Notes: a model not told the origin generated them from the letters alone. A DNA stretch of 30,465 bases from a virus (IMGVR_UViG_3300024520_000348:1-30465), one strand, 5' to 3'; positions 1 to 30,465 are shown, counted from the stretch's first letter. Program-made: numbers and translations.

Positions 1-305
1 GTGCAGTTGGTGGCAATGCCAGCGCCCGCCGCGGCAACATCAACCAGAACCTGATCGCCGCGATCCATTGCTAGAGGGTGAACAAATTCGTGATCGTAGT
101 CGGTATTGACGAAATGACGCCAAATGATCGTCGTGCCGGACTTGATTGTGAGAAGAAAGAACGCTGCCTCGTCGGCAGCCGCCGTTATATGGGTGAGCAT
201 ATGCCGCTCGCCGGCCACGGCCGCCTTCGTAATGGTGTCGGCGGTGTTGTCGGCAGACGTGCCTTCCACCGTCCAGTCAGCGGGCCGCATTCTATCAACG
301 CTCAT
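1..305 (-). CDS. Hypothetical virion-associated protein, C-terminus off window
   Basis: An open frame reads from ATG at 305 to the left edge without a stop, about 101 residues. It starts MSVDRMRPADW and continues as alternating hydrophobic and polar beta-type sequence, like the other small virion proteins in this phage. The ATG overlaps the stop of the upstream gene as ATGA (302-305) and is preceded by GGAGAAAACA, a good ribosome binding site. The family is not recognised. Its place at the end of the structural run suggests a tail or capsid accessory protein, but this is inference. Confidence 0.75.
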   Translation of the reverse strand, partial: MSVDRMRPADWTVEGTSADNTADTITKAAVAGERHMLTHITAAADEAAFFLLTIKSGTTIIWRHFVNTDYDHEFVHPLAMDRGDQVLVDVAAAGAGIATNC

Positions 306-709
306 TTGTTTTCTCCTGTATAGCCGCGCCGTAGATCGGCCTCGGTCAATTCCATATGGTGCCCGGCAATAAGCAGGCGACACCGTTCAAGGCTCGGTTT
401 CTTTTCCGTCGGCCAGAATTTCAGCTTGTCCACAAACATGAACACCCGGCCCGAATACGAACCATTCACGGCAACCGTGACACACCAGTCCTGTACGGCA
501 CGTCTGGCTTTCGCGGCGGCCTGCTTGATCATCAGATCGTCCAGGCGCCGCTCCATATGCGCCATTTGGCTTTTCGTAGGCTTGCCAACAACCGTACAAG
601 CCGCTTCCCGATCTTGCTCGCGAAGCAGTTCCGTCATCAGTTCGCACGTCTCGATTGTCGAAACTTCGATAGGGGACAGCAAGCCAGCAACAACCAGCAG
701 AACCTTCAT
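302..709 (-). CDS. Hypothetical protein with N-terminal signal or anchor segment
   Basis: 135 residues. The N-terminus (MKVLLVVAGLLSP) looks like a short signal peptide or signal anchor. The middle is charged and helical (about residues 25-70), and the C-terminal half has FMFVDKLKFWP. There are cysteines near residues 22, 38, 75 and 109. A TGAGGAT Shine-Dalgarno lies 7 bases before the ATG, and the stop overlaps the next start. It follows the O-antigen ligase-like gene and a small membrane protein, so it may belong to an envelope-acting group. No family is recognised. Confidence 0.7.
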   Translation of the reverse strand: MKVLLVVAGLLSPIEVSTIETCELMTELLREQDREAACTVVGKPTKSQMAHMERRLDDLMIKQAAAKARRAVQDWCVTVAVNGSYSGRVFMFVDKLKFWPTEKKPSLERCRLLIAGHHMELTEADLRRGYTGENK

Positions 710-823
710 TTCATATCCTCACCACTCGGGGCGGCCGGCGCCGGGCTGGGAGGACACCAACGGCGGCCATGCCGCCCCTATGGCGCCAAGCCTGGCAGGG
801 GATAACCACCAGACGGGCACCTG
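710..823 (-). other. Intergenic GC-rich stretch
   Basis: Between the stop at 824 and the start at 709. It contains a perfect GGCGGC-CAT-GCCGCC inverted repeat at 762-776 but no following T-run, so an intrinsic terminator is not supported. A 19-codon ATG frame ends at the downstream gene's start region, but I see no case for calling it a gene. Confidence 0.4.
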
Positions 824-1138
824 TTATTTCGAAGTAAATTCCTGCGCAATTATCCGGAGTACAAATGGGTGCCCCGGATAGGCGCTGTAAGCCGCCGCCT
901 CGGCCTGTTTCATGCCTTTTTCATCGACCCCCGACCTCACAGCCGCATAGATCAGGTGAAACCGCTGACGCTTGTCGTAGGGCCACCTGTGAACGGCGAT
1001 CTGGGTGTAATGGTGCGACAGAATTGGGTTCGTGGCGTATTGCGACAACCCGTGCGAAAACGCCATTTGCCCCCATACAGCCAACCCCATGCCGTACAGC
1101 AGGCCCGCTGCGACAGGAAGAACCAACCACCTAAGCAT
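824..1138 (-). CDS. Small membrane-anchored hypothetical protein
   Basis: 104 residues. Residues 1-28 form one hydrophobic segment (MLRWLVLPVAAGLLYGMGLAV), followed by a soluble part rich in His, Tyr and Arg (HHYTQIAVHRWPYDKRQRF) and helical sequence to the end. Its ATG overlaps the end of the O-antigen ligase-like gene by 8 bases, so the two are probably translated together. A shared role at the inner membrane is inferred from this coupling; no family is recognised. Confidence 0.75.
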   Translation of the reverse strand: MLRWLVLPVAAGLLYGMGLAVWGQMAFSHGLSQYATNPILSHHYTQIAVHRWPYDKRQRFHLIYAAVRSGVDEKGMKQAEAAAYSAYPGHPFVLRIIAQEFTSK

Positions 1139-2150
1139 GTTTCTTTACCAAGGCGCCCAGCGCCACGACACCTATCAATGCCGTGGCCGGCAGTTGAAAC
1201 GGCGCATCCACAAGAGCGCATGCGAAGATTCCGGAAATGGCATACCAGGCCCACGCCGGACCTTTCCTGAGCGCATAAATCAAGACCGCCAGCCATGCGA
1301 TGCCGATAACGCCAAATTCAGCAGCTACCTGCAGGAAGTCGCCGTGTGCGGACCCGGGGCCGTAAACATGCTGCCCGTAGAGAACAACCGTCTGCGCGCT
1401 TGGCGCAAACCACAAAAAGTCGGTTTCGTATCCGCCCATACCCCTACCAAGCAACGGCGAGTCCATGAACATGGCAACAGCCGCCCGCCACATATCAACC
1501 CGATAGCCCAGCCCGTCTGTATCGCGGGACAGCATGACGGCCGCAACCACCATGAAGCCAACGATCAAAACCGCCAGCGCCGCGGCCTTGCGCTTTGTCC
1601 ACGGCGTGGAAAGAAACCAGTACGCCATCCAACCAGCAACAGCCGCCAATTCCAGCCGCGAACCGTTCTCGCTCAACAGATAAATAAAGCTCACCGCCAC
1701 CGCCGCCCAGGCAAACCCGCCCAGAAACGCCGCCAAGGGAAGTGCCGCGATGACAAACAAAGTCGTAAAATTCTCGTTGCCGAACCCCCCCTGATAAACC
1801 GGGTGGAAATGCGAACTGAGTATGACGGCACACAGACCAACTGTTGCCGCGATCAGGAAGGGCGTAAAATTATCGACCCGCCTGGCGGCCACAAAAACCA
1901 AGGACAGCGCCGCGAGATGCAGAACGCCCGGCATGACGCCCCAGGGATCAGTCGTCCAGAAAGCCGACAAGGCCGCCCAGACGGGGATGCTTACCGCAAC
2001 AGCGTCAACAATATCCAGACGGCGGACATTCACCGCCAGCAATGCCGTCAAGCCAACAGCAAACCACTTGACCGCCGACCCATCGGGAAAATACGGCCAG
2101 TAGAAGGCGAAGGCGGCCAGGGGAAGGACGAACCACCCCCAGGCCGTCAA
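1131..2150 (-). CDS. O-antigen ligase/polymerase-like (Wzy_C/WaaL superfamily) membrane protein
   Basis: About 339 residues with some ten hydrophobic membrane segments. Near residues 217-290 is the hallmark of the O-antigen ligase/polymerase superfamily: RVDMWRAAVAMFMDSPLLGRGMGGYE, then a periplasmic loop with the AHGDFLQVAAEFGVIG motif. Family members act in the inner membrane, transferring or polymerising undecaprenyl-linked glycans. Phage-borne versions can change host surface O-antigen; phage D3 encodes such a polymerase. The start is uncertain: no in-frame ATG exists near the beginning, the TTG at 2150 lies 8 bases after the upstream stop, and another TTG at 2189 would overlap the upstream gene. 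It sits between virion genes, which is unusual for this function. Confidence 0.85.
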   Translation of the reverse strand: MTAWGWFVLPLAAFAFYWPYFPDGSAVKWFAVGLTALLAVNVRRLDIVDAVAVSIPVWAALSAFWTTDPWGVMPGVLHLAALSLVFVAARRVDNFTPFLIAATVGLCAVILSSHFHPVYQGGFGNENFTTLFVIAALPLAAFLGGFAWAAVAVSFIYLLSENGSRLELAAVAGWMAYWFLSTPWTKRKAAALAVLIVGFMVVAAVMLSRDTDGLGYRVDMWRAAVAMFMDSPLLGRGMGGYETDFLWFAPSAQTVVLYGQHVYGPGSAHGDFLQVAAEFGVIGIAWLAVLIYALRKGPAWAWYAISGIFACALVDAPFQLPATALIGVVALGALVKKHA

Positions 2151-2158
2151 CGCATCCG

Positions 2159-2647
2159 TTAGCTGTTGGTATCGACAACGACGGTGCAATTGGCTGCCGA
2201 TGTGCCGGTGGAACTTCCGTCCGTCCCGACTTCGATGACCGCGCCGGCACTAACCGACTGCGTTAGCGCCGTCACTTCGTGCTGCACGCCCAGACCGCTG
2301 CCGCCCACCACAAACGTCAATTGTGCGAGGGGAGCCCCCGAAGTGGCGCCGGCCGCGTTTTCGATCGCCAGCGTAACCACGGCAGGAGACCCGGTAATGG
2401 CGGCCGTCTGAGTGCAATAGATCGCCGTCAGAACACCACCCGTAATAACAAACGACGTCTCGGAAGACGCTGTACTCAGATCGGTGATGCGAATAGGAAC
2501 AAACCGTCGGGCAACATTGTACGAGTTGCCAGTCGGAGTATGCAGCCATGATGCACCGCTGTCAGCGCCCTGGCGAAGGTTCATCGCGGCATAAGCAATG
2601 CCGGGAAAAACCACGGCCAAAAGCAAGCCAATGAGGAATTTTCTCAT
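2159..2647 (-). CDS. Secreted or virion hypothetical protein with signal peptide
   Basis: 162 residues with a textbook signal peptide: MRKF, a hydrophobic core (LIGLLLAVVFPGI) and a likely signal-peptidase cut after AYA near residue 21. The mature part is Ala/Thr/Gly/Val-rich beta sequence resembling phage structural or decoration proteins (ITDLSTASSETSFVITGG). GGAG lies 9 bases before the ATG. It is the first gene after the capsid-gene terminator. A signal peptide on a virion-like beta protein is odd; export to the periplasm or cell surface is inferred. Confidence 0.8.
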   Translation of the reverse strand: MRKFLIGLLLAVVFPGIAYAAMNLRQGADSGASWLHTPTGNSYNVARRFVPIRITDLSTASSETSFVITGGVLTAIYCTQTAAITGSPAVVTLAIENAAGATSGAPLAQLTFVVGGSGLGVQHEVTALTQSVSAGAVIEVGTDGSSTGTSAANCTVVVDTNS

Positions 2648-2660
2648 TGTTTTTCTCCTT

Positions 2661-2705
2661 AAAAAAGGGAAGAGCGGCCCCGCCTTGCAAAGCTAGGCAG
2701 GACCG
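2661..2705 (-). terminator. Intrinsic terminator after the major capsid gene
   Basis: On the minus strand an 11-base-pair stem (arms 2705-2695 and 2685-2675, including G-U pairs) with a 9-base loop is followed by CTCTTCCC and six T residues. It lies directly after the capsid stop at 2715 and just before the ribosome binding site of the next gene, so downstream genes would need read-through or antitermination. Confidence 0.8.
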
Positions 2706-2714
2706 CCCCAGACC

Positions 2715-3518
2715 CTACGACGTGGTGACATCCAGAACGATCCCGGACGACGCCTCGTTCCGAGCTTCCAGCGTGTACTCGCAGATCAACTGCTTGCGCT
2801 CGCTGTCGCCGGTCTTGGCCAGATCCGTCAACTGGAACTGCCGAAGGTAGGCAACGGCCCACATATCCTTCTGCAGAATGAAGACGTTTCGGCCGAGGCC
2901 GGACGTGCCCAGGAAGCGGTTGGGGATGACTTCCAACATGCCCCAGTCGCTCTCATAGTACGAGATCGCACCATGCAAACGGCCGTGTTCGGCCGACACT
3001 TCCCTTGTCGCGTTGCCCGTGAACGTGCTCATCTGGCGCTTGTTGAACCCGTCGAGCATAACGCAATCGGGGTCACCGCCGGCATTCCACGTGGACTGCA
3101 AGACAGTCAACAACAGAGTTTCCGTGAAGGCGCGCTGGGTTCCATTAACGGCCGCCGTGCTGCCATCACCGGTTCCGGCAGTGCCGGTGGTGGACGTGTT
3201 GGTGTTGATCCAAGCGGGCACGCCGCCCAAAGCGCGGGCAGTGGACGCGTCGCCAACCGCACTGGCTGTGTTGGCGGTAACAATGAACTCCATGTCGCGC
3301 ATCAGCTCCAAAGAGCGTTTTGCGACCTGGTAGTCCATTTCCGAAACACGACCGGCGGAAACGATATTCTCCTGCGTACCGGAAACGCGCGGCACCTTGT
3401 CGGAGATCTGCGTGTAGTTGAATCGCCGGGTGGTGGCGACCGCAGCATCCGTGGTGGCGTCGGCGCCTTCCTTCACCGCGTTCGCAGCGGCGGCGGCAAG
3501 GGAGTCTAGTTGCCATTC
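2715..3518 (-). CDS. Major capsid protein, exon 3 (main part); SU10 major-head/DUF5309 family
   Basis: This exon encodes 267 residues of a 316-residue spliced protein. It begins EWQLDSLAAAAANAV and contains YTQISDKVPRVSGTQE, VAKRSLELMRDMEF, GTQRAFTETLL and a C-terminal LAKTGDSERKQLICEYTLEA, all characteristic of SU10-type HK97-fold major head proteins. Homologues begin about 50 residues earlier with a GNREDL...YN(I/V)(S/A)PT(D/A)TPF...HEWQ block. Here that block is supplied by exons at 5415-5507 and 4395-4448. The exon has no credible start of its own: only a TTG spans the splice junction. Splicing after CAT at 4395 to GAA at 3518 restores H-E-W-Q in frame. It forms the icosahedral shell; a terminator follows. 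Confidence 0.93.
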   Translation of the reverse strand, partial: EWQLDSLAAAAANAVKEGADATTDAAVATTRRFNYTQISDKVPRVSGTQENIVSAGRVSEMDYQVAKRSLELMRDMEFIVTANTASAVGDASTARALGGVPAWINTNTSTTGTAGTGDGSTAAVNGTQRAFTETLLLTVLQSTWNAGGDPDCVMLDGFNKRQMSTFTGNATREVSAEHGRLHGAISYYESDWGMLEVIPNRFLGTSGLGRNVFILQKDMWAVAYLRQFQLTDLAKTGDSERKQLICEYTLEARNEASSGIVLDVTTS

Positions 3519-4394
3519 CAATTTGTTACTACTTCCAACACGGAAGCGGGCCAGACGTCACCGCCTTAGCCTCTTACGGTCTCCCGCAAGATCGGACTCT
3601 ATCTTTACCCTGTTGCCAGGGCGTTCGGCATATTAGCCTCTGAGGATAGCCTACGCGGACGCCAGGACCGATTTTCATACGGCCCAGCAGAAGCCCATTC
3701 ATCAACCCGGTCTTGCTTTCGAGCGATATTGAAACGAGCGCCGCTGTCAACCCACGACTGCATTTTCACAGTAAACCGAGTGGGCGCCTTATAGCCCTCT
3801 TTTAACGGTTTTTCTGTCGATACCTTGCCTATTCTAATGCCGGTTATCTCTAGCAGTCGAACAAAATCAGGCACCCATGGATCACAAGACTTGTATCCCA
3901 TGTAATACCGTCGATTTGTCGGGTTTTCTTTATGAGCACCAACAAACCCCTCGCTGTCCATCAGGCCGACGATAAATGCCAGCCTGTTTTCTTTCGACCA
4001 CCCTGCAACATAAGATGGGATGATTTGCTTTTTCTCGGTATCTTCCACCAAGATCCAACAAAGGTCATCACACCTAGAAACAAGCGAATGGTTGGGTTTG
4101 CTGCTTTTTTTGACAGCGTAAGTGTTGATGTACGCCGTTTGATCGGTCAGACCGTCAAGCGCACTCTTCACTGTTTCTGCGAAGTCCCTGTCAATGGTGT
4201 TTAAGCGGAAACACCGCCTATCAGACGGATATCCACCGGGGACAGTAACACAACCGTCTCCCAAATAAACACCTAACAGATATGCGTAACTCTTTCCTGC
4301 TGATTGTCTAATTTCCACAACTTTTCCTCTGCGGGGTGTGAAATTCTAAAGAGGTCCCAGCATATAGCCGAATTTTACAAGCACCAATGGTTTA
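3519..4394 (-). ncRNA. Group I intron 2 in the major capsid gene (LAGLIDADG-carrying)
   Basis: 876 bases. The 5' exon ends in U (CAAGCAU) and pairs with the internal guide GUGCUUG at 4384-4378, giving a 7-base-pair P1 with the diagnostic U-G at the splice site. P3 is UUCGGC (4372-4367) with GCCGAA (3629-3624). P4 is UGCUG (4362-4358) with CAGCA (4302-4298). P8 is CCCUG-GCAA-CAGGG (3608-3621). The S-like element AAGAUAGAGUCC lies at 3605-3594. P9 is a 7-pair stem with a GAGA tetraloop (3573-3590). The intron ends in G before GAATGG. Splicing restores the capsid frame exactly. I could not build P7 fully by eye. Confidence 0.92.
3605..4318 (-). CDS. LAGLIDADG homing endonuclease encoded in intron 2
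   Basis: 237 residues from a GTG start at 4318 preceded by AGAGGA. Two LAGLIDADG motifs are visible: AYLLGVYLGDG (about residues 12-22) and LAFIVGLMDSEG (about 113-124). Each ends in the acidic metal-binding residue, as expected of a single-chain enzyme of about this length. Such enzymes cut intronless alleles to drive intron homing. The ORF begins inside the intron core: the Q-like element (AATCAGCAG) encodes residues around 5-8. It ends in P8, its TAA overlapping the P8 hairpin, so protein and ribozyme share bases at both ends. The start region lies in a predicted P5 extension (CCTCT/AGAGG and AATTTC/GAAATT), which may restrain translation. Confidence 0.9.
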   Translation of the reverse strand: MEIRQSAGKSYAYLLGVYLGDGCVTVPGGYPSDRRCFRLNTIDRDFAETVKSALDGLTDQTAYINTYAVKKSSKPNHSLVSRCDDLCWILVEDTEKKQIIPSYVAGWSKENRLAFIVGLMDSEGFVGAHKENPTNRRYYMGYKSCDPWVPDFVRLLEITGIRIGKVSTEKPLKEGYKAPTRFTVKMQSWVDSGARFNIARKQDRVDEWASAGPYENRSWRPRRLSSEANMPNALATG

Positions 4395-4448
4395 ATGCTT
4401 GGTTGAAGTTGCCCTTTCAACGGCAATGCCGGTGATGAAGGGTGTTGC
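4395..4448 (-). CDS. Major capsid protein, exon 2 (18-codon micro-exon)
   Basis: 54 bases encoding ATPFITGIAVERATSTKH, which matches the conserved (D/A)TPF...H stretch that precedes EWQ in SU10-type head proteins. It is flanked on both sides by group I introns. The preceding intron ends ACAAAATTG and the following intron's 3' end is ACAAATTG, a shared 3'-end style. The length is an exact multiple of three and joins exon 1 (ending ACT) and exon 3 (starting GAA) without a stop. Confidence 0.88.
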
Positions 4449-4505
4449 CAATTTTGTTCTTTACGCCGGCTCTTTATCCGACGCTTCTACACATTACTGT
4501 GTAGC

Positions 4506-5360
4506 TCAGACTATCTCATCCGTTTCCGGCGAGGCGCTCGTGGGGGAAGTTACTGCCGTGGGAGGCTGATCTGGGTTTATCCAAGGGCGGTATGTTCTGT
4601 TTGCCGCCTTAAATTTGCCCGCACAACGTTTTGAACAAAAAACATGCTTATTGTTCTTAACATCACTCCAGCGTTTCGAAAGAAAAGTACCGCACCATTC
4701 GCAATGGCCGCACCATCTCCTGTAGGCTTGTCCCCTAGTCGTTACACCTTCAATGGGCTTTCGCCCAAAGCTTGGCTCGGGATTGCCCCCGGCATTATCC
4801 GGTAGGGTGTTCCCCGAATTCACCTCGTTTGCTGCTAATGCAGTATGCACTGCCCAATGACACTGGAAGCAAAACGTTATGCCATTTTCCAGATCAGCCC
4901 GAAGCTCCGGGTTCGTCTCAAATGGCTTTATATGGTGCGCATGCAACTCAACATCTGTTGCGCCGCAATGCTGGCAAGTTGCGCCATCTCTACTGATAAC
5001 GTTTCTTGCCCACGCACCTTGCTTGCCCCTACGATTATGCCGACGGCCGCTGGGTTTATAATTCGGGTGATCTTTACCCGAACGCCTAAACCCGCCCTTA
5101 TCGGCACATGGTTTGGAGCAAAACTTTTGCTTTCGGAATGTTGCGACGGTTCCTTTCGGGTCATACCGAAAAACATCACCGCAATATTCACAAGTCTTTT
5201 CACGCTCGCCGCCTGACCAGGATGGGTGGTTTTCGCCGGTCCAATTTTCAGACCGCCACTTTCCACGACAGGCATATGAGCAAAACTTGTACGTCTTAGC
5301 CCTGTACGGAGTGACTTCCTTGGCGTCACCACATTGCAGGCATTGAACAGTCACTTTCAT
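4506..5360 (-). CDS. HNH homing endonuclease with zinc-finger repeats, encoded in intron 1
   Basis: 284 residues; GGAG lies 9 bases before the ATG. N-terminal zinc-ribbon modules have CxxC pairs at about residues 7-10, 27-31, 57-60 and 81-85, with a KWRSENWTGENHPSW linker typical of phage HNH enzymes. The HNH core is at 129-172: CQHC, HAHH, the N of ENG, FCFQCH and a final H. Residues about 182-209 are a low-complexity linker encoded by the intron's P, Q and R core. A further Cys-rich finger (WCGHCEWCG...FCSKRC, 217-246) lies in the P7-P8 insertion. It nicks or cuts intronless capsid genes to promote homing (family knowledge). Reading through the ribozyme core is unusual. Confidence 0.9.
   Translation of the reverse strand: MKVTVQCLQCGDAKEVTPYRAKTYKFCSYACRGKWRSENWTGENHPSWSGGEREKTCEYCGDVFRYDPKGTVATFRKQKFCSKPCADKGGFRRSGKDHPNYKPSGRRHNRRGKQGAWARNVISRDGATCQHCGATDVELHAHHIKPFETNPELRADLENGITFCFQCHWAVHTALAANEVNSGNTLPDNAGGNPEPSFGRKPIEGVTTRGQAYRRWCGHCEWCGTFLSKRWSDVKNNKHVFCSKRCAGKFKAANRTYRPWINPDQPPTAVTSPTSASPETDEIV
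5217..5274. repeat. 58-bp repeat (copy 1, inside the intron 1 HNH gene)
   Basis: Encodes the KWRSENWTGENHPSW linker of the HNH endonuclease. Its partner is at 16030-16087 with a single mismatch. Confidence 0.9.
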
Positions 5361-5414
5361 TCGACATCTCCTTCAAAGATGCCGAATTATACTACATCAG
5401 AGGACCGCAAGTCC

Positions 5415-5507
5415 AGTCGGAGCAACGTTGTATATAGTGTCCGTCAAATCTTCACGATTGCCGGTCACGGCGTATGACACGTATGTGTCAGCAGGTTCGA
5501 CAGCCAT
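5415..5507 (-). CDS. Major capsid protein, exon 1 (start of gene)
   Basis: 31 codons from ATG at 5507, with GGAG ten bases upstream inside the end of the scaffold gene. The product begins MAVEPADTYVSYAVTG and continues NREDLTDTIYNVAPT, the conserved N-terminus of SU10-type major head proteins. The frame would hit TGA six codons past the exon end inside the intron, so only splicing gives a capsid protein. It is directly downstream of the scaffold-like gene, the usual order. Confidence 0.9.
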
Positions 5508-5513
5508 TTGGCT

Positions 5514-6563
5514 TTACTCCTGTGGCTGGCGCATCGCCGAGAAGACGGCCGCCAAGGAACCAATTTCCTTGTGGGTGCCTTGCGCGTCGCGCGCCTGTTT
5601 CATGGCAGTTCGAACGCTCTCAACCTTGGATGCCGCTTTCTGTTTTGCTGCACCTGGTTTGGTGGTTTTACGGGCTTGCCTGACCTTGGTGGTAATTTGC
5701 GGCTTCGCTCTTTGAAGCGCGTCATACGCCATGGCCTTGCGGCTGATACGAATGAAATTCGCGTCAACCATTTGAGCCGTCTGCTCAGGCGTTACGCCTT
5801 CGCTGTGCAGGTAGCCAAACAGCCTATCCACCGCCGGTTGACGGGTAGTCGGGTTGGCAAATTCGGGCCATTCCGCTTCCGTCTTAGCGACTTCGCGCTG
5901 TATGTGTGCCTGCTGTTTCTGCTGGAGTTCCTGTTGCTCGCCGGCGGCAAGTTCCTGCCGCTTGGTTTCGAACTCTTTCAGCGCGCGCTGCTGATCTTCC
6001 CAGCGGTCACGCACATCGCGGTAGTCGTCGCGATCGAGATCGACGCGCAACTGGTTCCAGTCCGGCTCTTTCCCGTAGCCGAGCATTTCCATGGCTTGTG
6101 TATGGAGTGCATCGGCGCCAGTGAGACGTTCGACCAGTTGATCCTGAGCCATCTTCACAGCCTCGTCGAATTGACGGCGCTGCTCGCCTAGCTCAGTGGT
6201 CTTGCTGTGGAAGTCCGTTTCACGCTGGCTCTCCCGGCGCGCAATAGCACGTTGCATGTCAGGTGGGAGTTCAGCGAATTCGGCCTTCTCTTCTGCCGTC
6301 CAGGAGATGGGCGCTTGGCTGGGAGCAATGTCTTCAAGGACATGCTCGTCCTCTGCGCTTTCCTCTTCGTCAGGTACTTCTTCGGTTTCAGAAACCTCGG
6401 CCTCGGCCGCCGCTTCCTCTTCTGCAACCTCGGCTTTGGCTTCCGCCTCCACTTCGGCTTCTTCTGTTTGCAGCTGTTCCGTTGGAGTGTCTTCGACTGG
6501 CTCCTGGGCTGCGAATGCAGCGGCTACATCGGCAATACTAGCTTCCCCTTGGGGATGGGCCAT
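5514..6563 (-). CDS. Scaffolding-like protein
   Basis: 349 residues. Residues about 15-75 are strikingly acidic and Glu/Ala-rich; about 90-215 is charged coiled-coil (TEEKAEFAELPPDMQRAIARRE, then Gln/Glu/Lys-rich helices); the C-terminus about 290-335 is basic (TTKVRQARKTTKPGAAKQK). This acidic, coiled-coil then basic layout immediately upstream of the capsid gene is the signature of podovirus-type scaffolding proteins, which guide procapsid assembly and then leave. It overlaps the preceding small gene and ends 7 bases before the capsid ATG. Confidence 0.85.
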   Translation of the reverse strand: MAHPQGEASIADVAAAFAAQEPVEDTPTEQLQTEEAEVEAEAKAEVAEEEAAAEAEVSETEEVPDEEESAEDEHVLEDIAPSQAPISWTAEEKAEFAELPPDMQRAIARRESQRETDFHSKTTELGEQRRQFDEAVKMAQDQLVERLTGADALHTQAMEMLGYGKEPDWNQLRVDLDRDDYRDVRDRWEDQQRALKEFETKRQELAAGEQQELQQKQQAHIQREVAKTEAEWPEFANPTTRQPAVDRLFGYLHSEGVTPEQTAQMVDANFIRISRKAMAYDALQRAKPQITTKVRQARKTTKPGAAKQKAASKVESVRTAMKQARDAQGTHKEIGSLAAVFSAMRQPQE

Positions 6564-6684
6564 TATTTTCTCTTACGTTGGCACGCCACATTCTGGTGCC
6601 AGCCCGGAACATTGGTTTTGATCGCGCTCTTGCCTGTCCCGTCACAACGGGCGCAGCATGGGAGCCGCTTTCGTTCCTAGCCAT
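6538..6684 (-). CDS. Small basic hypothetical protein
   Basis: 48 residues (MARNESGSHAAPVVTG to the end), rich in Arg, Ser and Gly. Its ATG overlaps the end of the upstream gene by 8 bases and its end overlaps the scaffold start by 26 bases, in keeping with the packing here. AGAAG lies upstream. Composition resembles the small Gly/Arg protein at 6982-7185. It fills what would otherwise be a gap between genes. No family is recognised and expression is not proven. Confidence 0.45.
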   Translation of the reverse strand: MARNESGSHAAPVVTGQARARSKPMFRAGTRMWRANVRENNGPSPRGS

Positions 6685-6982
6685 TGCGGGCTTCTCGAAT
6701 GCTTCTGATCTCGTCCAGCCGGGCATTCGCCAGTTTGCCGGTATCGACAACTTCGCGAATGTGATCCTCGACCTCGGAAACCATGCGAAGCATGATCAAC
6801 AAGCCCTGCAGTCCTTCAAGGTCACCAATTGGCGCTGTTTCCAGTGCCTCACGGTATTTGTTCCGTAGCGTCTCGAAGGTTTCGACAAGCAGCGGGTTTT
6901 CAAGCAGCGATCGGGCCGTGTGCCCTTCGCCGCTTTCAACGCGTAGCTTGCCTTCTTCCGACGAAAATTCGTCGTCGGCCAT
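6677..6982 (-). CDS. Hypothetical acidic helical protein
   Basis: 101 residues, acidic at the start (MADDEFSSEEGK) and mostly helical after residue 30 (LLENPLLVETFETLRNKYREAL). Translation is coupled to the preceding gene through TAATG. Its place between terminase/portal genes and the scaffold suggests a head-assembly role, but no family is recognised. Confidence 0.75.
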   Translation of the reverse strand: MADDEFSSEEGKLRVESGEGHTARSLLENPLLVETFETLRNKYREALETAPIGDLEGLQGLLIMLRMVSEVEDHIREVVDTGKLANARLDEIRSIREARNG

Positions 6983-7185
6983 TAATGCTTCTGGCCAGCA
7001 TGGTAATTACCAACGTCACGGCCGCGGTTGACGTTTGCGCCGGCCTTGGTGAAGTCAGCCGTCGGGCAGCCGCGAGCATCACGCCCAACACCGCGCGAAG
7101 TCGTCGCGCCATCCACAGCACGCTTCTTGTTGCCGCTTTTAGATACGGTGCCCATCTGGGCCCCCTTAGTTTTTCCATACGCCAC
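6982..7185 (-). CDS. Small basic Gly-rich hypothetical protein
   Basis: 67 residues from GTG at 7185; AAGGAGT sits 8 bases upstream and decides this start. The product is basic and Gly/Arg/Lys-rich (MAYGKTKGAQMGTVSKSG, ending GRDVGNYHAGQKH), with little hydrophobic core. It may bind nucleic acid or be a minor virion component; neither is shown. Confidence 0.7.
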   Translation of the reverse strand: MAYGKTKGAQMGTVSKSGNKKRAVDGATTSRGVGRDARGCPTADFTKAGANVNRGRDVGNYHAGQKH

Positions 7186-7233
7186 GGTGCTTACTCCTTA
7201 TGTTGTGGCTGAAGGGACAAGCGCCCTTCTTCG

Positions 7234-7407
7234 CTATCCCCGCGAGGGGATTTCTGTCGCAGCCTCGGCTACAAATCGTTTTCGGGCGCGTCGTTCGCGC
7301 GTAGCATCGCGCTTACACATTCGGCAGTGCCTGTCCCCATTGGCGGGGACCACATAAAGATTTTCGCCCGAATACGGGTGGCCTTTGGGGCAGCACGTTT
7401 TGGCAAG
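7234..7407 (-). pseudogene. Downstream half of the HNH gene, after an in-frame amber codon
   Basis: Directly after the TAG at 7410-7408 the same frame stays open for 57 codons to TAG at 7236-7234. It encodes LAKTCCPKGHPYSGEN and then RHCRMCKRDATRERRARKR. That is the usual C-terminal zinc-binding tail (CPxGHPY...C.xC) of this HNH family, so one base change separates the halves. Either the gene is decaying or the amber codon is sometimes read through. Other genes here use TAG as a normal stop, so wholesale recoding is unlikely. Confidence 0.75.
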
Positions 7408-7713
7408 CTAGCACTTCCCCGAGTCCCCGCGCCGAACATTCTCCGCATGAGTTACCGGCTCCAGATGATCTGGATTTACACAGCCCGGAACTCGACACAG
7501 ATGGTCAAGGCTAAGTCCGTCAGGAATGGGGCCTACTAACTTTTCGTAAGCGAGCCGGTGTGCGTAAACCATTCGCCCACTAACCTTAAAATGCCCATAC
7601 CCGCCTCTAGTCGTATTCGCATCCCACAGCCAACATCCAGTATTCGGTTCCGCCTGAACCTTGTCCCAAAAGCGATCAGGTAATTCATCTAGGTAAGCCG
7701 ATAACATATTCAT
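7408..7713 (-). CDS. Free-standing HNH endonuclease, truncated by an amber stop
   Basis: 101 residues: an N-terminal domain FWDKVQ...GCWLWDANTTRGGYGHF, then the HNH core LSLDHLCRVPGCVNPDHLEPVT (about residues 67-88), as in phage HNH_3-type nicking endonucleases. It ends at TAG just after RRGDSGKC. Full-length members have another 50-60 residues, and these are present in frame downstream. GAGG lies 7 bases before the ATG. The catalytic core is complete, so the short form might still cut DNA. It is free-standing between virion genes rather than in a visible intron. Confidence 0.8.
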   Translation of the reverse strand: MNMLSAYLDELPDRFWDKVQAEPNTGCWLWDANTTRGGYGHFKVSGRMVYAHRLAYEKLVGPIPDGLSLDHLCRVPGCVNPDHLEPVTHAENVRRGDSGKC

Positions 7714-7721
7714 TTCGTCCT

Positions 7722-8105
7722 CTATTTTAGAGTCAGCAGAATGGCTATAACAACAGCCTCTTCTTCGCTTTGCGCCGCCTGGCGCAGAATTCGTGTCAGG
7801 CGTTCCAATTGGGGCCTGTTATCCGCAATGCGCCGTTTCGCGCTTTGCGTGAATTTTGGTGTTCCCATGGACATTCGCGGTTTGCGCGGGTGCGCCAGCA
7901 ACCAGAAGTCCATTTCCTGGGCCGGCGTCAACTCAAGCCGCTCGATATGTTCAACGATCAACTCAACTGCGTCTTCGTCGCCCTCCGCGATATCAACGAT
8001 ATCGCCAACAGGCTTGTCCGCGACTTTCCATGGCTTCAGCGCCTTCGCCCGTCCCGGCGATAGGTTCAGCAATATCCCCGCGAGCACTAGCGGAAGGCGT
8101 CCCAT
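7722..8105 (-). CDS. Hypothetical protein with hydrophobic N-terminus
   Basis: 127 residues. The first 15 (MGRLPLVLAGILLNL) are hydrophobic. The rest is helical and charged, with an acidic stretch (DIAEGDEDAVELIVEHIERLEL) and a basic stretch (RKPRMSMGTPKFTQSAKRR). It overlaps the preceding gene's end by 19 bases. No family is recognised; position suggests a head or tail assembly role. Confidence 0.65.
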   Translation of the reverse strand: MGRLPLVLAGILLNLSPGRAKALKPWKVADKPVGDIVDIAEGDEDAVELIVEHIERLELTPAQEMDFWLLAHPRKPRMSMGTPKFTQSAKRRIADNRPQLERLTRILRQAAQSEEEAVVIAILLTLK

Positions 8106-8560
8106 TCCACGAAAGGCAGACCGGCGTCAACCTTGAGGTATCCCAGGGTTACCGTGCAGTCCGTATCCGATGTTACAACCAGATCAAGTCTGGCGTCTCG
8201 CCAGCCATGAAACCGGCCGGCAAACGGTATGGCAATATTTGCCGGGCCGTCGGTTACAAACACATTGAAGACCGGCACCGTGTTGCTGTCGTCCGTAAAC
8301 TGAACCAACACCTCTCCCGTGTTCTGTTTTTCCGCGTTCAGGATCAGATCCGTTAAAACCAGCGCCCCGTTGCTGGGCGGCGCAGTGATATTGGTTGTCC
8401 CCGCTGTAGACCTTGAAACGCTGGCGAATGTGCCGTGAACCCTGTAGGGATCGACAACAACCAGCATTTTCTCGGAACCGACAGTTCCCTTAAACTCTCC
8501 ATAGGGCGTTTCTATATGGAGTGACTTGCCGTTTGCCTCGACAAGCTTGACCTCAAGCAC
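8087..8560 (-). CDS. Virion beta-structure protein, hypothetical
   Basis: 157 residues from GTG at 8560, coupled by TAGTG to the preceding stop and preceded by AAGGGACG. The sequence is mostly alternating beta-type (LVVVDPYRVHGTFASVS, VLVQFTDDSNTVPVFNVFV) without membrane segments. It is one of three consecutive beta-rich proteins downstream of the portal, probably head-decoration or tail components by position. Confidence 0.7.
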   Translation of the reverse strand: MLEVKLVEANGKSLHIETPYGEFKGTVGSEKMLVVVDPYRVHGTFASVSRSTAGTTNITAPPSNGALVLTDLILNAEKQNTGEVLVQFTDDSNTVPVFNVFVTDGPANIAIPFAGRFHGWRDARLDLVVTSDTDCTVTLGYLKVDAGLPFVEWDAFR

Positions 8561-9144
8561 TAGTCGCGTCCCTTATCCATCATCATAAATGTGACGCGGC
8601 CCTTCGCCTCTCCCGTACCGGCCGCAACCAGCCGAATTTCAAATGTGTCGTTGAGACCAAGAATAATTGACCCCTGCTTATTATAAACAAACTCGCCATT
8701 GCCTTCGTTGTACCACCGATCAATGGCCGTGAACGTTCCTGCCATGGTGGGATCGATGCCCGTGGCGGTGACCTCGGCCGCCTTTCCGCTAAATCTCGCC
8801 ATATTAACCGGCGTCGTTTCTGTCCCCCCACTTGACACCGTGCGACCAAACCCGATCTCAAAATACTCGCCAACGACCGGCTTGCTCGCTGTGTTCGTTA
8901 TCGCCTGCATTCGTATGAAGGAGATGACGAGATACTTTGTCGGGCTGGTGTTTTTTAGATGCATTACGGTTTGCGTTTTGGCCGTGATGCCCGTGTCCAC
9001 CGATAACGCCTGATAGGTGTCCTGCGACACCCAGGAAATGTGGTGGTTCAACTCATGGCTTTCCGCGCGAACAAGCGCCTGATGTTCGGACGTGATGCCA
9101 AGAAGATCGCCCGTCGAATGGTTTTTGAGAGAAATTTCAGGCAT
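8560..9144 (-). CDS. Virion beta-structure protein A
   Basis: 194 residues. It has beta-rich sequence with VMHLKNTSPTKYLVISFIRMQ, a Gly-rich turn (GRTVSSGGTETTPVNMARFSG) and a C-terminal VTFMMMDKGRD. The order of elements parallels the next upstream gene (conserved aliphatic strand, Gly/Thr turn, then ITG/ITA-type segment), so the two look like distant duplicates. Probably a capsid decoration or tail protein; the function is not established. Confidence 0.72.
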   Translation of the reverse strand: MPEISLKNHSTGDLLGITSEHQALVRAESHELNHHISWVSQDTYQALSVDTGITAKTQTVMHLKNTSPTKYLVISFIRMQAITNTASKPVVGEYFEIGFGRTVSSGGTETTPVNMARFSGKAAEVTATGIDPTMAGTFTAIDRWYNEGNGEFVYNKQGSIILGLNDTFEIRLVAAGTGEAKGRVTFMMMDKGRD

Positions 9145-9146
9145 AG

Positions 9147-9710
9147 CTAATCAGCCACCTTGTAATGGAAAGACACTGTTAACTCGACCGGGATAGCCCC
9201 GTTCAATACCTGGAACGTTAGCACGCCGCCCTGTGGAATAATGATCTTGCCTGGAAAGTTCTCCACAACGTCCTTGCCGTCGCCACTGATCCTCAACCTG
9301 TCCAGAATAACGCCGTTCGAAAGGCCGGTGATATCCGCGCCTTCGTAAAACTCTCCCGTCGCCGTGGCATTGCTTGTGATATTGGTATTTCGCGGCGTCA
9401 TAGTCGTCGTTCCAGCCGGCGTGCCGGATTGGCCGATATAAACGTCTATGGCCTCCGCGGCCGCTTCCGTCCAAACGCGATACCAATTCACTTCCATGTC
9501 GTGAGTGGCGTGCGTGTTCTTGATATAACAGAAAACGTCGTTCGCCGCCGTTGGCGTGATGTCGATGTAGAGTAGAAATGACAACTGATCGTGCGAATTG
9601 ATAAATTCGCCTTCGGTTTCCGTTACCGCGTGAGTAACAAGCTGGTTCTTTCTATTAACGCCAGCAATACGCCCGGTGCCGGTGCCGTCTTTTATTTTAC
9701 TCTCGGTCAT
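9147..9710 (-). CDS. Virion beta-structure protein B, likely paralogue of the next gene
   Basis: 187 residues. LLYIDITPTAANDVFCYIKNTHATHDMEVNWYRVW is followed by a Thr/Gly turn (GTPAGTTTMTPRNTNI) and a jelly-roll-like C-terminus (LTFQVLNGAIPVELTVSFHY). Length and architecture match the 194-residue protein beside it. The start overlaps the preceding stop as ATGA. Virion localisation is inferred from position and composition. Confidence 0.72.
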   Translation of the reverse strand: MTESKIKDGTGTGRIAGVNRKNQLVTHAVTETEGEFINSHDQLSFLLYIDITPTAANDVFCYIKNTHATHDMEVNWYRVWTEAAAEAIDVYIGQSGTPAGTTTMTPRNTNITSNATATGEFYEGADITGLSNGVILDRLRISGDGKDVVENFPGKIIIPQGGVLTFQVLNGAIPVELTVSFHYKVAD

Positions 9711-9997
9711 GTCTCAAACCCTGTTATCAAATTCAAATGAAACCGAACCATGCGCGTTTCCTCGATCAGCGCGTGAAGGGCATCCAAAATATCTTCGTTC
9801 GTCGGATCGCCGACCGGAAGCTTATGATCGCTTCCAAGCGGTGTTTTCTTTATATCCAGCCGCGCTTCATTGTCTTCGGGGTCTCCAATAACGACGACTT
9901 CGCGATGTGTTTCGGTGCCGTCATCCTGCTCGACCTTCGTGGTATCGAGAAGATCGACCGTTCCGCCGACCTTCAAGAACGATTCATCGACTGCCAT
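9707..9997 (-). CDS. Small portal-adjacent hypothetical protein
   Basis: 96 residues from ATG at 9997, which overlaps the portal stop as TGATG. It is mostly acidic and polar with a C-terminal helix (DILDALHALIEETRMVRFHLNLITGFE). A protein of this kind commonly follows the portal in related phages; the function is unknown to me. Confidence 0.72.
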   Translation of the reverse strand: MAVDESFLKVGGTVDLLDTTKVEQDDGTETHREVVVIGDPEDNEARLDIKKTPLGSDHKLPVGDPTNEDILDALHALIEETRMVRFHLNLITGFET

Positions 9998-12435
9998 CAA
10001 TCAGCGCCGTTGGTCGTGACCGTGCCGCTCAACTCCCCGGTCTCTTCGTTGCGGGTAATGCTGATCTGCTTGTCCGCCCTGGCCTCTTCCCTGGCCTGGC
10101 GCTGTTCTTCGCGGTCCAACTCCTTGTTGAACACGTCCGCATCAGCCTTCAGGCGGGCTGTTTCAGCGTCCGCGCGAAGCTTCTCTGCGGCCTTGGCGTC
10201 GTCGGCCTGTATTTTAGCGGCCGTCTCAGCCATCGACGCGGCCATTTTCTCCCGCTCGAGCACCGAATTAGCCTGTATCTCAATGGCCTGGCTGGTAGTT
10301 TCAGCAGACATTTTCGCGGACATTTCGGACTGCTTGGCTTGGATCTTTGCCACTTCGATATTCTCGCGGCTTTGAATTTCCGCCAGTTTCAGCCGCTCTT
10401 CCGTTGCCAGTTTGGCGTCAAATTGCTCGTTATCAGCCTGCAGCTTATCCATATCCAACTTATGTTGATCCGCCTTGACCTGGCCGTCCTGGTCCATCTT
10501 GGCCTTTTCATTCGCCAACTGTCCCTGGGCCAATGCCATGCCGGCGTCCTGCTGCGGCGCCTCCGCCTTCTTTTGCTCCATTATCTGCTGCATTGCGGGG
10601 CTGGACGGGTCTTCAAAATACATCTCAACATGGCGCTTGCCGGATGCCTTAACCTGGCTTTCCAGAGCATTGTAGATCTTCGGCGCGGTGACAAACGGGC
10701 CCTCAACGCCGCCCTGCATTTCAACGGCCGTTTTCTGCAGATCAAGGATCAACTGGCTGGAAAGCATGTCCTGCTCGCGGGTATCGAAGCCCAGCCCGAC
10801 TTCCGCCGTCATGTTGTCCGTCACCACCCAGGACCGTGGGTCCATTTCCACCCACCGGCCCTTGACCTTGATTTGCCGGGCCCGATCCTGATGTTCTACG
10901 GATAGCTCAAGGATTTTCCTGAACACGTCCTTGACGCCGGTTTCGGCAAATACCCGCGCGATCAATTCCACCCGCTGATCGGCGGCATTCATCAGTCGGG
11001 TAATGCCTGTCGCCGTGTGGTTTGTCAGCGTGTCGGGATCGAGTCCCTGCTGGTTTCGGATAACGCCGGTACGCTGCTCCTTCATCTGTTCCAGCTGTTC
11101 CATCAGCGGCAGGGCGTGCTGCACGATGGGCTGGACGGGCAATGGCATCAGGGCCTGGGAGACAGATTCCACACCCTTCACCCTGACAACGCCGCCGACA
11201 CGGTTTGTCAGGTAGTCGTCAAGGTTGACCTTGCCTTCAAGAATACCGGTACGGTTATTGTTCATACTGTACTGATTATCAAGAATCTGCCGCAGCACCG
11301 TCGAACGGATCAATTGCAGATCAGCAACAATGTCGTACATCGACATGCCGAAAAATACGTGCGGCATGATGATCGGCGTCACGTCCGAGAACGGTGAGAT
11401 TTCATCCCACTTCTCCACTGCCGGCGTCCCGTCCGCCCACTTCATCAATTCGTGGGTGGTGCCGCCGACAAATACCCTGACCAGTTCCGCATAGCCGTCG
11501 CCGTCGATGTCCATTTTCATGAAGGCTTCGACAATGATCACGTCGCGAGTGGCGTTGTCGAAAGCAGATCCCGTCCTGGGATATTCGTACTCCTGGTGCC
11601 GGCGTTCCACGTATTCCGTATTGGCCAGGCCGAAGTTGGCGCCGTTTTCCGACAGGCTGATGAGCTGTTCTTCGTCAAAGCCCATTTCCAGATATTCGGT
11701 GACGGTTTTTTTCGACCGGTGCCCCACCATGCGGGCGTCGGACATGGACCGGGCTTCCCGGCTGATTATGAATTCTTCCGGCGGGATCGGCTCGACGATG
11801 ATCTTCTTGATTTCATGCGTGCGCTCGATCGTCACGTCATACAATGTAATGGGCGGCACTTCGATCTGTTCGCCGCCAGGCCCGATCATTGGTGGCAACT
11901 GTTCCAGATATTCGTCCTGTTCAGTGACTTCCGCGCTTTCGTCATCGGCAAGAATGAGCGCAAGCTGGTCTTCCGTCAGCCCGGTATGCCGTGTCCGGCG
12001 GGTTTCGGACGTTTCATCCCAAAAGGTTTTGACGATGCCGTTTTTCTGTAGCAGCGCGTCCTTGAACCAGGTATAGAAAATTGCGAAGGCGTTGTTGTCC
12101 TTGAAGAGCACATGGTTGACATAATCCGTCTTCTGCTCGGCAACGTCTTCGTCTTCCGGGCCGTCGGGCTGAAACCGGACGATCGTGTCGCCGCTGACGA
12201 AAACCCGCATCAAGGACGGCATGATCCATTCCACGGTTTCCATCAGATCGCGCGAAACAACCTTGGACCGGCCGTCAACCTCATTGCCGAATTTGTCGCC
12301 ACGATAATACTTGAGCGCCTGTGCCCGCTCGCGCGCAATGGTGCCGTCGAGATAGCCGACAGCAGACACGATCTCCTGCCCAGCAAGGGCAGCGATCTCG
12401 CTTTCTGTCATGGGCGTATGATCAGGCTTAGCCAT
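9997..12435 (-). CDS. Portal protein (P22/podovirus type)
   Basis: 812 residues, the largest gene here. It forms the dodecameric vertex through which DNA enters and leaves the head. Portal hallmarks: an N-terminal helical start, VSRDLMETVEWIMPSLMRVF (about residues 63-82), a wing region, the MSMYDIVADLQLIRSTVLRQILDNQYSMNNNRTG stem helix (about 385-420) and LDPDTLTNHTATGITRLMNAA (about 470-490). After about residue 610 it is a long charged coiled coil rich in Ala, Gln, Lys and Glu, like the barrel of P22-type portals. GAGG precedes the ATG. Located just downstream of the terminase block, as usual. Confidence 0.92.
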   Translation of the reverse strand: MAKPDHTPMTESEIAALAGQEIVSAVGYLDGTIARERAQALKYYRGDKFGNEVDGRSKVVSRDLMETVEWIMPSLMRVFVSGDTIVRFQPDGPEDEDVAEQKTDYVNHVLFKDNNAFAIFYTWFKDALLQKNGIVKTFWDETSETRRTRHTGLTEDQLALILADDESAEVTEQDEYLEQLPPMIGPGGEQIEVPPITLYDVTIERTHEIKKIIVEPIPPEEFIISREARSMSDARMVGHRSKKTVTEYLEMGFDEEQLISLSENGANFGLANTEYVERRHQEYEYPRTGSAFDNATRDVIIVEAFMKMDIDGDGYAELVRVFVGGTTHELMKWADGTPAVEKWDEISPFSDVTPIIMPHVFFGMSMYDIVADLQLIRSTVLRQILDNQYSMNNNRTGILEGKVNLDDYLTNRVGGVVRVKGVESVSQALMPLPVQPIVQHALPLMEQLEQMKEQRTGVIRNQQGLDPDTLTNHTATGITRLMNAADQRVELIARVFAETGVKDVFRKILELSVEHQDRARQIKVKGRWVEMDPRSWVVTDNMTAEVGLGFDTREQDMLSSQLILDLQKTAVEMQGGVEGPFVTAPKIYNALESQVKASGKRHVEMYFEDPSSPAMQQIMEQKKAEAPQQDAGMALAQGQLANEKAKMDQDGQVKADQHKLDMDKLQADNEQFDAKLATEERLKLAEIQSRENIEVAKIQAKQSEMSAKMSAETTSQAIEIQANSVLEREKMAASMAETAAKIQADDAKAAEKLRADAETARLKADADVFNKELDREEQRQAREEARADKQISITRNEETGELSGTVTTNGAD

Positions 12436-12589
12436 TCACGGCCTCTTCCTCGCACTGAGCTACATAGCGACGGGCACGCTGCATATACTCTGGATGATAT
12501 TTACCAAAGCAGGCGTGCTGGAATTCCATGTACGCCAACGCAGCTGCCCTGTTTTCCGCCACCAGAAGCTGAACAGGCACGTCAGTCAT
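12428..12589 (-). CDS. Small hypothetical protein upstream of the portal
   Basis: 53 residues from ATG at 12589, coupled by TGATG to the upstream stop, ending 8 bases inside the portal gene. Helical, with VQLLVAENRAAALAYMEF and YMQRARRYVAQCEEEA. The double overlap with both neighbours is strong support that it is translated. No family is recognised. Confidence 0.75.
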   Translation of the reverse strand: MTDVPVQLLVAENRAAALAYMEFQHACFGKYHPEYMQRARRYVAQCEEEAVNG

Positions 12590-12933
12590 CAGGCGGCTTC
12601 GGCGTTCGCGTCATGAACGTTGTTGAACGCGGCAACATAGTCTTCCGCACCGTGACGGGTGAACCACGTCGGCCCGGACCGGTGATCGCCGGCGTCCTTC
12701 ACCCGTTCGCCATCAACTTCGACGATCCACATGCCTCTGGTGTGGTGCCTGCAGTCTGCTTTCGCGACATGCACGGGCGTGGGTATCCCGTTATCTTCGA
12801 GCGCGTCCATGCGGCCTGAAAGCCCCGCGATCTCATTGTCGCGCTCTACCACCTGCTGCTGCAGCAGGATGATCTGCCGGGCCATGATCGTCACCCGCTT
12901 TTCAAGCTCTTCATACTTGCGCAGCCAATTCAT
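12589..12933 (-). CDS. Coiled-coil hypothetical protein
   Basis: 114 residues. The first 50 form a clear coiled coil (YEELEKRVTIMARQIILLQ and QVVERDNEIAGLSGRMDAL). The second half has Cys/His and a GMWIVEVDG...FTRHGAEDYVAAFN segment. Coupled to the upstream gene by ATGA. Its place between terminase and portal suggests a packaging or head-assembly accessory role. Confidence 0.75.
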   Translation of the reverse strand: MNWLRKYEELEKRVTIMARQIILLQQQVVERDNEIAGLSGRMDALEDNGIPTPVHVAKADCRHHTRGMWIVEVDGERVKDAGDHRSGPTWFTRHGAEDYVAAFNNVHDANAEAA

Positions 12934-13115
12934 TTGGCGTCAGCCTTGGACATGCCCATTTTTTTCTTCTTCGCCGGCTTTTTCGTCTTCAGGGAAAGCA
13001 CCTTGCACTCTCCGTCCGACGTGACGTCGGCCTCGTCAATTTCCTTGCCGTCCACCAGAATTTTCAGCGGCCAGTTCGTCGGCATGACGCGCAGCCTGCG
13101 GATAATGTCTTGCAT
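12930..13115 (-). CDS. Small Lys-rich hypothetical protein
   Basis: 61 residues from ATG at 13115, chosen because GGAG lies 7 bases before it. An earlier TTG in frame lies inside the terminator's tail. The product has a beta-type middle (LKILVDGKEIDEADVTSDGE) and a Lys-rich tail (KTKKPAKKKKMGMSK), suggesting nucleic-acid or acidic-surface binding. Function unknown. Confidence 0.72.
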   Translation of the reverse strand: MQDIIRRLRVMPTNWPLKILVDGKEIDEADVTSDGECKVLSLKTKKPAKKKKMGMSKADAK

Positions 13116-13128
13116 TGGTTTCTCCAAC

Positions 13129-13150
13129 AAAAAGCCCCCGAAGGGGCAGG
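13129..13150 (-). terminator. Intrinsic terminator after the large terminase gene
   Basis: Minus-strand GCCCC-TTCG-GGGGC (arms 13147-13143 and 13138-13134) followed by five T residues. A UUCG tetraloop stem plus T-run is a strong terminator. Only about 6 bases later begins the Shine-Dalgarno of the next gene (GGAGAAACC then ATG at 13115), with no room for a promoter between. Confidence 0.82.
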
Positions 13151-13170
13151 CTTCAGGCTATTTGGCTTTC

Positions 13171-14664
13171 CTAAACGATGCCGTCTACTTTCGGATACTC
13201 GATCTCGGTGGCGTAGTATCCACCGTCGGATGCACCGCACATGACGCCGTATCTAAAACTGTCACTCGAATGACTTGACCGATCATGGCGCGGGTTGCTG
13301 CTCCACGTGCCCAGCTTGTCGTTCCATTCCTTCCGGTAACTTCTCAGCGACTGAATGCCGTCGGCGCATTTCTGCTCGTCAAACCAGCACTGCCCCAGCA
13401 CATTCCGTACAGCTTCTATGCCGTCTGAAACCGCGTGGTTGCTACAGACTTCGAAGTCAATTCCCAGCGTTCTCGCCGTCTCCAGCCGGGACTTGCCGCT
13501 GCTCAACTCCCGCACCTTGATATCGTGCGGGGCTGCGTGCATGCCGTAGACATAGCCGTCTTCGCGGGCCTTCGTCTCCAAGACAGCCGCGTAATGCGCC
13601 AGCCCTTCGCCGGACGCTTCATAATGATCGATCAGGCGAATTTCCTTGCCGTGGCGTTGGGCAAACCAGATCGCCATGCTGTCCGCCATGCCGAGATCCC
13701 ACCACGTATCCACCTTCAACGAGGTATCATGTGGAATCTTGCCAATCCGGCCGTCTTCGTCGATCTTCCTGAACTGGGCTTCGTAATAGGCGCCTTCAAT
13801 TGAGGCTTGAAATGCCTCTTCCCACGTGCTGGGAAATTCCCGCAGCATGTCCTCGCCCTGCTGTTCCGCCTTCTTGACGTACCAAGCCATCTGATCCTTA
13901 TGGAGAATGATCTTGTGGTCAGTCGCGAGTTTAGCGAAGTATTCCGTCTGTCTCCGGGTGAGCGTCACTTCTTCCGTCAGCCGGTAGCTTCCCCGATCGA
14001 ACCAGGGGAAGAAATGAAACCTGAAGTCCAGAGCGGTTAAGGGCGTCTGTCGCCTTTTGTTGCTTTGGGCGCGCTTGCACATTTCATAGAAATGCCCTTC
14101 GCGGCCTTCTGCCGTGGACTCGACAAAAATATACTGCCCGGCATGCACCGTATTCAGCGCGCCCGTCCGTACCTCCCTGGCCTTCTCGGGATAAAGCGCG
14201 CACATCTTGCCGTATTCCGAAATATGCAGGTACTGAAAAGTTCCTGATCGAAGCGACGTACCAACACGAATGGACGAATTGTTGGCGAACGTCAGTACCG
14301 CGGCGGCGTCCTGAGTGGCCGGGTTGGCCTCCTTGAGCGCTTCCGGTAGGTGGTCGTAGGGCAGCTTCACCTTGTCGCGAAAAAAGCTGCGCGCGTCTTC
14401 CTGGTTATGCGCGATGACGCCAGCGCGGACATTTGGCTTGAACACACAGGCATCCAGCATGATCAACTGGATAAGAGAAGTCATACCCAATTGGCGAGCT
14501 TTAAGCACGGTATCCATGCCATGAATGCTGTCGTACAACCGCTCCTGCACGTCATTCATGCGGAAGTCTACAATGTCACCCTTTTCGTCCAGGATCTTGT
14601 AAAGGTTATTCAGGCGCCACTTCGGGTTTTCCCATTGATCCATGTTCAGGGCAGGTACGGCCAT
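13171..14664 (-). CDS. terL: Terminase large subunit
   Basis: 497 residues from ATG at 14664 (GGAGGACGC just before it). ATP-driven motor and nuclease that packages DNA through the portal. Deviant Walker A is at LKARQLGMTSL (about residue 54), Walker B at YLHISEYGKM with the catalytic Glu, then a coupling-type FVESTAEG. The C-terminal RNase-H-like nuclease shows acidic residues in WWDLGMADSMAIW, APHDI and HSSDSFRYG. Length is normal. The gene is preceded by a possible attenuator and followed by a terminator. Confidence 0.95.
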   Translation of the reverse strand: MAVPALNMDQWENPKWRLNNLYKILDEKGDIVDFRMNDVQERLYDSIHGMDTVLKARQLGMTSLIQLIMLDACVFKPNVRAGVIAHNQEDARSFFRDKVKLPYDHLPEALKEANPATQDAAAVLTFANNSSIRVGTSLRSGTFQYLHISEYGKMCALYPEKAREVRTGALNTVHAGQYIFVESTAEGREGHFYEMCKRAQSNKRRQTPLTALDFRFHFFPWFDRGSYRLTEEVTLTRRQTEYFAKLATDHKIILHKDQMAWYVKKAEQQGEDMLREFPSTWEEAFQASIEGAYYEAQFRKIDEDGRIGKIPHDTSLKVDTWWDLGMADSMAIWFAQRHGKEIRLIDHYEASGEGLAHYAAVLETKAREDGYVYGMHAAPHDIKVRELSSGKSRLETARTLGIDFEVCSNHAVSDGIEAVRNVLGQCWFDEQKCADGIQSLRSYRKEWNDKLGTWSSNPRHDRSSHSSDSFRYGVMCGASDGGYYATEIEYPKVDGIV

Positions 14665-14677
14665 GCGTCCTCCAACA

Positions 14678-14766
14678 AAAACGCCGCCCAAAAGGACGAC
14701 GTGCAAAATTCGCGTGGGGCGGCCGGCTAATAGGCGCTACCTACCTCTGGTTAACCAAGCCGCCCC
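14678..14766 (-). promoter_or_regulatory. Possible terminator/antiterminator pair before the terminase gene
   Basis: Two mutually exclusive stems share the arm at 14723-14716. Stem 1 pairs GGGGCGGC (14766-14759) with GCCGCCCC (14723-14716). Stem 2 pairs GCCGCCC (14723-14717) with GGGCGGC (14689-14683) and is followed by GTTTTTG, so it could terminate transcription just before the terminase ribosome binding site. Stem 2 has a long 27-base loop, so its strength is doubtful. The loop of stem 1 holds a TGGTTAACCA palindrome (14748-14757). Confidence 0.45.
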
Positions 14767-14797
14767 AAGTAGTTTGAGCCATTTCGGGCGCTACCCG

Positions 14798-15238
14798 TCA
14801 ATCAGGCCCCTCGCTACCTTTCCACGCATTGACCGGCGCCCAGTCAGTCGCAAACTCAACACCCAGCGCCCCGCCCAACTCAGCCAGCAATTCATCCCGT
14901 CTGGGAGAATCCACCGACACCACATAAGGCTTATATTGACAAACCATATCCCACCAGCGCTTCCAGTAGTCAGCAAGGGCATCCAAAGACTCGCCGCGCC
15001 GCCGATACGACAGCTTCACAGCGCCCGGATCACGCGTCGTCGTCACCAAAACTGGATCTGCAATAGCAGCAATGTCCGCGATCGTGTCTTCAGTAACGTG
15101 CATGACGCAAAACCCGTCCGCACCCTCAAACAAATCCCGATACGTCCGCTGCGCAAAATGCGCCCGCAACAGATCACGGAAAAACGACGTCCCCGTATGC
15201 GGAACCGTCACCAGAATTATCGGACGATCAGTTTTCAT
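14798..15238 (-). CDS. Sulfotransferase-fold P-loop protein
   Basis: 146 residues. The N-terminus PIILVTVPHTGTSFFRDLLRAHF matches the 5'-phosphosulfate-binding loop of sulfotransferases (beta strand, PxxGTS/T, helix). About residues 86-100, TTTRDPGAVKLSYRRRGES resembles the RDP..V..SY..R 3'-phosphate-binding region. The C-terminus is shorter than in bacterial enzymes, so substrate cannot be guessed. Such genes are seen in some environmental phages (family knowledge). It lies in the packaging block, coupled by ATGA to the gene before it. Confidence 0.72.
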   Translation of the reverse strand: MKTDRPIILVTVPHTGTSFFRDLLRAHFAQRTYRDLFEGADGFCVMHVTEDTIADIAAIADPVLVTTTRDPGAVKLSYRRRGESLDALADYWKRWWDMVCQYKPYVVSVDSPRRDELLAELGGALGVEFATDWAPVNAWKGSEGPD

Positions 15239-15519
15239 TTCATCGCGCGGGCAATATGGTGGCCGACAGGCGGGTCCACGCGCTGCTCATAACGACACCG
15301 AGCAAGAAAGTGTTCGTCAATGGTGGCGCCCAAAATAGCGTCGTACAGACAGCCTTCTTCAATGCCGTCCGGGTTCATTTCTCGAACGCGAACCGCAATA
15401 TCAGGCGGGAAGTCCGTGCGAGACAGATATTCGTCGATCGGCCAAACCGGATGCCCGTTAGGACCCATACCCAAGGACGTGTACGTCACGCCGTCGCGCG
15501 TAATTTGTATGTCAGTCAA
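15235..15519 (-). CDS. Hypothetical protein, start uncertain
   Basis: A 94-residue frame from TTG at 15519, containing GVTYTSLGMGPNGHPVWPIDEYL and AILGATIDEHFLARCRYEQR. There is no good ATG near the start. The TTG at 15519 overlaps the stop of the small membrane peptide (coupling), while a TTG at 15573 would add a hydrophobic leader. The gene ends in an ATGA overlap with the sulfotransferase-like gene, which supports the frame. No family is recognised. Confidence 0.6.
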   Translation of the reverse strand: MTDIQITRDGVTYTSLGMGPNGHPVWPIDEYLSRTDFPPDIAVRVREMNPDGIEEGCLYDAILGATIDEHFLARCRYEQRVDPPVGHHIARAMK

Positions 15520-15598
15520 AATATCCCAAACCAAAAACACAAATGCACAAAGGTAAAACAAACAACCCGCCAATAACCAGGATGTACCAGAGAAGCAT
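15512..15598 (-). CDS. Tiny single-pass membrane peptide
   Basis: 28 residues, MLLWYILVIGGLFVLPLCIC and then VFGLGYFD, almost entirely hydrophobic. GGGAGGA lies 8 bases before the ATG, one of the best ribosome binding sites in this area. It overlaps the start of the next gene in a different frame. Too short to assign; a holin-like or envelope role is speculative. Confidence 0.5.
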   Translation of the reverse strand: MLLWYILVIGGLFVLPLCICVFGLGYFD

Positions 15599-15705
15599 CA
15601 GCCCGTCCTCCCTTCACTGCCTTTCTGTGCGGGCCTCCCGCCGGCTGCTTATCCGAGGCCGGTCCCCGACCGTGAAACCCTCAGCCCTTCTTCCGCTCAC
15701 CCATA

Positions 15706-15816
15706 TCAAACCGCTAAACCAGGAATATTGGTTTTCTTCAACCCGCTCGGGTAAAGACGAGCCAGCACAGCAACCAAATTATTGCGCTCGTAATAGGCCT
15801 GGCCCTTCTCATCCAT
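15706..15816 (-). CDS. Small protein, probably the truncated N-terminus of a longer phage protein
   Basis: 36 residues. AAGGGGGTGG lies just before the ATG, and the start is coupled by TAATG to the preceding gene. The stretch YYERNNLVAVLARLYPSG followed by an IPG turn resembles, from memory, the start of a common phage hypothetical protein about 80-90 residues long. Here TGA cuts it off. The 106 bases after the stop hold only GC-rich inverted repeats and no recognisable continuation. Confidence 0.5.
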   Translation of the reverse strand: MDEKGQAYYERNNLVAVLARLYPSGLKKTNIPGLAV

Positions 15817-16019
15817 TAAACCACCCCCTTGGTCTTCAATCGCTCCCTGCGCCGACGACTGCGCTCAGTAGACGTCATCGGAAACGACCGCCCACACGTC
15901 GGACAAAGATCGCCCGGGGCCAACTTGACCGCTTCGTGAATTTCAGCAGCGTATTTGGAAATAACTTCCTTAGCATCCGCCGCAGCCGTTTCCACCACGT
16001 CAAATTCCGGCGGCACCAC
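15816..16019 (-). CDS. Small CxxC protein with basic tail
   Basis: 67 residues from GTG at 16019, chosen because GGGAGG lies upstream. The frame is open further back, but there it runs through a 58-base repeat shared with the intron HNH gene. The C-terminus has CPTCGRSFPMTSTERSRRRR and then ERLKTKG, a zinc-knuckle-like pair followed by a strongly basic helix. DNA binding is plausible; no family is recognised. Confidence 0.55.
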   Translation of the reverse strand: MVPPEFDVVETAAADAKEVISKYAAEIHEAVKLAPGDLCPTCGRSFPMTSTERSRRRRERLKTKGVV

Positions 16020-16215
16020 AACCGCCTCCCCAGGATGGGTGGTTTTCACCGGTCCAATTTTCAGACCGCCACTTTCCACGACAGGCACCAGCAGAAGCAA
16101 TCTCGCCATGCACCCAACGTGCAACAGCTAACCGGATAGCCCTGCAATCATCACATATCCGCCCCGACGTCGTGGCAGCTATTATCCCACCGCACTTCTC
16201 ACACCGCTTAAACAT
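16000..16215 (-). pseudogene. Remnant of an HNH/zinc-ribbon homing endonuclease
   Basis: A 71-residue frame from ATG at 16215: MFKRCEKCGGII...ICDDCRAIRL (a zinc ribbon with two CxxC), then ACRGKWRSENWTGENHPSWG, which is nearly identical to residues 30-50 of the HNH enzyme in capsid intron 1. After that the frame runs out in GGGCGAAGI. The catalytic HNH part is missing. It overlaps the next gene in another frame. Best read as a fragment left by recombination with, or decay of, an HNH gene. Confidence 0.6.
16030..16087. repeat. 58-bp repeat shared with intron 1 HNH gene (copy 2)
   Basis: Matches 5217-5274 in 57 of 58 positions (A here for G at 5235). The boundaries are sharp: flanking bases are unrelated on both sides. 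The near identity between loci about 11 kb apart points to recent exchange. Confidence 0.9.
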
Positions 16216-16307
16216 GCAACGAAATCCGTTTATCCATGCAACAATCCGCGTTGCACAAAGCACAATGCAACGCAAACCGTTTCTACTATGGGACGGGAAA
16301 CGTTGCA
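16215..16307. repeat. Iterated TGCAACG motif (possible operators or iterons)
   Basis: Five heptamers in 93 bases: TGCAACG at 16215 and 16266, TGCAACA at 16237, and the reverse complement CGTTGCA at 16249 and 16301. Mixed orientation suggests binding sites for a dimeric or oligomeric protein. Confidence 0.5.
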
Positions 16308-16620
16308 AGCCCCAAAATTGCCGAAAATATTTTTTGCCGAAACGGCTTTCAAAAACCTGAAATATGGCAGAAAGTTTGAAGGTGAGGCCCGGCCAGCGCA
16401 TATAAGGCCCGCCGGTTTATTTTTTCGGGGCACCCTCCCTCGACCCCCGGCCACCTGAATGGCCATTTCCCGGGCCACAGAGCACCGCACAGCGGTTTCT
16501 TGCGGATAAGCTAGGCCACCCCAGCCTAGCAGCATGCCCCTGGCTATGCGTTGCCGCGATCTGGTTTGTAACGATAAGCCGATACCAGTCATTATGACAA
16601 ATGTAACACCGCTGTTTATC

Positions 16621-16633
16621 GCAGTATTCCGCC
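16621..16633. repeat. Direct repeat GCAGTATTCCGCC, copy 1
   Basis: Repeated exactly at 16693-16705, with partly conserved flanks (CATTCCCTAGC here, GTTTCTAGCT there), 72 bases apart. Confidence 0.6.
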
Positions 16634-16692
16634 ATTCCCTAGCATTGCCTGGATATTATCGGATCGCCATGACATGGGCGCATGCCAGAATG

Positions 16693-16705
16693 GCAGTATT
16701 CCGCC
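16693..16705. repeat. Direct repeat GCAGTATTCCGCC, copy 2
   Basis: Second copy of the 13-base repeat, immediately after the stop of the small-terminase candidate. Confidence 0.6.
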
Positions 16706-16713
16706 GTTTCTAG

Positions 16714-17157
16714 CTATGCGTCGTCGTCATGCTCAATTGTAACATGCTCGACTTGCTTGATACTATTTCGCGGACTTCTGCCAATTTCCGCCAGCAGGTC
16801 CATGACGCTTTCGCCGAGCTCGTGAGTCTTGGTGATATCAAGCGACGCTGGAGATCTGCCATACGCCCTGTCCAATACAGCATTTGCCGCTATTATCCTG
16901 CTTGGCGCCCCTGCTTCAGGGTCATTCATGATAAGCACGAGCGTATCCAAAGCCGCTTTTCCGTGCTTTCCTGCCAGTTTTCTTATGCTTTGTGTTGTTG
17001 CGTTTCTCTGGCCTGGCACGCGGCCGCCGTTTTTCTTTTTACCCCCACTGGGTTTTTCGTCTTTTGTTACAATTGGTTGCCTACCGTGGGGCAGCACGCT
17101 TGGTACACTGTCGGCAAGTTTGGCTACATGCTCTGGCACTGGCTCTGTTTTCGGCAT
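16714..17157 (-). CDS. Putative terminase small subunit-like protein
   Basis: 147 residues from ATG at 17157. A basic, Gly-rich segment (KPSGGKKKNGGRVPGQRNATT, about 36-56) is followed by a helical domain, IRKLAGKHGKAALDTLVLIM, then AGAPSRIIAANAVLDRAYGRSP (about 80-101), and an acidic tail. This basic-linker plus helical layout is common in phage proteins annotated as small terminases near the large subunit. The large terminase lies 2 kb downstream on the same strand. Recognition is moderate. No good Shine-Dalgarno is seen, so translation may be coupled. Confidence 0.55.
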   Translation of the reverse strand: MPKTEPVPEHVAKLADSVPSVLPHGRQPIVTKDEKPSGGKKKNGGRVPGQRNATTQSIRKLAGKHGKAALDTLVLIMNDPEAGAPSRIIAANAVLDRAYGRSPASLDITKTHELGESVMDLLAEIGRSPRNSIKQVEHVTIEHDDDA

Positions 17158-17178
17158 ATCACGGTATTGCGCGGTTTT

Positions 17179-17256
17179 CTATATCACTTCGGCCAGCAGG
17201 TATCCGATGGCCATGCCTATTGCGAGCCAGGGCATTATTGACGCTATGTGGGTCAT
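17179..17256 (-). CDS. Tiny membrane peptide
   Basis: 25 residues, MTHIASIMPWLAIGMAIGYL and then LAEVI, one transmembrane helix. The ATG overlaps the stop of the preceding frame as TAATG, and GGAG sits ten bases upstream. Too short to classify. Confidence 0.5.
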   Translation of the reverse strand: MTHIASIMPWLAIGMAIGYLLAEVI

Positions 17257-17383
17257 TATGTTTGCTCCGTTTGCCTGGCGCGGTCTAGTGCGGCGTCTCG
17301 GATGTATTTCGATCTCGGCTCGCGGCCGCGGGCCTGGTCAACTGTCTCGAGCTCAGCCTTGCCAAGGTAGATATTGAACGCAT
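17256..17383 (-). pseudogene. Ribbon-helix-helix protein with a disrupted start
   Basis: The frame from about 17378 to TAA at 17256 encodes FNIYLGKAELETVDQARG and then REPRSKYIRDAALDRARQ, a classic ribbon-helix-helix domain (one strand, two helices). No ATG, GTG or TTG exists in this frame after the TAG at 17390-17388. An ATG at 17383 is out of frame by one base (ATGCG then TTCAATATC). One missing base just after the start codon explains this. The stop is still coupled to the next gene by TAATG. It could be a real decay, a recoding event or a sequencing error. Confidence 0.65.
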
Positions 17384-17541
17384 CGCTCTAATAGCCTTGC
17401 GTCGTCATGCTGTGTTTGATGCACTAGCTCAACCTTGGCCGGGCTGGCATTCTGAATAGTGGCGAGACGCGATTCCGGCCGCTTGCTGTAACCTACCTTG
17501 TGCGGCCCATCAGCCGACTTGACGATATACAGACTTTCCAT
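17353..17541 (-). CDS. GIY-YIG-like (T5orf172/Mug113 type) small protein, probably truncated
   Basis: 62 residues. YIVKSADGPHKVGYSKRPES, then RLATIQNASP, is the N-terminal core of the T5orf172/Mug113 subgroup of GIY-YIG nucleases, with the first YIV and the KVGYSK strand. It stops after LLERCVQYLPWQG, short of the usual C-terminal WF region. The ATG lies inside the end of the upstream ribbon-helix-helix gene. Probably a degraded mobile nuclease fused into this leftward cassette. Confidence 0.6.
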   Translation of the reverse strand: MESLYIVKSADGPHKVGYSKRPESRLATIQNASPAKVELVHQTQHDDARLLERCVQYLPWQG

Positions 17542-17680
17542 TTAGCTCGAGGCCCATTTCTACAAGTCGGCGGATTGCTTCTGCCCTACTGGGTAAATCC
17601 GGCTGTTTTCTGCGCCATTCGTCTATCTCGATCCACCATTCCGGATCGACGCGCATTTGATATAATGTATTTTTTGTCAT
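17510..17680 (-). CDS. Ribbon-helix-helix (Arc/CopG-like) regulator
   Basis: 56 residues: MTKNTLYQMRVDPEWWIEID and then EWRRKQPDLPSRAEAIRRLV. The strand YQMRVDP, helix A and helix B (SRAEAIRRLVEMGLEL) fit the Arc/CopG/MetJ fold, which binds palindromic operators as dimers. The ATG lies only 6 bases after the -10 box of the leftward promoter, so the message is probably leaderless. It is the first leftward gene from a divergent promoter whose palindrome is a natural binding site, so autoregulation and control of the rightward genes are inferred. Confidence 0.8.
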   Translation of the reverse strand: MTKNTLYQMRVDPEWWIEIDEWRRKQPDLPSRAEAIRRLVEMGLELNGKSVYRQVG

Positions 17681-17686
17681 GTATGC

Positions 17687-17725
17687 AATTTAAGTGTTGA
17701 CATTCCCTATGTCAATCCCTATCTT
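17687..17725. promoter_or_regulatory. Divergent promoter pair sharing a palindromic operator
   Basis: TTGACAT-TCCCT-ATGTCAA (17697-17715) is a perfect 7-base inverted repeat. Read rightward, TTGACA (17697-17702), 17 bases, then TATCTT (17720-17725) is a sigma70-type promoter for the plus-strand genes. Read leftward, TTGACA (17715-17710), 17 bases, then TAAATT (17692-17687) is a promoter for the ribbon-helix-helix gene. Both -35 boxes are the arms of the palindrome, so one bound repressor would block both. Confidence 0.85.
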
Positions 17726-17776
17726 GTAATGACACAACACACTATGTTTAATGCACACACAGGAAAGGGAAACATC

Positions 17777-17962
17777 ATGACCCTAGCTATGACAGACACA
17801 TTTAAGGATCCGAAAGCGGCTTTCAACAGGGCCATACAAGACGGCCGCCTATCAGGCAATCCGGCGGCCGCAAACTATGCCGGAAAGTACATGTATATGG
17901 GGACAACCTCATACGGTAAAGACAAGTTCAAAAACATCAGTTCCCGCCAGTATGACGTCTAG
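17777..17962 (+). CDS. Small hypothetical early protein
   Basis: 61 residues from ATG at 17777, chosen because AGGAAAGGG lies just upstream; an earlier ATG at 17729 falls on the promoter's start point. The product is polar (DTFKDPKAAFNRAIQDGRLS, ending SYGKDKFKNISSRQYDV). First gene of the rightward operon. No family is recognised. Confidence 0.72.
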   Translation: MTLAMTDTFKDPKAAFNRAIQDGRLSGNPAAANYAGKYMYMGTTSYGKDKFKNISSRQYDV

Positions 17963-17965
17963 CCC

Positions 17966-18001
17966 CTTATTCCCGCGTCATTGCGGTGGCGCGGCGATAA
18001 G
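17966..18001 (+). other. Intergenic stem-loop 1 of the rightward operon
   Basis: CTTATTCCCGCG (17966-17977) pairs with CGCGGCGATAAG (17990-18001) over 12 positions, with one mismatch and one G-U. No T-run follows, so it is not an intrinsic terminator. It may protect or process the message. Confidence 0.6.
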
Positions 18002-18026
18002 TGACTAGCAAACGGAGAATGGATCA

Positions 18027-18434
18027 ATGTTTACCGCGCAACAATACAACGGCTTCAAACGGCGCAATGCGCGCTACCTTGAATGGGCAAAACAATTCGT
18101 TAAGCCGAACGGCTGGACCGTCATACCGAAAACCGCAAAACCGCCCGTCAAGGTAACAAACCACGAGCGCAGCGCCTGCGAAGTCTACGAATGGCACCAC
18201 AATCCGCCGAAAGAATACTTCTGCTACGTCGAATTAGACAAGCGCCAAGTCACAACTTGGATGAGCGATAGCCTGGGCCGGATCATTGATCATGGCCACG
18301 AATGGCAATCCAACTTTGGCGACACTCGCCAGTCTATCACAATCAAGGCAACAAATGGCCTTTATTATCAAGGCGTGTATTACAAAAGCGCTGGGCAGTA
18401 TGCCCGAATCCGCCGCATTGCGCGGCCAAGCTAA
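18027..18434 (+). CDS. Hypothetical protein
   Basis: 135 residues, basic N-terminal half (FKRRNARYLEWAKQFVKPNG) and aromatic-rich middle (CEVYEWHHNPPKEYFCYVEL). Ends with tandem YY/QG repeats (ATNGLYYQGVYYKSAGQYARI). GGAGAATGGATCA precedes the ATG. No family is recognised. Second gene of the rightward operon. Confidence 0.72.
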   Translation: MFTAQQYNGFKRRNARYLEWAKQFVKPNGWTVIPKTAKPPVKVTNHERSACEVYEWHHNPPKEYFCYVELDKRQVTTWMSDSLGRIIDHGHEWQSNFGDTRQSITIKATNGLYYQGVYYKSAGQYARIRRIARPS

Positions 18435-18469
18435 CGGCGATTTGCCCGAACAATGGGAAGGATAGAACC

Positions 18470-18817
18470 ATGTCAGACCTGCAAGAATTTACAGCCGCTT
18501 GTTTCGACGCCTTGCAATTTACCGATTGCGGACCGGATGACGAGTGCCACGGCGCGGAATTATCCGACGAAACGCGGCTAGACTTGGAAGCTGATTGCCG
18601 CTCTTTTTGGCGCCGCTTTGCCCCATATTTTTATGCCTGCGAAGGCAACACTATGCGCCAAGCTGGCCATGATTTTTGGTTGACTCGCAACGAACACGGC
18701 GCCGGATTTTGGGATGGCGACTGGCCAGAAACATATTCGGATATGTTCACCAAACTTGCGCAAGCTTACGGCCCATTCGAAACCTACTTAGGCGACGATG
18801 GCAAAATTTACGCCTGA
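18470..18817 (+). CDS. Conserved phage/plasmid hypothetical protein
   Basis: 115 residues from ATG at 18470 with GGGAAGGAT upstream; longer upstream starts overlap the previous gene in a different frame. Acidic. The segment AGHDFWLTRNEHGAGFWDGD, then a helical stretch, then YLGDDGKIYA at the C-terminus is a pattern I recognise as widespread in phage and plasmid hypothetical proteins. The function is unknown. Confidence 0.8.
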   Translation: MSDLQEFTAACFDALQFTDCGPDDECHGAELSDETRLDLEADCRSFWRRFAPYFYACEGNTMRQAGHDFWLTRNEHGAGFWDGDWPETYSDMFTKLAQAYGPFETYLGDDGKIYA

Positions 18818-18822
18818 TTGTC

Positions 18823-18859
18823 CCCGTTCTAGCCATGGTGCGCCGTGGCTAGTGCCGGG
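18823..18859 (+). other. Intergenic stem-loop 2 of the rightward operon
   Basis: CTAGCCA (18829-18835) pairs perfectly with TGGCTAG (18846-18852), and an outer CCCG/CGGG (18823-18826, 18856-18859) extends it. It sits immediately before the next gene's ribosome binding site. Confidence 0.65.
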
Positions 18860-18889
18860 ATAGTCCCGAAACCAGAAAAGGGAAATACA

Positions 18890-19180
18890 ATGGGCGCGCA
18901 GTATGACGAGCGAATTATTAATCAATGCCCTGCCAGCGAATTGTCCGCGGAATTCGCCAAAATCGTTGATGCTTGCCGATACGAATCTGGCCACGGCGGG
19001 TACACTGGCACTTTTGCCGAGAGCCATGGCGTCAAGATAGTTTCTCGCAATTTTGAAACTATCCGTGAAGCATCGGAATACCTTAACGAAACCGCCGAAA
19101 AATGGGGGCCGGCCTTAGCAGTGAAAGCCAAGCATAATGACCGCCCTGTATGGGTTATCGGGGCAATTTGCAGTAGTTAG
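18890..19180 (+). CDS. Hypothetical early protein
   Basis: 96 residues from ATG at 18890; AAAAGGGAAATACA upstream decides this start. It is an alpha/beta-looking small protein (ELSAEFAKIVDACRYESGHG, YLNETAEKWGPALAVKAK, RPVWVIGAICSS). Fourth gene of the rightward operon. No family is recognised. Confidence 0.7.
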   Translation: MGAQYDERIINQCPASELSAEFAKIVDACRYESGHGGYTGTFAESHGVKIVSRNFETIREASEYLNETAEKWGPALAVKAKHNDRPVWVIGAICSS

Positions 19181-19188
19181 TCTCGTCT

Positions 19189-19209
19189 GGCCGCGCCGTG
19201 CGCGCGGTC
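19189..19209 (+). other. Intergenic stem-loop 3 of the rightward operon
   Basis: GGCCGCG (19189-19195) pairs with CGCGGTC (19203-19209), one G-T pair included, before the DUF3560 gene. No T-run. Confidence 0.5.
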
Positions 19210-19245
19210 ATGCCGGATTAACTCATGATTGAAAGGGATAGAATC

Positions 19246-20022
19246 ATGAATCTCTATGAAAAGAAATTAGAGGCCCGCAAAGCTCGCTATGAAAATCGCG
19301 CGGATAAGGCACGGCAGGACTCTGACGCGCAGTTCAAGCGTTCTGACAGCCTGACAAGCGGCATCCCATTCGGCCAGCCTATCCTTGTTGGCCATCATTC
19401 CGAAGCCCGCCACAGACGAACGCTTGAACGTTCAGATGCCGCCATGCGCAAAGGCATAGAGGCCGGCGAAAAGGCTGGCTACTACGCCGGCAAAGCGGCC
19501 AGCGTCGGTTTGGGCGGCATTTCGTCCGATGACCCCGAAGCCGTTGTAAAACTGAAAGAACGGATTGCTACACTGCAGAACAAGCAAGACCGCATGAAAG
19601 CCGCGAACAAGGCTTTAAAAAAAGGCGACGATACGGCATTGTTTGGGCTGGGCTTCACCGAACAATCCCTGGCCCTATTTAAAGAGCCAGATTTTGCCGG
19701 CCGCGCTGGCTATGCAAGCTACCAGCTAACCAATAACAACGCCAATATTCGCCGGTTGAAACAACGGCTGGCCACCCTAGAAACCGCGCAAAACGCTGAA
19801 CACAAAGAAACCGAACACGCCGGGTTTTCGGTTGTCGAGAATGTCGAGGAAAACCGCATACAAGTTATTTTCCCCGGCAAGCCTTCCGCCGATGTCCGCG
19901 CCGTTCTCAAGTCTCACGGGTTCCGTTGGTCCCGCTACAATTCCGCCTGGCAGCGCCACCTTAACAACGCTGGCCGATATGCCGCCGAATGCGTTGTAAA
20001 GCAATTAGAGGGTTTAGCTTAA
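19246..20022 (+). CDS. DUF3560 domain protein
   Basis: 258 residues from ATG at 19246 (AAAGGGAT upstream). The N-terminal half carries the DUF3560 signature: an Arg/Ala-rich helix, IPFGQPILVGHHSEARHRRT (about residues 40-59), RSDAAMRKGIEAGEKA, then two coiled coils (KLKERIATLQNKQDRMKAAN; RRLKQRLATLE). The C-terminal about 60 residues (VIFPGKPSADVRAVLKSHGF, RWSRYNSAWQRHL) form a compact domain commonly attached to DUF3560. Found widely in plasmids and phages; the biochemical role is unknown. Last gene of the rightward operon. Confidence 0.88.
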   Translation: MNLYEKKLEARKARYENRADKARQDSDAQFKRSDSLTSGIPFGQPILVGHHSEARHRRTLERSDAAMRKGIEAGEKAGYYAGKAASVGLGGISSDDPEAVVKLKERIATLQNKQDRMKAANKALKKGDDTALFGLGFTEQSLALFKEPDFAGRAGYASYQLTNNNANIRRLKQRLATLETAQNAEHKETEHAGFSVVENVEENRIQVIFPGKPSADVRAVLKSHGFRWSRYNSAWQRHLNNAGRYAAECVVKQLEGLA

Positions 20023-20028
20023 CTCTTT

Positions 20029-20061
20029 TGCGGCGGGCTACATCACGAACGGCCCGCCGCA
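20029..20061 (+). other. Long GC-rich hairpin after the DUF3560 gene
   Basis: TGCGGCGGGC (20029-20038) pairs perfectly with GCCCGCCGCA (20052-20061), 10 base pairs. There is no T-run after it; it may act with the terminator about 70 bases downstream. Confidence 0.6.
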
Positions 20062-20130
20062 CCCTTGCCTTGCTGACGGTGCCGCGTTTCTTGGCCGGCA
20101 ATACGACTCTATCTTTCATTACGCCTCACA

Positions 20131-20156
20131 GGGCCGCCACGGCGGCTCTTTTCTTT
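20131..20156 (+). terminator. Intrinsic terminator of the rightward operon
   Basis: GCCGCC and GGCGGC arms within 20133-20146 followed by TCTTTTCTTTT. It lies 109 bases after the DUF3560 stop and 6 bases before the end of the convergent minus-strand gene. Confidence 0.8.
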
Positions 20157-20161
20157 TGCCC

Positions 20162-20362
20162 TTACCAATTTAGCCTAAATTCCTCAGAATCCCCTGTAGC
20201 GGCTTCCCTAGCGCCTACGATACGCTCCTTGGCATTGCGGTCGTTAAGGTAATTTAGGCTCACTTTCCCCGCCAGATACACCGCATAACCGACCGTCCCG
20301 GCCGCAAGCAGCCAAAACATGCCGGCAAAATAATATTCCGCCGCTTTTTGGGTGAATTCCAT
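20162..20362 (-). CDS. Small membrane protein
   Basis: 66 residues with one long hydrophobic segment at about 12-33 (FAGMFWLLAAGTVGYAVYLA) and a charged C-terminus (NDRNAKERIVGAREAATGDS). Coupled by TAATG to the previous gene. A holin or phage membrane accessory role is possible, but no endolysin is seen beside it. Confidence 0.7.
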   Translation of the reverse strand: MEFTQKAAEYYFAGMFWLLAAGTVGYAVYLAGKVSLNYLNDRNAKERIVGAREAATGDSEEFRLNW

Positions 20363-20568
20363 TAGTTAACGTCGTTTGCCGGCACAACAATGCGCTGGCT
20401 CAATACCAACTCAATGCCGCCGTCTTCATTGATCCTGTTGTGCAAATTAAATGCCGCCGCGGCTTCGGACATTTCGTCCTGCGTTATCGTAACAGCGCCG
20501 TCATTTCTAGCCACCAAAACAGCGATAATTGACAGCATGGCCAAAGGACTATCCGCAAGGCTGCTCAT
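20362..20568 (-). CDS. Hypothetical protein
   Basis: 68 residues from ATG at 20568, chosen for the strong GGAGGACGA upstream. Small helical protein (SSLADSPLAMLSIIAVLVAR, then DGAVTITQDEMSEAAAAFNL) ending LSQRIVVPANDVN. No family is recognised. Overlaps both neighbours. Confidence 0.7.
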   Translation of the reverse strand: MSSLADSPLAMLSIIAVLVARNDGAVTITQDEMSEAAAAFNLHNRINEDGGIELVLSQRIVVPANDVN

Positions 20569-20897
20569 TCGTCCTCCAATACCAACGGGTGCCAGGGCAG
20601 CATAGACAGGCCCTCGCTCCGTCTGCGGTATGCACATGTCCAGGGCAGCCACCCCAGCTGAGACACGTTCTCCGGCGTTATATCCACGCATTCATGTGCG
20701 AAATCGTGCCGCTTCTCGTAATTCCGGCAACGGTTACTGGTATCAAGTAAATGACAGGCTTCGCCCGTATATCTCAGCTGTCCCGTGAAAGCGTTTTTCG
20801 CCTTGTACATACAGCACTTGCCGCAGCCGTCGCACAAGAACTCCCATTCTTCACGGGACATCTCGGCAAGCGTCTTGACTTCCCAAAATCTACTCAC
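20565..20897 (-). CDS. YcgN-family (UPF0260) cysteine-cluster protein
   Basis: 110 residues from GTG at 20897 (a TTG at 20906 is possible). It begins SRFWEVKTLAEMSREEWEFL and has the cluster CDGCGKCC (about residues 22-29), then TGEACHLLDTSNRCRNY, HECVDITPENVSQLGWLPWT and a final WHPL, matching bacterial YcgN across its length. All the family's cysteines appear present, suggesting metal binding. The biochemical function of YcgN is poorly known. It lies between small virion-type genes and is short relative to bacterial members (about 150). Confidence 0.85.
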   Translation of the reverse strand: MSRFWEVKTLAEMSREEWEFLCDGCGKCCMYKAKNAFTGQLRYTGEACHLLDTSNRCRNYEKRHDFAHECVDITPENVSQLGWLPWTCAYRRRSEGLSMLPWHPLVLEDE

Positions 20898-21213
20898 CCA
20901 CTTCAAACCTGTCCGTTGCCGTTAGCCTGGCTGTAGATCCGAATGTAGCAGTTAATACTGCTGTCCATTCGCCCTTGTCCGCGGCGCCAAGATCGCCGTC
21001 CGTCATGACGAAACTCACATGCTCATTCGCCGCGTAGGTTTTACTCGTGCCGTCCGGTAAGGTGACCGTCGTTGCCGCCGCCTCCAGTGTCGGCGTCTTG
21101 CTTAATGCCGTCCCGCCAGGGTCCGTCAGTACCAGAGCCAGCGCCGTGTTTGTGCTCATGTCGTAATTGACATTGAAATACAGCGTCTGGCCGAATTCGT
21201 TCTGATTCGCCAT
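20890..21213 (-). CDS. Virion/tail-associated beta protein
   Basis: 107 residues; begins MANQNEFGQTLYFNVNYDMS, then NTALALVLTDPGGT, a long beta-type middle and GEWTAVLTATFG...DRFEVGE. This NEFGQTLYFNV opening and immunoglobulin-like pattern occur in small phage tail-appendage proteins. It is part of a run of appendage genes. Confidence 0.72.
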   Translation of the reverse strand: MANQNEFGQTLYFNVNYDMSTNTALALVLTDPGGTALSKTPTLEAAATTVTLPDGTSKTYAANEHVSFVMTDGDLGAADKGEWTAVLTATFGSTARLTATDRFEVGE

Positions 21214-21223
21214 GCGCTATTCC

Positions 21224-21427
21224 TTAATTCGACAGCTTTTTGTCCAACAGGATCGGATCAAGGTTCATGCGGGCCTCCAGTAAAATGTCGCCGCCCATTA
21301 CCCTGTCCAGAAGTATGGGGTCGAGGTTCATTCTGGCATCCAGAAGAATGTTGGTGATCGTCGGAACCGTCGGGGCGGCCGTTGTCGTGTCTACGCTGTG
21401 GCCCTGCTGGTGGGCAATAAAAAGCAT
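21224..21427 (-). CDS. Small protein with tandem ILLDARMNLDP repeat
   Basis: 67 residues from ATG at 21427, coupled by TGATG and preceded by GAGGTGG. The C-terminal half holds two near-identical 15-residue units, ILLDARMNLDPILLD and ILLEARMNLDPILLD, six residues apart. The N-terminal half is His/Thr/Ala/Pro-rich (HQQGHSVDTTTAAPTVP). Probably a tail-appendage component by context; no family is recognised. Confidence 0.7.
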   Translation of the reverse strand: MLFIAHQQGHSVDTTTAAPTVPTITNILLDARMNLDPILLDRVMGGDILLEARMNLDPILLDKKLSN

Positions 21428-22713
21428 CAAGCCACCTCGATATAGGTCAAAAACCCGTCGATATCGCCAGTACACTCAAGGGATATTGATTGACCCGCTG
21501 CTGATTCAAAATGCCCGGCTGGATTAAAGGCGGCAGCGAAACCAACCTGCGCCGTCAGCTTCATAACCCCGGTTAGCGCCGTGCCCGCCGCGTTGCTTTC
21601 AAAGCGGCAGTCGCTGGTGCCGGCGCTGATGAGCGTCACGGCCAATACCCGTATTTTCCTCGAAGCCACCAACGCCACAATTTCATTGTCGCCGGAAGCG
21701 GCATTGATCACAGCATATTTGTAATCGTCATTGGCCGCCGGACACATCAGCAGAGCGCCATTCTGCGTCACCTGCAAGGGCGCATAGTCGCCGTCCGCGC
21801 CCGCCAGGGCCGCAAGATCGTCATTGCGCACCCCAAGGGCCATAACGCCAATATCGCCGCTGGAGTGCGCCGCGTCTTCCGCCTTGGCCAGATCGCCGGC
21901 CGCCGTAGTCGCGGCGCCAATGGTGACCTCGCCAATAGTATTGGATCCCGCTGGCAACGCCACGTCAGTGGCCAAACTCACCCGTGGGACCGTAGCGCCA
22001 TCTACGCCCGTACCACCTGCTATGCCAGCCTGGCCGACTATGAGATTGACCTTGGCTCTGTCCGACTCGTCCCAGTCATCCAAAATCTGAAGTGCCGTCA
22101 AGATGGCCGCGGAGTTGGTTTCCGTAACCGTGCCGTCAACACTGACGGTGCTGCCGCCATCCGTTATCGCGATGGCGCCGCTGGCATCCACATTCAAGCC
22201 GCGTTCGTTGCCGGCCGCGTCCCGGATGGTCATGTAAATGTTGCGGTTGGCCGACATGCGCGCCGCGCCAGCATCGCCCTCGTCAACACTGTCCGGCGTC
22301 GTGTCATCAAACACAAAACCAGCCATGCTGACGCCATCGGATCCGGCCGTGAACGCGGCATCATCAGCGAGGACCGTATTATCGAGCAACTGCAAGGCCG
22401 TCAGAGCCGCGCCGTCGATTTGAACGGCGAATGTACCGGAGTTCTTAACGTTGCCGATCTCTGCCACGCCGGCAGCTAGCTTACCAATTTCCGCCGTTCC
22501 CGCCCCAAGGACAACCGCTTCACCGTCCATGGTGATCTTCAGGTCGGTGTCATCGTTCTGGATCGGAAGGCCGTCCGTCAACGACACTCGGGTGTAGGTC
22601 GTAGTATCGCCGAATGCCGCTTTGACCAGCTGCCAATGTCGCGTGGCATCGTCGTCCGTCGCAATAACGGCGCCGTCCGCCGTGCCAGCCGATAGTGTTA
22701 CGTCATCAGCCAT
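21427..22713 (-). CDS. Virion structural protein (tail/appendage)
   Basis: 428 residues, low in Cys and Lys, very rich in Ala, Gly, Thr and Asp. The N-terminus contains HWQLVKAAFGDTTTYTRVS and LPIQNDD, a motif I associate with structural proteins of environmental phages. The middle has repeated Gly/Ala/Asp beta turns. The C-terminal about 110 residues form a jelly-roll-like domain (YKYAVINAASGDNEIVALVA, KLTAQVGFAAAFNPAG). Likely a tail-fibre or appendage protein. Confidence 0.78.
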   Translation of the reverse strand: MADDVTLSAGTADGAVIATDDDATRHWQLVKAAFGDTTTYTRVSLTDGLPIQNDDTDLKITMDGEAVVLGAGTAEIGKLAAGVAEIGNVKNSGTFAVQIDGAALTALQLLDNTVLADDAAFTAGSDGVSMAGFVFDDTTPDSVDEGDAGAARMSANRNIYMTIRDAAGNERGLNVDASGAIAITDGGSTVSVDGTVTETNSAAILTALQILDDWDESDRAKVNLIVGQAGIAGGTGVDGATVPRVSLATDVALPAGSNTIGEVTIGAATTAAGDLAKAEDAAHSSGDIGVMALGVRNDDLAALAGADGDYAPLQVTQNGALLMCPAANDDYKYAVINAASGDNEIVALVASRKIRVLAVTLISAGTSDCRFESNAAGTALTGVMKLTAQVGFAAAFNPAGHFESAAGQSISLECTGDIDGFLTYIEVA

Positions 22714-22725
22714 GGGCTATTCCAT

Positions 22726-23469
22726 TCATGATCCAACCCCTAGTAACATCAGCCTTGATACGCCAGCCGCTGGCGCCGCGGCCACCGCAGCCATGACGAT
22801 CGGGCTACCCGGCATGTAAATAGGTGGGTGGTCATCAACAGTGGTGACAGCGCCGGTGATCGTGCCGATGTCGCCCGTGACAATATCCGCCGCGTTAGTA
22901 ACGAATGGCTTGTGGCTGGTAAGGCTTGATCCGATGGCAAGGGGAGATAGTCCAGCGGCGAGAGCCGTTATTTCACCAGCAGTGAGTATCCGATTCCATG
23001 TTGCCAGGTCCGCCATCGACCCGTCATATGGTCGCGCGTTGTCGCTGTTGCGGTTGCCGACTTCCATTTCATTAGCGGGCGTTACCCAAGACCCAGAGCC
23101 ATTACTTGTTGAGCCATATGAAACCTCGGTGCCGTCAGTATAAACATGAATATTCACTCCAGCAGTAACCACACCCGTAAAAGTTACGCATACATGTATC
23201 CACGCCCCCGCAGGTATGCTGCCAGACGCCGCAAACCGTTTAGCATGCGACGTGCCGTTGAATTGGGCGCTAAATACATTGCTGGAACTATACCAGAGTA
23301 GCGTGGACGTTGTGCTGGAGCCGTTGAATATTCTGGCGAAATAAGTGTTTCCCGGAACGCTCTCAGGGAAGGCCCAGAACGCCACCGTAAAGCCTGTAGA
23401 AGCCAACGCCGCAGACCCGCTGTAGACAATTTTGTCGGAACTATCGCCGAGTTCGAAATGGTAGGCCAT
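22726..23469 (-). CDS. LamG/concanavalin-like tail protein
   Basis: 247 residues. Residues about 1-165 form a LamG jelly roll: SGSAALASTGFTVAFWAFPE, then WIHVCVTFTG, VNIHVYTDGTEVSYG, and the terminal DGSMADLATWNRILTAGEIT signature. A second short part (PPIYMPGSPIVMAAVAAAPA) follows. LamG domains bind glycans, so this is a receptor-binding or fibre candidate. Coupled to both neighbours. Confidence 0.83.
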   Translation of the reverse strand: MAYHFELGDSSDKIVYSGSAALASTGFTVAFWAFPESVPGNTYFARIFNGSSTTSTLLWYSSSNVFSAQFNGTSHAKRFAASGSIPAGAWIHVCVTFTGVVTAGVNIHVYTDGTEVSYGSTSNGSGSWVTPANEMEVGNRNSDNARPYDGSMADLATWNRILTAGEITALAAGLSPLAIGSSLTSHKPFVTNAADIVTGDIGTITGAVTTVDDHPPIYMPGSPIVMAAVAAAPAAGVSRLMLLGVGS

Positions 23470-23954
23470 CAGCTTGTCGTGTATTCCAGGCTGACGGCGC
23501 GGACCTCACAGTCGCCCGTCGCATCATCGTTTGTCGCGTCATCGGCATCGCGAAACATCTTTATGCAAACGAGATCGTTCGCGGCCAGGCTATCCGCATT
23601 GGTGAGAGTGATCGAATATTCGTCTATCAAGCCAGCCGTGCCGGGAACCGTGGGGGCTGTCCCGACATTAACGGCGTCATAGCTTTCGGTGTCACCATCT
23701 TCGCCGTCAGTAATGGCCCATAGCGAAATCTCAAACTCCACGTTATTCGCCACTGCCGATGCCATGGAATAGATAATCTTCAGTACAGGCCCGGACGCAT
23801 AGTCCTGCGGCATCCTGAAAACCCAGTACACGCCTTCCGGCGTGGTGTCGTCGAACAACAATACCGGCAGGCTGTTTTCAACCGTGAACCCGGCCGGGGC
23901 GGAGGCGTCAAAGCCGCTTGGCGGCAGGCTAAGAATTACTGTCCCGGTAGCCAT
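23469..23954 (-). CDS. Virion/tail-appendage protein
   Basis: 161 residues with FDDTTPEGVYWVFRMPQDYA and SGPVLKIIYSMASAVANNVE near residues 33-73, a pattern shared by appendage proteins of many phages. Acidic Asp/Thr-rich C-terminal half (DDATNDDATGDCEVRAVSLE). Stop and start overlap with both neighbours. Function by context only. Confidence 0.75.
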   Translation of the reverse strand: MATGTVILSLPPSGFDASAPAGFTVENSLPVLLFDDTTPEGVYWVFRMPQDYASGPVLKIIYSMASAVANNVEFEISLWAITDGEDGDTESYDAVNVGTAPTVPGTAGLIDEYSITLTNADSLAANDLVCIKMFRDADDATNDDATGDCEVRAVSLEYTTS

Positions 23955-24343
23955 TAGGTGCCGTCCAGTTCATTGCGGATTTGAGTCTTGAACTGCGCAA
24001 CGGTGCGGGGCGCCCGCGATTCCGGTGTGTATTGATCAATATCCGCGCGCAGAATGTTGATCTCCTTGATGAGCATCTTCACCAATGCCCTATCATAGGA
24101 TTCTATACCGTCCACGGTGTTTGCGGCGGCATCCCGGTCCGCATCCAACTGCGCCGCGTCTACCGCGTTCTGTGCCGCCTGATCCAGGAGCGAAACAACG
24201 TCGCCCGTGATCGTCCAGTATTTCGAGGGCTGCCCGGCCACCGCCGTCAGATCCGGGTTGATGATCCAGTCCACAACCGAGAAGTCAGGCGTGTTGACGC
24301 TGCGCCGGTACTCTTTCGTCACACGGTGCAATACGTCGGCCAT
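23954..24343 (-). CDS. Conserved phage hypothetical protein
   Basis: 129 residues from ATG at 24343 (GAGGTGG upstream; a GTG at 24349 is two codons earlier). The SVNTPDFSVVDWIINPDLTA and KYWTITGDVVSLL stretch is typical of small phage proteins beside tail appendage genes. A helix-rich end follows (RALVKMLIKEINILRADIDQ). First gene after a terminator and a possible promoter. Confidence 0.73.
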   Translation of the reverse strand: MADVLHRVTKEYRRSVNTPDFSVVDWIINPDLTAVAGQPSKYWTITGDVVSLLDQAAQNAVDAAQLDADRDAAANTVDGIESYDRALVKMLIKEINILRADIDQYTPESRAPRTVAQFKTQIRNELDGT

Positions 24344-24352
24344 GGCCACCTC

Positions 24353-24381
24353 AAACGAAAACGGCCGCCGAAAGGCAGCCG
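24353..24381 (-). terminator. Intrinsic terminator before the tail-appendage cassette
   Basis: Minus-strand CGGCTGCC (24381-24374), loop TTTC, GGCGGCCG (24369-24362), one U-G pair, followed by TTTTCGTTT. Like others here it stands just before the next gene's ribosome binding site. Confidence 0.7.
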
Positions 24382-24496
24382 AGGGTTTTGTCTACGTTGA
24401 AAGTCAGGTTGTGCGCAGGAAAAACCCGGATCAGCCAGTCTTGGCCGCCGCCGGGGCGTTTAAACTAGGGCTTCCGCAAGGATCGGAACCATATCC

Positions 24497-24525
24497 ATAT
24501 TACCGTTTTCCCGGTTAACCGACAA
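24497..24525 (-). promoter_or_regulatory. Possible minus-strand promoter with CGGTTAACCG palindrome
   Basis: TTGTCG (24525-24520), 17 bases, TAATAT (24502-24497) in a 190-base gap. A perfect palindrome CGGTTAACCG (24521-24512) covers the spacer start. Match to consensus is only fair. Together with the terminator about 120 bases downstream it could form a regulated leader. Confidence 0.35.
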
Positions 24526-24535
24526 GCCCCCAATT

Positions 24536-25066
24536 TTATAGTCCGTAATGTACCGCCAAAGTATCGCATGCAGCTATCAGCAAACCAGTGGCGCGCTGGC
24601 GGTTTTCTCTACCAGTCTCGGCCACCTCGGTAAGCGTCTCACCCAAGCCCAACACGGCCCAAACCACATTGGATGTCCGCGAATTTATGCCGCCCAACAC
24701 CTTTAGCGCCCGGTACACCTTGTCCCTTGCCGACGCTACCTTCTCAGGCTCACCACCGGAATGGCTGTCCTCGCCTAGCACCCTGTCCAGATCCGGGCAT
24801 TGGTAGCCGGCAAGACATGCCCGGCCGAAGTCCTGTTGGAACCGCCTGGCCGCGTCAACCTGCTTACCGCGGATCGTGTCCCGGCTTTCCAGCACGTCGA
24901 TCACGTCCTGAACGCGAAACGGGTAGCTCACGTTGCCTTCGTCGTCGGCAATGGTTTCCGCCACGCGCTTTGACACAGGGCCGTCCTTGCTGGACTTGCC
25001 GTCTACAAGGGCGCGGTGCTGGTTGCGCCACCGGCTGGGCCTTAACTCGTCTTCCGCCAAGCTCAT
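24536..25066 (-). CDS. DUF6456-like putative regulator
   Basis: 176 residues from ATG at 25066 (AGGAG at six bases). N-terminal half charged (RPSRWRNQHRALVDGKSSKD). The C-terminal about 90 residues contain DAARRFQQDFGRACLAGY...ASARDKVYRALKVLGG...VVWAVLGLGETLTEVAE...GLLIAACDTLAVHYGL. This order (rf..df.ra, then a helix-turn-helix-like pair, ending LA.HYGL) resembles DUF6456 proteins of Alphaproteobacteria. DNA binding is inferred. Confidence 0.65.
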   Translation of the reverse strand: MSLAEDELRPSRWRNQHRALVDGKSSKDGPVSKRVAETIADDEGNVSYPFRVQDVIDVLESRDTIRGKQVDAARRFQQDFGRACLAGYQCPDLDRVLGEDSHSGGEPEKVASARDKVYRALKVLGGINSRTSNVVWAVLGLGETLTEVAETGRENRQRATGLLIAACDTLAVHYGL

Positions 25067-25301
25067 GTCTCCTGCCTTGCCTTCAGGGCCACCGCAGAAA
25101 CTATAGGTTTCGACCCAGCAACTATGACTTCCCTTAAGGCATCCCGCAGCCGCTCTACCTCGTCGGCGGCTTCCGCGCAGTCCTTGGCCGCATCTTTCAC
25201 CACATCTGAATGCCAAAGCGCTGTAAGGTTTTTTGGTGCCCATCACGCAGCATTTCGTCATCATCGCGAAGCCGCTCTACTATGTCTGTGGTGGTGTTCA
25301 T
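25063..25301 (-). pseudogene. Coiled-coil gene with an apparent -1 frameshift at an A-run
   Basis: ATG at 25301 (GGGAGGAAAGCAC upstream) begins MNTTTDIVERLRDDDEMLRD, but this frame stops at 25197 after 34 codons. At AAAAAA (25234-25229) a -1 shift continues as HSDVVKDAAKDCAEAADEVE, RLRDALREV, and ends ARQET with its TGA overlapping the next ATG at 25066. The shifted frame's smooth ending suggests the full gene is meant to be read this way, by slippage on the A-run, or a base was lost. About 79 residues if joined. Confidence 0.65.
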
Positions 25302-25570
25302 GTGCTTTCCTCCCGGGCCGCCGCCTTCAGCATGGCTTGCCATTCAACTTTCGTTCTTTCATCGCTCCATCCGTCAGAAGGCGGAATATTCCAAGCAGCT
25401 TCCAACATCGCCTCTGACGGCTCCATCAGGGCCGCCGTGACTGCTCCAACAGCACGACGCATGGCCACCCGCATATCAGCGCCGTTTGGGTCAAGCCATT
25501 CCTCGGTTGAAATTTCGCCGCCAGAAAATTGTTCGGCCAAAGCCCTCGCCGCCTTCTCAATCATGCTCAT
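25298..25570 (-). CDS. Hypothetical protein, paralogue 1 of a tandem pair
   Basis: 90 residues: MSMIEKAARALAEQFSGG ... TAALMEPSEAMLEAAW ... WQAMLKAAAREEST. The blocks EKxARA, ALMEPxEAM and W.AMLKAA are shared with the next gene upstream, so the pair arose by duplication. The ALMEP/WQAML arrangement is common in small phage and rhizobial proteins of unknown function. ATGA coupling. Confidence 0.75.
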   Translation of the reverse strand: MSMIEKAARALAEQFSGGEISTEEWLDPNGADMRVAMRRAVGAVTAALMEPSEAMLEAAWNIPPSDGWSDERTKVEWQAMLKAAAREEST

Positions 25571-25887
25571 GTCCCTGTCCTTTCCTCATCTCCGTCGAGA
25601 GCCGCCTTCAGCATGGCTGGCCAAGCTTCCTTAGTCGATTCACGGACGCACTGCGCCGGCGGCAGGTGCCCGTGTTTTTTGAATCCCTCGTCCACGGCAT
25701 TGTTGAATGCCTTTATCATCGCCTCGTCTGGCTCCATCAGGGCTTCTATGACGCGACCTGCCTTCTCAAATGCGCAGCGCTGATAATCCTTATGCTGATC
25801 AGGGTAATTATCCAGAATATGCCTGCCGTCAACTTCGCCAAACCAATCCGGCTCTATCGCTCGCGCCACCTTCTCCAGCATGCTCAT
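25567..25887 (-). CDS. Hypothetical protein, paralogue 2 of a tandem pair
   Basis: 106 residues: MSMLEKVARAIEPDWFGEVD ... GRVIEALMEPDEAMIKAFNN ... EAWPAMLKAALDGDEERTGT. Same block order as paralogue 1, with a longer middle. The leader AGGACAGGGACATGAGCATG is identical at both starts, so the duplication included the ribosome binding site. Function unknown. Confidence 0.75.
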   Translation of the reverse strand: MSMLEKVARAIEPDWFGEVDGRHILDNYPDQHKDYQRCAFEKAGRVIEALMEPDEAMIKAFNNAVDEGFKKHGHLPPAQCVRESTKEAWPAMLKAALDGDEERTGT

Positions 25888-26357
25888 GTCCCTGTCCTAT
25901 CGTTGCCTCCAGCCGCGTGGTGCGCGTCCAATATCCCTTGCCCTACCCTGCGAAGCATTGCCCCCAACGGGCCGTCCTTGTGTTTCACGTCCGCCATGAG
26001 CCGCATGTGTTCGGCGTATTGCTCCGGTGACAATATGCGGCTAGGCGGGCCGGTGGGTTCTTCGGCGGGCGGCTTCTTCGCCACGTAGCTCTTTGTCCGC
26101 TGCGCTTCAGCGCATGCCTTCAGGCATACCGCCAGCACTGGCCAGCCCTGCTTATCATGCGTCCGGCGAAGGGTATTCCACGCGTCGTCAAGGACTACAG
26201 GGCCGTAATGGCCGAGAGCGTCAACGTATTCCGTCAGGGACAAGACGATCTTTTCTTCGTTCGAGCGAATGTGGTACGGCGGTGAGTACAGCGCCGCCAT
26301 TTTGGCCACGAAGAATTGCTTGGCGTCGTCTTTTTGGGCTGGAGTAAGCATGCTCAT
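25884..26357 (-). CDS. Possible replication-accessory protein
   Basis: 157 residues. Helical, with EEKIVLSLTEYVDALGHYG and LRRTHDKQGWPVLAVCLKAC near residues 33-87 and a Pro-rich break (KKPPAEEPTGPPS). The LxxYxxAL...GWP....LKAC pattern is reminiscent of phage helicase-loader-type proteins, but this is weak. Starts MSM with ATGA coupling like the two genes after it. Confidence 0.6.
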   Translation of the reverse strand: MSMLTPAQKDDAKQFFVAKMAALYSPPYHIRSNEEKIVLSLTEYVDALGHYGPVVLDDAWNTLRRTHDKQGWPVLAVCLKACAEAQRTKSYVAKKPPAEEPTGPPSRILSPEQYAEHMRLMADVKHKDGPLGAMLRRVGQGILDAHHAAGGNDRTGT

Positions 26358-26578
26358 ATCCCGTCCAGAATGGCCCCAATGTCAGGCTGCCCATTGCGAA
26401 TGATGCCCGCCACATATTCAGGCGGGTTTTCCTTTTCCGCCGCCAGCCGCACCGCCTGTAATGCCTGATCATGATCGCCGTTGAATGAGCGCAGCAGCTT
26501 CGTGATCTGCCCGCCGGCCTTCTTGCCAAGCAATGCTTTGCCTTCTCGATACAAAGTCACGTCTGGGGTTTCAGTCAT
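26354..26578 (-). CDS. Small protein resembling the C-terminal module of phage replication proteins
   Basis: 74 residues from ATG at 26578 (GGGTGG just upstream). TLYREGKALLGKKAGGQITK, then LLRSFNG...AVRLAAEKENPPEYVAGIIRNG, resembles the LY..GK.LLGK.AGG.I.KLL...Y..GI.. module that ends many phage replication-initiation-type proteins. Here it is a separate gene. Function inferred and moderate. Confidence 0.65.
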   Translation of the reverse strand: MTETPDVTLYREGKALLGKKAGGQITKLLRSFNGDHDQALQAVRLAAEKENPPEYVAGIIRNGQPDIGAILDGI

Positions 26579-26993
26579 GCCACCCACCCTTATCACCGCT
26601 TTCTACCGCAGCCTCATATAACAAGGTCTCAACTCGGTGGGTTTTTTGCTTTTTGGGTTTAGCCTCAAACGCCCCATGGCTGCGACGAAACATCCACATA
26701 ACAAAAGCTGAAGGACGAGCGCAGTGCCACTCAAACACAAGCTTGCCACCTTTGTACACTCGCCCACTTTTCAACCAGCTATACCACCTGTTTGATATCC
26801 AAATATCTTCAAAATGAAGCCCCAAGGCGTCGAAGCAAACGGTGCGCTTACCCAGTTTTACATTGGTGAGTTCAGCATTGGCCAAGGCCCAAAACAACAG
26901 GTCAAGCTCATCATCAGCAGCATTATTAAAAAGGAACGCAGGAAGCGCCATTTTCGCCAGCATGTTCAATGCACATTTTTTAACCCTCCACAT
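26571..26993 (-). CDS. Hypothetical protein
   Basis: 140 residues from ATG at 26993 (GGAGGG nine bases upstream). LPAFLFNNAADDELDLLFWA and FEDIWISNRWYSWLKSGRVY suggest a compact alpha/beta domain; the C-terminus is basic (RRSHGAFEAKPKKQKTHR). It overlaps the next gene by 8 bases. No family is recognised. Its start sits at the edge of the structured non-coding stretch. Confidence 0.65.
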   Translation of the reverse strand: MWRVKKCALNMLAKMALPAFLFNNAADDELDLLFWALANAELTNVKLGKRTVCFDALGLHFEDIWISNRWYSWLKSGRVYKGGKLVFEWHCARPSAFVMWMFRRSHGAFEAKPKKQKTHRVETLLYEAAVESGDKGGWHD

Positions 26994-27459
26994 AATACTG
27001 CCCTCCGTTTCTCCACAGCTGCGCCCTTTCCTACCCGCCGGACTGGCCCTTGAAACCATTTCGACGGCCACTGGCTAATGTGGCGCTTGCGCGGAGTACT
27101 CGTTTCCCTTTGACCATAATGGCCTCGGCGCACTGTCCCTACGCCGCCTACCTCAGGCTTTCTTAGGCGCCTTCACACTGCATACCGGGCCTGGTAGCCA
27201 ACCAGGAGACAATATGCAGCGCCGCTCGACCTTTCCGGGGAGTGCCCGGTCCCGTGTGGGTTGCTGGGTGCAAGTGGCACAGCAGAGCCAGCATTTGTTT
27301 CCAGGCTTTGGGTACGGGAGCCTGACAAACCGTTTTGACGGCACATTGAACCCTTGATAAAATGGCGACAGTGTTGTATTACTGCCGCATCGTCGGGTTG
27401 CAGCATTTGCTTACCGCCATGCTGCGAAAAATGGCGCATATGGGAATGGGCACGGGCTA
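26994..27459. other. Gene-free stretch rich in inverted repeats
   Basis: About 466 bases with no supported gene on either strand. Minus frames at 27153-27344 and 27173-27463 lack good starts and have composition typical of antisense or structural sequence. The stretch contains the candidate RNA described separately. Confidence 0.6.
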
Positions 27460-27487
27460 TCAAAGCCGGGTGCCCATTTTCGTTTTT
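27178..27487 (+). ncRNA. Candidate structured non-coding RNA
   Basis: Nested perfect stems: CTGCATA (27178-27184)/TATGCAG (27213-27219) enclosing CCTGGT/ACCAGG (27190-27206); CCGGG/CCCGG near 27235-27249; TGCTGG/CCAGCA (27262-27293) enclosing GTGC-AAGTG-GCAC; CAGGCT/AGCCTG (27303-27324); GCAGCAT/ATGCTGC (27400-27425), with CGCCAT/ATGGCG as an alternative. It ends in a strong plus-strand terminator. Boundaries and promoter are uncertain; a CATAAT box at 27114-27119 has no clear -35. Not recognised as tmRNA, RNase P or 6S RNA. It might instead be an origin. Confidence 0.4.
27446..27487 (+). terminator. Intrinsic terminator (plus strand)
   Basis: ATGGGCAC (27446-27453) pairs with GTGCCCAT (27470-27477), with an inner GGCT/AGCC (27455-27458, 27464-27467), followed by TTTTCGTTTTT. 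There is no plus-strand protein gene upstream that it could serve. It overlaps the 3' end of the convergent minus gene, whose last codons it encodes. Confidence 0.75.
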
Positions 27488-27723
27488 AGATAAGGACCTG
27501 ATTGAGCGGTCCTTTCTGACGGAGGAATTTCCCTAAAATAAATGTTTAGTGCGCGCTTAGCAGAGCCGCCAATAATTTGACTGGCTGCTGTTTCTGATAG
27601 CTCCGAGCCATGGGCGGCAATAGCTGCCTTGACAGCACTGCAAACCGCTTTATGAAAACGACCGCGGTCACCCGTGCTGATATCAGTGAATTTTTTCATG
27701 ATATTGAATCCGCGCCGGGCCAT
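27460..27723 (-). CDS. Hypothetical protein
   Basis: 87 residues from ATG at 27723 (GAGG seven bases upstream); an ATG at 27699 is an alternative and overlaps the stop of a small upstream frame. Helical with KKFTDISTGDRGRFHKAVCS and AVKAAIAAHGSELSE. The final GTRL residues are encoded inside the convergent terminator. No family is recognised. Confidence 0.6.
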   Translation of the reverse strand: MARRGFNIMKKFTDISTGDRGRFHKAVCSAVKAAIAAHGSELSETAASQIIGGSAKRALNIYFREIPPSERTAQSGPYLKTKMGTRL

Positions 27724-27806
27724 GTTGACCTCGGCAAAAAGGAGCGGGCGCATTGGCGATCCGCGACCCGGCGCGAAACTGAATTTGATTTTGCCATATT
27801 CAACAT
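27696..27806 (-). CDS. Possible 36-residue peptide
   Basis: ATG at 27806 with AAGGTG close upstream. The product is MLNMAKSNSVSRRVADRQCA and then 16 more residues, basic and Ser-rich, ending in TGA that overlaps the alternative ATG at 27699. It overlaps the 27723 start in another frame. Plausible but weak. Confidence 0.3.
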   Translation of the reverse strand: MLNMAKSNSVSRRVADRQCARSFLPRSTWPGADSIS

Positions 27807-27845
27807 ATCACCTTCTACCCTATTCCGGCCCGGCGTTCAAGCCGA

Positions 27846-28046
27846 TCATTGGTTGGCCTCTTTTTTGCGAATGGCGGCTGTGTATGCCTGATACTCGGCA
27901 AGCCATGTCTCTTTCGCCTGTTCATAGGCAATGTCTAACTGGGCGCGATCCGGCGGGCTTAAGCCGTCGGTGTTGGTCGCGCCCAAAAACTGATAGCGCT
28001 GCCGGGCTGCGGCGCACCTCTCGTACAAAGCAGTCAGATCGCTCAT
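27846..28046 (-). CDS. Hypothetical helical protein
   Basis: 66 residues: MSDLTALYERCAAARQRYQF, then AQLDIAYEQAKETWLAEYQA, a helical hairpin. GGGCGGGAA precedes the ATG, which overlaps the prior stop as ATGA. No family is recognised. Confidence 0.72.
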   Translation of the reverse strand: MSDLTALYERCAAARQRYQFLGATNTDGLSPPDRAQLDIAYEQAKETWLAEYQAYTAAIRKKEANQ

Positions 28047-28258
28047 TTCCCGCCCTCTTGCTGTGCTGGTGGCATGGCCTCCACGGAACGGCGCAGTTCG
28101 TCCTCGGGGACATCCGGGTCATGAGGAACATTTATCCAGGCCCCCCACGATCCGCCCCCACGGGAAATAGAAAATCGCTTCCTGTATTGCAAAACCACCT
28201 TCCCCTTTAGCCCCCAATATTCCCGCACGGTACGTAGTTCAATATCAACAATAGTCAT
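28043..28258 (-). CDS. Hypothetical protein
   Basis: 71 residues; a beta-rich start (MTIVDIELRTVREYWGLKGK, VVLQYRKRFSISRGGG), then WGAWINVPHDPDVPEDELRR and a short Gln/Gly tail. ATGA-coupled at both ends. No family is recognised. Confidence 0.7.
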   Translation of the reverse strand: MTIVDIELRTVREYWGLKGKVVLQYRKRFSISRGGGSWGAWINVPHDPDVPEDELRRSVEAMPPAQQEGGK

Positions 28259-28674
28259 GGCTTATCCTCTGGTGGTGTGGGGGCGTCTTGCCAATGGGTT
28301 AGGTCGTCGTCTTCAAAGGTAATAAGCTTGCCGTCCGAGACAGCCACTGCCCAACAAGCGCCTATCCAACTGACACAATGCGCGGCGGTGTTGGCTGGCC
28401 AGCCTGTGTTTGACACCAAGAGCCGCCTTTTGGGATCTCGCGGTATCGTCTCTATTGGTTGCCAGAGATCGGCGCGGGTGTTCCATTCTTGAATGGCGTC
28501 TTCATACCAAGCCATTTCTTCTGGCTTTGCATAGCCGGTCCGCACATCTGGCCCGCGTGCGCCACACCCGCACAGAACAGCGCCCCATTTTGCTTGTGTG
28601 CTGTCCTGCCAAGGCCAAATATCACCGGTTTTGGCGGTAGCACCACAAAACGGGCAAGGCTCGATCTCTGTCAT
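28255..28674 (-). CDS. Lar-like restriction-alleviation protein fused to a DUF551 domain
   Basis: 139 residues from ATG at 28674. Residues about 4-68 match Lar-type proteins: PCPFCG, then LCGCGARGPDV, and EDAIQEWNTR. Lar modulates type I restriction in E. coli phage Rac (family knowledge). Residues about 70-138 match DUF551: LWQPIETIPRDPKRRLLVSN at the start and LTHWQDAPTPPED at the end. The two modules are common in phages, usually separate or fused like this. Role as anti-restriction is plausible but not shown here. Confidence 0.8.
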   Translation of the reverse strand: MTEIEPCPFCGATAKTGDIWPWQDSTQAKWGAVLCGCGARGPDVRTGYAKPEEMAWYEDAIQEWNTRADLWQPIETIPRDPKRRLLVSNTGWPANTAAHCVSWIGACWAVAVSDGKLITFEDDDLTHWQDAPTPPEDKP

Positions 28675-28699
28675 GCCGGCGCCGCGTTGTACGCGGTCC

Positions 28700-29128
28700 C
28701 TATGCGGTTTCCCAGTATTCCCTTTTGGCCTGCTTGCTGTTGGCCCGAGCCGCGCGGACAGTTTCTGGCGAGCGGTAGCACTTTGCGTGGTGCTCGCCGC
28801 AGTAGGGCGATCCAGGCTGTTGTTTGCGCTGGCAGTATGCCCAGGCTTCTGCGGGGTCGCCGTTGATCCACCTGCAGCCGCGAGACTCGCGCGGGTTTCT
28901 TGGCGGGCCATAAATAACCGCGTTGTTGCTAACAACAAAGGCGTCCTTTCGCCGTGGCTTGTTTCTCCCGCCGCCCGGCGTGCCGCGCTTCTTTGCGTCC
29001 TTCGGACAGTGACGGTCGATAATGCCGGCCACCTTGCTGCGGGTGAAACCAAACTGATCGCCAATAACCGAGTACGGCAGTTTGGTGCTCAAGTAGAGAT
29101 CGATCACTTGTTGTTGCTCGGGTGTCAT
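28700..29128 (-). CDS. GcrA-family cell-cycle-type regulator
   Basis: 142 residues from ATG at 29128 (GGGAGGA five bases upstream). The N-terminus MTPEQQQVIDLYLSTKLPYS, then VIGDQFGFTRSKVAGIIDRH, is a helix-turn-helix like GcrA's. A basic linker follows. The C-terminal CRWINGDPAEAWAYCQRKQQ, then PGSPYCGEHHAKCY, matches the GcrA Cys/His end. In Alphaproteobacteria GcrA works with sigma70 at GANTC-methylated promoters. A phage copy may redirect host transcription. It is the best host clue here. Confidence 0.82.
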   Translation of the reverse strand: MTPEQQQVIDLYLSTKLPYSVIGDQFGFTRSKVAGIIDRHCPKDAKKRGTPGGGRNKPRRKDAFVVSNNAVIYGPPRNPRESRGCRWINGDPAEAWAYCQRKQQPGSPYCGEHHAKCYRSPETVRAARANSKQAKREYWETA

Positions 29129-29382
29129 ATGTCCTCCCTCACTAGCCGGTAGCCGTGGCCCCGGACGTTTTCTATGTCGTAGCCGCGCGGCCATAGGTCC
29201 GGGCGCAACTTTGATATGAGCACCATCAGGTTCGCGTAGTTGATCCCGAGCTGCTCGCACAGACCATCAGCCGGCTTTGGTGCGTCGCCCGCTAAGGCTC
29301 GCATAAGCCGGCGCCTGCGCTTTGACAGGTACAGGGTGTCAGGCGGGCCTATCAGGGCGTTTATGGCGGCAGTGCTAGTCAT
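29125..29382 (-). CDS. Winged-helix DNA-binding protein
   Basis: 85 residues from ATG at 29382 (AAGGTG upstream). LSKRRRRLMRALAGDAPKPA then GLCEQLGINYANLMVLISKL, and a wing ending IENVRGHGYRLV, match the OmpR/PhoB-type winged helix. There is no receiver domain. Coupled by ATGA to the GcrA-like gene, so a shared regulatory unit is likely. Confidence 0.75.
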   Translation of the reverse strand: MTSTAAINALIGPPDTLYLSKRRRRLMRALAGDAPKPADGLCEQLGINYANLMVLISKLRPDLWPRGYDIENVRGHGYRLVREDI

Positions 29383-29492
29383 GAGCACCTTCTGCCACAG
29401 TTCAGCCCGCGCTCGGTGAACGCTTCCTTTACCGCCCAAAAAAATTCTGTGCGCTCTGTTATTTCTGCCTTGCTGACGGGCCTTGTGCTCAT
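29379..29492 (-). CDS. Very small hypothetical protein
   Basis: 37 residues, MSTRPVSKAEITERTEFFWA then VKEAFTERGLNCGRRCS. GGAG lies about nine bases upstream. ATGA overlaps link it to both neighbours, which supports translation. No family is recognised. Confidence 0.55.
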   Translation of the reverse strand: MSTRPVSKAEITERTEFFWAVKEAFTERGLNCGRRCS

Positions 29493-30442
29493 GACGCCGG
29501 CTCCAGCATACTGCCCTGTGCCGCGTTGATCTTGTCGGCATGGTGCCCGCGCAAGCCCACCCGGTAGTCGTTCCATGGCACGGACTTGAAAATGGCCTTG
29601 TGGTTCACCCAACGCGCAAACGCCTTTTGGTAAGCGTCCTTGCGATCAAACGGCATGACGTAAGGATCACAGCCCAAGTCGCGCAGCTTGTTGACACGGT
29701 ACAGATCTTGCTCTGGCGTGGTGTTGAAGCCGATCAGCACGAAGAAGGCCATTCGGTATGGCTTAATGCCCGCCACCTTGCAGCGCTCTATGCCTTCGTC
29801 TATTAGCCGTTCGGTGCCCTTGCTAAATTGATCCCAGGCGAAATGCACTTGGCGCTTGGTGCCGCCAAGGTTTGTAAACCGCACCGATGCCAGGGCCTTC
29901 GCCTGCTCGTCCGTGATAATGCGAATGTTGACGCCCTGGCTGAAGTTAACGCGCAGATCGTGCTTATGAATTTCAGCGAAGCGCTCGCGCCATTCCGGGT
30001 TGCCGAACGGATCGTTGTCTAGCAGGACAATGAAGTCCGAGTTTCGCTGCTGCCATATGTCTTCAATGGTGGCGACGGACGAAGGCCGGCCCTCCTTCTG
30101 CGGGACAACGCAGAATTTGCAGCGGAAACGACAGCCGCGCATGGTGAAGCCAATGTTGTGCGGGTAGTCGTAGAATGAATAATCTGGCTGCAGGGCCTCA
30201 ATTTCAGCCGGTAACGCCGAGTCTAGCCCCCAGCCTGTCCCGCCGATCTGCATGCGCCCGGGATCAAGCAGGGCGGCGTCCGAGAAATTGAAAACCTTGC
30301 TGGCATATATTTTGTCATAGGCGCTTTCGAACAGCGGGCCGTATGACACCACATCGTCACCGCGCTCTTTGTAAAAGCGCGACAATTTCATAAGCGCAAG
30401 GTTTGGGATCTTGCTGTCCACGTCGTACAGGGCCACCCTCAT
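29489..30442 (-). CDS. B12-binding-like radical SAM protein
   Basis: 317 residues. The N-terminus MRVALYDVDSKIPNLALMKL, then ERGDDVVSYGPLF, resembles a cobalamin-binding-like Rossmann domain. The radical SAM cluster motif is CRFRCKFC at about residues 104-111 (CxxxCxxC), followed by VVPQKEGRPSS and a TIM-barrel pattern (FIVLLDNDPFGNP; RVNFSQGVNIRIITDEQAKA). It coordinates a 4Fe-4S cluster to make the 5'-deoxyadenosyl radical (family knowledge). The substrate is unknown; related genes occur in many phages and their hosts. Starts with ATGA after a partial upstream frame; GAGG is a good ribosome binding site. Confidence 0.88.
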   Translation of the reverse strand: MRVALYDVDSKIPNLALMKLSRFYKERGDDVVSYGPLFESAYDKIYASKVFNFSDAALLDPGRMQIGGTGWGLDSALPAEIEALQPDYSFYDYPHNIGFTMRGCRFRCKFCVVPQKEGRPSSVATIEDIWQQRNSDFIVLLDNDPFGNPEWRERFAEIHKHDLRVNFSQGVNIRIITDEQAKALASVRFTNLGGTKRQVHFAWDQFSKGTERLIDEGIERCKVAGIKPYRMAFFVLIGFNTTPEQDLYRVNKLRDLGCDPYVMPFDRKDAYQKAFARWVNHKAIFKSVPWNDYRVGLRGHHADKINAAQGSMLEPAS

Positions 30443-30465
30443 GACGCCCTCACGATTTCGACCTC
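30439..30465 (-). CDS. 3' end of an upstream gene, start off window
   Basis: Eight codons (EVEIVRAS) then TGA overlapping the radical SAM ATG as ATGA, the junction used throughout this strand. Too short to identify. Confidence 0.4.
   Translation of the reverse strand, partial: EVEIVRAS

Follow-up and report, generated by a model that had tools for sequence, protein, structure and literature searches.

The capsid locus and its exons

The window analysed here is the whole of a 30,465-nt stretch (IMGVR_UViG_3300024520_000348:1-30465), a metagenome-derived virus contig from an uncultured tailed phage. Its minus strand carries three exons assigned to the major capsid gene: exon 1 (5415..5507, 93 nt, 31 codons, ending GCTCCGACT), exon 2, the micro-exon ATPFITGIAVERATSTKH (4395..4448, 54 nt, 18 codons), and exon 3 (2715..3518, 804 nt, 267 codons plus stop). 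Between them lie intron 1 (4449..5414, 966 nt) and intron 2 (3519..4394, 876 nt), on the same strand. A head scaffolding protein gene (5514..6563, minus strand; PHROG 3927, 1.5e-19) is found directly upstream of the capsid gene, and the portal and terminase genes are located farther upstream of it. Scaffolding, portal and terminase genes upstream of the capsid gene represent the usual head-gene order.

When 5507-5415, 4448-4395 and 3518-2715 are joined, a single frame of 316 codons plus stop is obtained. The resulting protein matches Pfam SU10_MCP (PF17236) at 9.9e-91 and full-length (profile positions 6-291 of 292), with a score of 304.7 bits versus 262.1 for the exon-3 reading frame alone, 43 bits less. 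For PHROG 1328 ('major head protein'), the spliced protein scores 322.7 bits (1.4e-95) and the exon-3 frame 265.9, which is 57 bits less. On the precursor, the capsid frame meets a stop in both introns: TGA 5399, six codons in, for intron 1, and TAA 4394, the very first codon, for intron 2.

The positions of the short exons can be examined separately. Exon 1 is the top-scoring match to its profile columns across the window (42.8, runner-up -2.1), and exon 2, at 4448, is the top-scoring match to its 18 columns over all positions and frames (25.6, runner-up 7.2). In an alignment with 78 uninterrupted IMG/VR relatives, the junction residues are adjacent at both junctions, with columns neither gained nor missing, and the alignment with a homologous capsid protein of known structure (PDB 9ny2) is likewise ungapped over both. 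A spliced-profile search, using a profile that left out the window and the related contig L013, was required only to place introns after T and to end them in G, with position otherwise free; it returned introns 5414-4449 and 4394-3519, all four boundaries exact. The same procedure called zero introns in 79 uninterrupted loci. An earlier sequence-only reading of this DNA had proposed the boundaries 5415/4448 and 4395/3518, the 316-codon frame, the 18-codon micro-exon and an SU10-type major head protein; all of these held up, the boundaries to the base. The three exons are thus predicted to encode one SU10-type major capsid protein of 316 aa.

Some other features of the window may be mentioned. 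Beside the structural genes, a minus-strand frame (1131-2189) encodes an O-antigen ligase-like membrane protein (Wzy_C, 5.2e-13), possibly a host surface-modification gene. At the contig end is a Radical SAM protein (29489-30442, minus strand; Pfam 8.1e-8; PHROG 9298, 1.3e-72). Three consecutive overlapping minus-strand frames (25298-26357) encode proteins that start MSMIEKAARAL, MSMLEKVARAI and MSMLTPAQKD; the first two of them, at least, appear to be paralogous. An Rfam HOTTIP_3 match at 25284-25611 was discarded, as it was below threshold and the model is a sequence-only one for a human lncRNA.

Intron 1 and its HNH gene

Both introns follow U and both end in AAAUUG, with a terminal G. Such a 3' terminal G is near-universal in group I introns. 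The group I model RF00028 from Rfam matches both of them below its gathering threshold of 50 bits, which is a curation cut-off and corresponds to no biochemical feature: intron 1 scores 41.1 bits (E 2.2e-7) and intron 2 scores 25.2 bits (E 0.013), the latter weak by itself. Capsid introns of other contigs that do pass the gathering score include four in L083 (79-92 bits) and those of L013 (87.9), L089 (59.4) and L153 (50.6).

The internal guide sequence of intron 1, UUGC GGUC, is at 5403..5410 on the minus strand (intron nt 5-12, UUGCGGUC). Its GGUC half can pair with GACU of the 5' exon to form P1, with a U.G pair at the splice site, and its UUGC half with GCAA of the 3' exon to form P10, so that UUGCGGUC is complementary to the joined exon GACU/GCAA with one U.G pair. 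The shuffle control for this pairing gave about 0.03. The ribozyme core (P4-P6 and the 5' strand of P7; 4711..4823, minus strand) is matched by RF00028 and, at 48.7 bits (E=1.5e-10 over 4823-4711), by a covariance model, R1, trained on 19 capsid introns that lack endonucleases, all of them from contigs other than the window. The R1 structure is 94.5% paired, and 23 of its 34 pairs are changed on both sides, indicating strong covariation. Introns at the same codon in L142 and L153, discussed below, also support the assignment.

Each intron contains a homing-family endonuclease gene, and the motifs LLGVYLGDG and FIVGLMDSEG are present in the sequence. In intron 1, the gene (4506..5360, minus strand, 284 aa) belongs to the HNH family (Pfam PF01844, 5.1e-8). 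Downstream of the HNH domain, the reading frame continues across the ribozyme core (translated VNSGNTLPDNAGGNPEPSFGRKPIEGVTT) and reaches a C-terminal zinc finger. The same layout is found in L142, L089 and L086, with a remnant in L153. Within the zinc finger, the differences between the window and L142 number 9, 6 and 25 by codon position, mostly at the third; when this bias was examined versus L142, L153, L089 and L086, the ribozyme core was without it. From this difference, the HNH protein appears to be translated through the core, with the core held by RNA constraint. Because the frame crosses the core, HNH translation should compete with intron 1 splicing. A direct search with the HNH protein gave two weak matches only; its true relatives surfaced via the ribozyme-core pattern described below.

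A 66-bp segment of the HNH gene (5274-5209, minus strand) is repeated, 95% identical, at 16087-16022 (minus strand), ~11 kb upstream and within an unrelated short reading frame; the duplicate may be a recent ectopic copy or a remnant of the endonuclease gene. The window contains a further HNH gene, which belongs to another endonuclease family (7408-7713, minus strand; PHROG 826, 6.2e-39) and has no linked Rfam intron match.

Intron 2 and its LAGLIDADG gene

Model R1 gave no match to intron 2, which is placed in a different subgroup from the R1 introns and was tested against its own relatives. One of these, L204, scores 37.0 bits against RF00028 (E=7.7e-6). The guide sequence of intron 2, CCAUU-g-GUGCUUG, is at 4378..4390 on the minus strand: GUGCUUG can form a 7-bp P1 with the 5' exon CAAGCAU, again with U.G pairing at the exon end, and CCAUU can form P10 with AAUGG at positions +2 to +6 of the 3' exon, skipping position +1. 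This pairing was equalled in 0 of 300 shuffles.

Eight members of the intron-2 family were aligned. P1, P7, P8 and P9 show 96.6% standard pairs (77% in shuffles), with compensatory change on both sides in 15 of 23 pairs (7.7 in shuffles); when the partners were slid as a control, at most 37% were paired. The core helices P7 and P8 are kept, and the covariation is in P1, P8 and P9. P1 varies in step with the exon codons (CAAGCAU/GUGCUUG versus CUUGCAU/GUGCAAG); half of P1 is exon, so these introns track changes in the capsid codons. As the alignment included the window and the endonuclease genes were cut out by hand, this covariation is supportive, not blind.

The endonuclease gene of intron 2 (3605..4318, minus strand, 237 aa, GTG start) matches Pfam LAGLIDADG_3 at 8.7e-6. 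Eight relatives of the protein were found, 52-68% identical, all eight within SU10 capsid genes. Those in L204 and L208 are on the same codon boundary as intron 2, as are those in L209-L211 judging by guide pairing, and those in L205-L207 are 4 nt downstream with guides re-matched to the shifted exon, an apparent case of insertion-site sliding relative to L204, L208 and the window. In L209-L211, the last intron base implied by P1 and P10 is A, A or C in place of G, and in L211 the endonuclease frame continues into exon 3; given these terminal residues, some of the family's introns may have decayed or be unusual. No relative of the LAGLIDADG protein was found in 50,697 isolate phage records, and of the two introns just one 95-nt stretch had a match in any isolate.

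Both insertions are accordingly classed on sequence features as group I introns, predicted to be self-splicing. The sequence-only reading had made the same call, with a terminal G in each and endonucleases of the HNH and LAGLIDADG families, and had suggested covariance searches with group I models; guide pairing, covariation, the model matches and same-site introns in other phages all agree with it.

One could suppose instead that the introns no longer splice, leaving either a dead gene or a shortened capsid protein that starts from TTG 3521 and comprises exon 3 alone. Exon 3 does form an open frame of 268 codons with this TTG start, and the atypical 3' ends in some relatives of intron 2 are compatible with lost splicing. 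However, neither exon 1 nor exon 2 is damaged, and no other place in the window comes near their fit to the family profile. Each guide sequence still matches the exons on either side of its intron, and these 48 residues are kept in 78 of 78 continuous relatives as well as in 9ny2. We consider loss of splicing very improbable.

Independent histories of the two introns

The two introns can be found apart from each other. Only the intron 1 site, after CCGACT and at the identical codon, is filled in L142, by an intron with a homologous HNH gene, and in L153, where the HNH domain is deleted. Only the intron 2 site, again at the identical codon, is filled in L204 and L208. Both sites are empty in several relatives, including L003, whose capsid protein is 66% identical and whose portal and head genes match those of the window. 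With each intron occurring alone at its codon in other phages, the capsid gene would be a composite of two separately mobile elements, and we read it as holding two independent homing introns.

The same occurrences bear on the origin of the contig. Since the window is a metagenome-derived virus contig, the interruption might be ascribed to misassembly or chimerism, but an artefact is hard to reconcile with each intron being found independently at the identical codon elsewhere, with guide sequences matched to the exons, and its probability is negligible.

The sites are 54 bp apart, so that homing of one intron should often carry the other along by co-conversion. Interference between neighbouring inteins has been published (PMC10643990).

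Introns in other SU10-type capsid genes

Introns in other capsid genes of this family were gathered from two core patterns and from protein searches. The pattern derived from the intron 1 core occurs in at least 119 virus-contig stretches, and 31 of those listed have the core inside an SU10 capsid intron. The pattern from the general Rfam consensus occurs in 43 stretches, 4 of them in SU10 capsid genes. Overall, there are at least about 70 SU10-type capsid introns in at least 45 other contigs, some of which are near-duplicates, at a minimum of about 19 mapped sites (one, L184, doubtful). Among the matches listed, the maximum is four introns per gene (L083 and L174), and L113, L148 and L177 have two introns each, 60 nt apart. 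The uniqueness implied by the sequence-only reading is not upheld by these contigs, with their multiple introns and 60-nt exons in the same capsid gene.

In loci selected on the capsid protein, regardless of introns, such insertions are rare: an intron was present in 1 of 80, and further scans of this kind added one (L294) among 159 new loci. Such scans are biased towards intact genes, since they list full-length matches at the top. A scan of genome contigs gave three relatives, all three uninterrupted, and a pattern for the exon 1/intron 1 boundary, so strict as to be uninformative, gave no matches. The L294 intron, a 191-nt mini-intron at a further site (capsid codon 30) with a 7-bp P1 and a 5-bp P10, is the shortest well-supported one observed.

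The survey suggests that the SU10-type capsid family has been repeatedly invaded by group I introns; 'hotspot' is used here as a description of recurrence, not of a tested enrichment.

Proposed mechanism

Our main reading, to which we assign a probability of about 0.93, is that a group I intron interrupts the capsid gene on each side of the 18-codon exon, that the two introns are self-splicing, mobile and independent of each other, and that the spliced mRNA would yield one 316-aa SU10-type capsid protein. After late transcription of the gene, each ribozyme would fold, and two guanosine-initiated splicing reactions, directed by guide sequences matched to the exons, would produce the junctions GCTCCGACT/GCAACACCC (GTTGCTCCGACT/GCAACACCCTTC) between exons 1 and 2 and ACCAAGCAT/GAATGGCAA (ACCAAGCAT/GAATGGCAACTA) between exons 2 and 3. 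The spliced mRNA would be translated into the single capsid protein, and the endonucleases would be made from unspliced or excised intron RNA. Each endonuclease would cut intronless capsid genes at conserved codons (after NVxPT and after TxxH, respectively), the intron would be copied in, and in mixed infections the introns would spread into empty capsid alleles. We infer splicing in vivo, endonuclease cleavage and co-homing from the exons and their boundaries, the ribozyme signatures, the endonuclease families and the same-site conservation in other phages, which support each structural requirement of this scheme.

With its capsid gene cut in three by self-splicing elements, in a family repeatedly invaded, the phage probably must splice RNA before building its particle. 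Hundreds of copies of the capsid protein go into each particle, so an mRNA that has to be spliced twice would strongly tax ribozyme efficiency.

A variation is that splicing occurs at both introns but that some of the transcript leaves out exon 2, joining the 5' site of intron 1 to the 3' site of intron 2 (GCTCCGACT/GAATGGCAA) to give a second capsid form 18 residues shorter. As exon 2 is 54 nt, or 18 whole codons, and both introns lie between codons, skipping would preserve the frame, and exon skipping by neighbouring group I introns has been published for phages SIOphi and Twort (PMC11878797). Yet the intron 1 guide fits exon 2 over 4 bp (GCAA) and exon 3 (GAAU) at the first base only, and the skipped form would drop the conserved TPF and HEW region, making this second product unlikely. 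Rather more speculative is a wider proposal that we rate lower still: the SU10-type capsid gene might be a preferred site in which stacked group I introns are tolerated, the two introns here might control when or how much capsid protein is made, possibly with exon 2 skipped in frame so that two capsid forms result, and the introns of L209-L211 might be spliced despite ending in A or C.

Gene callers used on contigs with such capsid introns would give split fragments or overlook the short exons. The survey set offers natural guide/exon pairs, same-site introns with and without endonucleases, and an HNH gene threaded through a ribozyme core, and would be useful for studying both the homing of closely spaced introns and the competition of translation with splicing.

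Comparison with known systems

Searches of the open-access literature turned up no account of several introns in an SU10-type capsid gene, or of such genes as an intron hotspot, and no paper treating DUF5309 together with an intron. The family itself (PF17236; structures 9ny2 and 7z45) is the same over the whole length of the protein, but in the listed isolate phages the gene is in one piece.

The closest published case is a single capsid intron. In mycobacteriophage LittleE, a group I-like intron that comes with a LAGLIDADG-type endonuclease interrupts the major capsid gene, and splicing was demonstrated by RT-PCR and N-terminal sequencing; however, there is only one intron, the capsid belongs to another family (HK97 gp5-related), and the endonuclease gene is on the opposite strand (PMC3706429). 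A capsid intron in lactococcal phage Tuc2009 is cited in PMC3706429.

Several introns in one phage structural gene have also been reported, in the tape-measure gene of vibriophage ICP1, with four exons (PMC10448857), and, as cited in PMC11878797, in orf142 of phage Twort, with three introns; those are tail genes, whereas a capsid gene is involved here. Bastillevirinae have two or three group I introns per gene, with a small inter-intron exon and exon skipping, but in the genes for DNA polymerase, terminase and reductase, and the authors remark that the introns of these phages are confined to core genes for the metabolism of nucleotides and DNA (PMC11878797). Published capsid-gene introns and multi-intron structural genes thus likewise speak against the uniqueness first implied for this locus. 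Because capsid genes with one intron and phage genes with several are both known, we regard the two-intron capsid gene as a striking variant and not a new type of system, worth reporting as part of a wider pattern.
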